From positions 70,978-134,977 of the forward strand of contig JACRPS010000013.1 of NCBI GenBank assembly GCA_016223085.1: a stretch of 64,000 nucleotides of DNA, given 5' to 3'. Each line of letters begins with the position of its first letter. Positions within the stretch are counted from its first letter, which is position 1. The translations under genes were made by a program, and so were the position numbers. The DNA is from Chloroflexota bacterium (GTDB lineage Bacteria > Chloroflexota > Anaerolineae > Aggregatilineales > Phototrophicaceae). The notes below the pieces were generated by a model that was not told the DNA's origin, made no database searches, and worked only from the letters and a program-made list of their open reading frames with translations. Shown piece after piece: positions 1 through 64,000 of the stretch.

Positions 1-708
1 GCGGATTGGCGCGCCGCTGTCGTCAATCGCGCGTTCCGTACCGTCGCGGGCGATCAAAACGGTGTGGTTTGCCAGCCCGACAATCACGCCGCGCTCCAGC
101 ACCTTCAGCACCGGATTGTCTACCGGCTGGCGCGTGGCCTCATTGACGACGTGGAATACTTCCTGAATCGGTCTGCCAACCGCCTCGCTGGAGTTCCAGC
201 CAGTGAGCGCGGCAGCCACAGTGTTCATAAAAATGATATGCCCCTGAGTATCAGTGGCGATCATGCCGTCACCGACACTCGTGAGGGTGGTATAAAACCA
301 CTCGGCCCGCGTCTGGGCGCTTTCCTCGGCGTGCTGGCGGCGCTCATACAGCCAGCCGACGACCGCCGCCGTAGCGAAAAATACCAGCAGGCGCACCAGA
401 CTGTTCAAATCCACCAGCAGAGTATAAAAGGGCGGGGTAAAAAAGTAATTGACGGCAAACATGCCACCGACTGTGGCCACGATACCCGGTTTCAGGCCGC
501 CATAGGCAGCGCTGACCGCAACCGCGAGGAAAAACAGCAGAAACGGGCCACGTTCAAAGACCGGGCGGAACAGCAGCGACACGGCCAGCGCCAGCGCCAC
601 GCTGCCGACGGCGACGGCGTAGCGCTGCCAGCGCGGGGGTGGCGTCCAGGGTTGAGACTCGGTGAGCAAGTGCAGCAGGGGATTGTCGTTCAACGATACC
701 TGGCTCAC
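1..708 (-). CDS. DUF4118/PAS sensor protein, probable histidine kinase (N-terminal part only)
   Basis: Only the first 236 codons are in the window; the gene runs off the left edge. A GTG at 706-708 opens a frame that starts MSQVSLNDNPLL. Residues about 31-121 hold four hydrophobic segments of the KdpD-type DUF4118 membrane module, including the run FLLFFLAVAVSAAYGGLKPG that is typical of it. After a short helix (YERRQHAEESAQ) a PAS domain begins near residue 134 with TTLTSVGDGMIATDTQGHI and continues past LTGWNSSEAVGRP to the edge. DUF4118-PAS proteins are usually sensor kinases or cyclic-di-GMP enzymes, so the output domain lies outside. No good Shine-Dalgarno was found before the GTG, so the exact start is uncertain. 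Membrane location and a sensory role are family inference. Confidence 0.8.
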   Translation of the reverse strand, partial: MSQVSLNDNPLLHLLTESQPWTPPPRWQRYAVAVGSVALALAVSLLFRPVFERGPFLLFFLAVAVSAAYGGLKPGIVATVGGMFAVNYFFTPPFYTLLVDLNSLVRLLVFFATAAVVGWLYERRQHAEESAQTRAEWFYTTLTSVGDGMIATDTQGHIIFMNTVAAALTGWNSSEAVGRPIQEVFHVVNEATRQPVDNPVLKVLERGVIVGLANHTVLIARDGTERAIDDSGAPIR

Positions 709-981
709 AGTGAATCCCTTAAAGCATACAGTCCATTTATAGTTCAGGAAAACGAGTCGGCGGCTGGCTATACTGAGCCGCCAGCGGTCACGTCGGCCTC
801 AAGCCAGCGGATTCACCCTGATTGGTCGAGTACAGGCACTGGCAGCCTCGACAATTTTCGGGAGTATATCGTATTTTTGTTATTTTTCGTACAAATTGGT
901 AGCGACGAATGTCACGAGGATGAGGGCGGGTGGACTGGTTAACCGGTAGCCGAGTGTCTACCTCGCGCTTGGCATGTCCTG
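709..981. other. intergenic region, no gene seen
   Basis: Together with the palindrome at 982-1008 this fills the gap between the PAS sensor gene and the FAH-family gene. It holds an inverted repeat at 759-782 (GGCGGCT/AGCCGCC around a 10-base loop) just upstream of the sensor gene, a possible minus-strand -10 (TATAAA, 736-741), and an AT-rich patch at about 850-900. The reading frame open on the plus strand here is the shadow of the sensor gene. I see no coding sequence or RNA gene. Confidence 0.5.
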
Positions 982-1008
982 GCAGGGCGCAGCACGCTGC
1001 GCCCCTGC
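982..1008. repeat. GC-rich palindrome, copy 1
   Basis: Arms CAGGG-CGCAGC and GCTGCG-CCCCTG around a very short loop. It lies 20 bp downstream of the end of the FAH-family gene on the minus strand. Same inner arm type as the copy at 28543-28570. Confidence 0.8.
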
Positions 1009-1028
1009 ATTCAAAATCGGAATGGCGC

Positions 1029-1853
1029 TTATTCAGTCAGCACCCGGCACGGGTTGGTCAGCTCACCGATGCCCTCGATGGTCACGCTCACCACGTCGCC
1101 ATCCTTGAGGTAAACCGGCGGCTTGCGGCCTTCGCCGACGCCGGGCGGCGTGCCGGTCAGGATCAGATCGCCGGGTTCCAGCGTGAACATGCGCGAACAA
1201 TAGGCGATCAGCATGGGGATTTTAAACATCATGTTAGACGTGTTGCTGTCCTGCATCACCTCGCCGTTGACCGTCGTTTTGATCGCCAGATTGTGCGGGT
1301 CGGCGATTTCGTCGCGGGTGACAATCCAGGGGCCAAGCGGGCAGAACGTGTCCAGACTTTTGCCGCGCGTCCACTGGGTATCCTGGCGCAGTTGCAGGTC
1401 GCGGGCGGTCACATCGTTGGCAATCGTATAACCGAACACGTAGTTCATGGCGTCGTCCTCGCTGACGTTGCGCGCCCGCCGACCGATCACCACCGCCAGT
1501 TCGCCTTCCCAATCCACTTGTGTGGCTATCGCGCTAGACCACGTAATTGTTTCGCCGGGGCCGACGATGCTGGAGGGGAATTTGGCGAAGATCAGCGGCG
1601 CTTTCGGGACTTCGCTGCCGGTTTCGGCGGCGTGATCGGCATAATTGCGGCCAATGGCAATGATTTTTGAGGGACGCACCGGCGCTTCCAGTTTGACGGC
1701 TTCCAGCGGATAGCTGTCGGAAGTGCGGGTGGTGGTGATGCCCCGGCGGATCAGATGCTGCATGGTGTCCGCCCAGGCGGTCGCGTGGATGCGTCCATCC
1801 ACGATCTGTCCAATACGCGCGCGGTCTTTGTAGGTGTAGGTTGCCAGTTTCAT
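1029..1853 (-). CDS. fumarylacetoacetate hydrolase (FAH) family protein
   Basis: 274 residues, the usual length for the short FAH family, whose members are 2-hydroxyhepta-2,4-diene-1,7-dioate isomerases, acylpyruvases or oxaloacetate tautomerases. The family core is clear: [15 protein letters not shown] near residue 63, the metal-binding acidic set in [13 protein letters not shown] (E116, E118) and [12 protein letters not shown] (D147), and the closing [17 protein letters not shown]. These residues bind Mg2+ or Mn2+ and the keto-acid substrate in characterised members. The ATG at 1853 is preceded by GAGGAAG, a good ribosome site. It stands alone on the minus strand between two palindromes, so the pathway is not shown by neighbours. 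Substrate unknown; cytoplasmic enzyme. Confidence 0.9.
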
Positions 1854-1876
1854 GATGATACTTCCTCGTGTGGTGT

Positions 1877-1907
1877 TGTAGGGGCGAACCGCCGGTTCGC
1901 CCCTACA
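1877..1907. repeat. GC-rich palindrome, copy 2
   Basis: Arms TGTAGGGGCGAACC and GGTTCGCCCCTACA around a 3-base GCC loop, a perfect 14-bp inverted repeat. It lies between the exported-protein gene (ends 1916) and the FAH-family start (1853). Same inner arm as 34709 and 44367. Confidence 0.9.
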
Positions 1908-1915
1908 GGCAGTTA

Positions 1916-3793
1916 TTACCGCTTATCCAGATGGGCAGCCGCCAGTTGCCCCCAGACCGAAGCCGGGTCGTCCGCCCACAGGGCGAAGTAGGCGCTGCGG
2001 GCGCTGCTGCGGTCGGCCAGCAGATCGTAGCTTAAGGCCTGCAGGAAACGCGCCGACGAGGCCAGCGGCACGCCGGGGTTATCCCGGATGGTGTTGTCCA
2101 GGATATTGAGCGTGCCCGCCGGATTGTTTTCCAGCAGCAGGGCGTTCAAGGCGCTGGTAGGCGGCTCGGCCAGCGACGGCAGCGGGGTCGGCTGCATCTC
2201 GTACCCCGGCAGCGGGCCGATTTTCTCCGCTGTGTACACGTCCGGCTGCAAGGCGGCAAACGCCCACCAGCGGTCGCCCGCCAGATCGAAGCGGAAGGCC
2301 TGCCGGTCGCGCTTGCCAACGGCGGTGATCGTCTGCTTGTCCAGCACGTTAATGCCCAGCGCCGCCAACTGCGCTTCAATCGGTTCATCCCGGCGCAGCG
2401 GCTGTTCCGCGAACAGGCGTGTCAGCACCTGCTCCACACTGCACGCGCCGTTCGGGCTGGCCTGTTCCAGCGCGGCGCAGATGGTGACCGGCGTTGCCCC
2501 CGGCTGGGCAGCGGCGCTTAGATACGCGCCAGTTTGCGCCGCCAGCCACGTGCCGGGCTGCGCCTGCGCCTGAAGCTGCTGCGCCCGCTGCACGCCGCTG
2601 TCCAGATTGCCGCCCAGTGCCGCCAGCATCGCCAGCACCATATTGGCGCGCTGGACGCTGGTTTCGTCGTCCGGCTGGGCAAATTGCAGCAGCGACTCGA
2701 TACGGCTGACCGCCTCGCTCACCGGTTGCTCAAACAGTGGTTCGGACTGGTACAGCAGGCAGGCCAGCCGGTTCTGGAACGTAAAACCGTCCAGTTGCTC
2801 CGGGACGCGGAAATAGTTGAGCTGCCACTGCCAGGTCACGTCGCGTTCGCCCAGACAGCCCCAGGCCGCCGATTCCACCCGGTAGACGCGGGCCGTAAGC
2901 GTATCGCCCTGCAGCGGCCAGTCTACGATTTCGCCAAACAGCAGGCGTTCGCCAGGGGCGACCAGATTCACGATGCTGCCGCCGCGCCAGCCGAAGATCA
3001 TCAGTTCGCGGTTGATGCCGCCGGTATCCAGCGACAGACTGAGTTCGTCCGCGCCGTCGTTGTTGGCATCCCCCAGTCGTTCCAGATTGATGGCAACCAC
3101 GTCATTTAACGGTGCGACGGGCAGCGACGGTGCAGACGGAAGAATTTGGTAGATGTCCTGTTCCGTCAGTTGGGCGACCACATAATCATCGTACAGCGCA
3201 TCGCCGGCGGCGGGGTAGCGGATATGCAGCACCGCGTCCTGCGTCGAAGCGCGCCCGTCCACATTCACCGGCGTGACGGTGATGTTAAAGCCACTGGTAT
3301 CCAGCGACCGGATGCCGTCAAACGGCGGGCGGGCGGCGTTCAGCGCCATCTGAATGTAGGGGCGCACGGCCAGCCGCATGTCCACGCTGCCACGCGGCGC
3401 GGCCAGCATCAGGCCGATCATCTGGCCGCGCTGGTCAAAACGGCGCGGCGCGCCGGGAAAGCGCCGTTCCAGTTCGTTCTGCAGCAGCCGGACGGCCAAC
3501 TGGCGCTCCTCGTCGCCGGGGCGAAGCTGGCGGATTTGCGCCAGCAGTGTCTCTACCAGCTCCTCTTCAGTCCACAGGCGCAGCGCGTACCGTTCAAACG
3601 GCGCGTCCGGCACACTGGCGACTGGCGGCAGAACGCCCGGTGTATTGGTTGCCAGCGGCGGCAGTGACAGCATGGCCGGTGGGGTGTTTGTCGCCAGAAC
3701 GGGCGGTGAATCCTGCGCAAAAACTGGCAGCAGCGCCAGCAGCCCGCCAAGCGCCAGCAGTCCGCCGATCAGGCTCAGGCGGCGCACAAACAT
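1916..3793 (-). CDS. exported protein of unknown function with C-terminal TPR-like helices
   Basis: 625 residues. The frame is open further upstream, but the start at 3793 is chosen because it gives a signal peptide ([20 protein letters not shown], cleavage near VFAQD) and has AGGAGAGG eight bases before it; a longer start would overlap pcm. The middle has a sequence like repeat proteins of the VCBS/FG-GAP kind ([20 protein letters not shown]), suggesting a calcium-binding beta structure, and the last 100 residues look helical and TPR-like ([18 protein letters not shown] and [20 protein letters not shown]). Two pairs of cysteines in the middle could form disulfides outside the cell. I do not recognise the family. 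It is divergent from pcm, with 141 bp between starts. Confidence 0.75.
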
Positions 3794-3881
3794 AAGAACC
3801 TCTCCTGCGTTGGCAAAGCGATGCGCTGTAGTTTGCCACAAAACGGCGGTGCCTCCAAAAAACCATTTCCGCTGGTACGGT

Positions 3882-3909
3882 TTCGCGGCCAGCCGGGTTG
3901 GGTTATACT
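3882..3909 (+). promoter_or_regulatory. possible promoter of pcm
   Basis: TTTCGC and TATACT separated by 16 bp, ending 25 bp before the pcm start. The -10 is good, the -35 is weak. Confidence 0.35.
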
Positions 3910-3934
3910 GAAAGCAGTGAGAGAGCAGCAAGCT

Positions 3935-4624
3935 ATGACCACAAGCGACGACTTTTACGCCCTTCGGACTCAAATGGTGGATACGCAGTTGGTTGAGCGC
4001 GGCATTCAGAACCCGCGCGTGCTGGAAGCGATGCGCCGGGTTCCCCGGCACGAGTTTGTCAGCGCCGAACTGCGCCATCTGGCTTACCGTGACTGCCCGC
4101 TGCCCATTGGCGAGAACCAGACCATCTCACAGCCGTACATCGTGGCGCTGATGACCGAACTGGTGCATCTCAGCGGCCACGAGCGCGTGCTGGAAGTGGG
4201 CACGGGGTCGGGTTACCAGGCTGCCGTGCTGTGCGAACTGGCGGCGCAGGTGTACAGCCTGGAACGGTTCCCGCGTCTGGCAGAACGCGCCGGCTATGTT
4301 CTGGCGGAACTGGGGTACAGCAACGTTGAAATCCACGTGGGGGATGGCAGCCAGGGCCTGCCGGACATGGCGCCGTATGACGTGATACTGGTTACAGCGG
4401 CAGCGCCGGCGCTGCCCGGGCCGCTGCGGTCGCAGATGAACGAACGCGGCGGGCGGATGGTGTTGCCGGTAGGTGACGACCGGCGGCAGTATCTGGAAGT
4501 GGTGACACGCATGGGCAATCGCTGGGAAATCGAGCAGACGATTCCCGTGCGCTTTGTGCCGCTGGTCGGGCGTTACGGCTTCGCGCCGCGCAGCGGGGTC
4601 GTGCCGGATGACGGCTTCGTGTGA
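3935..4624 (+). CDS. pcm: protein-L-isoaspartate O-methyltransferase
   Basis: 229 residues when started at the ATG at 3935 (MTTSDDFYALRTQMVDTQL), which matches the start of the family; the frame is open for 38 more codons upstream but that part has no family similarity. It transfers a methyl group from S-adenosylmethionine to L-isoaspartyl residues and so helps repair aged proteins in the cytoplasm. Seen: the family segment GENQTISQPYIVALMTELV (58-76), SAM motif I VLEVGTGSGYQAAVL (85-99) and motif GGRMVLPVGD near 171. It converges with the methyltransferase gene that ends 8 bp downstream. Divergent from an exported-protein gene. Confidence 0.95.
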   Translation: MTTSDDFYALRTQMVDTQLVERGIQNPRVLEAMRRVPRHEFVSAELRHLAYRDCPLPIGENQTISQPYIVALMTELVHLSGHERVLEVGTGSGYQAAVLCELAAQVYSLERFPRLAERAGYVLAELGYSNVEIHVGDGSQGLPDMAPYDVILVTAAAPALPGPLRSQMNERGGRMVLPVGDDRRQYLEVVTRMGNRWEIEQTIPVRFVPLVGRYGFAPRSGVVPDDGFV

Positions 4625-4631
4625 TGCGGTT

Positions 4632-5519
4632 TCAGCCCTCAACCTGCGAATTTTCGCCCTCACCTGACCGGCAGTCCACGTAATCGCGGATGAAGCCGCC
4701 CCGGTCAGTGGCAATCAGCACCCCGATCAGCTTGCTGATGACCAGTTCGCCAAAATGTTCCAGCAGGCGGTTAATCTGCTCCCGCACGATCACCATCACA
4801 TCGTTCCAGTAAACGCCTTTGGGAAGCTGCGGCTCGCGCACGGCACGGCCACTTTCCAGATAGGCCAGCACCGGCTCAGCGGTAGGGAAGATAAGCGAAC
4901 TGGGCAGATCATACCGGGCGACCGCGTAGAAATAGCGGGACAGCACCCGCGTGCCGGTTTCCAGCGTAAACAGATCGCTGGGCGGCAGGGGCGCCTGGAA
5001 CTGCGCCGTGCCGGGCGGAACCAGCAGCGTCACGGCGCGGTGCAGCAGCACTTGCAGTTCCGGCATGTTGTGGACGCTGTTGGTGGTTGCCATCATAATG
5101 CCATCGGGCTTCAGGACGCGGCGGATTTCCTCGATAGCGCCGTAAACATTCTCAACGTGATACAGCATATGGTTAGCCATTACCACGTCGAAGGTGTCGT
5201 CAGCATAGGGAAGCTGCTCGGCGTTACCGACGGTAAGGGTTTGCCCGGCAGGGTGGTGCTCCAGCATACCGGCGTGCAGGTCCAGGCCGTAATACAGGCC
5301 GTTCGGGATGCGGCGCTGCACGGCTTCGTACCAGCGCCCCGGCCCGCAGCCAAGATCGAGGACCACCTCATCCCCACGCCATTCGATGCAATCCAGCGCC
5401 CAGGATGCAAAATCGAGCTGTGGCACGCTGTAACGCTCGTGTGTTTCCTGGCGGATGCGCCATGCTTCGTCGTTGGCGTACATCTGGCGTATGGTCTGAG
5501 GGTTATTCGCCGTGAACAT
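4632..5519 (-). CDS. class I SAM-dependent methyltransferase
   Basis: 295 residues. Motif I is VVLDLGCGPGRWYEAV (about 53-68), followed by YYGLDLHAGMLEHH (acidic end of beta 2) and the motif IV region YADDTFDVVMANHMLYHV, then EEIRRVLKPDGIMMATTNS, all in the order of the Methyltransf_11 fold. The C-terminal third (from about residue 200) is more variable and probably builds the substrate pocket. The substrate is not evident; relatives act on small molecules, quinones or lipids. The last 20 residues are acidic. It stands alone, with its start 121 bp from the divergent dehydratase gene. Confidence 0.85.
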   Translation of the reverse strand: MFTANNPQTIRQMYANDEAWRIRQETHERYSVPQLDFASWALDCIEWRGDEVVLDLGCGPGRWYEAVQRRIPNGLYYGLDLHAGMLEHHPAGQTLTVGNAEQLPYADDTFDVVMANHMLYHVENVYGAIEEIRRVLKPDGIMMATTNSVHNMPELQVLLHRAVTLLVPPGTAQFQAPLPPSDLFTLETGTRVLSRYFYAVARYDLPSSLIFPTAEPVLAYLESGRAVREPQLPKGVYWNDVMVIVREQINRLLEHFGELVISKLIGVLIATDRGGFIRDYVDCRSGEGENSQVEG

Positions 5520-5640
5520 AAAACCATCCAGTGTTAAATTGACCCGACGTGTTTGCGTTGAACGCAGGCGTTCGCGCCACAGGCAGCCGGCAGGTATGAT
5601 TACCTGAGTCTGGTACGCTTTGATTATAAAGGATTTTAGG

Positions 5641-6585
5641 GTGTTTCTTCAATTGGCCGACATTCACCGGGCGCGCCATCGCCTGTCGCAGTACCTGCGT
5701 CCCACGCCGCTGGAGGCTGCGCCCGGTCTGGGACCAAATATCTGGCTGAAGCTGGAATGCGCCAACCGGACTCATGCGTTTAAGGTGCGCGGCGCGCTGA
5801 ACGCGCTGCTGTCGCTGGACGACGAAGCGCGCCGGCGCGGCATCATCACGGCGTCGTCCGGCAATCACGCGCAGGGGGTGGCGTATGCCGCGCACGTGGT
5901 GGGGGTGCGGGCAACGGTGCTGATGCCAACACACACGCCGCGCCGCAAGGTGGACGGTGTGCGGCGCTATGGTGGTGAGGCGGTTCTCGTTGGCGCGACC
6001 TACGACGAAGCGGAAGCCGAAGCGCGGCGGCTGGAACGCGCCGAGGGATATACGTTTGTATCGCCCTACAACGACGCGCGGGTGATCGCCGGTGGCGGCA
6101 CGGTGGGGCTGGAAGTCCTGGACGAACTGGCCGGCGTGGAGCGTGTGCTGGTTCCGGCAGGCGGGGGCGGGTTCATCAGCGGGATTGGTGTGGCGGTTAA
6201 AGCGGCCAACCCGCATATTGAAGTGATCGGTGTGTGTTCGGTGGCAACGCCGGCGCTGTTTAACGCCATTTACGGCACGGCCTATCCGCAGCAGTGGGAT
6301 ACGCTGGCGGAGGCGCTGTCCGGCGAGATTGAAGCCGGTTCGATCACTATTCCCCTGGCGCGACAGGTGGTGGACCGGGTGGTGCTGGTCGAAGAAGCGG
6401 CCATCGCTGAAGCGATGCGCTGGCTGGTGTATCAGCAGGGTTGGGTAGCGGAGGGTGGCGGCGCGGTTGGCGTGGCGGCGCTGCTGTCCGGCGTGGTGGA
6501 GGCGGATGGCCGCGTGACCACCGTCGTGGTCAGCGGTGGCAACGTGGACGAAGCAACACTTCGACGGGTGCTTAGGAGTCCGTAG
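5641..6585 (+). CDS. threonine/serine dehydratase-like PLP-dependent enzyme
   Basis: Fold type II pyridoxal-phosphate enzyme of the threonine ammonia-lyase group, 314 residues from a GTG at 5641 preceded by AAAGGAT at 7-bp spacing; a TTG at 5620 would add seven residues and is less likely. The cofactor lysine is K48 in THAFKVRGALNA, followed by the phosphate-side loop SSGNHAQGVAYAA and the glycine-rich PAGGGGFISGIG that holds the PLP phosphate. It lacks the C-terminal ACT-like regulatory domain of biosynthetic IlvA, so it resembles catabolic threonine dehydratases, serine racemases or related ammonia-lyases. It would deaminate a hydroxy-amino acid in the cytoplasm. No biosynthetic neighbours point to a pathway. 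A palindrome follows the stop. Confidence 0.88.
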   Translation: MFLQLADIHRARHRLSQYLRPTPLEAAPGLGPNIWLKLECANRTHAFKVRGALNALLSLDDEARRRGIITASSGNHAQGVAYAAHVVGVRATVLMPTHTPRRKVDGVRRYGGEAVLVGATYDEAEAEARRLERAEGYTFVSPYNDARVIAGGGTVGLEVLDELAGVERVLVPAGGGGFISGIGVAVKAANPHIEVIGVCSVATPALFNAIYGTAYPQQWDTLAEALSGEIEAGSITIPLARQVVDRVVLVEEAAIAEAMRWLVYQQGWVAEGGGAVGVAALLSGVVEADGRVTTVVVSGGNVDEATLRRVLRSP

Positions 6586-6610
6586 GGACATGCCGACGGC
6601 ATGTCCCTAC
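6582..6610. repeat. GC-rich palindrome, copy 3
   Basis: Arms GTAGGGACATGCC and GGCATGTCCCTAC, loop GAC. It overlaps the stop codon region of the dehydratase gene (stop ends 6585) and sits between two convergent genes. Confidence 0.9.
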
Positions 6611-6621
6611 ACCATCTCTTA

Positions 6622-9600
6622 TCAGCCGTTGCGCGTACGCCTGCCGCGCAGGAACAGGAACACGATAATCAGCACAATTACGATCAGGATCACGATCAGG
6701 ATGATCGGCAGGAAGTCCGTGCTGGCCGCCGTTGCGCCCGGCACGGTTTCAATCGTCAGCGTGCCAATAGGCGTCATAGTCGGGTTAGGAGTGCGTTCAG
6801 TCTCACCTTCGGTTGCCGTCGGGCTGGCGACCACCTGGGCGATGACCGTTGGCGCAGCGGTGGGTGCCGCCTGCGTCGGCTCCTCAGTGACCTGCGCGGA
6901 CAGGGTAGCCTCGGCATCGAGTGTCGCCTGTGCGTTTGTGGTGGCATCGGCAGCTTGCGTGGCGTCAGCATCAAGGGTTGCCTGAGCATTGGCAGTTGCG
7001 GTCGTCGCCGCGTCACGGGTTTCCCGAGCATCGAGTGTGGCCTGCACGTTAGCGGTTGCAGTCGCTGCCCTCTGTATCGCCTCTGCTTCGTACGTGGCAG
7101 CGTCGTTGGCTGCTGCTGTTGCTGCCGCGCCCCGGGTCGCCTGCGCATTGGTGGTTGCTTCGGCGGCGAGGGCCGCTGCCTGCTCCGTAGCGGTTGCGGC
7201 AGCGCGGTCGGTGGCCCGGGCGGCGGCTGCCAGCGTTCCGGTCGCATTTAAGGTGGCTTGCTCGGCCAGCGCGTTAGCCGTGCCCTGGGCATCCTGGGTC
7301 GCCTGCTGCGCGGCGCTCTGGGTGGCGCTTGCCTGTGCGTCGAGCGTGGCGGTCAGTTCAATGCCCAGTGTCGCCTGCGCATTGGCCGTCGCCTGGGCAT
7401 TGGCGGTGGCGCGGGCGTCGGTGGTGGCCTGGGCGATGCGCGCCCTTGCCGTTGCGGTTGCACCGGTATTGACAGCAGCCTGCGCCTGTGCGGTCGGTGT
7501 TACCTCCGCCGTTGCCGCCTCGCTGGTGGCGTTTGCGTTCTGCGTCGCCTGTGTGTCCGCCGCCAGCGACTCCGCCGTACCGGTGGCCTGCCCCGCGATC
7601 AGCGCCGCCTGCGCTGCGGTGGCGCTGGCATCCGCTGTGATTGTCAGTGTCGCCGTTGGCAGCGGCGTGCGGCTGGGCACGGGGGTATTGGTGGGCCGGG
7701 GGGTGGAGCTGGGCTGCGCCGAGGCAGTCGCTGTCAGCGATGGGGACTCTGACACCATAAAGGCGATGTCGGCGCTGGTGCTCTGGCCGCCAGCGTTGGT
7801 CGCCGTCACCGTCAGGATGTGCCCTCCGGGAGGCAGTGCCAGCACGTCCAGTTCAAACGTGTAGGGCGCGGTCTGTTCGGTCGCCGCTTCGTCGCCGTCC
7901 AGCGCAAATGCCACGCCGGTGATCGGGGTTTGCCCGCCGGCTTCAACGGTGATGGTGCGGTTTTTGTCCAGCGTTTCGCCCGCCTGTAGCCCGCTGATGG
8001 TCATCACCGGCGGCAGCGCCGCGACGGTAAATTCCGCGCTGGCGGTGTCCGACTGGCCGCTTTGCAGGGTGACGGTGGCAGTCAGTTCGTTACGCCCCGG
8101 CGCGAGTTCAGCAGGGTCAATTGTGACCGTTGCCGGCACTTCCGGTACATCGGCAACCACTTCATTATTGATCGTCACCAGCACGCTGCTGACCGGCGTC
8201 TGCCCGGTGGCGTTGATCGTCACGTCCACCGGGTCGCTGATGCCCGCTGCTACGCCTTCCAGACCGCTGAGGCTGATCTGCGGCGGCAGCGCGGCGATGG
8301 TGAACGGCTGCGAAACGGTTGTGGTCACACCGCCTTCGTTTTCCACGTCAACGGTCAGGCTGTGGTCGCCGGGGGGCAGCGCCGCCGGGTCAATCGTAAA
8401 CAGGTACGGCGCTTCCGTGACGGTCGCTTCGCTGTCGTCAATACGGAACGCCGCGCTGGTCGCCGGGGTCTGGCCGGTCACGTCGAGCGTGACGGTCTGT
8501 GGTTCGGCGATGGCGCCAGTTGGCAGGCCGACAATTGTCACCTCTGACGGCAGCGCGGCCACATTAAACGTGCCGCTGGCCTGCCCAACCCCGCCGCCGC
8601 TTTCGTCAGTGGCGAAGAACGACAGGGTATGCTCGCCGGGGCGCAGTTGGAGCGGGTCAAGCGTGATGGTATAGGGCGGCTCGGTAAAGCTGCCCGCCGC
8701 TACACCGTCCAGCCGGAACATCGCGGTGGTGATCGGGTCATCGGCTTTGACGTCGGCTGTGACCGTCACCGGCTCGGTGATCGGCTCGGTCGGCAAATCC
8801 GGCAGCGACACAATCGGCACGATGATCGGCACGCGCACGGTGGTTTCGGCGCTGGCGCTGCCGTCCGGCGTGGTCACTTCCAGTGTCAGGCCGTATTCGC
8901 TGCCGTCGCCGGGCACATCGGCGCTGAGGGTGATGATGTACTGGCTGCGTAGCGTGGCCGCCAGATCACCGTAAATCTTAATCAGTTCGTCAGGAATGGG
9001 TGATTCGTTGAAGCGGGCGTTGGTGCCTCCGGCGATTTCCTGCAGGTAGGTGCGGTCAATGCCGTAACCCAGGCCAATTGTATATACCGGCACGCCCCGG
9101 ATGACGGCTTCATCCAGTGCGGCGCCGCGTTCAACGCGGCTGATGCTGCCGTAATCGGCGCCGTCGCTCAGAACCACCACCGCGCGGCGTGGGGTAGGCG
9201 ACTCCGACGCTTTGGCGACGGCTTCCAGCACGCCCCGGTACAGCGCGGTTTTGCCGCCCGCCTGCAGCGACTCGATGGCCTGGAGCAGCACGTCCTTGTC
9301 GGTGGTGTAATCCTGCACCAGTTCGACGTTGCTGTCGAAGGTGATGATGGCAACCGGGTCGTTCGGGCCAATTGCATTGATAAACAGCGTGGCTGCTTCC
9401 CTGGCGCGTTCAATCGGCAGGCCGGTCATGCTGCTGCTGGTGTCAATTGCCAGCACGACGGCAAACGCCAGTTGGTCGTCGGTGACGTTTTCCACGCTGA
9501 CGATGCGCGCCTGTTCCGCCAGCGGGCCGCTGATGGCAAAGTTATCAGCCGTCAGGCCGAAAATCGGCTGCCCCAGACGGTCGTATACTGCCGCGTTCAC

Positions 9601-9732
9601 AACGATGGTGGGCAGGTCAGCCGGGTTAACGCCGGTGATCTCCACGCGCGCGCCCGGCGCATCCTGCATGGCCCACAGGGCGACCGGCACCAGTAACAAA
9701 ACAAAAAACAGGACGAACAATAACCGTTTCAC
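6622..9732 (-). CDS. VWA-domain surface protein with Ig-like repeats, Ala/Thr-rich stalk and C-terminal membrane anchor
   Basis: 1036 residues from a GTG at 9732 with a G-rich stretch just upstream. Order of parts: signal peptide (1-23); a von Willebrand factor A domain (about 85-275) with an intact metal-ion-dependent adhesion site, D97-x-S99-x-S101, T152 region GGKTALY and D180 in VVLSDGADYG; then four to five beta-sandwich repeats of about 90 residues, each with a closing ...PPGDHSLTV or ...APGRNELTA type strand; then a Pro/Thr linker; then about 260 residues almost only Ala, Thr, Gln, Asn in repeats such as ATANAQATLDA; then one membrane helix (about 1001-1025) ending RGRRTRNG. It should be displayed outside the cell, with adhesion or protein binding through the VWA domain. 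The stalk is low-complexity. Partner unknown. Confidence 0.85.
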   Translation of the reverse strand: MKRLLFVLFFVLLLVPVALWAMQDAPGARVEITGVNPADLPTIVVNAAVYDRLGQPIFGLTADNFAISGPLAEQARIVSVENVTDDQLAFAVVLAIDTSSSMTGLPIERAREAATLFINAIGPNDPVAIITFDSNVELVQDYTTDKDVLLQAIESLQAGGKTALYRGVLEAVAKASESPTPRRAVVVLSDGADYGSISRVERGAALDEAVIRGVPVYTIGLGYGIDRTYLQEIAGGTNARFNESPIPDELIKIYGDLAATLRSQYIITLSADVPGDGSEYGLTLEVTTPDGSASAETTVRVPIIVPIVSLPDLPTEPITEPVTVTADVKADDPITTAMFRLDGVAAGSFTEPPYTITLDPLQLRPGEHTLSFFATDESGGGVGQASGTFNVAALPSEVTIVGLPTGAIAEPQTVTLDVTGQTPATSAAFRIDDSEATVTEAPYLFTIDPAALPPGDHSLTVDVENEGGVTTTVSQPFTIAALPPQISLSGLEGVAAGISDPVDVTINATGQTPVSSVLVTINNEVVADVPEVPATVTIDPAELAPGRNELTATVTLQSGQSDTASAEFTVAALPPVMTISGLQAGETLDKNRTITVEAGGQTPITGVAFALDGDEAATEQTAPYTFELDVLALPPGGHILTVTATNAGGQSTSADIAFMVSESPSLTATASAQPSSTPRPTNTPVPSRTPLPTATLTITADASATAAQAALIAGQATGTAESLAADTQATQNANATSEAATAEVTPTAQAQAAVNTGATATARARIAQATTDARATANAQATANAQATLGIELTATLDAQASATQSAAQQATQDAQGTANALAEQATLNATGTLAAAARATDRAAATATEQAAALAAEATTNAQATRGAAATAAANDAATYEAEAIQRAATATANVQATLDARETRDAATTATANAQATLDADATQAADATTNAQATLDAEATLSAQVTEEPTQAAPTAAPTVIAQVVASPTATEGETERTPNPTMTPIGTLTIETVPGATAASTDFLPIILIVILIVIVLIIVFLFLRGRRTRNG

Positions 9733-9786
9733 GAACGCCCCCCCCGAATATTAAGTAGATCGGCGCAAAGTTGCAGTGCCATGTCT

Positions 9787-9814
9787 ATGTTAGCGTGTTT
9801 CTTATTTCGCGCAA
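9787..9814 (-). promoter_or_regulatory. possible promoter of the VWA protein gene
   Basis: Read on the minus strand: TTGCGC, 16 bp, TAACAT, about 55 bp before the GTG start at 9732. Confidence 0.4.
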
Positions 9815-9854
9815 ATTCCACAGGTAATGGAAAGGGACGGATTAGCCTGTCAGT

Positions 9855-10391
9855 TTAGCGGCGTGGGCGGGGCGGCAGCCGTCCGATGTTGTAACCCAGG
9901 CTGACGAGGGCTTTCATGGCGGCTTCGGCGACGGTTGAATCCACCGCAAAGCGGCGGCTATGATCGTCGCAGACCGCCAGCAGCGGCTCAATCGCGCGCC
10001 GGTCGCCCAACTGCTGCATGGCGAGGATGGCACTGCGGCGCACGTCCACTTCGGCGGATTGCAGCGCGGCTTCGAGGACGGCAAAATGATCGTGCCCCAG
10101 GCGCGTGAGCGCAAACGCTGCCCAGACCACCAACTGCGGGCTGTTGTGGTTCAGCAGTGGCTTGAGGTACGGCACGGCGCTCACGTCGCCAATCGTGCCG
10201 AGCGCGTTGGCTGCTGCGCCGCGCACGCCGGCGTGTTCGTCCTGGAGCGCATCAATCAGCGGTTCAATCGCGCGCGCGTCACCTGCCTGGCCGAGCAGGT
10301 AAGCAACAAACTGGCGGATTTGTACATCCGGGCTGCGGAGCAGTTGGATCGCGCCCTCAATGTCCGGGGGTGTTTTCGATTGCTGGCTCAT
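9855..10391 (-). CDS. HEAT-repeat protein
   Basis: 178 residues, made of about five HEAT/PBS-lyase-type helical repeats: for example VQIRQFVAYLLGQAGDARAI, AGVRGAAANALGTIGDVSAV and VDVRRSAILAMQQLGDRRAI, each about 31 residues apart. Such small HEAT proteins are scaffolds or, in some families, lyases that attach bilins; no catalytic residue is visible here, and no phycobilin genes are nearby. Its start overlaps the stop of the upstream TrpC-like gene by four bases (ATGA), so the two are translated together and may work as a pair. The C-terminus is basic and Pro-rich (GRLPPRPRR). Cytoplasmic; no signal peptide. Confidence 0.85.
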   Translation of the reverse strand: MSQQSKTPPDIEGAIQLLRSPDVQIRQFVAYLLGQAGDARAIEPLIDALQDEHAGVRGAAANALGTIGDVSAVPYLKPLLNHNSPQLVVWAAFALTRLGHDHFAVLEAALQSAEVDVRRSAILAMQQLGDRRAIEPLLAVCDDHSRRFAVDSTVAEAAMKALVSLGYNIGRLPPRPRR

Positions 10392-11248
10392 GGCTGATCG
10401 GAATTCTGCCGGTTGAGTAAATGGTTAAGGGTCTCGATCTGGTTGTCGGTGTGGATGACCGTCTCCCGCACGATGACCGCGTGCAGTCCCAGTTCGGCGA
10501 CCTGCGCCACCTCATCAAGCGACCGCAGGCCGTCGGTGAACATGACGCGGATATGCGAGGGAATTTGCTCGCGCAGGCGGCGGGCGTTAGCGATGTCAAG
10601 CTGCTGCGTGGCGGCGTCCCGGCTGCGGATGCCGATCACGTAAGGGCTGAGCGACAGGGCGTACTCCAGTTCTTCCTGGCTGGCGACCTGCACAATCGCC
10701 GTCATCCGGTTGCGCTGGGTGGCGGAAACCAGCGTCCGCAGGGTGGGACGGTCAACGACCGACGAATGCAGCACCAGCCCGGACGCGCCCGCCGCCCGCA
10801 TTTCCACCACCTGATATTCATCCAGCACATAATCCTGGCTGATGACCGGCAGGTGAACCGCGCGCGACATCAGTACCAGATCGTCCAGGCCGCGCTGGTA
10901 CAGCGTTTCATCGGTGAACAGGGCAATCGCATCCACCCCGGCCTGGCTGATGCGCAGGGCGGAGGCAACCGGGTCGTAACCGAGATGGAGATCGCCGGTG
11001 AGCGGCAGCGTGTATTTAATCTGGCCGATGAGCATAACCGTACCAGGGTCGGTCACGGTGCTGAGGACCGGGTATGGGCGCTGCTGCATACTCGCCAGGG
11101 CGCGCACAGCTTCAATCGGTGTTTTGGCTTTACGTTCGGCTAATGACCTGCGTTTTGCGGCCAGAATGACATCCAGTTGCGGCACGAGTTCCTTTGTCGT
11201 CATGCAGGTTGTGTGGTCCGCCTCGATTAAAGCAGGACGCCCTTTCAT
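10388..11248 (-). CDS. TrpC-like TIM-barrel protein with altered catalytic residues
   Basis: 286 residues with the overall sequence of indole-3-glycerol-phosphate synthase: QLDVILAAKRRSLAE at the start, AGVDAIALFTDETLYQRGLDD, PVISQDYVLDEYQVVEMRAAGA and GLHAVIV in the right order. The catalytic positions are changed. By my alignment to the family: the substrate-binding E-x-K segment is Q76-I-K78, so Lys is kept but Glu is lost; the catalytic Lys of LRKDF is Q138 (SQDY); the Glu of LVEV is Q187; GINNRD is GIRSRD; the Glu of ESG is T238. Tryptophan synthesis by this protein is therefore unlikely. No other trp gene is near. The HEAT gene follows with a 4-bp overlap. A start at residue 16 is possible. 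Role unknown. Confidence 0.75.
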   Translation of the reverse strand: MKGRPALIEADHTTCMTTKELVPQLDVILAAKRRSLAERKAKTPIEAVRALASMQQRPYPVLSTVTDPGTVMLIGQIKYTLPLTGDLHLGYDPVASALRISQAGVDAIALFTDETLYQRGLDDLVLMSRAVHLPVISQDYVLDEYQVVEMRAAGASGLVLHSSVVDRPTLRTLVSATQRNRMTAIVQVASQEELEYALSLSPYVIGIRSRDAATQQLDIANARRLREQIPSHIRVMFTDGLRSLDEVAQVAELGLHAVIVRETVIHTDNQIETLNHLLNRQNSDQP

Positions 11249-11403
11249 TTTTGAGACTATTCACCCCCTATTTTAATGGTTTTTCCACATTTTGCAGCGC
11301 ACCAAATATTGTAAAATGGGTTTGTGTTTGGTTTAGAAAACGGTGTACGATTACAATCATCGTCTGTCAGGTTAGCGGATGCACCAGATTGAGGTAGATC
11401 ACG

Positions 11404-11694
11404 ATGGAACTTTCACACGATGCCGTGCGCTGGATTGCCGACCTGGCGCGGCTGGAACTCACCGACGAGGAGATCAGCCTGTACGCCGGGCAGCTCTCCC
11501 ACATCCTGCAACATTTTGAGCGCCTGCAGGAACTGGACACCTCGCACATCGAGCCAACCGCGTCCGTGCTGCCGCTGAAAAACGTCATGCGCCCGGACGT
11601 GGCGCAGCCGCCGCTGCCGCCGGAAGCCGTGATCGCCAACGCCCCGGACGCGCTGGATAACCAGTTCCGCGTCAGCGCCGTTCTAGACGAATAA
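11404..11694 (+). CDS. gatC: Asp-tRNA(Asn)/Glu-tRNA(Gln) amidotransferase subunit C
   Basis: 96 residues, the normal GatC size. It starts MELSHDAVRWIADLARLELT, the family signature, and ends NAPDALDNQFRVSAVLDE where most members have an AP....FxVPxVL tail. GatC links GatA and GatB in the complex that turns Glu-tRNA(Gln) or Asp-tRNA(Asn) into the correct amide; it acts in the cytoplasm. gatA and gatB are not in this window, which is common outside Firmicutes-type operons. GAGGT eight bases before the ATG is the ribosome site. The response regulator starts 13 bp downstream on the same strand and is probably co-transcribed. Confidence 0.95.
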   Translation: MELSHDAVRWIADLARLELTDEEISLYAGQLSHILQHFERLQELDTSHIEPTASVLPLKNVMRPDVAQPPLPPEAVIANAPDALDNQFRVSAVLDE

Positions 11695-11707
11695 TCAGGG
11701 TGCCTTT

Positions 11708-12526
11708 ATGCCAAGCAAACGTTTACTGGTGATTGAAGATGATTATGATGTCGCTGAGATGCTGGTGATGTATTTTACGTCGCACCAGTACGAGGTCTTC
11801 CACGCCGATGCCGGACTGGTGGGCGTGGAAATGGCGCGGGCGAAAAACCCGCATCTGATTCTTCTGGATGTGATGATGCCAGATATTGACGGCTACGACA
11901 CCTGCCGCCACCTGCGCCAGATGACGCTGACCAAATACATCCCGATCATCTTCCTGACCCAGCGCGACGAACGCGCCAACAAGGTCAAAGGGCTGGAACT
12001 GGGCGCGGACGATTACATCACCAAGCCGTTCGATATGGATGAACTGCGCCTGCGAGTGCAGGGGGCGATCCGCCGCGCCACCCGTGAGAGCCTGCACGAA
12101 GCCCGCAGCGGCCTGCCGACGGGGCCGCTGGTCGAAGAAGAAATCCAGCGGCGACGCTATATGGATCGGCGTTATGCCAGTCTGCAATTTGGCCTTACCG
12201 GCTACAAAACCTACTGCGATGTGTATGGCTTTGTCGCCGGTAATGAAGTCTTCGGCTATGCAGCACAGGCGATTCAGCAGGTGGTCAGCGAGTGTGGCAG
12301 CGCCGATGATTTTATCGGCGTGATGGACGATCACTTTGTTGTCCTGACTGACGCCGACAAAGCCGCCCAGATCGAAGCGATGGTCAGGAGCGCGTTTGAC
12401 GCCGGCGTCAAGGCCTTCTACTCGTTTGCCGATGTTGAACGTGGCGGGCTGCTGGTTAATTCGGCGTCCGGCGGTCAGCAGATCGCGCCGCTAATCGGGC
12501 TGGTGTCGCTCCATGCTTCGGTATAA
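11708..12526 (+). CDS. response regulator with a degenerate GGDEF-like output domain
   Basis: 272 residues. Residues 1-125 are a complete receiver domain: acidic pair D11-D12, phosphorylation site D54 in LILLDVMMPDIDGYD, T84 and K106 in DDYITKPFDM. After a linker, residues about 150-265 follow the pattern of a GGDEF domain (ASLQFGLTGYKTYCDVYGFVAGNEVFGYAAQAI) but the active loop that should read GG[DE]EF is VMDDHF (205-210), so cyclic-di-GMP synthesis is not expected; this reading of the C-terminal part is inference. Such domains often bind nucleotides or proteins instead. It follows gatC by 13 bp. No kinase is adjacent; the hybrid kinase at 30.6-34.1 kb or another kinase could act on it. Confidence 0.85.
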   Translation: MPSKRLLVIEDDYDVAEMLVMYFTSHQYEVFHADAGLVGVEMARAKNPHLILLDVMMPDIDGYDTCRHLRQMTLTKYIPIIFLTQRDERANKVKGLELGADDYITKPFDMDELRLRVQGAIRRATRESLHEARSGLPTGPLVEEEIQRRRYMDRRYASLQFGLTGYKTYCDVYGFVAGNEVFGYAAQAIQQVVSECGSADDFIGVMDDHFVVLTDADKAAQIEAMVRSAFDAGVKAFYSFADVERGGLLVNSASGGQQIAPLIGLVSLHASV

Positions 12527-12532
12527 GCGCCT

Positions 12533-12556
12533 GGGGCGACCCTACGTGGTCGCCCC
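12533..12556. repeat. GC-rich palindrome, copy 4
   Basis: Arms GGGGCGACC and GGTCGCCCC with loop CTACGT. It starts 7 bp after the response-regulator stop and lies between two convergent genes. Confidence 0.85.
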
Positions 12557-12571
12557 TACCTGCTTCACTGT

Positions 12572-13174
12572 TCAGCTTGCGTAAACCCCTCGACGCACCT
12601 TTTCCTGATTGGCCTTCATCTCCGCCTGAATCGAACGGTAACACCGGCGCAGTTCGTCCTCCAGTCTGGCCCAGTCGGCCTCCGGGTTGCTGGATGTACG
12701 GCTGGTGATGCGGTCAACGGTGTTGTTGGCCGCCACGCGCAGTTCTGCCGACTCCCGTGCCTGTTCCCGCGACAGGCCAAACAGGACACTGTGCAGTTCG
12801 ATCATGGTTTCGACGAACTCGGTCTTGTCCGGGAGGCCGGACAGCCGCCGGTGTACGTCCCAGTAACGTTCCTCCAGCACTGCCGCCTGTCGGGGATCAA
12901 ATTCCAGACCGGAATACCGCCGCGCAATCCGGTAAAATCGTTCGTGCAGTTTCAGGATGGCCGCTTTGTCGTGGTTAACGGCTACCCACGCCGCCGACGC
13001 CCGCGCGATGGTATAGGCGGCCAGCCAGGACAGCGGGAAAGGGATGTGGAACTGTTCGTGACACAGCGCCGCGATCAGCCGGAACAGTTTGAGCCAGTTG
13101 TGGTCGTAATAGGCGCGCCAGCCGGCGGCCTCAGCCTGAGCGACGCGCTCCGGGTTAAAATCGTAAGCCGCCAT
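12572..13174 (-). CDS. conserved helical protein of unknown function, coupled to DedA
   Basis: 200 residues when started at the ATG at 13174, which has GGAGGGG nine bases before it; the frame stays open upstream inside the DedA gene but that is a shadow. Rich in Leu, Arg, Glu and aromatic residues, nearly all helix, with no signal peptide or clear membrane segment, although FPLSWLAAYTIARASAAWVAV (about 47-67) is moderately hydrophobic. The C-terminal half (from residue 120) looks like a charged coiled coil (SREQARESAELRVAANN). The gene starts one base after the DedA stop, so it is almost surely in the same operon. I do not recognise the family. Confidence 0.7.
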   Translation of the reverse strand: MAAYDFNPERVAQAEAAGWRAYYDHNWLKLFRLIAALCHEQFHIPFPLSWLAAYTIARASAAWVAVNHDKAAILKLHERFYRIARRYSGLEFDPRQAAVLEERYWDVHRRLSGLPDKTEFVETMIELHSVLFGLSREQARESAELRVAANNTVDRITSRTSSNPEADWARLEDELRRCYRSIQAEMKANQEKVRRGVYAS

Positions 13175-13175
13175 G

Positions 13176-13901
13176 TTAGTGCCCCTCCGCATGAACGTGA
13201 TGGATTTGCAGGTGGTCGGCAGCGCCCAGCGCCAGGCAGACCGGACAGGTGGCTTCGTGCCATGCGCCAATCGCCTCGGCCACGATTTCGGCGTGCGTCG
13301 CGTGGGGAAGCTGCCGCCGCCGGATGACGTACCACACGCCCAGCCCGGCGATAACCAGCGCCACCAGCGCGCCAACGAGCAAAGGCATGGGAATGACCTG
13401 ACTGATAGCCGTTAATGCCGCGCCGATGGCATAACCGAGGAAGAAGTGCAGGCTGAGGAACAGGGCGCTGCCCAGCGCCAGCCCGGCGGCAAACTGGCGT
13501 AGCGGAATGCCTGCCAGCCCGCAGGCGGTCACGGCCACCGACCGCACGCCGGGCGTGAGAATGGCGAGGCCGATGCCGATCGTGCCGCCGCTTTTCAGCC
13601 GCCGGGAAGCGGTTTCCAGCCGTTCGGGGGTCAGCCCCAGGTAACGGCCATAACGAAAGAGAATGCTCCGTCCTGGCCCGCGCACCAGTAAAAACTGGAT
13701 GACGCCGCCTGCAACCAGCGCGACCAGCAGGGCGACAAACGCCTGCGGCAGTACCAGCTTGCCTTCGGCGGCGCGGGCGGAGGTCGCCAGCATCAGCGCA
13801 TCGGCGGGGATTGGCAGCGGCACGCCGGCGGACTTGGTGAGCATAATCACGAAGATGGCGGTTAACCCGTACATGTCGAGAAATGCGTTCAGACCATCCA
13901 T
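13176..13901 (-). CDS. DedA/VTT-family membrane protein with a Cys/His-rich tail
   Basis: 241 residues from the ATG at 13901 (GAGGGACAGGG upstream). The body is a DedA (SNARE-associated/VTT) membrane protein: MDGLNAFLDMYGLTAIFVIM, KSAGVPLPIPADALML in the re-entrant loop, and FRYGRYLGLTPERLETASRR followed by GLAILTPGVRSVAVTACGLAG, where the Arg in the TPGVR segment is the conserved arginine of the family. DedA proteins flip lipids such as undecaprenyl phosphate or phosphatidylethanolamine and depend on the proton motive force. After the last helix (about 195-211) comes a cytoplasmic tail WHEATCPVCLALGAAD followed by IHHVHAEGH, with CxxC and four to five His, that could bind a metal. The tail is not a usual DedA feature. 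Confidence 0.85.
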   Translation of the reverse strand: MDGLNAFLDMYGLTAIFVIMLTKSAGVPLPIPADALMLATSARAAEGKLVLPQAFVALLVALVAGGVIQFLLVRGPGRSILFRYGRYLGLTPERLETASRRLKSGGTIGIGLAILTPGVRSVAVTACGLAGIPLRQFAAGLALGSALFLSLHFFLGYAIGAALTAISQVIPMPLLVGALVALVIAGLGVWYVIRRRQLPHATHAEIVAEAIGAWHEATCPVCLALGAADHLQIHHVHAEGH

Positions 13902-13971
13902 GACCCTGTCCCTCGTTTGCTTACGCCATTCTCTTACGTTGGGCAGCCGCGAATTGGATGTATGGCCGGGT

Positions 13972-13999
13972 TTGCGCGACTTCCGGTTTCTGCTATCGT
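13972..13999 (+). promoter_or_regulatory. possible promoter of the 14023 gene
   Basis: TTGCGC, 16 bp, TATCGT, ending 24 bp before the ATG at 14023, with AGGAG in between. Confidence 0.4.
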
Positions 14000-14022
14000 A
14001 TAAAAAGGTAGGAGCAGAAGCG

Positions 14023-14835
14023 ATGGCAATCCCGCGCAAACCCCGACTGGTCTTTCAATCTACTATCCGACGCAAGCAGTACTTCCGGCGTTTTGCCTGG
14101 TCCACGCTGGCGGCAGTGGCCGCACTGGCAGCGGTGCTGGCGCTCGATTTTGCCGCCAATCGCGGAGTCGCCGACCGCCGCCTGCTGTTGGTCGGGGGTG
14201 TCGCCGGCATCGCGGCGGTGGTATGGTTTGGCGTGCGCGCGGTGGTGAACCTGTGGCGCGGGTTGCGCCGTCGGGATGAAGACCTGCGTTTCTTCGACAA
14301 GGGCTTTGTGTGGACGCGGGGCAAAGAGCAGTACAAATACGGCTGGTCACAGGTAGCGACGTTCCGCGAAGGCGGCAGCGGTATCTACGTAGGGCGACGG
14401 CCAGTGCTCCAGTGGGGAGCGCACACGCTGAGAATGCTGGACGGGCGGGTGTTGAAGATTACCGGCGCGCATGGCAGCCTGCGCCAGTTCGCGGACGCAG
14501 TGCGGCGATACCCGGCGCGGGTGACCGGAACGCGCATGGCGCAGACGCTGCGCCAGGAACAGCCGGTCAAGCTGCACCCGCGCCTGACGCTGTGGCCGGG
14601 CGGTATCGAAGCGGGCCGGCACGAAATCCCCTGGTCGCAGGTGGAAGTGCGGGTGCGGAATGGCCGCCTGGTGATTCTACGGCGCGGCGCATCCGGCAAA
14701 TTCCACGTGATTCGGCGGTATAATATCAGACAGGTGGATAACGTCGGGGGTTTAATGGATTTGGCGCCGTCTACGATTCGCAATCATCAGCGCGAACGGT
14801 TTGAGAAACGACAGACGGCCAGCGAAGGGACGTAA
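14023..14835 (+). CDS. membrane protein of unknown function, possible PH-like cytoplasmic part
   Basis: 270 residues from the ATG at 14023, chosen because AGGAG lies eight bases upstream; the longer open frame overlaps the DedA gene on the other strand. Two membrane helices follow a basic N-terminus (about 25-44 and 52-71), then a soluble part of about 190 residues with repeated beta-type segments: DLRFFDKGFVWTRGKEQYKY with WSQVATFREG, and later LTLWPGGIEAGRHEIPWSQV. The two segments resemble each other (...W-S-Q-V...), suggesting two tandem PH/GRAM-like units, as in DUF6585-type proteins; that is a guess from pattern. The next gene starts 4 bp after this stop, so they form an operon. Confidence 0.7.
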   Translation: MAIPRKPRLVFQSTIRRKQYFRRFAWSTLAAVAALAAVLALDFAANRGVADRRLLLVGGVAGIAAVVWFGVRAVVNLWRGLRRRDEDLRFFDKGFVWTRGKEQYKYGWSQVATFREGGSGIYVGRRPVLQWGAHTLRMLDGRVLKITGAHGSLRQFADAVRRYPARVTGTRMAQTLRQEQPVKLHPRLTLWPGGIEAGRHEIPWSQVEVRVRNGRLVILRRGASGKFHVIRRYNIRQVDNVGGLMDLAPSTIRNHQRERFEKRQTASEGT

Positions 14836-14839
14836 TGGT

Positions 14840-15262
14840 ATGGTGATTAGCCGCCACCGATTACCGCATCCGTACCGGCTGGGCTTAACCGGCCTGTGGC
14901 TGCTGCCGATTGGGGTGCTCCTGCTGGCGCTGCTGCTGGGCAACGGCCTGTCGCCCGCACTGCTGGACCCGCGTCTGCTGCTGGCGTTCGGCCTGATGGC
15001 CATCCCCGCGCTGTACATCTGGCATGAAGGGATTGATATTCTGCCGCATGGCCTCGTCACACGGATACACTGGCCTCGCTACCACGCTTACGACACACTC
15101 GACAACTGGTATTACGACGGGCGCGCCGGACGGCGCGTGTTAACGATCTGGGGTCAGGGCGGGCGCAAGGTGCTGGAGTGCCGCGCCGGGCACTTAACGG
15201 ATTTTCCGTCGCTGCTGGCGGCGCTGAAGGCCAACCTGCGCTACCGGAACTGGCCAACCTGA
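14840..15262 (+). CDS. small membrane protein, same type as its upstream neighbour
   Basis: 140 residues from the ATG at 14840. Two membrane helices (about 14-30 and 37-55, with very Leu-rich text such as LLPIGVLLLALLLG) are followed by a beta-rich soluble part: IDILPHGLVTRIHWPRYHAY, LTIWGQGGRKVLECRAGHLT and a closing helix LLAALKANLRYRNW. The layout is that of the second half of the neighbouring protein, one PH-like unit with two membrane helices. Both share W-PxxH/W-SQV type turns. It starts 4 bp after the previous stop. Function unknown; a membrane-anchored binding module is a guess. Confidence 0.7.
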   Translation: MVISRHRLPHPYRLGLTGLWLLPIGVLLLALLLGNGLSPALLDPRLLLAFGLMAIPALYIWHEGIDILPHGLVTRIHWPRYHAYDTLDNWYYDGRAGRRVLTIWGQGGRKVLECRAGHLTDFPSLLAALKANLRYRNWPT

Positions 15263-15292
15263 ACCGCTTCAAATCGGGTACAATTCACCTTC

Positions 15293-15324
15293 GTATGGAT
15301 GGACACGCATTTGCGTGTCCGTAC
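15293..15324. repeat. GC-rich palindrome, copy 5
   Basis: Core arms GGACACGCA and TGCGTGTCC (15301-15320) with a 2-base loop; outer bases GTATGGAT/GTAC are imperfect. Lies between the small membrane protein and the cyclase gene. Confidence 0.7.
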
Positions 15325-15361
15325 CAACACGCCTGTTGAATGAAGGCGCGGAGATTAACGC

Positions 15362-18300
15362 ATGACTGAACGCGAGCAGCTTGAGCAGGCGATAGCCGCG
15401 CAGGAAGCCCTGCGGGGGATGCTGGGCAATGCTGTGGTGGACGCGACCATCGCTGTATTGCGCGAGAAGCTGACTTCCCTCGGAGACAGCCACCCGGTGG
15501 CAACCCACGACCAGCGCAAGCTGGTCACGATTCTGTTTGCGGATACCGTGTCTTCCACGCAGATGTTTGAGCATCTCGACCCGGAAGACGTGCTGGAAAT
15601 TATGGATGGCGCGCTTCGAGTGTACACCGAAGCGGTGGGCAACCTGGGCGGCACAGTCGCGCGGCTGATGGGTGATGGCGTGCTGGCATTCTTCGGCGCG
15701 CCGCTGTCGCGGGAGGACGACGCCGTGCGCGCCGTGCGCTGCGGTCTGGCAATCGTGCGTGGAGCGCAGGAATACGCCAAAGAGGTCGAATCGAAATGGC
15801 GCGTGAAGGGCTTTAATGTCCGCGTGGGCATCAACACCGGCCTGGTCGCGCTGGGCGAAGTGGGCAGCGCCGCCGGTTCGGAATACACAGCGATGGGCGA
15901 CGCGATCAACCTCGCCAGCCGCATTGAACACGCCGCGCCAGTGGGCAGCGTGCTGATCTCGTACGATACCTACCGCCACGTGCGCGGCATCTTCGAGATG
16001 CGAACGCTGGAGCCGATTTACGTTAAGGGTAAAAGCGAGCCGGTGCAGGTGTACGTGGTGGAGCGCGAGAAGCCGCACGCCTTTGGCGTGGTAACGCGCG
16101 GCGTGGACGGCATCAAAACCCGCATGATCGGGCGCGAGGCCGAACTGCGCAAGTTGCAGGACGCGCTCAACTGGGCGATTGAAGAAAGCGAAACCCAGGT
16201 TATCACGATTCTGGGCGAACCCGGCGTGGGCAAATCGCGCCTGCTGCGGGAGTTCGATAACTGGATTGACCAGCGCCCGGACGACATCTTCCACTTCGCC
16301 GGGCGGGCGACGATGGAGATGATGAATTCGCCCTATTCGCTCATCCGCAATGTGTTTGCCTTCCGCTTTGAGATTCAGGACAGCGACAGCGCCGCCACCG
16401 TGCGCGAAAAAATGGAGCGTGGCATCGCCTATTTTATGAGCGCGGACAGCCTGCCCAAAGCGCACTACATCGGCCAGATGATCGGCTTCGACTTCTCCGG
16501 CAGTCCGTATCTTCAGGGTGAGGAGCCGGGGCAGATCACCCAGCTTGGCATGTATTATCTGACCGAATTTTTTGCAGCAGCGACTGCCCGCCATCCGGCG
16601 GTGCTGTTTCTGGAGGACATCCACTGGGGTGATGACAAGTCGCTCGATCTGGTGAACTATCTGGTACGCTCGCGGCGTGACCTGCGGCTGCTGGTGGTCT
16701 GCCTGGCACGGCCTACGCTGCTGGAACGCCGCCCGCTGGCATGGGACAAACGCCATGACTTCCACACGCTGATCGAACTGTCACCGCTGTCGAAAGATGA
16801 TACGCGGGAACTGGTGGAGGAAATCCTGCGGCGGGTGGAAACCGTGCCGGATAACCTGTGCGACATCATTGTGGACAGTTCCGACGGTAATCCGTTTTAC
16901 GTGGAAGAACTGATTAAGATGCTGATGGACGACGGCGTGATTATCACCGGACCGGAGCGCTGGCAGGTGGACACGTCGCGCTTGACCAACATGCGGATTC
17001 CGCCGACGCTGACCGGTGTCCTGCAGGCGCGGCTGGACGCGCTGCCGCCGCAGGAACGCACCGTCCTGCAGCGCGCCTCGGTAGTGGGGCGCATCTTCTG
17101 GGACCGGGCGGTTGCCAGCCTGCGGGCGGAAGGCGACGAACCGATTGAAGACATCGGCGCGATCATCGCCTCGCTGCGCAAGCGCGAACTGATCCGCGCC
17201 CGCGAAAAATCCGCCTTTGCCGGGACGGAAGAATACATCTTCAAACACGCCATTCTGCGCGACGTGACCTATGAGAGCGTGCTGCGGCGGCTGCGGCGCA
17301 TCTACCACGCCCAGGTTGCCAACTGGCTGGTGGACCGCAGCGGCGACCGTATCGGCGAATACACGGGCCTGATCGCCGAGCACTACGAACGCGCCGGCGA
17401 AACGCGCCGCGCGGTGACGTACCTCAGCCGCGCGGCGGAACAGGCGCTTAACATCAGCGCCTACCGCGAGGCGATTGGGTGGCTGGAACGGGCGCTGGCG
17501 CTGCTGGTCGAGGATACGTTAAACGAAGAGATGCGCGAGGAAGAAGCCCTGCTCAAGTGGCAGTTGGGACAGGCCTATCGCGGCCTGAGCGCCTATAGCA
17601 AAGCGAAGGAACTGTATGAAGACAGCCTGAAGTTGTTTGAACAGGTGCAGAATGACAAAGGCATCGTCAAGGCGCTGTACGAACTGGGCTGGCTGGTCGG
17701 TTACATCATGCGCGACCATGAACAGGGCGAACAGTATTTCCAGGACGCGCTGCGTATCGCCCGCAGCATCGGCGACAAACGCGGTATCGCCTGGGCGCTT
17801 AACGGGCTGGGGGTACTGGCGCACTGGCGGCAGCGCCATTCCGAGGCAATTGAATATTACGAGGAGAGCCTGCAACTGGCCCGCGAGATCGGCGACCAGA
17901 CGCGCATCGCCGGCGCGCTCAATAACCTGGGCCTGGTGAAGAAAGAACTGGGTGAATACGACGAGGCGCGCCAACGGCTGGAAGAAAGCCTCGACATCTT
18001 CCGGGCGATTGGCAACCGCGCCGGGACAACCAGCCCGCTGACCAACCTGGGCGACCTGTACGGCAAGCTCGGCCAGCACGACAAGGCACGCGAGTTCTAC
18101 ACCGAGGCGCTCACCATCCACAAGGACATCGGCAACCGCGCCGGCATCGCCGGGACGCTGTCCGGTCTGGGCAGTCTGGCGCGGATGCAGGGGGAATACG
18201 AAGAAGCGCGACAGCGGTTTGTGGAGTCGCTGATGATTAGCAAGGAGATTGACTACCGTACCGGCATCGCCATGAGTCTGGAAGACCTGGCGCTGGTGGC

Positions 18301-19003
18301 CCGCTACCAGGGCAACTACAGCGAAGCGCGGCAGCGGCTGCAGGAGATCCTCGCCATCGCGCGCGGGATGGGTGACCGGCGCGAAATCGCCGACGCGCTG
18401 CTGAACCTGGGGGCGGTTGAACGGGCACAGGGGAACTTCGAGGCTGCGCGCAGCTACCTGTACGAAAGCCTGGCAATGAACGAGGAGTTGGACAACCGGA
18501 AAGGTGTCGCCTCCGCGCTGGACTATCTGGGTGACGTGGCGTTTACCCTGCACGATTATGAAGAAGCCTGGCGCTGTTACGAAACCAGCCTGTCCATCTA
18601 CAAGGAGTTTGAAGATCACAGCGGTATGGTGGTGGCGCTCAGTGGGTTAGGGGATGTAGCCGCTGCCGTTGGCGATCACGATGTGGCGCGGGAATACTTC
18701 TACGAGGCGTTCACCACCGCGTCTACCATCCGCGACACGCCGCTAACGCTGTGGGTGCTGACCGGCATCGCGGCGCTGCTGGTGAAAACCGGCGAGGAAG
18801 AACGCGCCGTCGAAATGCTGGGGCTGGTGCTCGACCACTGTTCCACGCCGCAGGAAGCCCGCGACCGCGCCCAGCGAATTCTGTCCACCCTGAAGATGCC
18901 GGCCTATTCGCTGGATGCCGCGCTGGAACGGGGCAAGGGACTTGACGGCGCGGAAACGACGCGGCAGCTTTTCCGCATGGCGGAAAACAAGTGGCTGATG
19001 TAA
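15362..19003 (+). CDS. class III adenylate/guanylate cyclase fused to an AAA-type ATPase and TPR repeats
   Basis: 1213 residues. Residues 50-235 are a class III nucleotide cyclase: metal-binding D61 (TILFADTVSSTQMF) and D105 (LMGDGVLAFFG), and the D180/N183/R187 set in AMGDAINLASRIE, all present, so the domain is probably active. It would make cAMP or cGMP; the substrate choice cannot be read safely. Residues about 255-600 are a STAND-type ATPase with Walker A GEPGVGKS (285-292) and Walker B-like VLFLEDIHWGDD. From about residue 680 to 1150 there are some ten TPR units of 40 residues, each near ...ALNNLGLVKKELGEYDEARQ. Proteins of this type act as signal-responsive switches: ligand binding by TPR opens the ATPase and controls the cyclase. 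The gene stands alone. Confidence 0.93.
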   Translation: MTEREQLEQAIAAQEALRGMLGNAVVDATIAVLREKLTSLGDSHPVATHDQRKLVTILFADTVSSTQMFEHLDPEDVLEIMDGALRVYTEAVGNLGGTVARLMGDGVLAFFGAPLSREDDAVRAVRCGLAIVRGAQEYAKEVESKWRVKGFNVRVGINTGLVALGEVGSAAGSEYTAMGDAINLASRIEHAAPVGSVLISYDTYRHVRGIFEMRTLEPIYVKGKSEPVQVYVVEREKPHAFGVVTRGVDGIKTRMIGREAELRKLQDALNWAIEESETQVITILGEPGVGKSRLLREFDNWIDQRPDDIFHFAGRATMEMMNSPYSLIRNVFAFRFEIQDSDSAATVREKMERGIAYFMSADSLPKAHYIGQMIGFDFSGSPYLQGEEPGQITQLGMYYLTEFFAAATARHPAVLFLEDIHWGDDKSLDLVNYLVRSRRDLRLLVVCLARPTLLERRPLAWDKRHDFHTLIELSPLSKDDTRELVEEILRRVETVPDNLCDIIVDSSDGNPFYVEELIKMLMDDGVIITGPERWQVDTSRLTNMRIPPTLTGVLQARLDALPPQERTVLQRASVVGRIFWDRAVASLRAEGDEPIEDIGAIIASLRKRELIRAREKSAFAGTEEYIFKHAILRDVTYESVLRRLRRIYHAQVANWLVDRSGDRIGEYTGLIAEHYERAGETRRAVTYLSRAAEQALNISAYREAIGWLERALALLVEDTLNEEMREEEALLKWQLGQAYRGLSAYSKAKELYEDSLKLFEQVQNDKGIVKALYELGWLVGYIMRDHEQGEQYFQDALRIARSIGDKRGIAWALNGLGVLAHWRQRHSEAIEYYEESLQLAREIGDQTRIAGALNNLGLVKKELGEYDEARQRLEESLDIFRAIGNRAGTTSPLTNLGDLYGKLGQHDKAREFYTEALTIHKDIGNRAGIAGTLSGLGSLARMQGEYEEARQRFVESLMISKEIDYRTGIAMSLEDLALVARYQGNYSEARQRLQEILAIARGMGDRREIADALLNLGAVERAQGNFEAARSYLYESLAMNEELDNRKGVASALDYLGDVAFTLHDYEEAWRCYETSLSIYKEFEDHSGMVVALSGLGDVAAAVGDHDVAREYFYEAFTTASTIRDTPLTLWVLTGIAALLVKTGEEERAVEMLGLVLDHCSTPQEARDRAQRILSTLKMPAYSLDAALERGKGLDGAETTRQLFRMAENKWLM

Positions 19004-19037
19004 TCGCCGCAAGAAGCCGGAGGATTTTACGAACGTG

Positions 19038-19065
19038 CAGGGGCGGGCACGCAGGCCCGCCCCTG
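19038..19065. repeat. GC-rich palindrome, copy 6
   Basis: Arms CAGGGGCGGGC and GCCCGCCCCTG with a short loop, 35 bp after the cyclase stop and between convergent genes. Confidence 0.85.
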
Positions 19066-19137
19066 GATAGACTTCTCTGTATCCCCGTCCTTTCGTGACT
19101 TCGTGTTACGCTTTTCTGCCTGCGTCTTTCACGCATC

Positions 19138-19154
19138 ACTCAGAACTCAGAACG
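19138..19154. repeat. 7-bp tandem repeat, two units
   Basis: ACTCAGA-ACTCAGA-AC, close to the end of the PA14-SH3 gene. Same style as the tracts at 37116-37182 and 41558-41587. Confidence 0.45.
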
Positions 19155-19166
19155 TGGTACCTGGAA

Positions 19167-20363
19167 CTACCCCGTCACCGGCACGTTTTGCAGGTTGCTG
19201 GCGGCCACGTAGCGGGCATTGACCCAGCCGATGATGCCGTTGACGTTGAGTTGCAGCCAGGTTGCGGCGGCGTCGCGGCCAACCACATTGTAGGTTTCGC
19301 CCCAGTTGATGCGTGTCAGAATCGTCCCGAAGAACGGGTCGGGCGTCTGGCGCACGTTCAACTGCCCGGTGATGACAGTCGCCGTTGCGCCGGTGGGCCG
19401 CGTGCCGGGGTCAGTCACCGGCACATTTTGCAGGTTGGTCGCGGCTACATAGGCCCCGTTCACCCAGCCCACCACGCCGTTGACGTTGAGTTGCAGCCAG
19501 CTTGAGTCGGCGTTTTTGCCGATCACCGGGTAGGTTTTGCCCCAGCGAATTCGCGTCAGCACCGTGCCGGTATATGGGTTCGGGATGTTGCGCACGTTCA
19601 GCGCCCAGGATGTAACTGTCGCCGTGGCGCTGACCGGCGGCGGTGGGGTAGGCTGCGTGCCGGGGTCAGTGACCGGTACGTTCTGCAGGTTGCTGGCGAT
19701 GACGTAGCTGGCGTTCACCCAGCCGACCACGCCGCTGACGTTCAACTGCAACCAGCTTGAATCCGCGTTGCGCCCGATAACCGGATAGGTCTGGCCGCGA
19801 TAGATGCGCGTCAGCACCGCGCCGGTGAAGGGGTTGGGGCTGTTGCGCACGTTCAGCGCGGCAGTGTTTACGGTCGCGGTGGCGCCGGCGGGCTGCCCAC
19901 CATAGGGTGTGAGCGTGAATTGCAGGAAGGCGTTGCCGGTCGCTTCGTAGTATTCCACGACAAAGGTATACTGCTGCGCCCCCGGCAATGCGGGCACGGT
20001 CAGGGCGGCGGTATAGGTGTTGCCCGGCGAGGGATGCCATTCGTCAATGTAGACCACCCCGTTCACCAGCACGCGCACGCCATCGTCGGCACGGGCCGTG
20101 ATGAGGTAGCTGCCCGGCCCCAGGGTCTGCACGCTGGTCCAGCGGGCGGAAAAATAATCCACCGGCAGGGTCGCGGCGGGCGAACCTGCGCCCCAGTCAT
20201 GGGTGGGGCTGTATTCGGTGAAGATGGCTGTTGGCGGTCCCTGCAAATGCGGGTTATTGAAGTATTCGCCCGTCCACAGGGCAGCCTGGGCGGCTGCGGG
20301 CCAGATAATCAATCCGGTTACGATGATGGTCATCAGGATAACGATCAGGCGTCTGCTGTTCAT
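19167..20363 (-). CDS. secreted PA14 plus triple SH3 domain protein
   Basis: 398 residues from the ATG at 20363, with GGGAG before it; this start gives a signal peptide (MNSRRLIVILMTIIVTGLII, cleaved near AAAQAA). Residues about 30-160 are a PA14-type carbohydrate-binding fold: ALWTGEYFNNPHLQGPP, FSARWTSVQTLGPGSYLITA, RADDGVRVLVNGVV and VVEYYEATGNAFLQF. Then come three bacterial SH3 (SH3_3) repeats, about 65 residues each, all built as TVxTxxLNVRNxPNPxTGxxLTRI ... SSWLQLNVxGVVGWVNxxYV. SH3_3 domains bind cell-wall peptides; PA14 binds glycans. So it is probably a cell-wall or surface protein. No enzyme domain. A paralogue is encoded just upstream. Confidence 0.9.
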   Translation of the reverse strand: MNSRRLIVILMTIIVTGLIIWPAAAQAALWTGEYFNNPHLQGPPTAIFTEYSPTHDWGAGSPAATLPVDYFSARWTSVQTLGPGSYLITARADDGVRVLVNGVVYIDEWHPSPGNTYTAALTVPALPGAQQYTFVVEYYEATGNAFLQFTLTPYGGQPAGATATVNTAALNVRNSPNPFTGAVLTRIYRGQTYPVIGRNADSSWLQLNVSGVVGWVNASYVIASNLQNVPVTDPGTQPTPPPPVSATATVTSWALNVRNIPNPYTGTVLTRIRWGKTYPVIGKNADSSWLQLNVNGVVGWVNGAYVAATNLQNVPVTDPGTRPTGATATVITGQLNVRQTPDPFFGTILTRINWGETYNVVGRDAAATWLQLNVNGIIGWVNARYVAASNLQNVPVTG

Positions 20364-20563
20364 GGCTCTGTGCTCCCGGCGCCGAGGATTGCGCCAGTCT
20401 ATGCTGTCTAGCTTCAGTGTAGTAGCAGCGCACCCAGAATAATGGACGCCTGGTGAACGCCAGCATGACGCCCAATCCACGCCCGCATTTGAAAATTCAT
20501 ACCAATAAAAAAGCCCTTCGCTGTCTGGCGGGGGCGGGGTGTCAATGATTGATTATGGGGGAG

Positions 20564-20591
20564 GTAGGGACACGGCATGCCGTGCCCCTAC
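20564..20591. repeat. GC-rich palindrome, copy 7
   Basis: Arms GTAGGGACACGGCA and TGCCGTGCCCCTAC, almost no loop, one mismatch. It lies 22 bp from the end of the second PA14-SH3 gene. Confidence 0.9.
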
Positions 20592-20612
20592 GGATGGTTT
20601 ATGAGCAGGTGT

Positions 20613-22025
20613 TTAACCTGTCACCGGGATGCGGCTGACATCTGCCCCGGATTGCAGACGGGCGAAGCCGGCGCTGACCCAGCCGGTCACACCCTGGTAC
20701 GTCACCTGCCACCAGTTCGAGCTGGCATTACGTCCCACCACCTGCGCGCTGCTGCCCGGCGTCATCTTGGTCAGGATGGCGCCGCTGGTGCTGGGCGCGC
20801 TGCGAACGTTGAGCGTCACGGCGGTCGTTACCGTGTAGCCGGTGTTGCTCGGCGACGGCGTGGGCGCGGTGACGTTGGTGGTCGGCACGCTCTGCGGATT
20901 GGTGACATTGAAGTACCGTCCGAACACCCAGCCGACCGTACCGTTCACATTGATCTGATACCACGACCGGTCGCTGTTGGCGGCGAGGACCGGATAACTC
21001 TCGCGCTGGTTCACCTTCACCAGAATTGAGGCGCTGGCGCTGGGCGCGCTGCGGACGTTAAGCCGACCGGCGGTGACGACGCCGGTTGTGACCGCGTTCA
21101 CCGGCGGGTTAACAACCGGCTGCTGCGGCACAATCCCCTGGCGCTGCAGGTTAAACTCGATCAGCGCGTTGCCCTGCGCCTCGAAGTACTCGACCATGAT
21201 GTTGTGCGGCCCGGCGCCCAGTGTCAGATTGGCAGTGTATGTCGCGGCGTTGGCCGTGCCCCACTGGTTGATGACCGCTACGCCGTCCACAAACACGCGC
21301 ACGCCGTCATCTACCCGCACGCTGATCTGATAATTACCCGCTTCCAGCGTTTGCACACTGGTCCAGCGCGCGCTGAAGTTGTCCGCCGGGATGCTCGCCA
21401 GTGGCGACCCCGTGCCCCAGTTATGGTTCGGGCTGACTTCACTCTGAATCAGCGTCGGGTTGCCGGAAAGGGTTGCATTGGCGAAATACTGCGCCGTCCA
21501 GGGGCCAGTGTTGACGTTCGTTGTACCCTGCGGCTGCGGGAAGTTCGGTCCGGTTGGGTTGCTTGCCAGGTTGGCCCAGGTGACAAACACGTAGGCGTTG
21601 CCGTTGGCTTCACGGTAGTCCACCTGCACGTGGTGCGTGCCTTCGGTCAGCGTCACATCGGCAGAGACAATCTGGCCGACCTTTGGATTGCCGAAGGTGT
21701 CAATCTGCGGCTGGAAGGCATAGCCGACGTTGACGCGCACTTCATCATCCGCCAGCGCCCAGAAACGGTACGTACCCGCCGGGAAATACGGGTCAGACGC
21801 CCAGCGCACGGTAAACCCGTCGGCGTTCACGCCCTGCGCCGGCGACCCGGTACCCCAGTCAAAGGCGATGGCCGGGTCCTGCCGGACAAGCTGCGGCACA
21901 TCAATCAGAAACGAGTTGTTGTAGTATTGCGCCGTCCAGGTGACACCCTGCGCGGCTGCCGGTTGCAGCAGCACCGCGCCCATCAGCACCAGGACAAACA
22001 CGAGAAGTCCGACTTTACGTCCCAT
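20613..22025 (-). CDS. secreted protein with two PA14-like domains and SH3 repeats
   Basis: 470 residues from the ATG at 22025, where AAAGGTGGGAAAG supplies a ribosome site and the sequence opens with a signal peptide (MGRKVGLLVFVLVLMGAVLL, cleaved near AAAQG). Two PA14-like domains follow: VTWTAQYYNNSFLID (about residue 28) and PWTAQYFANATLSGN (about 175), the second with the FSARWTSVQTLEAGNYQISV strand seen in the neighbouring paralogue. The C-terminus has two SH3_3 repeats starting GVVTAGRLNVRSAPSASASIL and TVTTAVTLNVRSAPSTSGAIL with GWVFGRYF and GWVSAGFA ends. Likely surface attached and glycan or peptidoglycan binding. It is a paralogue of the gene ending at 19167, from a local duplication. 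Confidence 0.9.
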   Translation of the reverse strand: MGRKVGLLVFVLVLMGAVLLQPAAAQGVTWTAQYYNNSFLIDVPQLVRQDPAIAFDWGTGSPAQGVNADGFTVRWASDPYFPAGTYRFWALADDEVRVNVGYAFQPQIDTFGNPKVGQIVSADVTLTEGTHHVQVDYREANGNAYVFVTWANLASNPTGPNFPQPQGTTNVNTGPWTAQYFANATLSGNPTLIQSEVSPNHNWGTGSPLASIPADNFSARWTSVQTLEAGNYQISVRVDDGVRVFVDGVAVINQWGTANAATYTANLTLGAGPHNIMVEYFEAQGNALIEFNLQRQGIVPQQPVVNPPVNAVTTGVVTAGRLNVRSAPSASASILVKVNQRESYPVLAANSDRSWYQINVNGTVGWVFGRYFNVTNPQSVPTTNVTAPTPSPSNTGYTVTTAVTLNVRSAPSTSGAILTKMTPGSSAQVVGRNASSNWWQVTYQGVTGWVSAGFARLQSGADVSRIPVTG

Positions 22026-22136
22026 CTTTCCCACCTTTATCTCATTTCGCGGCGCGGGGAATCCAACTATCATAGGGTTACAGGAACGCCGTTGGCACGC
22101 CCGCTGCCGCTGGCTGCTAGTCTGCTTGTTAGGTAT

Positions 22137-22145
22137 ATTATAACA
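22137..22145 (-). promoter_or_regulatory. extended -10 promoter for the two-PA14 protein gene
   Basis: Minus strand TGTTATAAT, a consensus TATAAT with the TGn extension, giving a leader of about 100 bases before the ATG at 22025. No clear -35. Confidence 0.5.
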
Positions 22146-22366
22146 AACTCGGACGGCAGAAGCGATGAGCGAAGGGTACTCGTCAGGTGAACGGCGATCA
22201 GGCGTCAAAATCAACCGGACTCAAGTTTTATGCAAGGTGCCAATGACACAATGCCCGGAGTGGGAGTCGGCAAAACTCAACCGTTGCTGATCGTGTCTAC
22301 CGTTTGCTCTGGATAACCAATCGGTTTGTATCCGTATTGATGTGAAGCATTACGAGGCCGTGTCGT
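22146..22366. other. intergenic region upstream of the two-PA14 gene, no gene seen
   Basis: With the leader of the minus-strand gene, the gap runs from 22026 to 22366. Apart from the extended -10 element at 22137-22145 I see no coding sequence, RNA gene or palindrome. Confidence 0.4.
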
Positions 22367-22630
22367 ATGACGTATGCTGTGAAAGACGCAACCGTCAAAC
22401 CTCAACAGGTGATGGATGCCTATCGCCGCGCCTTCCAGATGGTGCATCACCGTGAAGCTCACATTACACACCTGTTTGATGACTGGTATCAGGTCAACGG
22501 GGAAACCGTCCACCGCCTGACGCTGTTCCGCGAAATCACGCGCCTGCGGGAACTGGCGCAAAAGCATAAGGTGAATACCGCTGACCGCAGCGTGGTGCAG
22601 CGGCTGATCGCGCGGCTGCGTAACCTGTAG
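22367..22630 (+). CDS. small protein of unknown function (87 residues)
   Basis: The ATG at 22367 opens an 87-residue frame that looks like a real protein: MTYAVKDATVKPQQVMDAYR, DDWYQVNGETVHRLTLFREI and TADRSVVQRLIARLRNL, mixed charged and helical without low complexity. It carries no signal peptide or cysteine. The overlapping frame on the other strand (22277-22567) reads less like a protein. No good ribosome site precedes the ATG. The cyclophilin gene begins 130 bp downstream on the same strand. I do not recognise the family; helical, possibly nucleic-acid or protein binding given the basic end. Confidence 0.55.
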   Translation: MTYAVKDATVKPQQVMDAYRRAFQMVHHREAHITHLFDDWYQVNGETVHRLTLFREITRLRELAQKHKVNTADRSVVQRLIARLRNL

Positions 22631-22759
22631 TGCCTCGCCTCACAATTTGTCTGCCCTCACCGGGCTGGCCGACGCCGCCTGTTTTATTATGCGTCTCTAA
22701 GCCAATATCAACACCGCCCGTTTACAATTAGCCTGTTACCGGTTACAAGGAGTATCAAT

Positions 22760-24007
22760 ATGAAACGATTCTACTGGCTCATGCTGGCGCTGGCGCTGCT
22801 GGGCAGTGCTGGCATGGTTCACGCGCAGGAAGCGCAGACACCGGAACAGCTTTGTGAAGCGGCGGTGCCGGCTGCTGAGCCGGAAACCCGCACGTTCGCC
22901 GAGCCGGAACAGGTGTTGCAGCCCAATACCGATTACCGCGCCATCCTGTGCACCGATGCCGGGCCGGTTTATGTCGACCTGTTTGAAAGCCTGACGCCGG
23001 TCACGGTCAACAGTTTTGTGTTTCTGGCGCAGCAGGGCTTTTACAATAATACCACCTTCCACCGCGTAATTCAGGATTTTATGGCGCAGGGCGGCGACCC
23101 GACCGGCACCGGCACGGGCGGCCCCGGCTACCAGTTCCAGGATGAGTTTGTTGGCTTCCTCACCTTTGATGTTCCCGGCTGGCTGGCGATGGCAAACGCC
23201 GGCGCCGGTACGAACGGCAGCCAGTTTTTTATCACCACCGTGCCCACGCCCCATCTCGATTTCCAGCACACAATCTTCGGGCAGGTGCTGGAAGGTGATG
23301 AGAGCGTAAGCGCGCTGCAACTGCGCGACCCGGAAACGGCGACCGAACCGGGCACAACGTTGCAAACGGTTATCATTGTGACCGACCCGGCAACCGTCGA
23401 GACGACGTTTGAAGAACCGGCCTCCGCCACGCAGGAAGAAGTTGTCGCCGCGTTTGAGGGCATGAGCGAAACGATCACCGAGGATGTTGCCTCGCTGCTT
23501 GGTCAGGAAACCACCGTCCAGACAACTGAGGAAGTGACGGCTGCCGCGCCGGAAGCCGCGCGTGAAGACCTGGCGGCGCTGCTGGAGGAGCATAATCACG
23601 AATACCGCGTCTCCAACACCGTGACCAACATCGCCTGCCAGCTTGACAGCAACCTGATCTTTGGCACGATCAGCTATACGCTGGACTCGTATGCCACGCC
23701 GGAGGATGCAGCGGCGGCGGTTGCCGATGACCGCATGGCGCAGGTGATCGAGGCCAGCGGTTATGAGCAGCAGGAGTCGGACAATCTGGCGAACCCGCTG
23801 TTCCGCAAAACCGAAACCGTGTGCGACCGGGAGATGGTGCATGGCCTGACCTACTGGCAGCGCGGGCACTTCGTGGCGACGGCGGAGATTACGATTCCCT
23901 CGGATAACCCGAATCTGGAGTTTCTCGATCTGCTGCTGACGCAGTTTGTCGCGCTGCGCGTCTACGAGCCGGTGGTGGCCGAAATCCTGCGCCCGGAAAT
24001 CCGGTGA
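22760..24007 (+). CDS. secreted cyclophilin-type peptidyl-prolyl isomerase with an extra C-terminal domain
   Basis: 415 residues with AAGGAG before the ATG. Signal peptide 1-22 (MVHAQE cleavage). Residues about 57-215 are a cyclophilin fold with the active-site runs YNNTTFHRVIQDFMAQGGDP, GGPGYQFQDEF, MANAGAGTNGSQFFITT and FGQVLEGDESV; the catalytic Arg is in FHRVIQDFM. It would speed cis-trans isomerisation of X-Pro bonds in exported proteins. The remaining 200 residues are not part of the usual family: an acidic linker with TEEVTAAAPEAAREDLAALL and a domain holding two cysteines (C293 and C356 by rough count) that could be a disulfide. The next palindrome lies 15 bp after the stop. Confidence 0.92.
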   Translation: MKRFYWLMLALALLGSAGMVHAQEAQTPEQLCEAAVPAAEPETRTFAEPEQVLQPNTDYRAILCTDAGPVYVDLFESLTPVTVNSFVFLAQQGFYNNTTFHRVIQDFMAQGGDPTGTGTGGPGYQFQDEFVGFLTFDVPGWLAMANAGAGTNGSQFFITTVPTPHLDFQHTIFGQVLEGDESVSALQLRDPETATEPGTTLQTVIIVTDPATVETTFEEPASATQEEVVAAFEGMSETITEDVASLLGQETTVQTTEEVTAAAPEAAREDLAALLEEHNHEYRVSNTVTNIACQLDSNLIFGTISYTLDSYATPEDAAAAVADDRMAQVIEASGYEQQESDNLANPLFRKTETVCDREMVHGLTYWQRGHFVATAEITIPSDNPNLEFLDLLLTQFVALRVYEPVVAEILRPEIR

Positions 24008-24021
24008 AACCTTCGCATCCC

Positions 24022-24050
24022 GTCGGGACACGGCGCCGCCGTGTCCCGGC
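24022..24050. repeat. GC-rich palindrome, copy 8
   Basis: Arms GTCGGGACACGGC and GCCGTGTCCCGGC, loop GCC. 14 bp downstream of the cyclophilin stop. Inner arm as in copy 7 (20564). Confidence 0.85.
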
Positions 24051-24290
24051 ATCGCCATGTCCTGACACAACCCTCTCATCTCATGACAGGTTCGCCGGAT
24101 GCTGCTCCGGTGCTGCTGCTCTGACCGGCGCGAACCCGCCCCTATAATGCTGTTTCCAACCGCGCTATAATTCCCCGCTGGTTTAAACCAGACTCACCAA
24201 CGGCTGAGCTAATTCTCATGCTTCGGCGTTAGTGTGTCCCTTCGGAGTCTTGACCCTCCATTCAAGATCAAAGGGCAAGGGGAAGCAAAT

Positions 24291-25262
24291 ATGATCGAAG
24301 TTCAGAATTTAACCAAACGTTATGGGCCTGTTACTGCCGTCAATGCGATTTCCTTCACGGCACAGCCGGGGCAGGTCACGGGCTTCCTGGGGCCAAACGG
24401 CGCAGGCAAGACCACGACCATGCGCATGTTAACCGGCTTCATGCCGCCAACGTCCGGCAAGGCCATCGTGGCCGGTTACGACGTGTTTGACCAGAGCATG
24501 GAAGTCCGCGAGCGGGTGGGCTACCTGCCGGAAAATGTGCCGCTGTACCGGGACATGACCGCGCTCGGCTATTTGATGTACATCGCGGAAATTCGCGGTG
24601 TGCCCAACCGCCGCCAGAAAGCGATGGACGTTCTGGAGCGGGTGGCGCTGGTGGACCGCGCCAACAGCCGTATCCGCACCCTGTCGAAAGGGATGCGGCA
24701 GCGCGTGGGGCTGGCGCAGGCGCTGCTGCACGACCCCGACGTGCTGATTCTTGACGAACCGACCATCGGCCTCGACCCGCTGCAAGTGCTGGAACTGCGC
24801 GAACTGGTGCGCGAACTCGGTCGGACGCATACGGTGCTGTTCAGCACGCATATCCTGTCCGAGGCGGAGCAGGTGTGCGACAGCGTGGTGATTATCAACC
24901 GGGGCGAAATCGTGGCGCAGGGGTCGCCCACCGAACTCCGCAGCACGCTGGAACGCGGCGGGCGCGTATTCGTGCGTGTCAACGTGCCGGCGGAAACGGC
25001 ATTGCCGAGCCTGCAAAGCCTGCCCGTGATTGCCCATGCTGAAGCGGGCATGGACGGCATCATCCTGACGCCCGCCGACGCCAGCGCCGACCCGCGTCCG
25101 GCGGTCGCCCGCGCCGTGATTGCCAACGGCTGGGACCTGATCGAACTGCGCCCGCTGGCGGTCAACCTCGAAGAAATCTTCCTTGAACTGACCCGCGTGC
25201 CGGAGGTTACGGCAGTTGAACCGGCAGCGGACACCACCCCGGAAAGTGAGGCTATGCAATGA
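24291..25262 (+). CDS. ABC transporter ATP-binding protein, GldA-like
   Basis: 323 residues from the ATG at 24291, preceded by GGGGAAG; an in-frame ATG at 24234 would add 19 residues with no family similarity. Complete ABC ATPase: Walker A GPNGAGKT (34-41), signature LSKGMRQR, Walker B VLILDEPTIGLDP, and switch H in FSTHILSEAEQ. The extension after residue 230 (GRVFVRVNVPAETALPSLQS and ...LEEIFLELTR) is the usual tail of ABC-2 type export ATPases such as GldA and NatA. It powers the permease encoded next; the stop overlaps the next ATG by four bases. Function in gliding proteins is known in Bacteroidetes, but many bacteria with this set do not glide. Inner-face membrane protein. Confidence 0.93.
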   Translation: MIEVQNLTKRYGPVTAVNAISFTAQPGQVTGFLGPNGAGKTTTMRMLTGFMPPTSGKAIVAGYDVFDQSMEVRERVGYLPENVPLYRDMTALGYLMYIAEIRGVPNRRQKAMDVLERVALVDRANSRIRTLSKGMRQRVGLAQALLHDPDVLILDEPTIGLDPLQVLELRELVRELGRTHTVLFSTHILSEAEQVCDSVVIINRGEIVAQGSPTELRSTLERGGRVFVRVNVPAETALPSLQSLPVIAHAEAGMDGIILTPADASADPRPAVARAVIANGWDLIELRPLAVNLEEIFLELTRVPEVTAVEPAADTTPESEAMQ

Positions 25263-26035
25263 GAGCCGTATTCGCTGTTTTCAAGCGCGAACTGGCGCTG
25301 TATTTCCGTTCACCCATCGCCTATGCGGTGGCGTTTGCCATGCTGCTGTTCCTGGGCATCCTGTTTAACGGTAATCTGGCGCAGGCGGTGCAGTACAACG
25401 CCGGCGCGATGCAGCAGGGCGGCCAGGGTGTGACGGCCAGCGACCTGAACCTGGCGCCGTCGGTGATTACCTTCCTGATGTTCCTGATCGGCCCGCTGCT
25501 GACGATGCGCCTGCTGGCGGAAGAAAGCCGCGAGGGCACGATTGAAGTGCTGCTGACCCTGCCGATGAACGAAGCCGCGTTTATCGTCGGCAAGTTCCTG
25601 GCGGTCTGGACCTATTACACCATTCTGCTGCTGCTGACGGTCATCCACTATGTGATACTTGCCAATGTGGGCGTGCCGGACGCCGGGCTGGCCTTTGGTT
25701 CGTATTTCGGCGCGTGGCTGTATGGCGGCGCGGTGCTGGCCGTGTGTATGATCTGGTCGGCGATCACGGAAGATCAGATTGTGGCGGCCTTTTTAAGTGC
25801 GGCGACCGTGCTGGTGCTGTATCTGGCGGATACGTTTGCGGCCTCGCTGGCGAACAGCCCGAATCTGGCAAACGCAGCGGAGTTCGTGCGCGAACTGGGC
25901 CTGCAGGCGCACTACGGCCCGACGCTTGCCAACGGGATTATCCGCGCCGAAGATGTGGTGTATTACGTGTTGTTTATCATCGGCGCGCTGTTTATCACCA
26001 CGCGCATTGTTGAAACCCGTCGCTGGAGGGCATAA
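25259..26035 (+). CDS. ABC-2 type permease, GldF-like
   Basis: 258 residues with about six hydrophobic segments, the first near MRAVFAVFKRELALYFRSPI and YAVAFAMLLFLGILFNG. The stretch SVITFLMFLIGPLLTMRLLA followed by EESREGTIEVLLTLPMNEAA is the typical ABC-2 permease signature that contacts the ATPase, and it is found in GldF and NosY proteins. It forms the membrane part of the transporter with the preceding ATPase, with overlapping start (ATGA). Next gene begins 2 bp after the stop, so translation is coupled through the operon. Substrate unknown. Confidence 0.92.
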   Translation: MRAVFAVFKRELALYFRSPIAYAVAFAMLLFLGILFNGNLAQAVQYNAGAMQQGGQGVTASDLNLAPSVITFLMFLIGPLLTMRLLAEESREGTIEVLLTLPMNEAAFIVGKFLAVWTYYTILLLLTVIHYVILANVGVPDAGLAFGSYFGAWLYGGAVLAVCMIWSAITEDQIVAAFLSAATVLVLYLADTFAASLANSPNLANAAEFVRELGLQAHYGPTLANGIIRAEDVVYYVLFIIGALFITTRIVETRRWRA

Positions 26036-26037
26036 CT

Positions 26038-27759
26038 ATGACGAACCAAACCCCCAAGGTGAACGAACAAGAGGCGTTTATCCCGCCTTATTACATGCTG
26101 ATTCTGGCGCTGGTCGGTTTTGTCGTGGCGCTGGGCGTGCTGGTGACACAGCCAACCTTTAACGTGGTGGGCTGGGGCGCGCTGGGCATCGCCGTGCTGT
26201 CGCTGGTGGCCTGGGTGCTGATGGCGCCCGAACAGGCGAGATCCGTCGTCACCGGGCGCACGGCGCGTTTTGGCGGCACCAGCCTGCTGGTGACGGTCAT
26301 CTTTCTGGTGGCGCTGATCGCCATCTACGTGGTGGTGCGCGGGCGCGACTGGCGTGTTGACCTGACCGAGCGCGATACCTTTTCGCTGACCGAGGAGTCG
26401 CGGCAGGCGATTGCCGGTATTGGCGCGGACCCAAATGTGCCACAGGTCACGCTGCTGGCGTTCTACAACGCGATTCAGGCCGGCCAGCGCGACCAGAACG
26501 CGCTGCTGTTTGAGGACTACGCCAAAACCAGCCAGGGCAAAATCAGCTACGAATTTATTGACCCGGAACGCAGCCCGGCGCAGGCGGAGTTGTACAAGAT
26601 CACCCGCCCTGGTCAGATTGCGGTGGTGGCTGTCAACGAGGATGGCACGCTGGACACCGAGAACGCCGAACTGGTGAACTTCTTCTCGCAGGACGAATTG
26701 ACCAACGCGATTCTGCGGGTGGCGGCGCAGGGCGACTTCCGCGCCTACTTCCTGAACGTAGACGGCGGCTTGCAGCTCACCGACAGCGGCGCTTCGGGCA
26801 TGTCGCTGCTGAACGATTCGCTGACGCAGCGTTACGACTGGACAACGCAGCAGGTGTCACTGTTTGACCTGATGGGGCAGGACAGCGAGATCAAGCTGGA
26901 CGACCCGGCGATTGACGGCAAGGTGCTGGTGATTCCCGGCGGCGACCAGCCATTGAGCGACGAGGAAATGCAGTTTATTGCCGACTACGTGAACAAAGGC
27001 GGTAGTCTGGTCATCTTCGCCGCGCCCAGCATTCGCGGCACGGCGGGCAGCGATGGTCAGGCCACCTTCTCGCAGAACCAGCCGCTGGCGCTGGCGGAGA
27101 ATATGTCGAACTTCCTGTGGGAGAACTTCGGCGTGCGTTTCACCAGTGACCTGATCGTTGACCCCACACTATCAGTGCAGTCGCCGCTGATTCCAGTTGC
27201 TACGGATTTCAGTTCAACCAACTACATCACGCAGAACTTCCGCCCGAATCAGGAAGGTATCGTGTTTGAACTGCCGCACAGCATCGAGATCGCGCCGACA
27301 CTGCCGGCCAACGTGACCGTAGATGAGCTGGCAAAAACCAGCGCCGAATCCTTTGCCAAGCAGGATATTCAGGCTGTGCTGCAAAGTGACGGCGCGATCC
27401 AGGCCGAGGAAAGCGACCCGAAGGGGCCGTTTGTGCTGGCGGTCGCGGCGGAGAACAGCGCTACCGGCGCGCGCGTGGTGCTGTTTGGCAGCGAATCGAT
27501 CCCGGCTAACAACTTTGCCCTGGGCAGCGGCATCGTCAATCTGGACGCGGCCTTTAACAGTCTGGTGTGGGCCACCCGCTTTAACGACTTCTTCAGCACG
27601 GTGAACATCCAGAGCGCGGCGCGCCCGCAGGATACGCCCGTGTTCGCCAGCGACCAGACGCTGCGCGGCATCCAGCTACTGACGCTGTTCCTGCTGCCGT
27701 TTGGCGTTCTGGCGATTGGTTTCTTTGTCTGGTGGAATAACCGTTCCCGCGCACGCTAA
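26038..27759 (+). CDS. GldG-like ABC-type auxiliary protein
   Basis: 573 residues with two N-terminal membrane helices (about 20-40 and 45-63) plus a third at 80-100, followed by a large extracytoplasmic domain. RDWRVDLTERDTFSLTEESR after the third helix is the hallmark of GldG/DUF4350-type proteins, where the domain resembles a GATase-like fold (KVLVIPGGDQPLSDEEMQFI). A final membrane helix (LLTLFLLPFGVLAIGFFVWW) leads to a short basic tail. GldG works with GldA and GldF as the third part of the transporter in Bacteroidetes. Here the gene is in the same order, and the DUF4340 gene follows after 14 bp. The operon probably exports or processes a surface component. Confidence 0.92.
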   Translation: MTNQTPKVNEQEAFIPPYYMLILALVGFVVALGVLVTQPTFNVVGWGALGIAVLSLVAWVLMAPEQARSVVTGRTARFGGTSLLVTVIFLVALIAIYVVVRGRDWRVDLTERDTFSLTEESRQAIAGIGADPNVPQVTLLAFYNAIQAGQRDQNALLFEDYAKTSQGKISYEFIDPERSPAQAELYKITRPGQIAVVAVNEDGTLDTENAELVNFFSQDELTNAILRVAAQGDFRAYFLNVDGGLQLTDSGASGMSLLNDSLTQRYDWTTQQVSLFDLMGQDSEIKLDDPAIDGKVLVIPGGDQPLSDEEMQFIADYVNKGGSLVIFAAPSIRGTAGSDGQATFSQNQPLALAENMSNFLWENFGVRFTSDLIVDPTLSVQSPLIPVATDFSSTNYITQNFRPNQEGIVFELPHSIEIAPTLPANVTVDELAKTSAESFAKQDIQAVLQSDGAIQAEESDPKGPFVLAVAAENSATGARVVLFGSESIPANNFALGSGIVNLDAAFNSLVWATRFNDFFSTVNIQSAARPQDTPVFASDQTLRGIQLLTLFLLPFGVLAIGFFVWWNNRSRAR

Positions 27760-27773
27760 GGAGAAATGGTGTC

Positions 27774-28523
27774 ATGCGCTTGAATCGTGGAACTCTTGTT
27801 TTGCTGGTCGCAAGCGTGGTTGTCATTCTGGCGGTGCTGCTGCTGAACAACCAGCCCGCCAGCGCGCCCGGCCCCACGCCGGAAGCGACCGCCGAAGGTG
27901 CCGGGCCGATCTTCCCCGATCTGCCTCAGGACGCAGTGGTGAAGGTTGAAGCCAGCAATAGTGACGGCACGCAGAAAACCGTGCTGACGAAAGATGAGGG
28001 TGGGGCGTGGACGGTGGCCGAGGCCACCAATGCCAGCGATCTGGCAACCGACCAGACCAAAGCCGCCAGCGTGGTGCAAACGCTGGCAACGCTGGCGTCC
28101 ACCGACCGCTTCGCGCTGGGTGACCAGCAGCCGGCGGATTTTGGCCTGGATGCACCGACGCACATCTTCGTGCTGACAGACAAGGACAGCAAAACCTACA
28201 CGCTGAAAGTGGGCAGCAAAAGCCCGACCACGCCGCGTTATTACACCTTTGTGAATGACGACACGGCGACGGTGTACGTGGTGCAGCAGACCACCATTGA
28301 TGATCTGGTGAACCAGACCCTGACGCTGCCACCTTACGTCGCTTCGCCCACGCCGACCGTCACGCCGACCGCGACGCTTAATCCGTTCAGCGAACAGGAA
28401 CTGGCGACGCAGACCGCGCAGGCGGTAGAAACGTTTATGGCGCAGCTTACCGCAACAGCGGAAAGCACGGTCGAAGCGACCGGCGAGGCGACGGCAGAAG
28501 TGACCGCGACACCCGCGCCATAA
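27774..28523 (+). CDS. DUF4340-type protein of the Gld-like operon
   Basis: 249 residues with AAGGAG before the ATG. One N-terminal membrane helix (MRLNRGTLVLLVASVVVILA) followed by a periplasmic or extracellular domain. The text VVKVEASNSDGTQKTVLTKD, ASVVQTLATLASTDRFALGD and TYTLKVGSKSPTTPRYYTFV is the DUF4340 pattern. These proteins are always found next to GldA/F/G-like genes and act with them. The C-terminus ends with a Thr/Ala/Glu tail (TATAESTVEATGEATAEV). A palindrome with a T-rich end follows the stop by 19 bp and may end the operon. Confidence 0.88.
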   Translation: MRLNRGTLVLLVASVVVILAVLLLNNQPASAPGPTPEATAEGAGPIFPDLPQDAVVKVEASNSDGTQKTVLTKDEGGAWTVAEATNASDLATDQTKAASVVQTLATLASTDRFALGDQQPADFGLDAPTHIFVLTDKDSKTYTLKVGSKSPTTPRYYTFVNDDTATVYVVQQTTIDDLVNQTLTLPPYVASPTPTVTPTATLNPFSEQELATQTAQAVETFMAQLTATAESTVEATGEATAEVTATPAP

Positions 28524-28542
28524 GGTGGGATGGGTGTCATCC

Positions 28543-28570
28543 GCAGGGGCGCAGCGCGCTGCGCCCCTGC
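28543..28570. repeat. GC-rich palindrome, copy 9, possible terminator
   Basis: Arms GCAGGGGCGCAGC and GCTGCGCCCCTGC, 2-base loop, then TTCTTTTAT. Because it is 19 bp after the operon end it could work as a Rho-independent terminator. Confidence 0.85.
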
Positions 28571-28700
28571 TTCTTTTATGGGCTTGTTTAACATCCCTAC
28601 GCTTTTGTTCAGGTTTGTGTGCGTCTGCTTTCGCTGGCTGGCATGTTCTGTTAAGATTTAGGAGGGAGCAGCAGGCACAGCGGAATGGCTGAACGGGATT

Positions 28701-29909
28701 ATGGCGCGACTCATCATGCGGCGAGGCCCTCGCCCCGGCCAGGTTTTTGAACTGACACGGGACATTGTGACGATCGGCAGCGGCACAAAAAATGACATCG
28801 TGATTCTGGATAACGATGTCAGCCGCGAACACTGCCGTTTGGTGCGCGTGCTGGCCGATTATGAACTGGAAGATTTGAAGTCCGGGCGGGGGACATTCGT
28901 CAGCGGCCAGCGGATTTCCAGCGGGTGGGTGCTGCGACCGGGCAGCTTTGTTGAACTGGGCGACAATATCACACTGGAATATGACCGGGGCGGAGACACC
29001 GGTGCAAACGTGCCGGTTGTGCCACAGATGGTGTTTAAAGCCGATGGCCCTGACCCGAACCTGCACCCGTTTCTGGTGATGACAGTCGGGGTCACTCCCG
29101 GCCAGATTTATCCACTCAAAAGCCGAACGGTTCGCATTGGCCGTGACCTGACCAACGACATTGTGCTGCAGGACCCGGAGGTGAGCCGCTTCCATGTCAC
29201 GCTCAACTGGACGGAGAAGGGCTACCAGCTTGAAGACCTGAACTCCACCAACGGCACGCGGCTGAACGGCCAGACGGTTGCTGCCAGCGAACCACAGTTG
29301 CTGCGTGCCAATGATCTCATTCAACTGGCGACAATGGCGGAGTTCCGCTACACCTGGCAGCCAGGCGACGTGCCAACGGCATCACCGATAAACACGCCAG
29401 CATCAGGCGCGGGCCGTAATGCCACCAAGTTCAGCACCAGCGAGGTGAATATCCTCGGCCCCAAGCGCAATAAACAGACGACGAGCCGTCTGGGGACAGG
29501 GTTACAGCCGGGGTCGCTGGTAGACCACATCTTTCTGACGTATGCCCGTGAGGAATGGGAAGCGATTGCCGCGCCGCTAACGGCGATTTTGCAGGACGCC
29601 GGGGTGAAGGTGTGGGTAGACCAGTATCTGAACCAGGGGGGCGATGACTGGATGCTGGCGGTGGAACAGGCGCTGTCCGAGTGCTGGCTGCTGGTGGTGA
29701 TCGTTTCGCCAACGGCGCTGGAGTCGCGCTATGTGCGGCTGGCCTACCGCTACTTCTTCAACCGGGAGAAGCCGATCATCCCGCTGCTGTACACGTCGGT
29801 GGACAACCTGCCGCTGGAACTCGCCAGCCTGAAGGCGATTCGTTACGACCGGCAGAACCGGCGCAGTAGCTTCAACGAGCTAATAGACGCGATTCGCCAG
29901 CGGCGGTGA
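28701..29909 (+). CDS. FHA-FHA-TIR fusion protein
   Basis: 402 residues. Two forkhead-associated domains come first: about 20-90 with GSGTKND and SREH motifs, and about 140-205 with IGRDLTNDIVL, VSRFHVTLN and NSTNGTRLNG, the second with all the phosphothreonine-binding residues. After a Ser/Thr/Pro linker, residues about 274-385 look like a TIR_2 domain: HIFLTYAREEWEAIAAPLTA, GVKVWVDQYL, SECWLLVVIVSPTALESRYV and KPIIPLLYTSVDNLP. FHA modules read phosphorylated partners; TIR domains are signalling scaffolds or NAD+-cleaving enzymes. The catalytic Glu could not be assigned without alignment. Starting ATG has only weak ribosome site (ACGGGA). No kinase is near, but a Ser/Thr kinase would be expected somewhere. 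Cytoplasmic. Confidence 0.85.
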   Translation: MARLIMRRGPRPGQVFELTRDIVTIGSGTKNDIVILDNDVSREHCRLVRVLADYELEDLKSGRGTFVSGQRISSGWVLRPGSFVELGDNITLEYDRGGDTGANVPVVPQMVFKADGPDPNLHPFLVMTVGVTPGQIYPLKSRTVRIGRDLTNDIVLQDPEVSRFHVTLNWTEKGYQLEDLNSTNGTRLNGQTVAASEPQLLRANDLIQLATMAEFRYTWQPGDVPTASPINTPASGAGRNATKFSTSEVNILGPKRNKQTTSRLGTGLQPGSLVDHIFLTYAREEWEAIAAPLTAILQDAGVKVWVDQYLNQGGDDWMLAVEQALSECWLLVVIVSPTALESRYVRLAYRYFFNREKPIIPLLYTSVDNLPLELASLKAIRYDRQNRRSSFNELIDAIRQRR

Positions 29910-29934
29910 GCCTCGCCCTGATCTCAACGGAACC

Positions 29935-29963
29935 GTAGGGACATGACGCCACCATGTCCCTAC
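29935..29963. repeat. GC-rich palindrome, copy 10
   Basis: Arms GTAGGGACATG and CATGTCCCTAC, 7-base loop. Between the convergent FHA-TIR and MaoC genes. Inner arm as in copy 3. Confidence 0.85.
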
Positions 29964-30005
29964 CGACAATACCCGTTAATGCTGATTCCTGATGATCGGC
30001 AGTGG

Positions 30006-30488
30006 TTATGCCGTCGGCGTTTCCACCGGCTTCGACGCCATCAGCAGTTCCATTGTGCCGGACTGCACCGTTTTGCCCTGCTGGTTCAGGATTTTCACCT
30101 CGGCGCTGATGATGCCGCCGCCCAGCCGCTTCATCTCTTTTTTCTCCAGCACCGTCAGCCGCACGCGGACAGTATCGCCGATCACGACCGGCAGGCTGAA
30201 CTTCATCTCCAGCCCGCGAAACGCCAGTACTGTGCGCTCCATAAAACCAAGCTGGTACAACAGACCAACAGCGTAACTGAGGACGAGCATCCCGTGTGCC
30301 ACGCGCTGCCCCATCGGGTGTGTTTTGACGTATTCGGCGTCGGTGTGCATCGGGTTCAGGTCGCCGGTCAGTGTGCCGAAGGCCACAATGTCCGCTTCCG
30401 TAATCGTGCGCCCGCGCGTGGTCATCGTTTGGCCGACTTCGATTTCTTCAAAATAATATCCAACGGGGCCATCATCCAGGTATCGCAT
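30006..30488 (-). CDS. MaoC-like hotdog-fold hydratase
   Basis: 160 residues with GAGGAG before the ATG. A hotdog-fold (R)-specific enoyl-CoA hydratase of the MaoC family: FEEIEVGQTMTTRGRTITEA, the catalytic run TGDLNPMHTD (41-50, with Asp43 and His48 as the pair), then GQRVAHGMLVLSYAVGLLYQ, and IGDTVRVRLTVLEKKEMKRL. It adds water to trans-2-enoyl-CoA or related thioesters. A single gene with no fatty acid neighbours, so the substrate is open. Length is normal for a stand-alone MaoC protein. It converges with the FHA-TIR gene. Confidence 0.9.
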   Translation of the reverse strand: MRYLDDGPVGYYFEEIEVGQTMTTRGRTITEADIVAFGTLTGDLNPMHTDAEYVKTHPMGQRVAHGMLVLSYAVGLLYQLGFMERTVLAFRGLEMKFSLPVVIGDTVRVRLTVLEKKEMKRLGGGIISAEVKILNQQGKTVQSGTMELLMASKPVETPTA

Positions 30489-30590
30489 TCTATTTTCTCC
30501 TCGGTTGGTTGGGAATAGAATATCCAGGAGCGAGGGCGCACCATACCCCCGCCAACGGCTGAGTAGTGTAGCGCGTGGGCGTGGGATTGG

Positions 30591-33500
30591 CTATGGGTCG
30601 CTAACGGCCCGGCGGTGCAGGCTGCGGTTAATCAGCATCTGAACCTGCTGCACCAGCGTATTGCCGGAGATGCCGCCTTTCCGCAGCACTGGCGCCGGCA
30701 GCGTGCCCATCCGTTCGCTGTCCAGTTCCGCGCCGGTGACGATCACAACCGGAATCGCGGCGGTGGTTTCATCGGCGCGCAGCCGTTCCAGTACCTCGAA
30801 GCCGGACAGCCCCGGCATCACCAGATCGAGCACAATGAGGGACGCCGGCTGCTGCGCCAGCCAGTCCAGCGCCGCCGCGCCCGTCTCTGCCTGCACTACC
30901 GGGTAGCCGGCATGATGCAGCAGATCGGCCAGAAAGGCGCGATCATCCTCGTTGTCGTCCACGATCAGGATGGGGTCCTTCGGCTCGATCCGAACGGTGC
31001 GCTCCAGCGCTTCATATAGCGCCTGCCGGTTGATCGGCTTGGTCAGGTAATCCGCCGCGCCCAGATAGAAACCGACGGTTTGCTGCTCCATCACGGACAG
31101 GACAATCACGGGGATGTCTGCTGTGTCTTTCTCCGCCTTCAGCGCGCGCAGGATTTCCCAGCCGTTGATGGTGGGCATCATCACGTCGGTGATGATCGCC
31201 GCCGGACGCAGCCGGCGCGCCAGTTCCAGCGCCTGTGCCGGGTTGGTCGTCCCCACGACGGTGTAAAGTTCGCGGCTGAGGTAATCGCTGATAAGCTGGA
31301 CTGCCGCCGGGTCGTCGTCAATCACCAGTATGGTCGGGCGTTCGGGGTCGGCAGCAGGCTGGGGCAGTGCCTCATCGGTTTCATCCGGCAGCGGGAGCAG
31401 AACGGTGAAGGTCGCGCCCTGGCCGGGTTGGCTGCTTACGCCGATATATCCCTGATGCATCCTGACCAACTGCCGCGCCAGCGTCAGCCCCAGCCCCGTC
31501 CCTTCATAACGGCGGATGCTCGACCCATCCACCTGGCGGAAGGCGTCAAAGATGATGCTCTGGTCTTCCGGGCTGATGCCGATGCCGGTGTCGCTGATCG
31601 TCAGCGCCACCCAGTTGCCGTCCGGCAGCGGCGGCGGGGGCGCGGGGATTTCTGGCGGGTAAAGCTGCCCCCCGCGTGACACGGCCAGCGCCGCCTGAAG
31701 GGTGATACTGCCTGCATCCGTAAATTTGATGGCGTTATCCACCAGATTGGAAACAATCTGGCGGATGCGCACCGCGTCGCCGTGAAGGTTGGGCAGGGCG
31801 TCATCCAGGTTAACATGCAGTGTCAGCCCTTTGGCGGTTGCCCGGGCCGTGCTGTCCGTCACCACATCGTAGATCACTTCGGCAATCGAAATCGGCGACA
31901 GCGTCAGGGTCATCTGGCCGGACTCGATTTTGGACAAATCCAGCACGTCGTTAATCAGCGCCAGCAGATGCCTGCCGCCGTTGTGGACGCGTGACAGGCG
32001 GTCCATCTGCTTCGGGTTAAGTTCGCCGTACACCTGGCTCAACAGCATTTCGCTGTAGCCAATGATGGCGTTCAGCGGCGTGCGCAGTTCGTGGCTCATG
32101 TTGGCGAGCAGCTCGCTTTTCAGGCGGTTGATGGTGACGGCTTCTTCGTAAAGCTGCGCGTTGTGGATCGCCAGCGCCACCTGCGCCGCAATCGTCATAA
32201 AGGTTTCCTGTTCTTCTGTAGTGAAGATGCGCCGCGCAGTGGTCATGTCCAGCCCGATGCTGCCGATAAACTGGTCGCGGGCGACCAGCGGCGCAAACAG
32301 CGACGACCGCGCACCCACCCGCTGCACCGTGCGGCGGGTTTCGTCATCCACTTCGTCTTCGTCGTCAGTGTCGTAAATTGCCAGCACGCGGTTGTTGTGA
32401 ATCAGTTGTTCAAACACGGCGTTGCCCAGCGTCGGGATTTTCAGGCCGACGTTGCCGGTATCGGGATATTCCGCCACCAGCGCCGCGCTGTTGTCGCGGG
32501 GTTCCAGCAGCACAATGCCGCAGTGATCCACCTCGAACAGTTCCGCCAGTTGCCGGGCGGCCAGGTTTAACACCACGTCCCGTTCCAGCGAAGCGCTGAG
32601 CACGGTCGCAAGCTGGTGCATGGAGGTCAGGCGGCGGGTGCGCTGTTCCAGCGACGACCGCTGCGTTTCCGACTGCGCCAGCAGGTGCGCGTTTTCGACG
32701 GCGATAGCGGCCTGCCGCGCCAGCGCGAAGACCGTGCTGGCGTCACTTTCGCTGTAAGCGCCGGGAGCGGCGCAGTCCAACGTCATCAGGCCGATCACCC
32801 GGTTCTGGATGCACATCGGCACGCCCAGCCATGACCGGGCGTGCGGGCTGGTCGGCAGGCTGTCGTCCCAGCCGGCATGTTGTTCCAGATCGTGAATCAC
32901 CAGCGGCTGCTGTGACTGATACGCCCGCAGCGGCGGGCTGTCTTCCGGCAGAACCAGTTCCGCCCCCCGGTCGGCGGGGAACTGGCCGTTGAGCGCCGAC
33001 ACGATCAGGCGCGTGCCATCTCGGCTGCCGGGCAGCGGCAGCAGGATACTGGCGCTGTCATAGTCCACCACACGCTGCGTCTGTTCCAGGATACGTTCCA
33101 GCACGTCTTCGTAATCCCGCGTCGAATTGACCACCTGGGCGACTTCCATCAATGTGCTGGCGACGCGGCGGCGTTCCTGTTCGGCGTGCAGCAGGTGCTG
33201 GTTTTCCACGGCAAGGCTGATCTGCCCGGCGACCAGCAGCAGCAGATACAGATCAGGCTCGGCATAGACATTGGGCAGGATGTTCTGAATACTGATGAGG
33301 CCGAAGACTTCGCCGCGCCGGTTACGCAGCGGCACGCCCAGCCAACTGGCGCTGTCGTCGCCCGGTTCGTCCGCGTCCGGCGCAACATTCAGCGCGGCCA
33401 GCCGTTCCGCTTCCGCGTTCAGATCGCTGAATAGCAGCGGCGTCCCATGCTGAATCACGGCGCGGCTCAACCCCGCCAGCGGTATCGGGTCGGCGAAGGC

Positions 33501-34133
33501 GCGTACCCCATTTTCGGAAACCAGCGGCAGCATCAACTGGTTGGTGGCCGGATTTAACAGGCCGACGTAAAACGAGGTGGTGTCAAATAATTCCACCATC
33601 TGCTGGTGCACCAGCGGCCACAGTTCCGCGCCGGTGGAGTCCTGAGACAGCGCCCGGCTGAAAGCGTTGACGTTGGTCAGCAGCGTATCCCAGCGGCGGT
33701 TGACCGCCAGATGATGCAGGCGCGCCGCCAGCAGGTTCGCCAGTAAAACCACCGATACGGCGCTGTCGTTATCCGCGCCGGAGTCCCACCACAGCAGGCC
33801 GTAGAGCGCGCCCTCATAACGCAGCGGGATTAGTAGCGCCTCGGCTTCGCTTTCGCGCAGCGTTTCGCTGGTGCGGTGCGGTGTGTACCAGGTCTGCCAC
33901 AACAGCCATGAATCGGGGGAGTACATCCAGGCAATGGCGACTTCACCGGGATCATAACCCGGACTGGCGACCAGTTCCAGACTGGCTGTGCCACTGTCGA
34001 GCAGTCCGATCAGGACGTTGCTCTGACGGTGGCTGCACCAGGCAGCCGCTGCTTCAGCCGCCGCGCGGGCTGTTTCCGCCTGGTTAACGGCGGCAATCGC
34101 TGCATAATCATCGGACGGCGAATAGTAGGACAT
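30591..34133 (-). CDS. hybrid sensor histidine kinase with multiple GAF domains and two receiver domains
   Basis: 1180 residues from the ATG at 34133; a TTG at 34142 is also possible. The N-terminal 650 residues hold about four GAF-type sensing domains, e.g. DSASWLGVPLRNRRGEVFGL and HARSWLGVPMCIQNRVIGLM, with long helices between them. The kinase core is complete: H-box MSHELRTPLNAIIGYSEM (His near residue 681), N-box VSNLVDNAIKFTDAG (near 798), and the G-boxes SDTGIGISPEDQ and YEGTGLGLTLARQL. Two receiver domains follow: D near 981 (AAIITDVMMPTING) and D near 1103 (LIVLDLVMPGLSG). No membrane helix, so it is a cytoplasmic sensor of a small ligand. It is divergent from the DUF5668 gene. Target regulator unknown. 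Confidence 0.94.
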   Translation of the reverse strand: MSYYSPSDDYAAIAAVNQAETARAAAEAAAAWCSHRQSNVLIGLLDSGTASLELVASPGYDPGEVAIAWMYSPDSWLLWQTWYTPHRTSETLRESEAEALLIPLRYEGALYGLLWWDSGADNDSAVSVVLLANLLAARLHHLAVNRRWDTLLTNVNAFSRALSQDSTGAELWPLVHQQMVELFDTTSFYVGLLNPATNQLMLPLVSENGVRAFADPIPLAGLSRAVIQHGTPLLFSDLNAEAERLAALNVAPDADEPGDDSASWLGVPLRNRRGEVFGLISIQNILPNVYAEPDLYLLLLVAGQISLAVENQHLLHAEQERRRVASTLMEVAQVVNSTRDYEDVLERILEQTQRVVDYDSASILLPLPGSRDGTRLIVSALNGQFPADRGAELVLPEDSPPLRAYQSQQPLVIHDLEQHAGWDDSLPTSPHARSWLGVPMCIQNRVIGLMTLDCAAPGAYSESDASTVFALARQAAIAVENAHLLAQSETQRSSLEQRTRRLTSMHQLATVLSASLERDVVLNLAARQLAELFEVDHCGIVLLEPRDNSAALVAEYPDTGNVGLKIPTLGNAVFEQLIHNNRVLAIYDTDDEDEVDDETRRTVQRVGARSSLFAPLVARDQFIGSIGLDMTTARRIFTTEEQETFMTIAAQVALAIHNAQLYEEAVTINRLKSELLANMSHELRTPLNAIIGYSEMLLSQVYGELNPKQMDRLSRVHNGGRHLLALINDVLDLSKIESGQMTLTLSPISIAEVIYDVVTDSTARATAKGLTLHVNLDDALPNLHGDAVRIRQIVSNLVDNAIKFTDAGSITLQAALAVSRGGQLYPPEIPAPPPPLPDGNWVALTISDTGIGISPEDQSIIFDAFRQVDGSSIRRYEGTGLGLTLARQLVRMHQGYIGVSSQPGQGATFTVLLPLPDETDEALPQPAADPERPTILVIDDDPAAVQLISDYLSRELYTVVGTTNPAQALELARRLRPAAIITDVMMPTINGWEILRALKAEKDTADIPVIVLSVMEQQTVGFYLGAADYLTKPINRQALYEALERTVRIEPKDPILIVDDNEDDRAFLADLLHHAGYPVVQAETGAAALDWLAQQPASLIVLDLVMPGLSGFEVLERLRADETTAAIPVVIVTGAELDSERMGTLPAPVLRKGGISGNTLVQQVQMLINRSLHRRAVSDP

Positions 34134-34171
34134 GGAATACAAAACGATCTGTAGACCGGATCAATACCCCC

Positions 34172-34180
34172 ATTATGGCA
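34172..34180 (-). promoter_or_regulatory. possible extended -10 promoter for the hybrid kinase gene
   Basis: Minus strand TGCCATAAT, an extended -10 with one mismatch, about 38 bp before the ATG at 34133. No clear -35. Confidence 0.35.
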
Positions 34181-34294
34181 CAAAACGGCTTTTCCGATGT
34201 GGGTCAGTCTCATCAATTATTGCCCGGACGCCGCAACTTTTGGGCGGCGGCTGCGTATAGGGATACAGAAAACGATAACGGGGAGCGAGAACAC

Positions 34295-34693
34295 ATGGTA
34301 TCCAAAGAACGCGCTGACCAGATTGCCGGTGGGGTGTTCCTGATCGGGCTGGGGTTGTTGTTCACCAACGTGCTGGACTTCTGGCCGGGTATCCTGTTTG
34401 TCATCGGCGCGTCAAACATCGCGCGTGGCATGGCAGAAGGCCGCCCCTGGTACAATGTGTCCGGCGGGTTGTGGCTGATCGGTCTGGGATTGGTGTTCCT
34501 GTTGAACTTCAGCTTCCCGGTGATTCTCATCCTGATCGGCCTGTCCATGCTGGTGGGTTACAGCGTGAAAGATCAGGTCAAGGGGAAGCGGTTTGTGCTG
34601 GTGGACGGCTTCGATAAGCCCAAAAACGAGGACAAACTCAAAAACGACGAAATCCTGTACGAGGATGACCAGCCGCGCCGGGGTGAAATCTAA
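34295..34693 (+). CDS. small DUF5668/LiaF-like membrane protein
   Basis: 132 residues from the ATG at 34295 (MVSKERADQIAGG) with GGGGAG nine bases before it; the longer frame has no similarity. Four short hydrophobic segments, with the pattern GGVFLIGLGLLFTNVLDFWP - GILFVIGASNIARG - GGLWLIGLGLVFLLNFSF - VILILIGLSMLVG, typical of LiaF-like DUF5668 proteins that sit in the membrane and often regulate cell-envelope stress. The 40-residue tail is charged (KNEDKLKNDEILYEDDQPRRG). A palindrome with a T-run follows the stop. Operon partner not seen; the gene is divergent from the kinase. Function in this species unknown. Confidence 0.82.
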   Translation: MVSKERADQIAGGVFLIGLGLLFTNVLDFWPGILFVIGASNIARGMAEGRPWYNVSGGLWLIGLGLVFLLNFSFPVILILIGLSMLVGYSVKDQVKGKRFVLVDGFDKPKNEDKLKNDEILYEDDQPRRGEI

Positions 34694-34708
34694 ACCGGGA
34701 ACGGGGCT

Positions 34709-34743
34709 GTAGGGGCGAACCAGCGGTTCGCCCCGTTGTTTTT
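34709..34743 (+). terminator. palindrome copy 11 used as terminator
   Basis: Arms GTAGGGGCGAAC and GGTTCGCCCC, then GTTGTTTTTCC. It lies 16 bp after the stop of the membrane protein gene, so on the plus strand it can end that transcript. Inner arm as in copies 2 and 14. Confidence 0.7.
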
Positions 34744-34857
34744 CCTGCTCCTTGCGCGAACCACGCCCAATTCAACGATTGTCCTACCATGTCTGGACTC
34801 TGCTAGCCGGTGACGCTATAGTTGGGGTTTGTGATGGTCTAGCAGATGATGTGAGCG

Positions 34858-37110
34858 ATGATGATTCGTGTGCTGAACGCGGTGCAGCGCCTTCAACCGA
34901 CCTGGCTGGTTTTGTTGCTGCTCCTGGCGGCCTGCGCCCCGACGGGCAGCCAGCCGGGGGCAGTCGCGCCGATCATTCAGATCAGCCAGTCGCCGGAACA
35001 GGTGGTGACGGACTTCCTCAACGGCTGGCGCGAGCAGGATTACGCCGGCATGTACAGCCGCCTTAGCCAGCAGAGCCAGAGCGTTTATAGCCTGCCGGTG
35101 TTCCAGAAGCAGTATGAAGACGTGATGAACCGCATGAGCCTGAGCGACCTGAGTTTTACGATTCGGGAGGCGCGGATTCAGGGCGCAGCGGCGGCGGTGC
35201 GCTACGACATGACCTTTACCTCGCCGGTGTTTGGGACAATAGACGATACCAACCGCACGATGCGGCTGGTGCAGAAGCCGGACGGCTGGGGCATTGCCTG
35301 GTCAGCGATGGATATCTTCGACGCGATGGCTGCCGGGTCGCGGCTGGAAGTATCGGGGCAGCGCCCGCCGCGCGCCAATATTTACGACCGGGACGGCCAA
35401 CTGCTGGTGGAGGAAAATAGCACGATTGTGGCGCTATACGTCGCCCAGCAGGACATCTTTGACGTGGACGCCTGTCTGAATCTGCTGGCGAACGTTCTCA
35501 TGCGCCAGCGGCGCGATCTGGCGGCGCTGTTCGCCAGTAATAATCCCGACACCGTGTTTTACGTCGGCGCGATTGACCCCGAAGTGGACGCGGCACGTGG
35601 CGCGGAACTGGACGAAACCTGTTCCATCCGCCGGTTTGAGAGCAACATCCGACGCTACGTCGGCAACGGCGCGGCGGTACATGTAACCGGCTACGTTGGG
35701 CAGATTCCCGCCGATCAGGCGCAGCGGTACGAGCAGCAGGGCTATAACCCCGGCGATCTGGTGGGGTTGGCGGGTATCGAGCAGTATTACGAGCAGCAGC
35801 TTGGCGGGCAGCCGGAACAGGTGCTGCGGATTGTCTCGCCCAGCGGCGTGCTGCTGCGCCAGCTTGCCGGCAAGCTGGGCAGCGAGCCAGCACCGGTAAC
35901 GCTGACGATTGACCGCGAGCTGCAACTGGCGACGGCGCAGGCATTAGCCGACGCCTACAACTGGGCTGAACCGAACTGGGCGGCAGCGGAACACTCGCCG
36001 GGCGCGGGGGCGGTGGTGATTGACGTGAACACCGGCGCGGTTCTGGCGCTCGCCAGCTACCCGTCGTTTGACCCCAGCCTGTTTAACCCGGACGCTTCCC
36101 AGTACATTCAAAATCGTGGCGCGCTGCTCAACCAGGTGGGCAGCGACCCGCGCCAGCCGTTTAAGAACCGGGTGACGCAGGAGCAGTATTTCCCCGGCTC
36201 GACGTTTAAGATCATCACCACCTTTGCCGCCGCCGCCGAAGGGCTGATGACCCCGACCGAGACGTTTTTCTGCGATCTGGAATGGAAAAACGGCCCGAAA
36301 TATGGTGACACGCTGCGGGTACGCTCCGATTGGCGCAAAACCGATGGTCTGGAAGCAGCAGGCGATGTCACCATCTCGACTGCGCTGACGGCTTCGTGCA
36401 ACCCATTCTATTACGAAATGGGCGGTCGGCTGTTCACTGAGCGCGGCGAAGGGGTGTTGCTGGACTATGCCCGGCAGTTCGGCATGGGCAGCAAAACCGG
36501 GCTGGACCCGATTCTGCCAGAAGTCGCCGGCAGCCTGACGCCGCCAACCACCGTCGAAGTGGCAATCAACAACGCTATTGGGCAGGGCGTGCAGGTGACG
36601 ATCATCCAGATGGCGCGCATGGTGGCGGCGATTGCCAATGGCGGTACTGTCTATAAGCCGTATCTGGTGCAGCAGATTGGCGGGGTGGACGGTGCGGACG
36701 TCACGTTCCAGGGGCAGCCGGAGGTAGTCAACCAACTGGAAGTGGACCCGGAGGTGTTCCAGATTGTCCGCGACGGTATGTGCGGCGTGACGACCAACGA
36801 AGACCTGGGCACGGCCTTTGCCACCTTCCGTGACGTGCAGGGGTATACCGTGTGTGGCAAAACGGGTACGGCGCAAACCGGGCGCGCCGAGCCGCACGGC
36901 TGGTTTGTCTCCTACGCGCCCGCGGATGACCCACAGATCGCCGTCGTCGTGATGGCCGAATATTCGCGCGAAGGCTCGGAAGTGGCCGCGCCGATCACGC
37001 GGAAAATCCTCGATGCGTATTTCGGCCAGTCCGGCTGGCTATACCCCGACTGGTGGAACGAAGGCCCGTACGTGCCGCTGAACATCCCGGTGGGCGAAAC
37101 GGGCGGATAG
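34858..37110 (+). CDS. penicillin-binding protein (transpeptidase), lipoprotein with a MecA_N-like domain
   Basis: 750 residues. The signal peptide ends with a lipobox LLLAAC (C26), so the protein is predicted to be lipid-anchored outside the membrane. Residues 45-155 are an NTF2-like MecA_N domain (VVTDFLNGWREQDYAGMYSRLS); 165-340 a dimerisation-type domain (PRANIYDRDGQLLVEENSTI); from about 380 the transpeptidase: SxxK is S448-T-F-K451 in PGSTFKIIT, SxN is SCN (near 513), and KTG is CGKTGTAQTG (near 667). All three catalytic motifs are intact. Class B PBP of the type found with MecA-like (PBP2a) domain order; it would crosslink peptidoglycan. Start is ATG ATG; ribosome site weak. No neighbouring cell-wall genes. 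Confidence 0.93.
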   Translation: MMIRVLNAVQRLQPTWLVLLLLLAACAPTGSQPGAVAPIIQISQSPEQVVTDFLNGWREQDYAGMYSRLSQQSQSVYSLPVFQKQYEDVMNRMSLSDLSFTIREARIQGAAAAVRYDMTFTSPVFGTIDDTNRTMRLVQKPDGWGIAWSAMDIFDAMAAGSRLEVSGQRPPRANIYDRDGQLLVEENSTIVALYVAQQDIFDVDACLNLLANVLMRQRRDLAALFASNNPDTVFYVGAIDPEVDAARGAELDETCSIRRFESNIRRYVGNGAAVHVTGYVGQIPADQAQRYEQQGYNPGDLVGLAGIEQYYEQQLGGQPEQVLRIVSPSGVLLRQLAGKLGSEPAPVTLTIDRELQLATAQALADAYNWAEPNWAAAEHSPGAGAVVIDVNTGAVLALASYPSFDPSLFNPDASQYIQNRGALLNQVGSDPRQPFKNRVTQEQYFPGSTFKIITTFAAAAEGLMTPTETFFCDLEWKNGPKYGDTLRVRSDWRKTDGLEAAGDVTISTALTASCNPFYYEMGGRLFTERGEGVLLDYARQFGMGSKTGLDPILPEVAGSLTPPTTVEVAINNAIGQGVQVTIIQMARMVAAIANGGTVYKPYLVQQIGGVDGADVTFQGQPEVVNQLEVDPEVFQIVRDGMCGVTTNEDLGTAFATFRDVQGYTVCGKTGTAQTGRAEPHGWFVSYAPADDPQIAVVVMAEYSREGSEVAAPITRKILDAYFGQSGWLYPDWWNEGPYVPLNIPVGETGG

Positions 37111-37115
37111 CAAAA

Positions 37116-37143
37116 GTACTGAGTGCTGAGTACTGAGTGCTGA
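37116..37143 (+). repeat. 14-bp tandem repeat, two copies
   Basis: GTACTGAGTGCTGA twice in tandem, built from 7-bp units (CTGAGTA, CTGAGTG). Right after the PBP stop. Confidence 0.8.
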
Positions 37144-37182
37144 GTTCAGGAATACTCTACTCAGTACTTTGAACTCAGCACT
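37136..37182 (+). repeat. perfect 12-bp inverted repeat at the ribosome site of the next gene
   Basis: AGTGCTGAGTTC (37136-37147) and GAACTCAGCACT (37171-37182) with a 23-base loop. The 3' arm touches GGAG, the ribosome site of the TTG start at 37194. It overlaps the tandem repeat at 37116. Confidence 0.8.
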
Positions 37183-37193
37183 GGAGACTGACT

Positions 37194-37472
37194 TTGGACA
37201 TCGTGCGGTGTGTTTCATGTGACGGCTATGGCTGGTTCGAGGACGATGACGGCAGCACGCAGGACTGCGACTGGTGCGGCGGCGTCGGCTACGTGTACCG
37301 GGATGCCAACGGCGTTGACCGCCGCATCCCGGAGAGCGACTACCAGCAGGTAGCGGACCGGCTGGAGCAGTTGGAAACCCAACGCCTGCGTGACCTGGGT
37401 TATACTGGCGACGCCAAGCGCCCCTGGGAGCAGGCCATCCGGCGGGCGCATCGCTCAACCGACGAAACGTAG
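37194..37472 (+). CDS. small zinc-finger-like protein (DnaJ-type CxxCxGxG pairs)
   Basis: 92 residues starting at a TTG (37194) with GGAG seven bases upstream. Two Cys pairs at the start: CVSCDGYGWF and CDWCGGVGYV, i.e. CxxC-x-G-x-G twice, the zinc-binding signature of DnaJ zinc fingers. The rest is a charged helix (DYQQVADRLEQLETQRLRDL). Expected to bind one zinc ion and probably to hold another protein or RNA. I know no exact family. It follows the PBP gene by 83 bp of repeat, and a palindrome sits at its stop. Confidence 0.75.
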   Translation: MDIVRCVSCDGYGWFEDDDGSTQDCDWCGGVGYVYRDANGVDRRIPESDYQQVADRLEQLETQRLRDLGYTGDAKRPWEQAIRRAHRSTDET

Positions 37473-37496
37473 GGACACGATATATCGCGGCCCTAC
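37469..37496. repeat. GC-rich palindrome, copy 12 (degenerate)
   Basis: Outer GTAGGG/CCCTAC and inner CGATATATCG match, other positions do not pair. It overlaps the stop codon of the zinc protein. Confidence 0.7.
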
Positions 37497-37499
37497 TCA

Positions 37500-38426
37500 T
37501 TACTGTTGCAACGCATGCCCCTCGAAGAACTCCCAAATCGCCGGGCTGGCGTACAGGTCATAACTGACCGCGCCCATGTTTAAATCCAGCGGCGTCCCCG
37601 GCCAAGTGTGCCCGCCGCCGATGATCGCGTAGACGACCACGTTGGCGTCATCGGTGCAGCTCCGGTAGTCAATTTCGCGCACCAGCGTGCCGTCGTCGGT
37701 ATCGAGGTCGAGTCCTTCGACCAACAGCGGGTCGTCCTCGCAGCCATTGGTCAGCGCCCAGTACACCGCGCTCTCCGCCACCGAGAAATAGACCGGGATA
37801 TTGCCGCGCTTCTGTCCCTGCCAGGGAATCACCGTGTCTGCCGTCCCCTGAATAATCAGCACCGGCATGGGCGCGACGTTTTCGCAGTTGGCCGCCAGGT
37901 AGCCGGGGAAGGTGGATGCCACCGATGACACGGCGGCGATTTTGTCCTGCAACTCGCAGCCGAGCCGGAACGCCATCATGCCGCCCATCGAATAGCCGGT
38001 AGCATACACCCGCGCCGTGTCAATGTTGAGGCGTGTCGCCAGGTCGTTAATCATGGCCGCGATAAAACCCACGTCGTCCAGATCAGGCGGCACGCGCGGG
38101 TCGCCTACGCGGCCATCGTTCCAAATGCCGTTGATACCGTCGGGATAGGCGACGACAAAACCATGAGCGTCCGCCTGCTTATCAAACTCGGTGAATTTCT
38201 GCATCCACGCGCCGTTGCCACCCGCGCCGTGCATGACGATTACCAACGGCAGAGGGTCGCCGGCGGCGCTGTAACCTTCCGGCACGTAAACGCGGTAGCT
38301 GCGTTCGGTATCCTGGTACGTCAGGCTGAGGTCGTGCTGCCCCGCGCCGAGCGCAGCATCCTGCGCCGCCGTATGGCCGGCGACCAACAGGCTTATCAAG
38401 CTCCATAACAACACTGTCCGCCACAT
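37500..38426 (-). CDS. secreted esterase, PHB depolymerase/feruloyl esterase-like
   Basis: 308 residues from the ATG at 38426 (AAAGGATT upstream); the longer frame is not supported. Signal peptide MWRTVLLWSLISLLVAGHTA. The alpha/beta-hydrolase fold of the LpqC/esterase_phb group is clear: oxyanion-hole region VIVMHGAGGNGAWM, nucleophile S146 in ATGYSMGGMMAFRLG, Asp in IIQGTADTVIPW and His in GGGHTWPG. Three to four cysteines may form disulfides. It would split an ester of a polymer (polyhydroxyalkanoate, feruloyl or acetyl esters) outside the cell. Convergent with the zinc protein. Exact substrate unknown. Confidence 0.9.
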   Translation of the reverse strand: MWRTVLLWSLISLLVAGHTAAQDAALGAGQHDLSLTYQDTERSYRVYVPEGYSAAGDPLPLVIVMHGAGGNGAWMQKFTEFDKQADAHGFVVAYPDGINGIWNDGRVGDPRVPPDLDDVGFIAAMINDLATRLNIDTARVYATGYSMGGMMAFRLGCELQDKIAAVSSVASTFPGYLAANCENVAPMPVLIIQGTADTVIPWQGQKRGNIPVYFSVAESAVYWALTNGCEDDPLLVEGLDLDTDDGTLVREIDYRSCTDDANVVVYAIIGGGHTWPGTPLDLNMGAVSYDLYASPAIWEFFEGHALQQ

Positions 38427-38541
38427 AAACCAATCCTTTGTGTGCAATCGTGCTGCCAACATTACACGCGCATCCATGTTCGCGTTCAATTCGTGGCGCG
38501 GTACAATTCTAACCAACCTTTTCCATACAGGGGATAAGATT

Positions 38542-39312
38542 ATGCCTCTGATCGAAACCACAAACGACCCCATCTGGTATGCCGATCACCGCGACCGGAC
38601 GACGCACCTGCCGGTGACGCTGTTCATTCACGGCGCGGGCGGCAGCCACCTCGACTGGTCGGCGGAACTGCGCCGCCTGCCGGAAGCCAATGCCATCGTG
38701 CCAGACCTGCCCGGACATGGCAAAAGTCCCGGCACAGGCCGCCAGAGTATCAGCGCCTATGCCAGTGACATGATCGCGCTGCTCGACGCACTAAAGATTG
38801 ACCGCGCCTTTATCGCCGGGCACAGCATGGGCGGCGCGATTGCCCTGATGCTGGCGCTGAACTACCCCGACCGCGTGCGCGGGCTGATTTTGATCGGCAC
38901 GGGCGCAAAGCTGGCAGCGCATCCCATTCTGCTCAACGCCAGCGCCGATAAGGAGAAGGCAGTTGAGATGATACTCAACGGCTACTGGGGCACGTCGCCG
39001 GAGTATGACCAACTGCGCCGCCTGAGCCGCAAGCACCTGCTGGAGTTTGACGCCAACGTGATGCAGGGGGATTACATCGCCTGCAATACGTTTGACGTGC
39101 GCGACCAGTTGGGGCGCATCACCCAGCCGGCATTGGTGATCGGCGCGACCGACGACGCCATGACGCCATTGAAGTTCAGCACTTATCTGCACGATAATCT
39201 GCCCAATGCCGAACTGGTGACAGTGCAGGGTGCAAACCACATGATGGCCTTGCAGCAGCCGCAGTTTGTAGCGGACGCAGTGCGAACCTGGCTGCTGCGG
39301 CAGCAGGGGTAA
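38542..39312 (+). CDS. alpha/beta hydrolase
   Basis: 256 residues from the ATG at 38542, after GGGGATAA; upstream start codons lie in the intergenic stretch. Standard fold: oxyanion HGAGGSHLDW, nucleophile S95 in AGHSMGGAIALMLALNYP, Asp in VIGATDDAMTP and catalytic His in VQGANHMMALQQP. No signal peptide, so cytoplasmic. Family members include carboxylesterases and 3-oxoadipate enol-lactonases; substrate cannot be read here. It is divergent from the secreted esterase (116 bp apart), and both may use esters. Confidence 0.92.
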   Translation: MPLIETTNDPIWYADHRDRTTHLPVTLFIHGAGGSHLDWSAELRRLPEANAIVPDLPGHGKSPGTGRQSISAYASDMIALLDALKIDRAFIAGHSMGGAIALMLALNYPDRVRGLILIGTGAKLAAHPILLNASADKEKAVEMILNGYWGTSPEYDQLRRLSRKHLLEFDANVMQGDYIACNTFDVRDQLGRITQPALVIGATDDAMTPLKFSTYLHDNLPNAELVTVQGANHMMALQQPQFVADAVRTWLLRQQG

Positions 39313-39365
39313 ACGCCGTTTTTACGGTTCTGGGGGATAATCAGATCGGGCGCATGAGTCTGGTT

Positions 39366-39393
39366 GCAGGGGCGTACAGCCGTGCGCCCCTAC
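39366..39393. repeat. GC-rich palindrome, copy 13
   Basis: GCAGGGGCGTAC/GTGCGCCCCTAC type arms with some mismatches, 53 bp after the hydrolase stop and before the next gene. Inner arm as in 51364 and 57083. Confidence 0.8.
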
Positions 39394-39440
39394 AGTGGCA
39401 TGGAAAGTCCGATAGGCTGGTGATCTGGGAGCGCGGAACG

Positions 39441-39866
39441 ATGCAGCACCTCAATACCCTGTGGCAGGCCGTCAACGCGGCTTCGACGGTCGCGGAACTG
39501 GCGCGGCAGTCGCAGACGTTTCATTTTGGCGTGGTGAAGCCGGTCACGCTGTATGTACAGGCCGAAGGCGCGGAAGTGCGCGTGAAGCGCTGGCATATGC
39601 CGCAGATACAGGTGACGGTGCAGCTTCAGGCGGCGTTTGGCTGGCGGGTTGCCACCGACCAGGACGACGCCGGGGTGTACATCGTGGCGAAACGTCGTCC
39701 GGTGGTGGGCGGTCTGGCGCGCGGGACGTTTCATGTCAGCGTGCCACACGATACCTACCTCATCCTCAAGCTGGCCGATGGCCGCGTGATTCTCGACGAC
39801 GTATCCGGCACGCTGCACGTCCCGCCGCTGGCCATCAATGGCATGGTGGAGTTGAAGCGCGGTTGA
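39441..39866 (+). CDS. protein of unknown function, beta-rich
   Basis: 141 residues from the ATG at 39441, where GGGAG precedes; the longer frame runs through palindrome 13. It has an opening helix (LWQAVNAASTVAELARQSQT) and then a beta-sheet repeat pattern: VVKPVTLYVQAEGAEVRVKR, IQVTVQLQAAFGWRVATDQD, VYIVAKRRPVVGGLARGTFH and HVSVPHDTYLILKLADGRVI, DVSGTLHVPPLAINGMVELK. This looks like the DUF4097 (putative adhesin) beta-helix type but with few repeats. No signal peptide. Function unknown; alone on the plus strand between the hydrolase and the toxin-antitoxin pair. Confidence 0.65.
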   Translation: MQHLNTLWQAVNAASTVAELARQSQTFHFGVVKPVTLYVQAEGAEVRVKRWHMPQIQVTVQLQAAFGWRVATDQDDAGVYIVAKRRPVVGGLARGTFHVSVPHDTYLILKLADGRVILDDVSGTLHVPPLAINGMVELKRG

Positions 39867-39915
39867 CCCCATCCGGTGTTTCTACTATGCTGATTACAGA
39901 GCGAAAGGTACCCAT

Positions 39916-40221
39916 GTGGAAACGACAGTCCACAGCATTAATCTGATTGTATCTGACCCCGATGTGCGCGGCGGTCGTCCCTGCATCGCCGGGACGGGCG
40001 TCCGCGTAACCGATGTCGTGATGGCGATGTTGTTCCACAATCAAACTCCCGGCGAAATTGCCGCCGGTTATGCTGTTTCACTGGCGGCTGTTCACGCGGC
40101 GTTGGCCTACTACTACGAGCATAAAGCCGAAATTGACGAGGACATCCGGCAGCAGATTAAAACTGCCCGCGAACTGAAGGAACAGCGACTTGGCAGCAAG
40201 CCTCCGTTTTTATTTGGATGA
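39916..40221 (+). CDS. DUF433 antitoxin-like protein
   Basis: 101 residues from a GTG at 39916. The DUF433 pattern is clear: NLIVSDPDVRGGRPCIAGTG, VRVTDVVMAMLFHNQTPGEI, AAGYAVSLAAVHAALAYYYE and a helical tail. DUF433 proteins are small winged-helix DNA-binding proteins usually paired with DUF5615 (PIN-like) toxins; they bind the toxin and repress the operon. The toxin gene overlaps it by 32 bp, so the pair is translated together. In this family the antitoxin comes first, as here. Confidence 0.88.
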   Translation: METTVHSINLIVSDPDVRGGRPCIAGTGVRVTDVVMAMLFHNQTPGEIAAGYAVSLAAVHAALAYYYEHKAEIDEDIRQQIKTARELKEQRLGSKPPFLFG

Positions 40222-40525
40222 AAACCTGCCGGTTGCGATTGCCGAGCAGCTACGGCGGCGAGGTATTGAAGCCGTAACCGCCCGTGACCTCGATACGCTG
40301 TCCGATTCTGATGTCAACCACCTGAAACGCGCCTCAGAAATGGGCTGTGTTCTCTGCACCTATGATACTGATTACGTTCAGTTAGCAGTATCCGGCGTTG
40401 AACATTCAGGTATTGTCCTCGGCCAGCCCGAAAGCCACTGGATTGGCGAATGGGTCAAAGCCTTGGAATTGATGCATGGTGTTTACACGGCGGACGATAT
40501 GCTGAATCGTGTGGAATACCTGTAA
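40190..40525 (+). CDS. DUF5615 PIN-like toxin
   Basis: 111 residues starting at a TTG (40190) inside the end of the DUF433 gene; GAAGGAACAG is upstream. It opens with LRFYLDENLPVAIAEQLRRR, the DUF5615 signature with the first acidic pair (D, E), and has GIEAVTARDLDTLSDSDVNH and CVLCTYDTDYVQL, where Asp residues complete a PIN-type metal site. PIN-like toxins are RNases. Together with DUF433 it forms a toxin-antitoxin module that may stabilise the region or respond to stress. An HNH gene converges immediately after it. Confidence 0.87.
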   Translation: MAASLRFYLDENLPVAIAEQLRRRGIEAVTARDLDTLSDSDVNHLKRASEMGCVLCTYDTDYVQLAVSGVEHSGIVLGQPESHWIGEWVKALELMHGVYTADDMLNRVEYL

Positions 40526-40530
40526 AACAT

Positions 40531-40824
40531 CTACCGCCGCTCCCGCTTGCTCCGCACCATAATGCGGCTGTCGCGCTGTTTGCGCACCCACATCAGATAA
40601 CGCGCCACGTCCGGGTCCTGTCGCAGGGCTTCAAGGGTATTCAGTTCGTTTGCCAGCGTTTCGTTGGTGAAAAAGCTGTGCAGCGTTTTGTGGCAGGCAG
40701 CGCACAGGTCTATCGTGTCGCGCCCACCTTCGGACTTTGGCACGATGTGATGTTTGCTCACCTGCCGTACCGCCCGTTCGCACAGCGCGCAGGTGTAGGT
40801 CTGCGGTTGCCCCCCTCTGGACAT
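40531..40824 (-). CDS. small HNH endonuclease-like protein
   Basis: 97 residues. The HNH core is present: CALCERAVRQVSKHHIVPKS, EGGRDTIDLCAACHKTLHSF, with CxxC-H-H-x(n)-CxxCH and the HH in KHHIVP as catalytic pair; zinc is held by the four Cys. A helical tail (ALRQDPDVARYLMWVRKQRD) follows. Small stand-alone HNH proteins nick or cut DNA, or may be part of defence or mobile elements. It ends 6 bp from the toxin gene (convergent) and starts 3 bp after the ADC-like gene, so it is probably in one operon with it. Confidence 0.85.
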   Translation of the reverse strand: MSRGGQPQTYTCALCERAVRQVSKHHIVPKSEGGRDTIDLCAACHKTLHSFFTNETLANELNTLEALRQDPDVARYLMWVRKQRDSRIMVRSKRERR

Positions 40825-40827
40825 GTT

Positions 40828-41493
40828 TTATCCTTGAACGGCTAACGCCTCCACCTCTGGCACGGGAAATGTCACCTTAAACTCGCGCACGCAGCCGGTC
40901 GCCAGCGACCTGACCCGCGACACGTCGGGGAAGTAGCGGCTGTCAATCTCAATCGCTTCGACTTTCGCTAACTGTCCCGTGCCTGTGCCTTCCGGGCGCG
41001 TAATCAGCAGCGAGCCATCTTTCATCTGGCCGAGCGACGGCCTGACCGGCAGCAGCGTCGAGTTAAGCGGAATTTGCGCGCCGTAACATCGTATCGTCAG
41101 TCCGAAGATCAAATTGCCGCCCTGTTTAACGCGAATCGTGTCGGTGCTGTCCGCGCCGGTCTGAACGTCAAAATCGGCCAGTTCCTTTGGAATGCCCCAG
41201 TTCAGCCAACCGTTAGCGACGCTGGCTTGTGTCGAAACGTAGATTTTGGTGATCGTGTAATGGCGCGTACTGTTGTAACGGAACAGGCCGGGGATAAACA
41301 GCAGTTCGCGGTACGGTCCGATGCCGGACGTGTGATAGTCCACGATCATCACGCAGCCGGGGCCGCCGGCGTAGCTGTCACGCAGTTCCGGCGGCACAAA
41401 GCCGCTGTCCATTACAAAATCACGGGGGAAGTTAAAAACAAGAATCGTGCCAGTGCCGGTCAGTTCCCAGGGCGGGGGGACGTGTTCAGTCAT
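40828..41493 (-). CDS. acetoacetate decarboxylase-like protein
   Basis: 221 residues from the ATG at 41493, with GAGGTGG upstream. Acetoacetate decarboxylase (ADC) fold: the segment YRELLFIPGLF, TITKIYVSTQASVANGWLNW and GIPKELADFDVQTGADSTD. In the ADC family the active lysine and its neighbour form a PKK-type motif in this place; here it reads PKE, so the reactive Lys may be present but its neighbour is not. That suggests it is an ADC-fold protein of different or unknown activity, not a true decarboxylase. Cytoplasmic. Next to a HNH gene on the same strand and downstream of rarA. Confidence 0.78.
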   Translation of the reverse strand: MTEHVPPPWELTGTGTILVFNFPRDFVMDSGFVPPELRDSYAGGPGCVMIVDYHTSGIGPYRELLFIPGLFRYNSTRHYTITKIYVSTQASVANGWLNWGIPKELADFDVQTGADSTDTIRVKQGGNLIFGLTIRCYGAQIPLNSTLLPVRPSLGQMKDGSLLITRPEGTGTGQLAKVEAIEIDSRYFPDVSRVRSLATGCVREFKVTFPVPEVEALAVQG

Positions 41494-41557
41494 AAATACC
41501 ACCTCAACTCTGCTCCGGGAATCATGACAGACCGACATAGGATTTATCTTTGATTTT

Positions 41558-41587
41558 ACTGAAAACTGACAACTGAAAACCGGAAAC
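41558..41587. repeat. 7-bp periodic repeat tract
   Basis: ACTGAAA-ACTGACA-ACTGAAA-ACCGGAA-AC, four to five near-identical heptamers just at the stop of rarA (minus strand). Compare 37116-37182 and 19138-19154. Confidence 0.7.
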
Positions 41588-42816
41588 TACTTCTGATAAT
41601 ACTTCCTGCCCCTAAGTTTCTCCGGCAGCAGGTCTTCGTCAGTGTATTTCTCGTAACCCTTGCCGTAGCCGAGTTCCTTCATCAGCCTGGTCGGCGCGTT
41701 GCGCAGATTGAGTGGAATCGGCAGGTTGCCATGCTGCTTCACGTCTTCCAGCGCCGCGAAATAGGCATCCCCGGCACTGCGATCCTTGGGCGCCAGCGCC
41801 AGATGCACGGTGCCCTGCGCCAGATTAAAGACACACTCGGGATAGCCGATGGTATCCACCGCACGAAAAACCTCGTTGGCGACGACCAGCGCGGTCGGCT
41901 GGGCCATGCCGATGTCCTCGCTGGCGAAGATGACCATGCGCCGCGCGATAAACTTGGGGTCTTCGCCCGCGTCTACCATCCGCGCCAGATAATACAGCGC
42001 GGCGTCCACGTTGCTGGCGCGCATACTCTTGATGTAGGCGCTGATGGTGTTGTAATGCTCCTCGGCGGCCTTGTCGTAGCGCAAATGCTTCGATTGCAGC
42101 GCGTCCTTGAGGTTTTCGACCGTGAGCGTTCCGGTATCTTTGGCGTACAGTTCGGCGGCGGCTTCCAGCAGATTTAACGACTGGCGGGCGTCGCCGTTCG
42201 CATAGTCCGCAAGGAAGGCTTCGGCATCCTCCGGTAGCATCACCTGTAGTTCCTGGGCGCCGCGCCGGATGACCGTCAGCACGTCATCGCGGGACAGCGG
42301 CTCTAACACAAACACCTGGGAACGAGAGAGCAGCGCCGAAATCACCTCAAAGCTGGGATTCTCGGTCGTCGCGCCGATCAGAATCAGCGTGCCGTTTTCA
42401 ACGTAGGGCAGCAGATAGTCCTGCTGCGCCTTGTTAAACCGGTGGATTTCGTCCAGAAATAGTACTGCTCCAGTGCGGGCTTGCGGCGCGTTCTGGTTAA
42501 ACAGGTCGCGGGTTTCACTGGCCTGCACCTGTTCCACGATGGCGCGGATTTCGTTTTTACCGGCGGACACTGCCGACAGTTCAAAGTAGGGGCGGTCGGT
42601 CTGCGCGGCAATGATGCGCGCCAGCGTGGTTTTGCCCACGCCGGGCGGCCCCCAGAAGATCATCGAGCGCACGCGGTTCTGCTGGATGGCCTGGTAAATC
42701 GGCTTGCCCTTGCCGACCAGATGCGCCTGGCCGACAAATTCATCCAGATTACGCGGGCGGATGCGGTCGGCCAAGGGTTTGGAAGTGGAAGGATTCATGA
42801 TGGTGTTATTTGACAT
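41587..42816 (-). CDS. rarA: replication-associated recombination protein A (AAA ATPase)
   Basis: 409 residues, full length for RarA/MgsA. Walker A GPPGVGKT (56-63), Walker [12 protein letters not shown] (118-128), sensor 1 [11 protein letters not shown], and the RarA-specific end: [40 protein letters not shown] and GYGKGYEKY. RarA is a clamp-loader-like ATPase that works at stalled forks and single-strand gaps. The first ATG (42816) overlaps the -35 of a strong promoter on the opposite strand; a second ATG at 42798 is possible. Neither has a clear ribosome site. The stop overlaps the heptamer repeat tract. Confidence 0.95.
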
Positions 42817-42838
42817 ATGAATGAGGTTTGGCTATATT
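42810..42838 (+). promoter_or_regulatory. near-consensus sigma-70 type promoter
   Basis: TTGACA, 17 bp, TATATT. The -35 overlaps the rarA start codon on the other strand. It points to transcription from about 42845 into the structured RNA candidate. Confidence 0.8.
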
Positions 42839-42844
42839 CTACCG

Positions 42845-42997
42845 TATGATGACGAGTGTTCTCTACCCGGCGCTGGTGTGTTGGGCGATGTGTTGTTCGC
42901 GTTCTGCCACTGCGCCTGCGTCCGGGGAGGCTATCGCTCGTTAAACCATTTTTAGCGAACGAGTAACAAAGCCGACCGCGCAGGTCGGCTTTTTGCT
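42845..42997 (+). ncRNA. candidate structured RNA (6S-like or a leader), with its own promoter and terminator
   Basis: Seen: a near-consensus promoter (42810-42838), about 120 bases of RNA that folds as one long interrupted hairpin, and a hairpin-plus-T-run terminator (42969-42997), about 150 bases in all. Pairing: TGACGAG (42850) with CTCGTTA (42937); CTC-CCCGG (42861-42870) with CCGGGGAG (42922); CGC/GCG plus TGG/CCA inside; apical GCGA/TCGC. CTCGTT can also pair with AACGAG at 42958, so there is a competing fold. No reading frame fits. One possibility is a 6S-like RNA, since as I recall 6S genes lie near rarA in some Firmicutes; the other is a leader or riboswitch for the sulfurtransferase gene that starts 43 bp later. 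I cannot choose between them. Confidence 0.5.
42969..42997 (+). terminator. Rho-independent terminator
   Basis: AAGCCGACC (42969-42977), loop GCGCA, GGTCGGCTT (42983-42991), then TTTGCTT. It ends the candidate RNA; 44 bp before the sulfurtransferase start. Confidence 0.75.
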
Positions 42998-43040
42998 TCT
43001 ATACGACTGGCGTTTCTGTATAAATCAACTGGAGGGAGCA

Positions 43041-43904
<864 letters not shown>

Positions 43905-43906
43905 GT

Positions 43907-44356
43907 ATGGCGCAGATTCCCGATAAGCTGGCTGAACTGGTAGACGACTTTTCCAGCATCACCGACCGCAACGAACGGGCGGAGTACCTGATCGAGATCG
44001 CTGACCGCTTTCCCGACGTAAAAGTGCCGCCGGAGATCGCCACGCCGCCGTATGACGAGCGCCGCCGCGTCCCGGCCTGCGAGTCCGAAGCCTTCGTGTG
44101 GGCGCAGGAACAGCCGGACGGCACGCTGAAGTATTACTTCGACGTGCTGAACCCGCAGGGATTATCAGCGAAGGCGATGAGCGTCATCCTGGACGAAACC
44201 TGCTCTGGCCAGCCGTTGGAGCGCGTGGCCGCCGTGCAGCCGGACATCGTGCTGCAAATCTTTGGCCGCGAGATTTCGATGGGCAAGGGGCAGGGCCTGA
44301 TGGGCATCGTCACGATGGTGCAGGGCGAGGCAAGGAAACGGTTGCAGAGAGCGTAA
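43907..44356 (+). CDS. sufE: SufE-type sulfur acceptor protein
   Basis: 149 residues, typical SufE size. LAELVDDFSSITDRNERAEY at the start, then the sulfur-accepting cysteine C58 in VPACESEAFVWA, and DETCSGQPLERVAAVQPDIV near the end, the second being the usual spot for a structural Cys. SufE takes a persulfide from a cysteine desulfurase (SufS) and passes it on for iron-sulfur cluster assembly. The genes sufBCDS are not here; pairing with a sulfurtransferase suggests it may receive sulfur from thiosulfate here, which is a guess. Start is 2 bp after the sulfurtransferase stop. Confidence 0.93.
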   Translation: MAQIPDKLAELVDDFSSITDRNERAEYLIEIADRFPDVKVPPEIATPPYDERRRVPACESEAFVWAQEQPDGTLKYYFDVLNPQGLSAKAMSVILDETCSGQPLERVAAVQPDIVLQIFGREISMGKGQGLMGIVTMVQGEARKRLQRA

Positions 44357-44366
44357 CACAGAGCAT

Positions 44367-44395
44367 GTGGGGGCGAACCGCCGGTTCGCCCCTAC
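44367..44395. repeat. GC-rich palindrome, copy 14
   Basis: Arms GTGGGGGCGAACC and GGTTCGCCCCTAC, loop GCC, between the convergent sufE and LysR genes. Confidence 0.9.
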
Positions 44396-44400
44396 TGATT

Positions 44401-45315
44401 CTAACACCCCAGAAGATCGCGGCTGCGCGGTGAATAGACAAATTCCCAGAAGGCCGATTGTACGCTGCTGGGGATAAAGCGTGTGTGCCGCACCAGGTAA
44501 AGCTGCTGCTGCATCTCCAGGCCGCGCACCGGCACTTCAACCACCCGCCCGCTGGCGATGCTTTCCGCAGCTACCCGACGGGAAACAAAAGCCGCGCCGA
44601 TGCCTTCAGCGACTGCCATACATATCGCTTCGGAACTATCTAACACCATCGCAGCAGACAGATCGTGGATGCCGACACTATGACCGGACAGCGACGCGGT
44701 AATGGCGTGCTGGGTACCCGATTCCGGTTCGTGGAAGATGAAGCGGCCAGTGGGCAGGTCGTCCAGCGCCAGATCAACGCACAACGCCCATTCATGTCCG
44801 GGCGGAACAATCAACACCATCTCATCGAGCACAAAGGGACGGAATTCCAGGTCTCTGGATCGTTCGTGCAGGCTGCTGATACCAATCTGCGCTTCCCCAT
44901 CCTGCACCAGTTGCAGCGCGGCTTCACGCCCAACCATCTGACAGTTCACCTGAACGGCGGGATATTGGTCCATAAAACGGGCGATCAGGCGGGGGAGCAG
45001 GTATTTCCCGGCGGTGGCACTGCACGCAATTCTGAGTGTGCCGATCACCTCACCGTGCAGCGCGGCGACCCGTTCTTCAACCTGCGCGGCGTGGTTGACC
45101 AGATCGCGCGCCAGTGGTACGAGCGCCTGCCCGATTTCACTCAGATTAATGTGCCGTCCGGCGCGGTGGAACAAATCCACACCCAGGCGGCGTTCGAGCG
45201 ACCGGATTTGCATACTGATCGCCGGCTGCGACAATTGCATTCGACGGCCTGCTTCAGAAAAACTGCCGGTTTCGGCGGCAGCCAGAAAAACTTCCATTTC
45301 GTAGATGTCAAGCAT
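44401..45315 (-). CDS. LysR-family transcriptional regulator
   Basis: 304 residues. N-terminal winged helix-turn-helix at about 1-65: IYEMEVFLAAAETGSFSEAG, RRMQLSQPAISMQIRSLERR, with LGVDLFHRAGRHINLSEIG following. Then a linker helix and a substrate-binding domain (about 90-300) with IGTLRIACSATAGKYLLPRL, as in CysB/CysL-type regulators. A ligand, unknown, would change DNA bending at the target. The divergent neighbour across 289 bp is the fucose-isomerase-like gene, a likely target; sufE on the other side is a second choice. A minus-strand promoter with extended -10 lies just before the start. Confidence 0.93.
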   Translation of the reverse strand: MLDIYEMEVFLAAAETGSFSEAGRRMQLSQPAISMQIRSLERRLGVDLFHRAGRHINLSEIGQALVPLARDLVNHAAQVEERVAALHGEVIGTLRIACSATAGKYLLPRLIARFMDQYPAVQVNCQMVGREAALQLVQDGEAQIGISSLHERSRDLEFRPFVLDEMVLIVPPGHEWALCVDLALDDLPTGRFIFHEPESGTQHAITASLSGHSVGIHDLSAAMVLDSSEAICMAVAEGIGAAFVSRRVAAESIASGRVVEVPVRGLEMQQQLYLVRHTRFIPSSVQSAFWEFVYSPRSRDLLGC

Positions 45316-45336
45316 GTTGTTTACCCCCTTGTGAAT

Positions 45337-45366
45337 ATTGTAACAAACGATACCTCAGTCAATCAA
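45337..45366 (-). promoter_or_regulatory. promoter of the LysR gene
   Basis: Minus strand TTGATT, 18 bp, TACAAT with TGT just before the -10 (extended -10). The gene starts about 20 bp later. Confidence 0.55.
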
Positions 45367-45604
45367 TATCCATCTGGGTTCTTCCATTGGTTTTGCTTAT
45401 GCAGAAACGCGCACGGGCGCTTGAGCGTGCTTCCATCGTGCTCAAGCTCTATGTCGTTACTCATGATCGGATGCTGCCATTTGTAATCAGCGAAGCGGCG
45501 TAAACGCGCTATACTGCATTTGCTAGGAGAATCACACCCGCCGCCGGAACGGGTTGATGGACATTCCCCTAAAATTACCGACCTTTGTAGAAGGACATAT
45601 ACTT

Positions 45605-47068
45605 ATGGCTCTCCCAATCGCTCAACCCAAATCTGCAAACGGCCTGCCACGGGCGCAGCGCCCCGTGACGCTGGCGGTGATTGTTGGCAACCGGGGCTTT
45701 TTCCCCAAGCATCTGGTGACCAGTGGCCGCCAAACCATGCTCGAAGTGCTGGAGCAGGCGGGCATCCGCGCCCTGCTGCTGGACGAAACTGCCACCGCTT
45801 ACGGCGCGGTCGAGTCCTACCGCGAAGCCCAGGTGTACGGCGAATTTTTCCGCCAGCACCGGGACGAGATTGACGGCGTGCTGGTCACGCTGCCCAACTT
45901 CGGCGACGAACGTGCCATCGCCAACACGCTCAAACTGGCGGGCCTGAACGTGCCCGTGCTCATTCACGCCTTCCCGGATGACGTTAACCGCATGGGGCTG
46001 GATGATCGCCGCGACAGCTTCTGCGGCAAGATGAGCGTATGCAACAACCTGCGCCAGTACAATATCCCGTATACCCTGACGCGGCTGCACACGGTTGACC
46101 CGACCAGCGAATCGTTTCTGAAAGACCTGCAGCAGTTCGCGGCCATCTGCCGCGTGGTACGCGGGATGCGTACCGCCCGCATCGGCGCGCTGGGTGCGCG
46201 TCCGCAAGCGTTTAACACCGTGCGCTTCAGCGAAAAGCTGCTTCAGCACGCCGGCATTACGGTTGAAACGCTCGACCTGTCCGAAGCCTTTGGCCGGATT
46301 GCGACGATGGCGGACAGCGACCCGGACGTGCTGGCGAAACGCGCCGCTGTTGAACGCTATGCCCGCACTGCCGGCGTGCCAGATGAAGCCCTGAACAAGA
46401 TGGCAAAACTGGGCGTGATGATTGACCGCTGGATGGCGGACGCTGCGCTCGATGCCACCGCCGTGCAGTGCTGGAATTCGATGCAGGATTATTTTGGGAT
46501 CGTGCCCTGCACCATTATGAGTATGATGAGCAACGGTCTCGCGCCGTCCGCCTGCGAAACTGACGTGGCCGGCACGGTAGCGATGCTGGCGCTGGCGCTG
46601 GCATCCGGCAAGCCCAGCGCGCTGCTGGACTGGAACAATAACTATGGTGACGACCCGGACAAGGCCGTTGTTTTCCACTGCTCCAACCTGCCGAAAGATG
46701 TGTTTGTGGATGAGATTCCAGTCATGCAGTATCAGGAGATTATAGCGGGTACGGTTGGCGCGGAGAACGCCTACGGCGCGATTTACGCCCGCATCCGCGA
46801 AACCCCGTTCACCTACCTGCGTGTGGCAACCGACGATCTGGCCGGCCAGATCACAGCCTATGTGGGCGAAGGGGAGTTCACGGATGACCCGCTGAACACC
46901 TTCGGCGGTTACGGCGTCGTGCGCGTACCCCACTTCCAGGAACTGCTGGCCTACATCTGCGAAAACGGCTACGAGCACCATGTCTCGGTCAACCAGGCGC
47001 GGGTGTCCGGCGCGATCTACGAAGCCTTCACCAAATATCTGGACTGGCCGACCTATTATCACCGCTAA
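45605..47068 (+). CDS. L-fucose/L-arabinose isomerase family protein
   Basis: 487 residues from the ATG at 45605 (AAGGAC upstream). Fold of the L-fucose/arabinose isomerase family: the first domain has VTLAVIVGNRGFFPKHLVTS and FGDERAIANTLKLAGLNVPV, the second carries metal-binding acids in the CETDVAGTVAMLALALASGK region, with LLDWNNNYGDDPDKAVVFHC nearby. It would convert an aldose to a ketose or, in some subgroups, act on unusual sugars; the exact substrate is unknown. The divergent LysR gene, 289 bp away, is a candidate regulator. TATACT at 45510-45515 could be its -10. No sugar kinase or transporter is adjacent. Confidence 0.88.
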   Translation: MALPIAQPKSANGLPRAQRPVTLAVIVGNRGFFPKHLVTSGRQTMLEVLEQAGIRALLLDETATAYGAVESYREAQVYGEFFRQHRDEIDGVLVTLPNFGDERAIANTLKLAGLNVPVLIHAFPDDVNRMGLDDRRDSFCGKMSVCNNLRQYNIPYTLTRLHTVDPTSESFLKDLQQFAAICRVVRGMRTARIGALGARPQAFNTVRFSEKLLQHAGITVETLDLSEAFGRIATMADSDPDVLAKRAAVERYARTAGVPDEALNKMAKLGVMIDRWMADAALDATAVQCWNSMQDYFGIVPCTIMSMMSNGLAPSACETDVAGTVAMLALALASGKPSALLDWNNNYGDDPDKAVVFHCSNLPKDVFVDEIPVMQYQEIIAGTVGAENAYGAIYARIRETPFTYLRVATDDLAGQITAYVGEGEFTDDPLNTFGGYGVVRVPHFQELLAYICENGYEHHVSVNQARVSGAIYEAFTKYLDWPTYYHR

Positions 47069-47112
47069 CAGCGGCGGTCTGCCCGGTAGCTGGCCTGATG
47101 TAAAGGGTAAGA

Positions 47113-47139
47113 CAGGGGAGCGTCGAAGACGCTCCCCTG
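47113..47139. repeat. GC-rich palindrome, copy 15
   Basis: Arms CAGGGGAGCGTC and GACGCTCCCCTG, loop GAA, 44 bp after the isomerase stop. Confidence 0.85.
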
Positions 47140-47257
47140 CGATTCCTGCTTATGTTGCGAAAAATTTAACAGAGTCTTAAACTCTCTACACGCCGCGTCA
47201 TAAAACGGGCGCGGCATTGTATACAGAGCTGTCCGTTTATTTTCAGGAGGAAAGTGA

Positions 47258-48874
47258 ATGTTACGTCGAACGATATTCGGTTTACTGCTCGTCCTGCTGC
47301 TGGCGGTGACAATGGTTGCGGCACAGGACGAAGAAACGTTTGAACTGACTATCCTGCACACCAACGACACCCACGCCGCGCACGAACCGCAGAGCAATGG
47401 TAATGGCGGCGCGGCGCGGCTGGCGGCGGTTGTCAAACAGGTTCGGGACGAAGTTGACAACGTGGTGCTGGTGGATGGCGGCGACCGCTTCACCGGCTCG
47501 CTGTTCCATACCCAGTACCTCGGCCAGGATCAGGTGCAGATCATGAATCTGCTTGGCTATGACGCGATGACGCTCGGCAACCATGAATTCGACAACGGCG
47601 ACGAAATCCTGGCGAAATTCCTCGACGGGCTGGAATTCCCGGTCGTGAACGCCAACATTGACGCCAGTCAGTCGCCGGTGCTGGCGGATAAATGGACGCC
47701 GACCACTGTGCTGGAAGTCGGTGGCGAACAGATCGGCGTGATCGGCCTGACGACAGCGGAAACCCCCGGCATCGCCTCTCCCGGCCCGGAACTGCGGTGG
47801 AGCGACGACTACGTGAACCTCGTGAACGAAGCGGCTGCCGATCTGACCGCGCAGGGTGTAAACAAGATCATGCTGCTGACGCATACCGGCATCAGCGTGG
47901 ACCTGGACCTGCTGCCGCAGCTTGAAAATGTGGACGTGGTGGTTGGCGGCCACAGCCATACGCTCTACAGCAATACCTATCGGGCGGCGGCTGACCAGTA
48001 TCCACTGGCGTTTGAATCGGCCAGCGGCACACCGATCTATTACGTACAGGCCGGCGCCAATACCGTTTACTTGGGGCGGCTGGACGTGGAATTTGACGCT
48101 GAAGGGGTCATCACCGGCGCGTCCGGAGATACCATTCTGCTGTCGAAGTACATCACCCCGGACGAAGAGATGAGCGACCTGATCGCGGAACTGTCCGGCC
48201 CGATTGAAGAACTGCGCAATACACCGATTGGCGCGACTACCGATGTTTTACTCCAGGGCGACCGCGCCGTGTGCCGTGTCGAGGAATGTAACCTGGGCAA
48301 CGTGATTGCTGATGCGATGCGGGCGGAAACCGGCGCGCAGATCGCCATCATGAATGGCGGCGGTATCCGCGCCAGCATCGAGCCGGGCGAAATCACGCTG
48401 GGCGAAGTGCTGACGGTGCAGCCGTTTGGCAATCTCATCAGCACGTTTGAACTGAAGGGTGAATACGTGATCGCGGCGCTGGAAAACGGCGTGTCGCTGC
48501 TGGAACTGGAAAACGGCCAGGTGAAGCGCGAGGGCGCGGCAGGGCGTTTCCCGCAGGTGTCCGGCATTCGCTACACGGTTGACCCGACGCAGGAGCCGGG
48601 CAGCCGGATCGTGAGCGTCGAGGTGATGGACGGAAACGGCGAGTACACACCGATTGACCCGGAAGCCACCTACACGGTTGTGACCAACAACTTCGTTCGG
48701 ACGGGTGGCGACGGGTATACCGTCCTGGCGGAAAATGCGATCAATCCGTATGACTTTGGCCGCGTGGATTACGAGGCGACGCAGCAGTACCTGGCGGCGA
48801 ACAGCCCGATCACGGCAGAGCCGGAGGGGCGTATCAGCTACGTCAACGCCGAACTGACGCCGCTGAATCAGTAG
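47258..48874 (+). CDS. secreted 5'-nucleotidase/UDP-sugar hydrolase-like protein
   Basis: 538 residues with AGGAGG nine bases before the ATG. Signal peptide (LLLVLLLAVTMVAAQ). N-terminal metallophosphatase: TILHTNDTHAAHEP, VVLVDGGDRFTGS, MTLGNHEFDNGD (the HEFD pair), LLTHTGISVDLD and VVVGGHSHTLYSNTY, i.e. the calcineurin-like metal set. The second half is the 5_nucleotid_C domain: CNLGNVIADAMRAETGAQIA, MNGGGIRASIEPGEITLGEV and FGNLISTFELKG for substrate binding. It releases phosphate from extracellular nucleotides or UDP-sugars. That would feed a nucleoside importer like the one at 53-59 kb. Located outside the membrane. Confidence 0.95.
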   Translation: MLRRTIFGLLLVLLLAVTMVAAQDEETFELTILHTNDTHAAHEPQSNGNGGAARLAAVVKQVRDEVDNVVLVDGGDRFTGSLFHTQYLGQDQVQIMNLLGYDAMTLGNHEFDNGDEILAKFLDGLEFPVVNANIDASQSPVLADKWTPTTVLEVGGEQIGVIGLTTAETPGIASPGPELRWSDDYVNLVNEAAADLTAQGVNKIMLLTHTGISVDLDLLPQLENVDVVVGGHSHTLYSNTYRAAADQYPLAFESASGTPIYYVQAGANTVYLGRLDVEFDAEGVITGASGDTILLSKYITPDEEMSDLIAELSGPIEELRNTPIGATTDVLLQGDRAVCRVEECNLGNVIADAMRAETGAQIAIMNGGGIRASIEPGEITLGEVLTVQPFGNLISTFELKGEYVIAALENGVSLLELENGQVKREGAAGRFPQVSGIRYTVDPTQEPGSRIVSVEVMDGNGEYTPIDPEATYTVVTNNFVRTGGDGYTVLAENAINPYDFGRVDYEATQQYLAANSPITAEPEGRISYVNAELTPLNQ

Positions 48875-48954
48875 CGGTTGGCGGTCAGCCGGTTGTGATG
48901 GCCGAGGCGGTTTGTTAAGGCCGCTGTGTTGCGCCTGTAAAACCCGGAACGGCT

Positions 48955-48983
48955 GTAGGGGAGGGTCTCAGACTCTCCCCTAC
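48955..48983. repeat. GC-rich palindrome, copy 16
   Basis: Arms GTAGGGGAGGGTC and GACTCTCCCCTAC, loop TCA; one mismatch. Almost identical to the in-frame copy at 56188-56216. Confidence 0.9.
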
Positions 48984-49023
48984 GGTTGTCTCAGGCGAGG
49001 GGAAGAGTTTCGACGATATTTTT

Positions 49024-49051
49024 GTGGGGACACGATCTATCGTGTCTTTAC
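49024..49051. repeat. GC-rich palindrome, copy 17 (degenerate)
   Basis: Arms GTGGGGACACGAT and ATCGTGTCTTTAC, loop of 2; several G-T pairs. 41 bp after copy 16. Confidence 0.75.
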
Positions 49052-49149
49052 ATGACCGCGATTTTCACAACTCTTCTCAGGCGCGGCATTATTTTTCTCC
49101 CTGCAACTTTGGGTTACAATCAAACTGTACCGGGCAGGGGGATGAAGTC

Positions 49150-51351
49150 GTGATTGACGATCAGGCCAAACAACTACGAAAAGCAGGTGTGGAGGCAGCG
49201 AAGGCGGGCGATAAAGACCGCGCGCGGCAATTGTTGCAGCAGTCGCTGCAACTCGACCCGAACAACGAGGCAGCCTGGATCTGGCTGATGACCGTCGCCC
49301 GCGACCGGCGCGAAAAGCTGATCTGCCTGTATAAGCTGCTCGAAATCAATCCGAACAATACAATGGGGCAGGAGGCACTGGCTTCGCTCAACCTGACGCC
49401 GGACAAACTGGCGGAAGAACTGGGCATCAAAACGACGGTGCCCACGCTCCAGCCAATGCAGCGCGCCGCGCCAACCCCGGTTATCCGCGCTCCGCAGGCC
49501 GCGCCGGAAACACCGCAGGCCGGGACTGTGCCGGTCGCCGACCCGCAACGAGTTGCCCAGGCGCAGGCCGAACTGGATGCGCTGGTGCGTGAGTATCTGG
49601 CGCCGTTTGATGGTTATACCGGCATCGCCTGGACACGTAAAACCCGCAGCCGCGCCGGTGAGCGCGATTCGCTGGTACTGCGCGCTTATGTCGCTGCCGG
49701 TGTGGCTGGCGCGCTGGTGATTATCCTGATTATCGGCGCGGTGGTTATCCTGAATAACCCTGCCGCCCGCACCGTTCTGTTTGCGCCAACCGGCACGCCC
49801 ACACGAACGCCGGCGCCGCCGACGGCGACCTTCACCCCCACGCCCGGTGTCACCCCCACGCCGTCCCCCACGCCGGAACTCACGCTGACACCCAGCCCGA
49901 CCGTCCCGCCGAATATCCGCCCCGGCAGCGATGCGCCGGAGCCAACCGCAATTTACCCGCCGGTGCAGGAGCGCACCATTCGGGATGCGGTGGCGCTGAT
50001 GAATCAGGGCCGGGTCGAGGAGGCGCTGCCAACACTGGTGGTGGAAGTGACACTGGTTGGGACGGATTTTAACCCCAACCCGTATTTCTACCGGGCGATG
50101 GCGCTGGCGCGGCTGGGCCGGCTGGACGCCGCCGCCGAACTGCTGCGCACCGCCGAACGTCGCCTGCCGGAGAAACCGAACGAACCCAGTTACGCGCCGC
50201 TGGTCAACGCTGGTCTGGCGTGGGTGGATGCGTTGCGGGCGGAACAGGCGCTGGATGCCGGGCGGCGCGACGAAGCCAACGCGCTGCTGCGGAATATCGA
50301 AGACCGGGCGGAAACAGCCATCGCGGGTGACCCGCGCCTTGAACTGCCGTATCTGGCGCTGGCGCGGCGGCACCGATTGGTGGGCGATTACGATGCCGCC
50401 ATCACCGCGCTGGACGAGGGGTTAGCCGTGCCGGAACTGGCCGGGAATGTGAACCTGATTATCGAGAAGGGGCAGCAGTATTTCGACCAGCGCGAATACG
50501 ACCTGGCGGCCTATCAGGCGTTTCTGGCGCTGTACGCCGACCCGACGGCGGAAGCGGCGCACCTGCTGCAAATCAAAACGGCGCTGGCACAGGATAACCC
50601 TGGTCTGGCGGTGCTGCTGGCGCAGCGTTACCTGTTTTATTATCCCGGCAGCGTCGAGGGTTACACCCTGCTGGGCGAAGCCCGCGTGCGCGAAGGCAAT
50701 TTTGACCTGGCGCTGGAAGCCTATAATCAGGCATTGGCGGGTGGCGAGGATAACCCATTCACGGCGGAGGTGCTGGTGGCGCGGGCGCAGCTTTACGAAC
50801 AGCGGCGGCGCTACGATCTGGCGCGGGATGATTATACGCGGGCCTACACGCTCACCGATGACCTGACGCTTCGGGCACGGCGAATGCTGGCGGCCTATAA
50901 CGCCGGCAATATCCGCGTGGCCGAAGAAGACGCGCGGGCGCTGCTGGGCGCGGGCGTGATTCCTGACGCGGAAATTCAACTGCTGCAAGCGCGGATTCTG
51001 ATAGACCAGGCGCGCGAAGGGGAGACCGCCGAGTTTGAGCAGGCGCTGAATCTGCTGGAAACTGCTTCCGGCAGCCTGTCCGCCGATCTGCGCCCGGTGG
51101 CGGACGAATACCGGGCGCGCGCGCAGTACAACCTGGGCAGCTATGATGATGCCCTGCGGGCGATCAACAATGCCCTGTCCGCCGGCGAAACCGGCAGCCG
51201 CCACTACCTGCGCGGCCTGATTCTGGAAGCGCAGGGTAAGGACGATCTCGCCGCGCGGGATTACGACTGGGTGATGACGTGGGGGACAGTCTATCCCTAT
51301 CCGTTCCTGCCGGACGCGCGCCAGCGGTTGCAGGCGATACAAAACGAGTGA
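49150..51351 (+). CDS. membrane-anchored TPR protein
   Basis: 733 residues from a GTG at 49150 (AGGGGGA eight bases before); the longer frame to 49024 runs through palindrome copy 17 and is not protein-like. A cytoplasmic TPR-type helical region (about 1-95; KAGDKDRARQLLQQSLQLDP, AAWIWLMTVARDRREKLICL), a Pro/Ala linker, one membrane helix (about 180-202, LRAYVAAGVAGALVIILIIG), then a Thr/Pro linker and some twelve TPR-like helical pairs to the end (e.g. ALARLGRLDAAAELLRTAER, AYNQALAGGEDNPFTAEVLV). So TPR parts lie on both sides of the membrane, a scaffold layout. Same construction style as the protein at 60269. Partner unknown. Confidence 0.88.
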   Translation: MIDDQAKQLRKAGVEAAKAGDKDRARQLLQQSLQLDPNNEAAWIWLMTVARDRREKLICLYKLLEINPNNTMGQEALASLNLTPDKLAEELGIKTTVPTLQPMQRAAPTPVIRAPQAAPETPQAGTVPVADPQRVAQAQAELDALVREYLAPFDGYTGIAWTRKTRSRAGERDSLVLRAYVAAGVAGALVIILIIGAVVILNNPAARTVLFAPTGTPTRTPAPPTATFTPTPGVTPTPSPTPELTLTPSPTVPPNIRPGSDAPEPTAIYPPVQERTIRDAVALMNQGRVEEALPTLVVEVTLVGTDFNPNPYFYRAMALARLGRLDAAAELLRTAERRLPEKPNEPSYAPLVNAGLAWVDALRAEQALDAGRRDEANALLRNIEDRAETAIAGDPRLELPYLALARRHRLVGDYDAAITALDEGLAVPELAGNVNLIIEKGQQYFDQREYDLAAYQAFLALYADPTAEAAHLLQIKTALAQDNPGLAVLLAQRYLFYYPGSVEGYTLLGEARVREGNFDLALEAYNQALAGGEDNPFTAEVLVARAQLYEQRRRYDLARDDYTRAYTLTDDLTLRARRMLAAYNAGNIRVAEEDARALLGAGVIPDAEIQLLQARILIDQAREGETAEFEQALNLLETASGSLSADLRPVADEYRARAQYNLGSYDDALRAINNALSAGETGSRHYLRGLILEAQGKDDLAARDYDWVMTWGTVYPYPFLPDARQRLQAIQNE

Positions 51352-51363
51352 CCGTAGGCGTGT

Positions 51364-51391
51364 GTAGGGGTGCGCCGCCGTGCGCCCCTAC
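51364..51391. repeat. GC-rich palindrome, copy 18, possible terminator
   Basis: Arms GTAGGGGTGCGCC/GTGCGCCCCTAC type, followed by TTTTTAAAT on the plus strand. It lies between convergent genes, 12 bp after the TPR stop, so it could end that transcript. Confidence 0.85.
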
Positions 51392-51394
51392 TTT

Positions 51395-53242
51395 TTAAAT
51401 CCCTTCAATCATCTGCCGGGTGGTTTCCCGTTCGCCAGCTTTGCCGATCAGCGTTAGCACGTCGCCGGTTTTCATGGTAGTGTTGCCATGCGGCGCCAGC
51501 AGTTGGCCGTTGCGCCGCACCAGAATCACCAGCGCGTCGCCCAGCGCCCAGTCCTTGAGCGGCTTATTGGCAAGCGCCTGATTCTGTAGCACTGCCTCAT
51601 AAATTTCCTGTTCGTGGGATTGGCCGGTCAGCAGTTCCATCGTGGACGAACTGCTGATGAGGTTATCCAGCAGCATGGCGGTGGAAACCACCGGGCTAAC
51701 CACCCGGATCCCCAGCGCCGTGAAGTTATCCAGATTGCTTGGGCTGTTGACACGGGCGACCACGTCTTTCACCCCAAACTGCTGGATGGCAACCTGACAG
51801 GCCAATAAATTGGTGCGATCACTCGAAGTCGCGGCGACAAAAATCACCGGGCGATTCAGGCGGTTTAATCCGGCGCGGCTGAGGTCTGCCGGATCGGTAC
51901 CATCGCCCAGCGTGACGTTCAGCCCGTCGGCGCGGGCTTTGGCGACGGTGGCCTCGTCACTGTCAATCAGGCTGACGGTGTAATCCTTGGCGATCAGCCT
52001 CGCCGCCAGTTCACGGGCAATCGCGTCGGCACTGACAATAATAACCTGCATCAGTCTCACTCCTAATCTCTGGGCCAGTGGCTTGGCATACAGTCCCTGA
52101 ATCACGACCGTACCGATGATCGTCATAAATACGAGGCCGATAAACAGGTCACTGTTGGGGAAGCCATGCGCGGCCAGTTCCAGCCCGGCGAACGTTGCCA
52201 CCGACGCCGCCACCACGCCGCGCGGCCCCAGCGCCGCGATGTACAACTGCTCGCGGCGGGGTACGTTGGTGCCCACCATCGAAGCAAACACGCTGGCCGG
52301 ACGCACCAGCAGCATCATGGCGGTCACCGCCAGTACCCCGCCGATACCCAGCGCGGCCAGCGTTTCAAAGCGCAACCCTGCCGCCAGCAGGATAAACAGC
52401 AGGGCGATGCCCAGGTTGGTCAGGTCGCCTTTAAAGCGGTGAATCTGATCGGCATACGGGATGTCGAGGTTGCCAACCACAATTCCGGCCAGCGCAACGG
52501 CGGCGATACCGGCTTCCGGCTGAAGCACTTCGGCCAGCGCGTACACGGCCAGCGCGCCGCCGAGGGACGCCAGCCGCACGGTGCCGGCTTCCAGATTGCC
52601 CAGCGCGCGCAGCACACGCACCACCGCATAACCCCCGATCAGGCCAACGGCCACCCCCGCGCCCAGCCGCACCAGGAGATCGGCCAGCGCCTGAGTGAGC
52701 GGCGCACCCGCCGCGTCCAACAAAAATTCCAGCACCACGACGGCCAGCACCGCGCCAATTGCGTCCACCAGCACCGCTTCGCTTTGCAGGATGGTCTGCA
52801 AGCGCCGGTTGACGTTGGCGCGTTTGAGCAGCGGCGTGACGACTGTCGGGCCGGTGACACACATCAGCGCGCCGTACAGCGCCGCCAGCGGCAGCGGCAG
52901 CCCGGCCAGCAGCCCGGCGGCCAGCGTCCCGCCGCTGACCGACACAATCACCCCGATGGTCATCAGATTGCGAATCGGCGGTGAGGCGGCGCGCATCTGG
53001 TCGAAGTCCAGCAGCATCCCGCCTTCAAACACGATGATGGCAACGGCGATGGACACCAGCACCCTCAGACCGTCGCCCAGCGCAGCAGGGTTGACCAGAT
53101 TCAGGACTTCCGGTCCCACCAGCAGGCCGAGCAGCAGCAGCACCACAATCGCCGGGATGCGCAGCTTGTCGGCCAGTGTGTACCCGGCAGTGCCAACTAC
53201 AATCGCCAGCGTCACCATCACCAGCAGCGAATGAACATCCAT
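51395..53242 (-). CDS. Na+/H+ antiporter (CPA type) with a C-terminal RCK (TrkA) domain
   Basis: 615 residues from the ATG at 53242 with TGAGGTC upstream. About twelve hydrophobic segments, with FEGGMLLDFDQMR and LMCVTGPTVVTPLLKRANVN, SEAVLVDAIGAVLAVVVLEF, LDIPYADQIHRFKGDLTNLG and YIAALGPRGVVAASVATFAG, which is the NhaP/KefB-like exchanger pattern. From about residue 400: TrkA_N NAD-binding fold (VIIVSADAIARELAARLIAK, DYTVSLIDSDEATVAKARAD) and TrkA_C (LLAPHGNTTMKTGDVLTLIG). It exchanges Na+ or K+ for H+, controlled by nucleotide binding to the RCK part. Alone on its strand. Confidence 0.93.
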   Translation of the reverse strand: MDVHSLLVMVTLAIVVGTAGYTLADKLRIPAIVVLLLLGLLVGPEVLNLVNPAALGDGLRVLVSIAVAIIVFEGGMLLDFDQMRAASPPIRNLMTIGVIVSVSGGTLAAGLLAGLPLPLAALYGALMCVTGPTVVTPLLKRANVNRRLQTILQSEAVLVDAIGAVLAVVVLEFLLDAAGAPLTQALADLLVRLGAGVAVGLIGGYAVVRVLRALGNLEAGTVRLASLGGALAVYALAEVLQPEAGIAAVALAGIVVGNLDIPYADQIHRFKGDLTNLGIALLFILLAAGLRFETLAALGIGGVLAVTAMMLLVRPASVFASMVGTNVPRREQLYIAALGPRGVVAASVATFAGLELAAHGFPNSDLFIGLVFMTIIGTVVIQGLYAKPLAQRLGVRLMQVIIVSADAIARELAARLIAKDYTVSLIDSDEATVAKARADGLNVTLGDGTDPADLSRAGLNRLNRPVIFVAATSSDRTNLLACQVAIQQFGVKDVVARVNSPSNLDNFTALGIRVVSPVVSTAMLLDNLISSSSTMELLTGQSHEQEIYEAVLQNQALANKPLKDWALGDALVILVRRNGQLLAPHGNTTMKTGDVLTLIGKAGERETTRQMIEGI

Positions 53243-53315
53243 GTATGACCTCAGTCTTGGCAGCAGACTCAACCATTGTAAAAACTTTTGATAAGAAATG
53301 AATAAAACGCTGGGG

Positions 53316-53345
53316 AAAACAAAACAGCGCCGGTTCGACGCTGTT
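53316..53345 (-). terminator. Rho-independent terminator of the nucleoside ABC operon
   Basis: On the minus strand: AACAGCG ... CGCTGTT stem followed by TTTTGTTTT, 22-50 bp after the permease stop at 53367. Confidence 0.7.
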
Positions 53346-53366
53346 CTGCTCAGGGTTACAGCAGCT

Positions 53367-54344
53367 TTAATCCGGCTCGAAGCGGGTGCCCAGTGCCGCC
53401 GGCGGGTCGGAGCGCAGGAAATTGCGTGACCACTTCTGCACCGGGCGTGGCAGTACGTGCATCAGCCGTTCGATGCTGCCGCTGCTGACCAGCAGCAGAG
53501 TCACAATCATCAGCAGCCAGGGCACGCCGTTGAGCAGCACGACCGGGATATTCACGTCCGGCGACCGCTGGATGACCGTCGCCAGCACGCGCAGCCCGGC
53601 GAACAGGTAGGCGCCGAGCGCCACGCGGAAGGGATGCCAGCCGCCGAAAATCACAATCGCCAGCGCAATCCAGCCGTCGCCTGCCATGTTGGGCGGCGTA
53701 GCCCAGCCAGCCTTCACGCTCAGTGAATAGGCCGCGCCCGCCATGCCGACCAGTGACCCACCGACTGCCGTGTAGACATAACGCAGCACGTTGACCCGTG
53801 TCCCGCGCGCGAAGGCCGTTTCCGGGCGCTCACCGATGGCGCGGTGCGCCAGACCGGGGCGGGTGCGGAACAGCCAGTACCACGAGCCAAAAATCAAAAT
53901 GTAGCTTAGATAAGCAAAGATGCTCTGGTCAAAAAACACCGGGCCGATGACCGGAAGCTGGCTGAACACGGGCAGCGGCGAACTCAGGATTTGCGGGCCG
54001 GGGATGCGGGTGTAGCTCTGGCCGAGGAACTGCGCCAGATCGGCGGCCAGCAGCGTCAGCACGAAGCCGACGGCGACCTGATCCTGCCGCAGCGTGATGC
54101 CGGCGAAGGCGATAATCAGCGCCACCAGCGCGCCGACAATCATGGCCGCGATGATGCCCACCAGCGCGCTGCCGGAAGCCAGCGCCGCGACAAAGCCGAC
54201 CATCGCCGATAAAATGATGCTGCCATCCAGCGACAGGTTGGTGACACCGGCGCGTTCGGTCAGCGTTTCGCCGATACTGGCAATCACCAGCGGCGTCGCA
54301 TTGGAGACAATGCTGTTCAGCGTATTGAGCAGTTCGTTATTCAT
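53367..54344 (-). CDS. nucleoside-type ABC transporter permease (second)
   Basis: 325 residues from the ATG at 54344 (AGGAG upstream), overlapping the upstream permease stop by eight bases. About ten membrane helices. GETLTERAGVTNLSLDGSII and AAMIVGALVALIIAFAGITL are the signature of the BMP-family (YufQ/NupQ-like) permease. It pairs with the permease of the next upstream gene to form the channel. Last gene of the importer operon; a terminator follows. Substrates of related systems are purine or pyrimidine nucleosides. Confidence 0.92.
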   Translation of the reverse strand: MNNELLNTLNSIVSNATPLVIASIGETLTERAGVTNLSLDGSIILSAMVGFVAALASGSALVGIIAAMIVGALVALIIAFAGITLRQDQVAVGFVLTLLAADLAQFLGQSYTRIPGPQILSSPLPVFSQLPVIGPVFFDQSIFAYLSYILIFGSWYWLFRTRPGLAHRAIGERPETAFARGTRVNVLRYVYTAVGGSLVGMAGAAYSLSVKAGWATPPNMAGDGWIALAIVIFGGWHPFRVALGAYLFAGLRVLATVIQRSPDVNIPVVLLNGVPWLLMIVTLLLVSSGSIERLMHVLPRPVQKWSRNFLRSDPPAALGTRFEPD

Positions 54345-55461
54345 GGGCCTTAATCTCCTGCGACGGCGGGGTAATGGGCTGGAAGGTTTCGCCGGAGCGA
54401 TGCGGCGTTTCATCCCGGCTATCAGCCTGGGCAGGCGGCGTTAAGCGGGCGCGCAGACCGTTGGTGAGCAGCGCCATCAACACCAAAAATCCCTGCAACA
54501 CGCCCGCCAGCGAGGCGTCAAGCTGCATGGCGACTTTCAGGCGGGCGCTGCCGCCGAGAATTGCGGCAAAAACAAAGGCGACGACCGGCGCCCACAGCGC
54601 GCGGTTGGCGACCAGCAGTACCACCAGCAGCCCCAGGAAACCGATACCGCCGGACACCAGCGGGCGCAGGTTGCCGTAAGTGAACAGCACGCGGTACGAG
54701 CCGGCGATGCCCGCCAGCATCCCGCAGGCGATGAAGGCGCTTAACGCGCTGCGTTCGGTGGGCACGCCCAGCAGCAGGGCGGAACGGGCGTTTTTACCGG
54801 TCGCTTTCAGTTCCAGTCCCCAGCGCGTGCCGCGCAGCGCCAGCACCACCGCCAGAAATACCACGCCAACGATGACCAGCGCCAGCAGGCTGACCTTAAA
54901 CTCGTCCGACAGCGGTGGCAGCAGCGCGTCGGTGGGGAAGGGCGGTGTCGCGCGGACGCTGCCGCCTTCCGGCGGCTGCCAGGGGCCGGAGATCAGATAG
55001 ATCGAAACGACGTTCGCCAGCGCGTTCAGCGCCACGCCGCCGAAGATTTCATGCACGCCCAGCCGTGTTTTGAGCACCCCGGCCAGCAGCGCCCACAGCG
55101 CGCCGCCAATCATCGCCAGCACGATTTCCACGGGCACCAGCACCGGCGCGGGCAGCCTAAACGACAGCGCCGCCCACGACGCAAACACCGCGCCCATCGC
55201 CATCTGGCCTTCCACGCCGATGTTCCACAGTCCGGCGGTAAAGGTGATAATCAGCCCCAGACTGCACAGCGTCAGCGGAATCCAGAAATTAACAACGCCG
55301 GCAAACGCCCGTGAGTCACGGAACGCGCCTTCCCACACGTTCTGAAACACGGCGCGCGGGTCTGACCCAACGGCCAGAATCAGCAGCGTGGTAATGACCA
55401 GCGACAGGAGGATGGGCAGGACGGTTAGCCCGATTTGCAGGGCAAGCGAACGGTTCTTCAT
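54337..55461 (-). CDS. nucleoside-type ABC transporter permease (first)
   Basis: 374 residues, about nine to ten membrane helices. TAGLWNIGVEGQMAMGAVFA is the conserved BMP-type permease (YufP/NupP-like) text, with VLKTRLGVHEIFGGVALNAL next; the region YVLFTYGNLRPLVSGGIGFL is also typical. Start overlaps the ATPase stop by four bases (ATGA), and the second permease overlaps its end. It should be the second subunit of the ring of permeases. Confidence 0.92.
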   Translation of the reverse strand: MKNRSLALQIGLTVLPILLSLVITTLLILAVGSDPRAVFQNVWEGAFRDSRAFAGVVNFWIPLTLCSLGLIITFTAGLWNIGVEGQMAMGAVFASWAALSFRLPAPVLVPVEIVLAMIGGALWALLAGVLKTRLGVHEIFGGVALNALANVVSIYLISGPWQPPEGGSVRATPPFPTDALLPPLSDEFKVSLLALVIVGVVFLAVVLALRGTRWGLELKATGKNARSALLLGVPTERSALSAFIACGMLAGIAGSYRVLFTYGNLRPLVSGGIGFLGLLVVLLVANRALWAPVVAFVFAAILGGSARLKVAMQLDASLAGVLQGFLVLMALLTNGLRARLTPPAQADSRDETPHRSGETFQPITPPSQEIKAHE

Positions 55462-56951
55462 TGGGCTGCTCCATCGGAATGTCCGCCGATTAAACGTCCG
55501 AGTTCGTCTATGTTGGTGCGGCTGGCATCCGGGATTTCCGTCACGCGACCGGCGTAAAAGACCAGGATGCGATCGCTGTAAGTGACAATTTCATCCAGTT
55601 CTGGCGAACTGAAGATGATGGCTGTGCCGGTCGCCCGCCGTTCCAGCAACTGCTGCCAGATCCACCGGGCGGAGTCGACATCCAGGCCGCGCGTCGGTTG
55701 CTCCAGCACCATCAGCACCGGTTTCGGCGGCATCAGCGCCATCAGCATACGTTGCTGGTTGCCCCCGGACAGGGTTTCGATGCGGCTGTCCGGCCTGCCG
55801 CGTACGTTGTACTGCTTCAGTTGTTCCTGTGTCAGGCGGCGGGCGCGGTTCCAGTCCACCACCGGCTGGTATTCGTTCACCAGCGCGATGTGTTCGGTCA
55901 GCGTCAGCCCGCCAACCAGCCCTTCTTCCAGCCGCCCCGCCGCGCCAAAGGCGCAGCCGCAGCGCAAAAAGTGGCGGTAGGATTTGCCCGTAACATCTTC
56001 ACCGCACAGCTGGATACGACCGGCCTGCGGCTTTATCAGCCCGACGCAGGCGCGCAGCAGGGCTTCCTGCCCGCTGCCTTCCAGCCCGGCCAGGCCGATG
56101 ATCTCCCCCGGCTGCACCCGCAGCGACAGCTCGCTGACGGTGACCCGCTTACCGCGCAACTGCGCTCTGTCTAATTCGATGGCAGGTGTAGGGGAGGGTC
56201 TCAGACCCTCCCCTACGGGTTCGCGTTTCACGGGTGGCAGTTCCTGCCCAAACATCATGGCGACCAGTTCCCGCGTGGTGGCGGGCATGGCGCGTGTGCC
56301 AACCAGCCGACCGGCGCGCAGCACCGCCACCTCGTCGCACAGCGCGATCACATCTTCCAGCTTGTGCGATACCAGCAGCACCGTCATGCCCTCGTTGTGC
56401 GCCAGTTCGCGCAGGGCGTTAAACAGCACCACTTTTTGTTCGGCGGAGATGCCGGTAGTTGGTTCGTCCAGAATCAGCGTTTTGACACCCTGCGACAGCA
56501 GCCGCACGATTTCCAACTGCTGCCGCTGGCCGATGCTCAGTTGGGCAATCGGCGTGTCGGGGTCGAGGTCAAAGAAGCCGAAGCGCCAGCTAATCTCTTT
56601 GAGCCGGTCGCGCGCGGCCTTCCGCCCCAGCGACAGGCCACCCCGCTGCCCATAGATGAAGTTCTCCAGCACCGTGAAGGCGGCTACATCCAGCGGGTCC
56701 TGCTGCAACATGCCCACACCATGTTCGATGGCGGCTTCCGGGCCAGTGTAATCCACGCGCTGGCCGTCCATCCAGATTTCGCCGCTGTCCAGCGATTGAA
56801 AGCCGGACAGGATTTTCATCAGGGTGGACTTGCCGGCGCCGTTTTCCCCCAGGATGCCGATGATGCGCCCACCCTGGAACGTCAGATTGATGTCGTTGTT
56901 GGCGTGAACGGGGCCAAAACGTTTGTGGATATGCCGTAATTCAATATTCAT
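55458..56951 (-). CDS. nucleoside-type ABC transporter ATPase (two ABC domains), with an in-frame palindrome
   Basis: 497 residues and two ABC units, as in YufO/RbsA-type importers. First: Walker A GENGAGKST (35-43), Q-loop LQQDP, signature LSIGQRQQLEIV, Walker B LILDEPTTG. Second: LAGLEGSGQEALLRA for a degenerate Walker A, LSGGNQQRMLMALM signature, and VLMVLEQPTRGLDV. It hydrolyses ATP for the two permeases. Between the domains (linker, near residue 249) a palindrome of 29 bp (56188-56216) is inserted in frame and adds about ten residues (PVGEGLRPSP). No ribosome site is visible before the ATG. Operon order: ATPase, permease, permease. Confidence 0.92.
   Translation of the reverse strand: MNIELRHIHKRFGPVHANNDINLTFQGGRIIGILGENGAGKSTLMKILSGFQSLDSGEIWMDGQRVDYTGPEAAIEHGVGMLQQDPLDVAAFTVLENFIYGQRGGLSLGRKAARDRLKEISWRFGFFDLDPDTPIAQLSIGQRQQLEIVRLLSQGVKTLILDEPTTGISAEQKVVLFNALRELAHNEGMTVLLVSHKLEDVIALCDEVAVLRAGRLVGTRAMPATTRELVAMMFGQELPPVKREPVGEGLRPSPTPAIELDRAQLRGKRVTVSELSLRVQPGEIIGLAGLEGSGQEALLRACVGLIKPQAGRIQLCGEDVTGKSYRHFLRCGCAFGAAGRLEEGLVGGLTLTEHIALVNEYQPVVDWNRARRLTQEQLKQYNVRGRPDSRIETLSGGNQQRMLMALMPPKPVLMVLEQPTRGLDVDSARWIWQQLLERRATGTAIIFSSPELDEIVTYSDRILVFYAGRVTEIPDASRTNIDELGRLIGGHSDGAAQ
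56188..56216. repeat. GC-rich palindrome, copy 19, inside a coding region
   Basis: Arms GTAGGGGAGGGTC and GACCCTCCCCTAC, loop TCA, a perfect 13-bp inverted repeat. The only copy within a gene in the window; it keeps the frame. Confidence 0.95.
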
Positions 56952-56998
56952 GCGGGAAGCTCATAATAGTTAGCGGAGGTGACGGACTATTTAAGCGC

Positions 56999-57027
56999 AG
57001 TATAACCGAAATGAAAGAAAAGCACAA
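56999..57027 (-). promoter_or_regulatory. promoter of the nucleoside ABC operon
   Basis: Minus strand TTGTGC, 17 bp, TATACT, 48 bp before the ATPase start at 56951. Confidence 0.55.
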
Positions 57028-57082
57028 AAAGGGGCGCAGCTAAAAACATGGCTTTTATCCCCTGCATCCAGGTACGGGAATC

Positions 57083-57109
57083 GTAGGGGCGCACCGCTGC
57101 GCGCCCCTA
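57083..57109. repeat. GC-rich palindrome, copy 20
   Basis: Arms GTAGGGGCGC and GCGCCCCTA, 8-base inner part. In the gap between the ATPase gene start and the BMP protein end. Confidence 0.85.
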
Positions 57110-57127
57110 GAAAACGATTTTGTGGCT

Positions 57128-57155
57128 GTAGGGACGAGATATATCCCGTCCCTAC
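57128..57155. repeat. GC-rich palindrome, copy 21
   Basis: Arms GTAGGGACGAGAT and ATCCCGTCCCTAC, one mismatch. 18 bp from copy 20 and 17 bp from the end of the BMP gene. Confidence 0.85.
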
Positions 57156-57171
57156 GAGTATTGCGCGACCG

Positions 57172-58929
57172 TTATTCCTGATTGCTGGGGCCGGTCATGC
57201 CTTCCAGCAGTTGCTGCAGGTACCAGATGCTGGCGTTTTCCGCGACCGCGCCAGCTTCAGCGGTAGCTTCGGCAGTTGCTTCGGCGGCTGGAGCTTCGCC
57301 CAAAGGCGCGATGTACGGCAGGTATTCGCCTTCTTCGGCGATCACCGTGCCATCCTGGTAGGCCAGCGGGCCAACCCACAGGTAGACAAAATCTTCGTTG
57401 GCCGGGTCGGTGGCGAAGGTCGCCAGTTCCTCGATGAAGGCGTCCAGGTTGGCCTGGTTCTCTTCGCTCAGGGCCGGGCCGGTCACAAAGCCGACCGCTG
57501 AGGTTTCCTCGTTATTGATGTCGGCCCAGTCCGGGTTCAGCAGCGTGAAATCCGGTTCATAGGTGCCGTTCTGCACTGCTGTCACGATGTCCAGATAGCC
57601 CGGCCCCCAGTGGAAGTACGGCACGCCCAGGCACACATCCGGCGCAACATCGCACGCGCCAACGAAGTCGTAGGGCACAGCCCACACCTGATCGCCCTGC
57701 TGTGCGCGCTGGCCGGCGACCACAATCGCCTCGGTCGTATCAATGCCGGAGATCACCACGTCCGCGCCGCTGTCGAAGAAGTTGTTGACCACTTCGGTCG
57801 GGTCGAGCGTGACGCCGGGGATATTGAACCAGAAACCAATCCAGGTCACCGTGAACTGCAAGTCGTCCGCGTTGCCGCCAGCATACTTCTCATAGCAGTA
57901 GCGCGCACCCAGGTAGGCCGATGCTGCCAGGCGGCGCGTCTCGAAGTTAATCAGCGGCCCCAGGTAGCCAATCTGCCCCGTCTGGGTAGTCAGACCGGCG
58001 GCGCAACCGGCGATCAGCTTGCCCCATTCCATCGTGCCCATCAGGTTGCCGAGGTTATCGGGCGCTTCGCCGGTGAAGACATCATCGCCGGACACGTTGA
58101 CAAAGATAACATCCGGGAACTGGCGGGCGACCGCGCTGGTGTCTTCCTCAAATTCGTCGGAGGTGGTGAAGATCAGCGTCGCGCCGCTGTCCACCATTTC
58201 CGTCACCACATCCAGCAGCGTCGTTTCCGGGGCGGCGGCGGGGTTCAGGCTTTCAAACACCAGCATCCGCGCGCCGGGCAGGTTCTGCTCGACGTACTGG
58301 CCGCCTTCGTAGTGCGCCTGGCTCCAGCCGCGATCATTCTTCGGGCCAACCAGCACCATGCCAAACACAAATTCCTCGCCGGTTGGGGCTTCGGTAGCCT
58401 CAACCGCCGCTGCTTCGGTGGCTTCCTCGGTCGCGGCAGCAACCTCCGTCGCTTCCTCCGTCATAACTGCTGCTTCGGTCGGCTCAGGGGTGACAGCCTC
58501 GGTGGCTTCCTCGGTCACAGCCGCTGCTTCAGTGGCCTCTTCGGTTTCGACCGCTTCCTCAGTGGCTTCTTCGGTTGCCAGCGCAACAGCAGCGGCCTCG
58601 GTTGCCTCTTCGGTCATAACTGCTGCTTCGGTGGCTTCTTCGGTTGCCATAGCAACCACAGCAGCGGTTTCTTCGGCAGCGGCTTCGGTGGCTTCCTCGG
58701 TCATAGCCGCTGCTTCAGTCGCCTCTTCGGTTTCGACCACGGCTTCGGTGGCTTCCTCGGTTGCAGTCACTGCCTCGGTCGCTTCTTCGGTGGCCGCTTC
58801 AACTTCCGGTGTCTCCGTTGGCGGCGGTTCGGTCGGACGCTGGGTTGGCGTCGGTGTCGCTGCCGGGCTACAGGCCGCGACGATCAACGCAAAGATTAAA
58901 GTCAAAAGCAGTAACTTTCTGCGTAGCAT
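57172..58929 (-). CDS. BMP-family nucleoside-binding lipoprotein with a long Glu/Ala/Thr spacer
   Basis: 585 residues from the ATG at 58929, which has GGAGGGAC just before; an upstream ATG at 58947 is rejected. Lipobox LIVAAC near residue 20, so a lipoprotein. Then Pro/Thr, followed by about 150 residues made of repeats like TEEATEAAAV. From about residue 195 the BMP domain: FVFGMVLVGPKNDRGWSQAH, FTTSDEFEEDTSAVARQFPD, VFTGEAPDNLGNLMGTMEWG and the ligand cleft VVISGIDTTEAIVVAG. It captures nucleosides and hands them to the permeases encoded next on the same strand. The gap between the genes carries two palindromes and a promoter, so the ATPase operon is probably transcribed on its own too. Confidence 0.93.
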   Translation of the reverse strand: MLRRKLLLLTLIFALIVAACSPAATPTPTQRPTEPPPTETPEVEAATEEATEAVTATEEATEAVVETEEATEAAAMTEEATEAAAEETAAVVAMATEEATEAAVMTEEATEAAAVALATEEATEEAVETEEATEAAAVTEEATEAVTPEPTEAAVMTEEATEVAAATEEATEAAAVEATEAPTGEEFVFGMVLVGPKNDRGWSQAHYEGGQYVEQNLPGARMLVFESLNPAAAPETTLLDVVTEMVDSGATLIFTTSDEFEEDTSAVARQFPDVIFVNVSGDDVFTGEAPDNLGNLMGTMEWGKLIAGCAAGLTTQTGQIGYLGPLINFETRRLAASAYLGARYCYEKYAGGNADDLQFTVTWIGFWFNIPGVTLDPTEVVNNFFDSGADVVISGIDTTEAIVVAGQRAQQGDQVWAVPYDFVGACDVAPDVCLGVPYFHWGPGYLDIVTAVQNGTYEPDFTLLNPDWADINNEETSAVGFVTGPALSEENQANLDAFIEELATFATDPANEDFVYLWVGPLAYQDGTVIAEEGEYLPYIAPLGEAPAAEATAEATAEAGAVAENASIWYLQQLLEGMTGPSNQE

Positions 58930-58970
58930 AGTCCCTCCGTTATGCAAGTTACCCTAATCTGCAACAGCAG

Positions 58971-58998
58971 AGTTTAGCTTGCCCCTGTATTCTCGCAA
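58971..58998 (-). promoter_or_regulatory. possible promoter of the BMP gene
   Basis: Minus strand TTGCGA, 16 bp, TAAACT, 42 bp before the ATG at 58929. Confidence 0.4.
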
Positions 58999-59033
58999 GT
59001 ATCAAATTACCCAAAAATCTATAGTGCTTTTGG

Positions 59034-60149
59034 CTATTTCCAGCGCAGAATATAGCGTCCGCGCGTTTTTTGTGAGGTGGCCGTATACAGCCAGGTTTCG
59101 CCGTCCACCACCAACAGATCAGCATGGCCGATGCCCCAGTTAAACGTCACCGGCATGAGAACCGGATTGCCGGGATATTTCTCCCAAGGGCCATCAATCG
59201 CCGCACCGGAGGAACGGGCGAAGCCCAGCCCAAACTGTGTATCCATGCCCCGTTCGAGCACATCCGGGCCGCGTATGCCCTCGTAGGCCATGTAGTAGCG
59301 GTCGCCGACTTTCAGTACGTCGGCGGAACTGACGTAGCGAAAATCGAAGTACGGGTTAATGGCCTCCCCCTCCGTAATCTCCAGCGGGCCGTATTCGGAT
59401 GCGCCGGCAAACAGGGGATCGGTATCGCAGCGAGGCAGGTGAGCAAGACTGCCATGACGGTCGCCTTTATAACAGCGTATGTGACCGGGCGCGGAACCGG
59501 CAGCCACAAACACGTACAGGGTATCGCCTTCAACATAAATACCCGGCGGCGCGCCTACCAGGCAGTCGTGGACTTCGCCGCGAATGTTGGGATGCGGGCC
59601 AATCTTTTCAACCGGGCTGCACGGCGAATACGAACTTGGCCACGTCCCTCCCGGTGTCAGCAGGTACGACCAGTCCGACCAGACGATGCCGTCCGGCGAC
59701 GAGCGCAGCATGACCTGGGCGCGCCATTCGTAAGCCAGGTACACCTGGTCATCCGCAAAAAAAACACGCGGGTACTGCTGGTGCGTGATATGGTCGCGCT
59801 CATCGCTGCACGGGCAGGACTGGCAGGGCAGGGCGCAGACCGGCACGGGCAGGGTGAAACTGCGCCCGCCGTCGGTGCTTTCCCAGCGTGTCAGGCAGCC
59901 GGGGAATTCCACCGGTTCGCCGCACTGATCAATTACGCCCGCCGACTCGTCGCTGGCGTGCAGGTACGACCAGAAGATACCATCGCCCCGGTTAACCGTA
60001 TCACTTTCGCCGACTGGCAGCCCGACGTCAGCCACGTCTACCACCCATTCAGCGCGGCCTTCCCAGAAGTCCTCCAGCGTTGGCGGCGGCGGCTGGAACA
60101 GCAGCAGGCTGGCAAAAACCATCACCAGTGAATGTGGATACAGCCTCAA
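59034..60149 (-). CDS. exported beta-propeller protein (GH43/GH32-like fold)
   Basis: 371 residues, started at a TTG (60149) that gives a signal peptide (LVMVFASLLLFQ) with AAGGA upstream; a clear ATG start is lacking. The rest looks like a five-bladed propeller: repeats such as VFFADDQVYLAYEWRAQVML, IYVEGDTLYVFVAAGSAPGH, VLKVGDRYYMAYEGIRG and LLVVDGETWLYTATSQKTRG, each with an aromatic/Asp strand turn seen in GH43 and related proteins. Eight or more Cys (CxxCxC in ALPCQSCPCSDERD) imply disulfides. Enzyme activity is not certain, since no catalytic triad was identified. Located alone on the strand. Confidence 0.72.
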   Translation of the reverse strand: MRLYPHSLVMVFASLLLFQPPPPTLEDFWEGRAEWVVDVADVGLPVGESDTVNRGDGIFWSYLHASDESAGVIDQCGEPVEFPGCLTRWESTDGGRSFTLPVPVCALPCQSCPCSDERDHITHQQYPRVFFADDQVYLAYEWRAQVMLRSSPDGIVWSDWSYLLTPGGTWPSSYSPCSPVEKIGPHPNIRGEVHDCLVGAPPGIYVEGDTLYVFVAAGSAPGHIRCYKGDRHGSLAHLPRCDTDPLFAGASEYGPLEITEGEAINPYFDFRYVSSADVLKVGDRYYMAYEGIRGPDVLERGMDTQFGLGFARSSGAAIDGPWEKYPGNPVLMPVTFNWGIGHADLLVVDGETWLYTATSQKTRGRYILRWK

Positions 60150-60224
60150 CGGTGTTAATCCTTCCTCGCCAGAAATCGGTGGAAACTATTAAGATAGGGA
60201 TAGCGCGTGCCTTTTTTCTTTCTA

Positions 60225-60233
60225 TGTTATAAT
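60225..60233 (+). promoter_or_regulatory. extended -10 promoter for the TPR/acidic-repeat gene
   Basis: TGTTATAAT, an exact TATAAT with the TGn extension, 36 bp before the ATG at 60269. No clear -35. Confidence 0.5.
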
Positions 60234-60268
60234 CCTCTGTATGGCGCGCAACACGGGCGGGAACCATA

Positions 60269-63200
60269 ATGGCTGACATTAGTTTACGAGATTATTTCGC
60301 AAAAATGGATGGCCTGCTGGAAGATGGCGCAGCAGATGAAGTGATCCATCACTGCCGGCACATCCTGCAATATTTCCCCAAAAATGCCGATACCTACCGC
60401 TACCTGGGGCGCGCGCTGGTGTACACCGGCACCTGGGACAGGGCGGTGGAAGTGTTCCGCCGCGTGTTGAGTGTGTACCCCGACGATTATATCGCCCATG
60501 CCGGTTTGAGCGAGGCATACCTCAACCTGAAGCGTCCCGACGAAGCCATCTGGCATCTGGAGCGCGCTTACGAGCAGGACCCCAACAACCAGGAAATCAT
60601 CGAAAGCCTGCGGGAAATGTACCGCAAGTTCCGCCGCGTGGACCAGACGCGCCTACAGTTAACTGCCGGCGCGGTGGCGCGGCAGTATATCCGCAACGGG
60701 TTGTACGAGCAGGCGATTGACACGCTGCGGCAGGTGCTGGAACGGAACCCGGAACGGGTGGATTTGCGTCTGCTGCTGGCTCGCACCTATAATGACGCTG
60801 GGCGGCAGGTGGAAGCCGGTGAAGCGGCGGTGGAAGTGCTGAAGACGCTGCCGGACTGTCTGGAAGCCAACCGTATCCTGACCGATATGTGGCTGTCGGT
60901 GCAGCGGCCTTCGGACGCGCAGCGTTACCTGAACCGTATCCAGTCGGTGGATCCATATCTGGCGCTGGAACTGGCGCAGGGACAGCCGGTGCCGGACGAC
61001 CAGTTCCGGCTGGAGGAACTGGATTACCGGCGCAGCGCACAGGAAGAGATTATCAGCCGCACGCCGGACTGGTTGCAGGCAATTGAACCCGGCGCGGCGC
61101 TGACCGACATCAGCGACAGTGACTGGATGCAGTCGGTTGCGGCGCCGGCTGCGGCGGCAGAGCCAGATGAGGAACCGCTGCCGGATTTCAACGATGAACT
61201 GTTCAGCACCGAACTGCCCGACGACTGGCTGACGACCGAACCGGAAAGCGCCACGCCGCGGGAGACCGCCCGGCCACACACCGGCCTGACCGGGCTGCTG
61301 TCCGTACTAAACGAGCCGGAGGCCGAAGTGGAAGCCGCGCCGGCGGAGATCAGTTTTGACGACCTGTTCCCGGATGCTGAAGCTGACACCGTGCCGGAAG
61401 CCGATGTTCTGCCGGCTGACGCAGAGGAAGATGTGCCGGAACGCTTTGCCGATGCCCAGCCGCCTGAACCGGCAGTGTCCCGTGCGACCGCCGCGCCCGG
61501 GGAAGATGATCCGCTGGCGTGGTTGCATGGCAGCGGCATCGAACTGGTGGACGAGCCAGAGCCAGTTGTGTTGGACGACGACGATGATCTTGTGGTGCAG
61601 GCCGCCGACGAGGTGAACCCACTGGCCTGGCTGGAGGGCTATGGCGATCACCTGATTGCCGACGAGGCGAAAGCGCCTCCCGCGCAGGACGTGGTTGAGG
61701 AAGACAGTTCCGCCGCTGATGTGCTGGACTGGATGCAGACCGACAGCGCCGCGCCGGTTGAAGCGGCGCCAGCTTCGACGTCTGGTGATACGCTGGACTG
61801 GCTAGCCGATGAAAGTTTACTGGAAGAAGCGCTGAGCCTGGAAGAACTGACCGGCACGGAAGCGGCAGACGCGGGTTCAAACGAGATTGTGTGGGCGCAG
61901 GACACGACTCTAGAGTCAGAACGGCAGGATAGCATGGCTGAAGAAAACCCCTTGGCATGGCTTGACTCGCAGGATGACAATCAGAAGCGTCAGGAAGACC
62001 AGCAGCCGGAGCAGCCTGATCTGAATACGGATGACTGGTTTGCCGATCTTGGCCAGTCCGAGGCGGACGCTAGTCAGTCGGCTGAGCAGCCGGAAGCGCC
62101 CGAACCGGGTGATGAATTTGAGTGGATTACCGGCGAGACCGCCGAACCCGAACCGGCGGGTGGAATGCTGGACTGGCTGTCCCCGCAGTCCGAGCAGGAG
62201 CCGGAAGCGGAGGCGGAAGCCGACCTGGATTGGCTGTCTGGCAGCGACGCACAGACAGAAGAACCGGCAGTTACGGCGGGGACGATGCCCGACTGGATGG
62301 CAGAACTGGAACCGCCGGAGATAAGCGCCGGGGAATCGCAGCCGCCAGCCGAGCCGGTAGGGGAGGAATTCGACTGGCTGGCGCAGGCGGAAACGGGCGA
62401 GGAAGCAGAAGCCGTCGAACCGGCCAGCGAGATGCCGGAGTGGTTGATGCAGGCGCAGCCGGAAGCGGAACCTGCCGCTGACGCGGAAACGATGGGCGGC
62501 GAACTGGACTGGCTGGCGCAGGCGGAAACGGGCGAGGAAGCAGAAGCCGTCGAACCGGCCAGCGAGATGCCGGAATGGTTGATGGAGGCGCAGCCAGAAG
62601 CCGAGCCTGCTGCCGACGCGGAGACGATGGGTGGCGAACTGGATTGGCTGGCGCAGGCGGAAACGGGCGGCGAGGAAGAAGCCGAAGAAGCTGCCGAACC
62701 GGACTGGCTGGCGGAAATGCAGTCGCGTCCGCCGGAAGCGGAGGCCGCCGGTAGTGAGCCGGAATGGATGTCCGAACTGGGAGGTGAGCCGGAAGTCCCG
62801 GCGGAGGAAGCCGCTGAGCCGGACTGGCTGGCGGAGATGCAGTCGCGTCCGCCAAAGGCTGCCGAACCGCAGGCCGCTGATGAACCGGCCTGGTTGAGTG
62901 ATCTGGGCGCTGGCGAGCCAGAGGGTGAACCGGAAGCGGCTGACCAATTCCAGTGGCCGTCGGATGAACCGGCGGCAGCGACCGACGTGCCGGACTGGCT
63001 GACCCAGCTTGAATCCCAGCAGCCGGAAGCCGAAGCGCCGGAAACGGCGGGTGAACTGGCCTGGATGAGTGACGCCGAAATGGACGAAGAGGAGACTGTG
63101 CCCGGCACGGAAGACGCTGTTCCCGCTGAAACCATGCCGGACTGGCTGGCGCAGATGCAGCCGCAGACCGGCGAAACCGCCGCCGAAGAAACCCTCTCCT

Positions 63201-63880
63201 GGATGCAGGAGTTTGAGGAAGGCGAAGCACAGCCCGCCGATCTTCCCGCTGCCGAGCAGGGTTATGAGAATGAACTGGCGTGGGAAGAAGAAGCGGAAGC
63301 GGCAGGCGCTGCCACTGTTGGCGACATGCCGGACTGGTTAAGTGCCGTTCAGGAGCAGTCCGAACCGGAACCGGTCGCCAGCGCCGCAGAGAGCAGCGAG
63401 TTTAGCTGGATAGATGATATTAACGCCCCGGCGGAAGAAGAAGCTACGTTGCCAGAGGCCATTGACCAGAGCAGCGAAGCCGACCTGCTGGAACCAGAAC
63501 TGGAACCGGCGCCGGCCAGCAACGCGCCGGACTGGCTGAACGCGATGGTGCCTGGACTGGACGTGGATTACGCCGCGCCGGAAGACGCGCCGATTGAACA
63601 GACCTTTGCCGAAGCAGAAGTGTCCCACCGGACGACGCGCACGTCCGAAATGCCGGTTGTCCCGCCGTCACCGCCGAAGGACTTTGACTGGCTGATTGAC
63701 ATTGTGGAAGAAGAGTCGCGGCAGATGCCCGCTGTCGAAGCAGAAGGGGAACGCCGACGCTTTGTATTCTCGCGCCAGCCGGCCTGGCTGCGGCAGCCGG
63801 TTGAACAGCGTGACGATCCACCGGCTGGCGGTTCGGCGACTGGCGACGATGATTCTGACCTGCCGCCCTGGCTTCGATAG
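60269..63880 (+). CDS. giant TPR protein with an acidic Trp-Leu repeat tail
   Basis: 1203 residues. Residues 1-250 are six to seven TPR units (e.g. DAADEVIHHC-like ends, TYRYLGRALVYTGTWDRAVE, AHAGLSEAYLNLKRPDEAIW). The remaining 950 residues are very acidic (Glu, Asp, Ala, Pro) and carry about 34 short units with a core [DE]-W-[LM], such as PDWLAEM, FDWLAQA and PEWLMEA, mostly 25-45 residues apart. From 62372 two nearly identical 135-bp units (45 residues) lie in tandem, with a third partial, then a 120-bp repeat. No membrane helix. Likely an intracellular scaffold whose motifs bind a partner; that is inference. The next gene starts 38 bp downstream with the same motif type. Confidence 0.85.
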   Translation: MADISLRDYFAKMDGLLEDGAADEVIHHCRHILQYFPKNADTYRYLGRALVYTGTWDRAVEVFRRVLSVYPDDYIAHAGLSEAYLNLKRPDEAIWHLERAYEQDPNNQEIIESLREMYRKFRRVDQTRLQLTAGAVARQYIRNGLYEQAIDTLRQVLERNPERVDLRLLLARTYNDAGRQVEAGEAAVEVLKTLPDCLEANRILTDMWLSVQRPSDAQRYLNRIQSVDPYLALELAQGQPVPDDQFRLEELDYRRSAQEEIISRTPDWLQAIEPGAALTDISDSDWMQSVAAPAAAAEPDEEPLPDFNDELFSTELPDDWLTTEPESATPRETARPHTGLTGLLSVLNEPEAEVEAAPAEISFDDLFPDAEADTVPEADVLPADAEEDVPERFADAQPPEPAVSRATAAPGEDDPLAWLHGSGIELVDEPEPVVLDDDDDLVVQAADEVNPLAWLEGYGDHLIADEAKAPPAQDVVEEDSSAADVLDWMQTDSAAPVEAAPASTSGDTLDWLADESLLEEALSLEELTGTEAADAGSNEIVWAQDTTLESERQDSMAEENPLAWLDSQDDNQKRQEDQQPEQPDLNTDDWFADLGQSEADASQSAEQPEAPEPGDEFEWITGETAEPEPAGGMLDWLSPQSEQEPEAEAEADLDWLSGSDAQTEEPAVTAGTMPDWMAELEPPEISAGESQPPAEPVGEEFDWLAQAETGEEAEAVEPASEMPEWLMQAQPEAEPAADAETMGGELDWLAQAETGEEAEAVEPASEMPEWLMEAQPEAEPAADAETMGGELDWLAQAETGGEEEAEEAAEPDWLAEMQSRPPEAEAAGSEPEWMSELGGEPEVPAEEAAEPDWLAEMQSRPPKAAEPQAADEPAWLSDLGAGEPEGEPEAADQFQWPSDEPAAATDVPDWLTQLESQQPEAEAPETAGELAWMSDAEMDEEETVPGTEDAVPAETMPDWLAQMQPQTGETAAEETLSWMQEFEEGEAQPADLPAAEQGYENELAWEEEAEAAGAATVGDMPDWLSAVQEQSEPEPVASAAESSEFSWIDDINAPAEEEATLPEAIDQSSEADLLEPELEPAPASNAPDWLNAMVPGLDVDYAAPEDAPIEQTFAEAEVSHRTTRTSEMPVVPPSPPKDFDWLIDIVEEESRQMPAVEAEGERRRFVFSRQPAWLRQPVEQRDDPPAGGSATGDDDSDLPPWLR
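62372..62641 (+). repeat. 135-bp tandem repeat, two copies
   Basis: Unit begins GACTGGCTGGCGCAGGCGG at 62372 and again at 62507, with a partial third from 62642. Encodes 45-residue units (DWLAQAETGEEAEAV start). Inside the TPR/acidic-repeat gene. Confidence 0.9.
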
Positions 63881-63917
63881 CTGGATGATGAAACGTTTTG
63901 TCTGAGAGGAACGAGTG

Positions 63918-64000
63918 ATGCCACCCGCGGATAACACACCCAATTTCGACACGATGACGCCAGAAGAAATCATGGCCTGGATGGAAAGCCTTGCCAAGCG
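63918..64000 (+). CDS. start of a gene with the same Trp-Met motif (cut by window edge)
   Basis: ATG at 63918 with AGAGGA upstream; only 27 codons are in the window: PPADNTPNFDTMTPEEIMAW then MESLAKR. The motif EEIMAWMESLAK resembles the units of the upstream acidic-repeat protein, so it is likely a sister scaffold or TPR protein. It lies 38 bp after the upstream stop, probably same operon. Nothing more can be said. Confidence 0.7.
   Translation, partial: MPPADNTPNFDTMTPEEIMAWMESLAK

Follow-up and report, generated by a model that had tools for sequence, protein, structure and literature searches.

A TrpC-like barrel with a decayed active site in the order Aggregatilineales: a probable pseudoenzyme with a tentative link to a response regulator

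A gene resembling trpC lies in a 64,000-nucleotide stretch of a Chloroflexota genome (the window), raising the question of whether its product is still an enzyme and, if not, what has kept the gene. The original prediction described a homologue of indole-3-glycerol-phosphate synthase (IGPS) that had lost most of its catalytic residues, was a pseudoenzyme or the bearer of a new chemistry, and formed a stable pair with a HEAT-repeat protein. The name TrpC* is used here for the TrpC-like pseudoenzyme of the window and also for its paralogue clade. The TrpC* open reading frame occupies positions 10388 to 11248 of the minus strand and encodes 286 amino acids. Translation probably starts at Met16 (position 11203) rather than at Met1, because conservation begins at Met16 and stop codons occur just upstream in relatives. 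A methionine was present at this position in 86% of 28 members of the window's family, and stop codons a few codons 5′ of it were found in several relatives (stop-to-stop frames L043, L044, L049 and L054). The probable true extent is, hence, 10388 to 11203 (minus strand), encoding an IGPS-fold TIM barrel of 271 amino acids, as defined by the reading frame, the Pfam match, an AlphaFold2 model and a structural match. The in-frame extension up to the ATG picked originally (11204 to 11248, minus strand) is unconserved and probably not translated; residues 1 to 21 had a pLDDT below 50 in the model. No tRNA was detected in the window.

The claim that the fold signature of IGPS is kept was borne out by both domain and structural comparisons. 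TrpC* matched the Pfam IGPS domain (PF00218) with 127.7 bits (E, 5.9e-37; cut-off, 27), and the AlphaFold2 model, built with 22 sequences, had a pLDDT of 85.3 and a pTM of 0.83. VIA-align 2 ranked Mycobacterium tuberculosis IGPS (4fb7) first for this predicted model, with a Z score of 29.3 and an rmsd of 3.4 over 258 residues at 27% identity. Foldseek placed two chains of a designed Kemp eliminase (9hvh) ahead of the M. tuberculosis IGPS, and 9hvh was also the best sequence match in the PDB (E, 7e-33). Chance resemblance to IGPS was ruled out by the Pfam E value and by the occurrence of the same losses across a clade of 39 members. By domain and predicted fold TrpC* is a member of the IGPS family. 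It falls outside the curated TrpC equivalogs, as none of the 14 NCBIfam TrpC models listed reached its cut-off (best score, 148.3 versus 260).

PMC7681013 gives K53, K110, E159 and N180 (Sulfolobus solfataricus numbering) as essential for IGPS activity. In PMC3391178, the catalytic residues are E51, K53, K110, E159, N180 and S211, and the ligand contacts include E210, G212 and G233. The residues were mapped by a HMMER alignment to M. tuberculosis IGPS and by an alignment of 80 sequences. E51, K53, K110 and E159 corresponded to Q76, K78, Q138 and Q187 of TrpC*, while N180, E210, S211, G212 and G233 corresponded to R208, T238, D239, G240 and R261. Three of the four essential residues were, therefore, replaced (K110 by Q138, E159 by Q187 and N180 by R208), with K53 kept as K78, a retention that counts against the pseudoenzyme reading. 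All five residues named in the original prediction (Q76, K78, Q138, Q187 and T238) were correct; they align with E51, K53, K110, E159 and E210, and the alignments did not place the catalytic residues elsewhere. Two losses extend that list, namely R208 for the essential N180 and D239 for S211. Three of the replaced codons, all on the minus strand, are codon 138 (10835 to 10837), with Gln for the catalytic acid Lys110, a lysine found in 0 of 39 paralogues and in 41 of 41 true TrpCs; codon 187 (10688 to 10690), with Gln for Glu159 by alignment; and codon 238 (10535 to 10537), with Thr for Glu210, a glutamate found in 0 of 39 paralogues. The presence of amides at three catalytic sites was true of the window protein, and Q76 (24 of 28) and Q138 (25 of 28) are features of the whole family, but at residue 187 only 15 of the 28 members have Q, while 11 have E; hence, three amides are no family-wide rule.

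The window's genome contained two matches at the level of IGPS, any third match having an E value of at least 0.5 in each search. The other copy (C1:26483-27238; L083) scored 289.5 Pfam bits, had every catalytic residue and was located near trpF (C1:25810-26442) and trpA (C1:19758-20498), so that an intact trpC does exist elsewhere in this genome. Its presence bears on the idea that TrpC* is a working IGPS whose catalytic residues have been relocated. The high Pfam score and an AES triplet displaced by one column in four members (L049, L050, L052 and L053) are in keeping with relocation, but the intact second copy, the loss of K110 in all 39 paralogues, the subthreshold scores with the 14 NCBIfam models and the occurrence of the paralogue in genomes lacking a trpA match make it highly improbable.

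A search of 61 genomes produced matches in 57 of them and 91 match rows, from which 80 IGPS-like open reading frames were read; the rows left out were one each in G003, G011, G010, G001, G028 and G017, the second of G054 and four in G047. These frames comprised 39 paralogues and 41 true TrpCs, labels that were set first by motif and then tested by tree. A single branch divided the two groups, with support of 100/99 for all kept columns and 97/95 once the catalytic-face columns had been removed. All four of K53, K110, E159 and N180 were present in each of the 41 true TrpCs, and at most two of them in any paralogue; K110 and E210 were each absent from 39 of 39 paralogues, all from the order Aggregatilineales of the Chloroflexota. 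Many members of this order carry a second TrpC copy with a decayed active site. When 154 order genomes were searched with a paralogue profile, 56 had a match of at least 229 bits; 41 of these belong to the window's family (98 genomes) and 15 to other families, a distribution that ruled out a contaminant or one-off copy. The number of genomes rises to 59 with the divergent copies of G025, G060 and G297, which were read or inferred. The score split (paralogues, at least 229.6 bits; true TrpCs, at most 215.9 bits) is imperfect, as motif and tree assign the copies of G025 (176 bits) and G060 (188 bits) to the paralogues despite scores under the split; the G297 copy (193 bits) was counted, with its residues unread, solely as one of two matches and as a neighbour of the regulator described below. 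Extra matches in G047, G269, G335 and G340 were left unclassified.

The named relatives (23 loci) came from MAGs titled Aggregatilineales, Anaerolineae, Anaerolineaceae or Chloroflexi and, in one case, Bacteroidetes. The title of this last record (L136, Bacteroidetes bacterium) is probably wrong. Second copies without K110 were also found outside the order but within the same class (L140, L144, L145, L148 and L158). A tree of 53 rows put these five on the side of the order's paralogues across a 98/98 branch from the true TrpCs, their own grouping being weak (83/75). In a search of 301 genomes of the phylum, with motifs read at the 30 loci returned, loss of K110 was seen only inside the class. 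A locus from another family of the class (L159 in G094) was the only IGPS-like match found there and has a His at the catalytic Lys position.

Active-site decay in the clade is graded, with other families of the order retaining more than the window's family. In the latter, E51 was present in 0 of 28 members, K53 in 8 and glycine 261 in 1, and beta-alpha loop 1 was shortened in 17. Among the 11 paralogues from other families, E51 and K53 were each present in 6, glycine 240 in all 11 and glycine 261 in 8. These last two are phosphate-site glycines, and their retention fits a role as a ligand sensor in which the old site still binds CdRP, IGP or another sugar phosphate and relays a signal. Such a role is rather improbable, however, given that glycine 261 has been lost from 27 of 28 members of the window's family, with an acidic residue in 10 of those, and that the gene is present in genomes without a match to trpA or to a true TrpC.

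Six of the genomes examined (G039, G046, G052, G040, G041 and G043; paralogue loci L066, L067, L062, L057, L063 and L069, respectively; completeness, 89 to 98%) had the paralogue as the sole IGPS-like match found. No trpA match was detected in any of these six genomes, and trpA was present in all six genomes tested that have both copies. A PRAI match was not found in four of the paralogue-only genomes; G039 and G046 had PRAI matches of 78 and 85 bits, and part of the tryptophan pathway may, therefore, linger there. In G331 (68% complete), only the paralogue was found and yet trpA was present. From their gene content, the six paralogue-only genomes are likely to be tryptophan auxotrophs, and TrpC* would not be needed for tryptophan synthesis. 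As the paralogue is the only IGPS-like match in these six genomes, domain-based annotation would credit likely auxotrophs with the IGPS step, a misassignment against which annotation pipelines should be warned.

Loss of catalytic residues and a patchy presence in the order are what a decaying pseudogene would exhibit, and the matches in G011, G004 and G035 contain one stop each, although in each case beyond one or other end of the protein by comparison of the reading frames. The selection results refuted this explanation. Nei-Gojobori estimates of dN/dS were 0.02 to 0.19 in eight of nine paralogue pairs and 0.04 to 0.23 in six of seven pairs of true TrpC, with one saturated pair in each set; several of the pairs share sequences or have a dS above 1. 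Frames were open over the full length in nearly all 39 copies (L075 is cut by a contig end), and residues 43 to 60 were conserved at 72%. The paralogues are under purifying selection, leaving the pseudogene explanation with a negligible probability and it was rejected on dN/dS.

Where this selection acts was determined in 23 family genomes that have both genes, with the faces of the barrel drawn by hand from the secondary structure of the predicted model. Mean pairwise identity on the catalytic (beta-alpha) face was 0.80 for true TrpC versus 0.35 for the paralogue. The corresponding values for the alpha-beta face were 0.64 and 0.48, those for the helices 0.53 and 0.38, and those for the first N-terminal helix 0.48 and 0.38. 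The order was reversed for residues 43 to 60, with 0.33 for true TrpC versus 0.72 for the paralogue. This TPIEAVRALASMQ-RP segment (codons 43 to 60; 11069 to 11122, minus strand) is the most conserved stretch of the paralogue and the lowest of the five regions in true TrpC. None of 20,000 shuffles matched the entropy shift between the two faces. Constraint has been inverted, from the catalytic face to the N-terminal segment. Other markers of the paralogue were Q55 (37 of 39) and R179 (39 of 39). R129, R179 and R226 are paralogue specific in the window's family and are located at the C termini of helices 2, 4 and 6, and hence on the side of the barrel opposite the old active site; they may form one surface.

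The pattern of conservation also bears on the second half of the original prediction, that of a new chemistry. This would involve an enzyme whose pocket was rebuilt around Gln76 and Gln138 for an unspecified, probably unphosphorylated substrate, and changes of chemistry are frequent among TIM barrels. The family-wide conservation of Q76 and Q138 means that these residues could form a working pocket; T112, D113 and D143 are common to true TrpC, and Y117 is a paralogue-specific residue of the catalytic face. Against these points, conservation in the paralogue is lowest on the catalytic face (35% pairwise identity), and a column comparison found no paralogue-specific conserved residue there besides Q76, Q138 and Y117; the shortening of beta-alpha loop 1 in 17 of 28 members is also unfavourable. 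New chemistry is, therefore, not favoured and we consider it unlikely, if less so than the ligand sensor. The pseudoenzyme half of the claim was supported by the intact TrpC elsewhere in the genome and by losses throughout the paralogue clade. TrpC* is an enzyme homologue without the residues that its catalysis requires, retained by selection as judged from dN/dS and the inversion of constraint; sequence, clade and selection all lend the pseudoenzyme reading good support. With the active site decayed and a formerly variable part nearly fixed, the barrel has probably ceased to be an enzyme and taken on a binding or regulatory role, and TrpC* is probably a binding or signalling component.

A candidate partner for such a component was the HEAT/PBS-lyase-repeat protein of 178 amino acids encoded immediately downstream (9855 to 10391, minus strand). 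The overlap between the two genes is real, with the ATG of the HEAT gene overlapping the TGA of TrpC* by 4 nucleotides (10388 to 10391). The stable pair that had been proposed on this basis did not hold up across genomes. Of 28 family loci, 13 have a HEAT gene next to TrpC*, some of the contigs ending early. Nine family genomes that have TrpC* with no adjacent HEAT gene (G013, G008, G014, G036, G026, G002, G018, G019 and G030) were searched for an orthologue, and the best matches were at most 72 bits versus 378 bits for the self match, a level suggestive of generic HEAT repeats and not of an orthologue. The HEAT protein is a lineage-specific neighbour and was rejected as a constant partner. 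After it comes a gene for a VWA/Ig-domain protein with a C-terminal hydrophobic stretch (6622 to 9732, minus strand), which adjoins TrpC* in 15 of 28 family loci. The VWA/Ig-domain protein has 1036 amino acids, with long Ala/Thr/Gln-rich repeats preceding the hydrophobic stretch.

On the other side of TrpC*, gatC (amidotransferase subunit C by Pfam; 11404 to 11694, plus strand) is followed directly by a response regulator gene (11708 to 12526, plus strand), identified by Pfam and motif tables and encoding a REC domain with a phospho-acceptor Asp and a degenerate GGDEF domain. The GGDEF match of the window regulator in Pfam was weak; its signature reads MDDHF, and LGDEF was found in G004, G009 and G015. 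Of 22 aligned rows, in which the window copy is entered twice, 21 have the phospho-acceptor Asp, the exception being G052. The degenerate GGDEF domain makes it likely that the regulator is itself a pseudoenzyme. At 24 of the 39 paralogue loci the divergent neighbour is gatC (23 of the family's 28 loci and that of G052, which belongs to another family), with the regulator next in 21.

Co-occurrence in the 98 family genomes was tallied by hand from the paralogue and regulator searches. Both genes were found in 34 genomes, TrpC* only in 9 (9 of the 43 with the paralogue), the regulator only in 2 and neither in 53, a concordance of 87 of 98. Regulator orthologues were those of at least 98.8 bits, a cut from other REC-GGDEF proteins that was set after the scores had been seen. 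Three lower-scoring ones were added, G030 on its position and G029 and G295 on the length of the ORF; without these three, the counts become 31, 12, 2 and 53. As one genus contributes 34 of the 98 genomes, with just one member having either gene, co-occurrence at the genome level overstates independence. A tally by genus majority gave 13 with both, 3 with TrpC* only, 0 with the regulator only and 8 with neither (Fisher P, 2e-4). The association is confounded by gene neighbourhood and shared ancestry. A search for gatC itself found it in all of 20 genomes, of which 14 lack TrpC* (12 from the family and 2 from other families). In ten genomes, neither TrpC* nor the regulator was seen beside gatC: a VWA gene adjoins gatC at the expected place of TrpC* in G034, G292, G028 and G020; the next gene after gatC in G031, G281 and G027 is related to the window gene at 13663 to 14835, which lies beyond the regulator; and gatC has no known neighbour adjoining it in G298, G300 and G316. 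In G022, G023 and G039, gatC and the regulator are together and TrpC* is on another contig, so that in G022 and G023 the two genes are unlinked yet both kept. No common partner was found in the ten genes around the copies in other families of the order (G039, G043, G057 and G040). Neighbourhood and co-occurrence point to the regulator as the best candidate for a functional partner of TrpC*, and a better one than the HEAT protein.

We consider it fairly probable, on balance, that TrpC* is a neofunctionalized TIM-barrel pseudoenzyme that acts as a noncatalytic binding protein, tentatively working with the regulator. The interface would be formed by the N-terminal segment of residues 43 to 60, with the invariant R179 and the paralogue-specific arginines at the helix ends. 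More tentatively, TrpC* may work with the REC/degenerate-GGDEF regulator encoded beyond gatC, the two former enzymes making one signalling or adaptor module, to which the HEAT protein might be an accessory in some lineages. A broader proposal, that this is an ancient module spread across the order, in which an IGPS barrel became an adaptor through its N-terminal segment and a degenerate-GGDEF regulator was its partner, is possible but doubtful.

Work on folding, fitness landscapes and enzyme design uses IGPS as a model TIM barrel. The clade spans a gradation, with E51, K53 and the phosphate-site glycines still present at one extreme and almost no active site left at the other, and its members often share genomes with the true enzyme. 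The change from enzyme to binding protein, and which constraint is the first to go, therefore become testable. No natural noncatalytic descendant of IGPS was found in searches of open-licence papers. The closest known system is TrpC itself (4fb7 and 3t44 of M. tuberculosis and 1igs of S. solfataricus), with which TrpC* shares the whole (beta-alpha)8 barrel and the N-terminal helical extension. TrpC* differs in having K110, E159, N180, E51, E210 and S211 replaced, in the unconserved catalytic face, in a location away from the trp genes and in a new conserved N-terminal signature. The designed Kemp eliminase 9hvh is likewise an IGPS-like fold minus the native catalytic set; it is man-made, however, and the parallel lies in the missing residues, not in function. 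Plant PDX1.2 and similar TIM-barrel pseudoenzymes are duplicated biosynthetic enzymes that have lost catalysis and act through protein binding. PDX1.2 belongs to another family and binds its active paralogues, while TrpC* occurs also where no true TrpC was found; what the two have in common is their origin as duplicates of a TIM-barrel enzyme from which catalysis has been lost.
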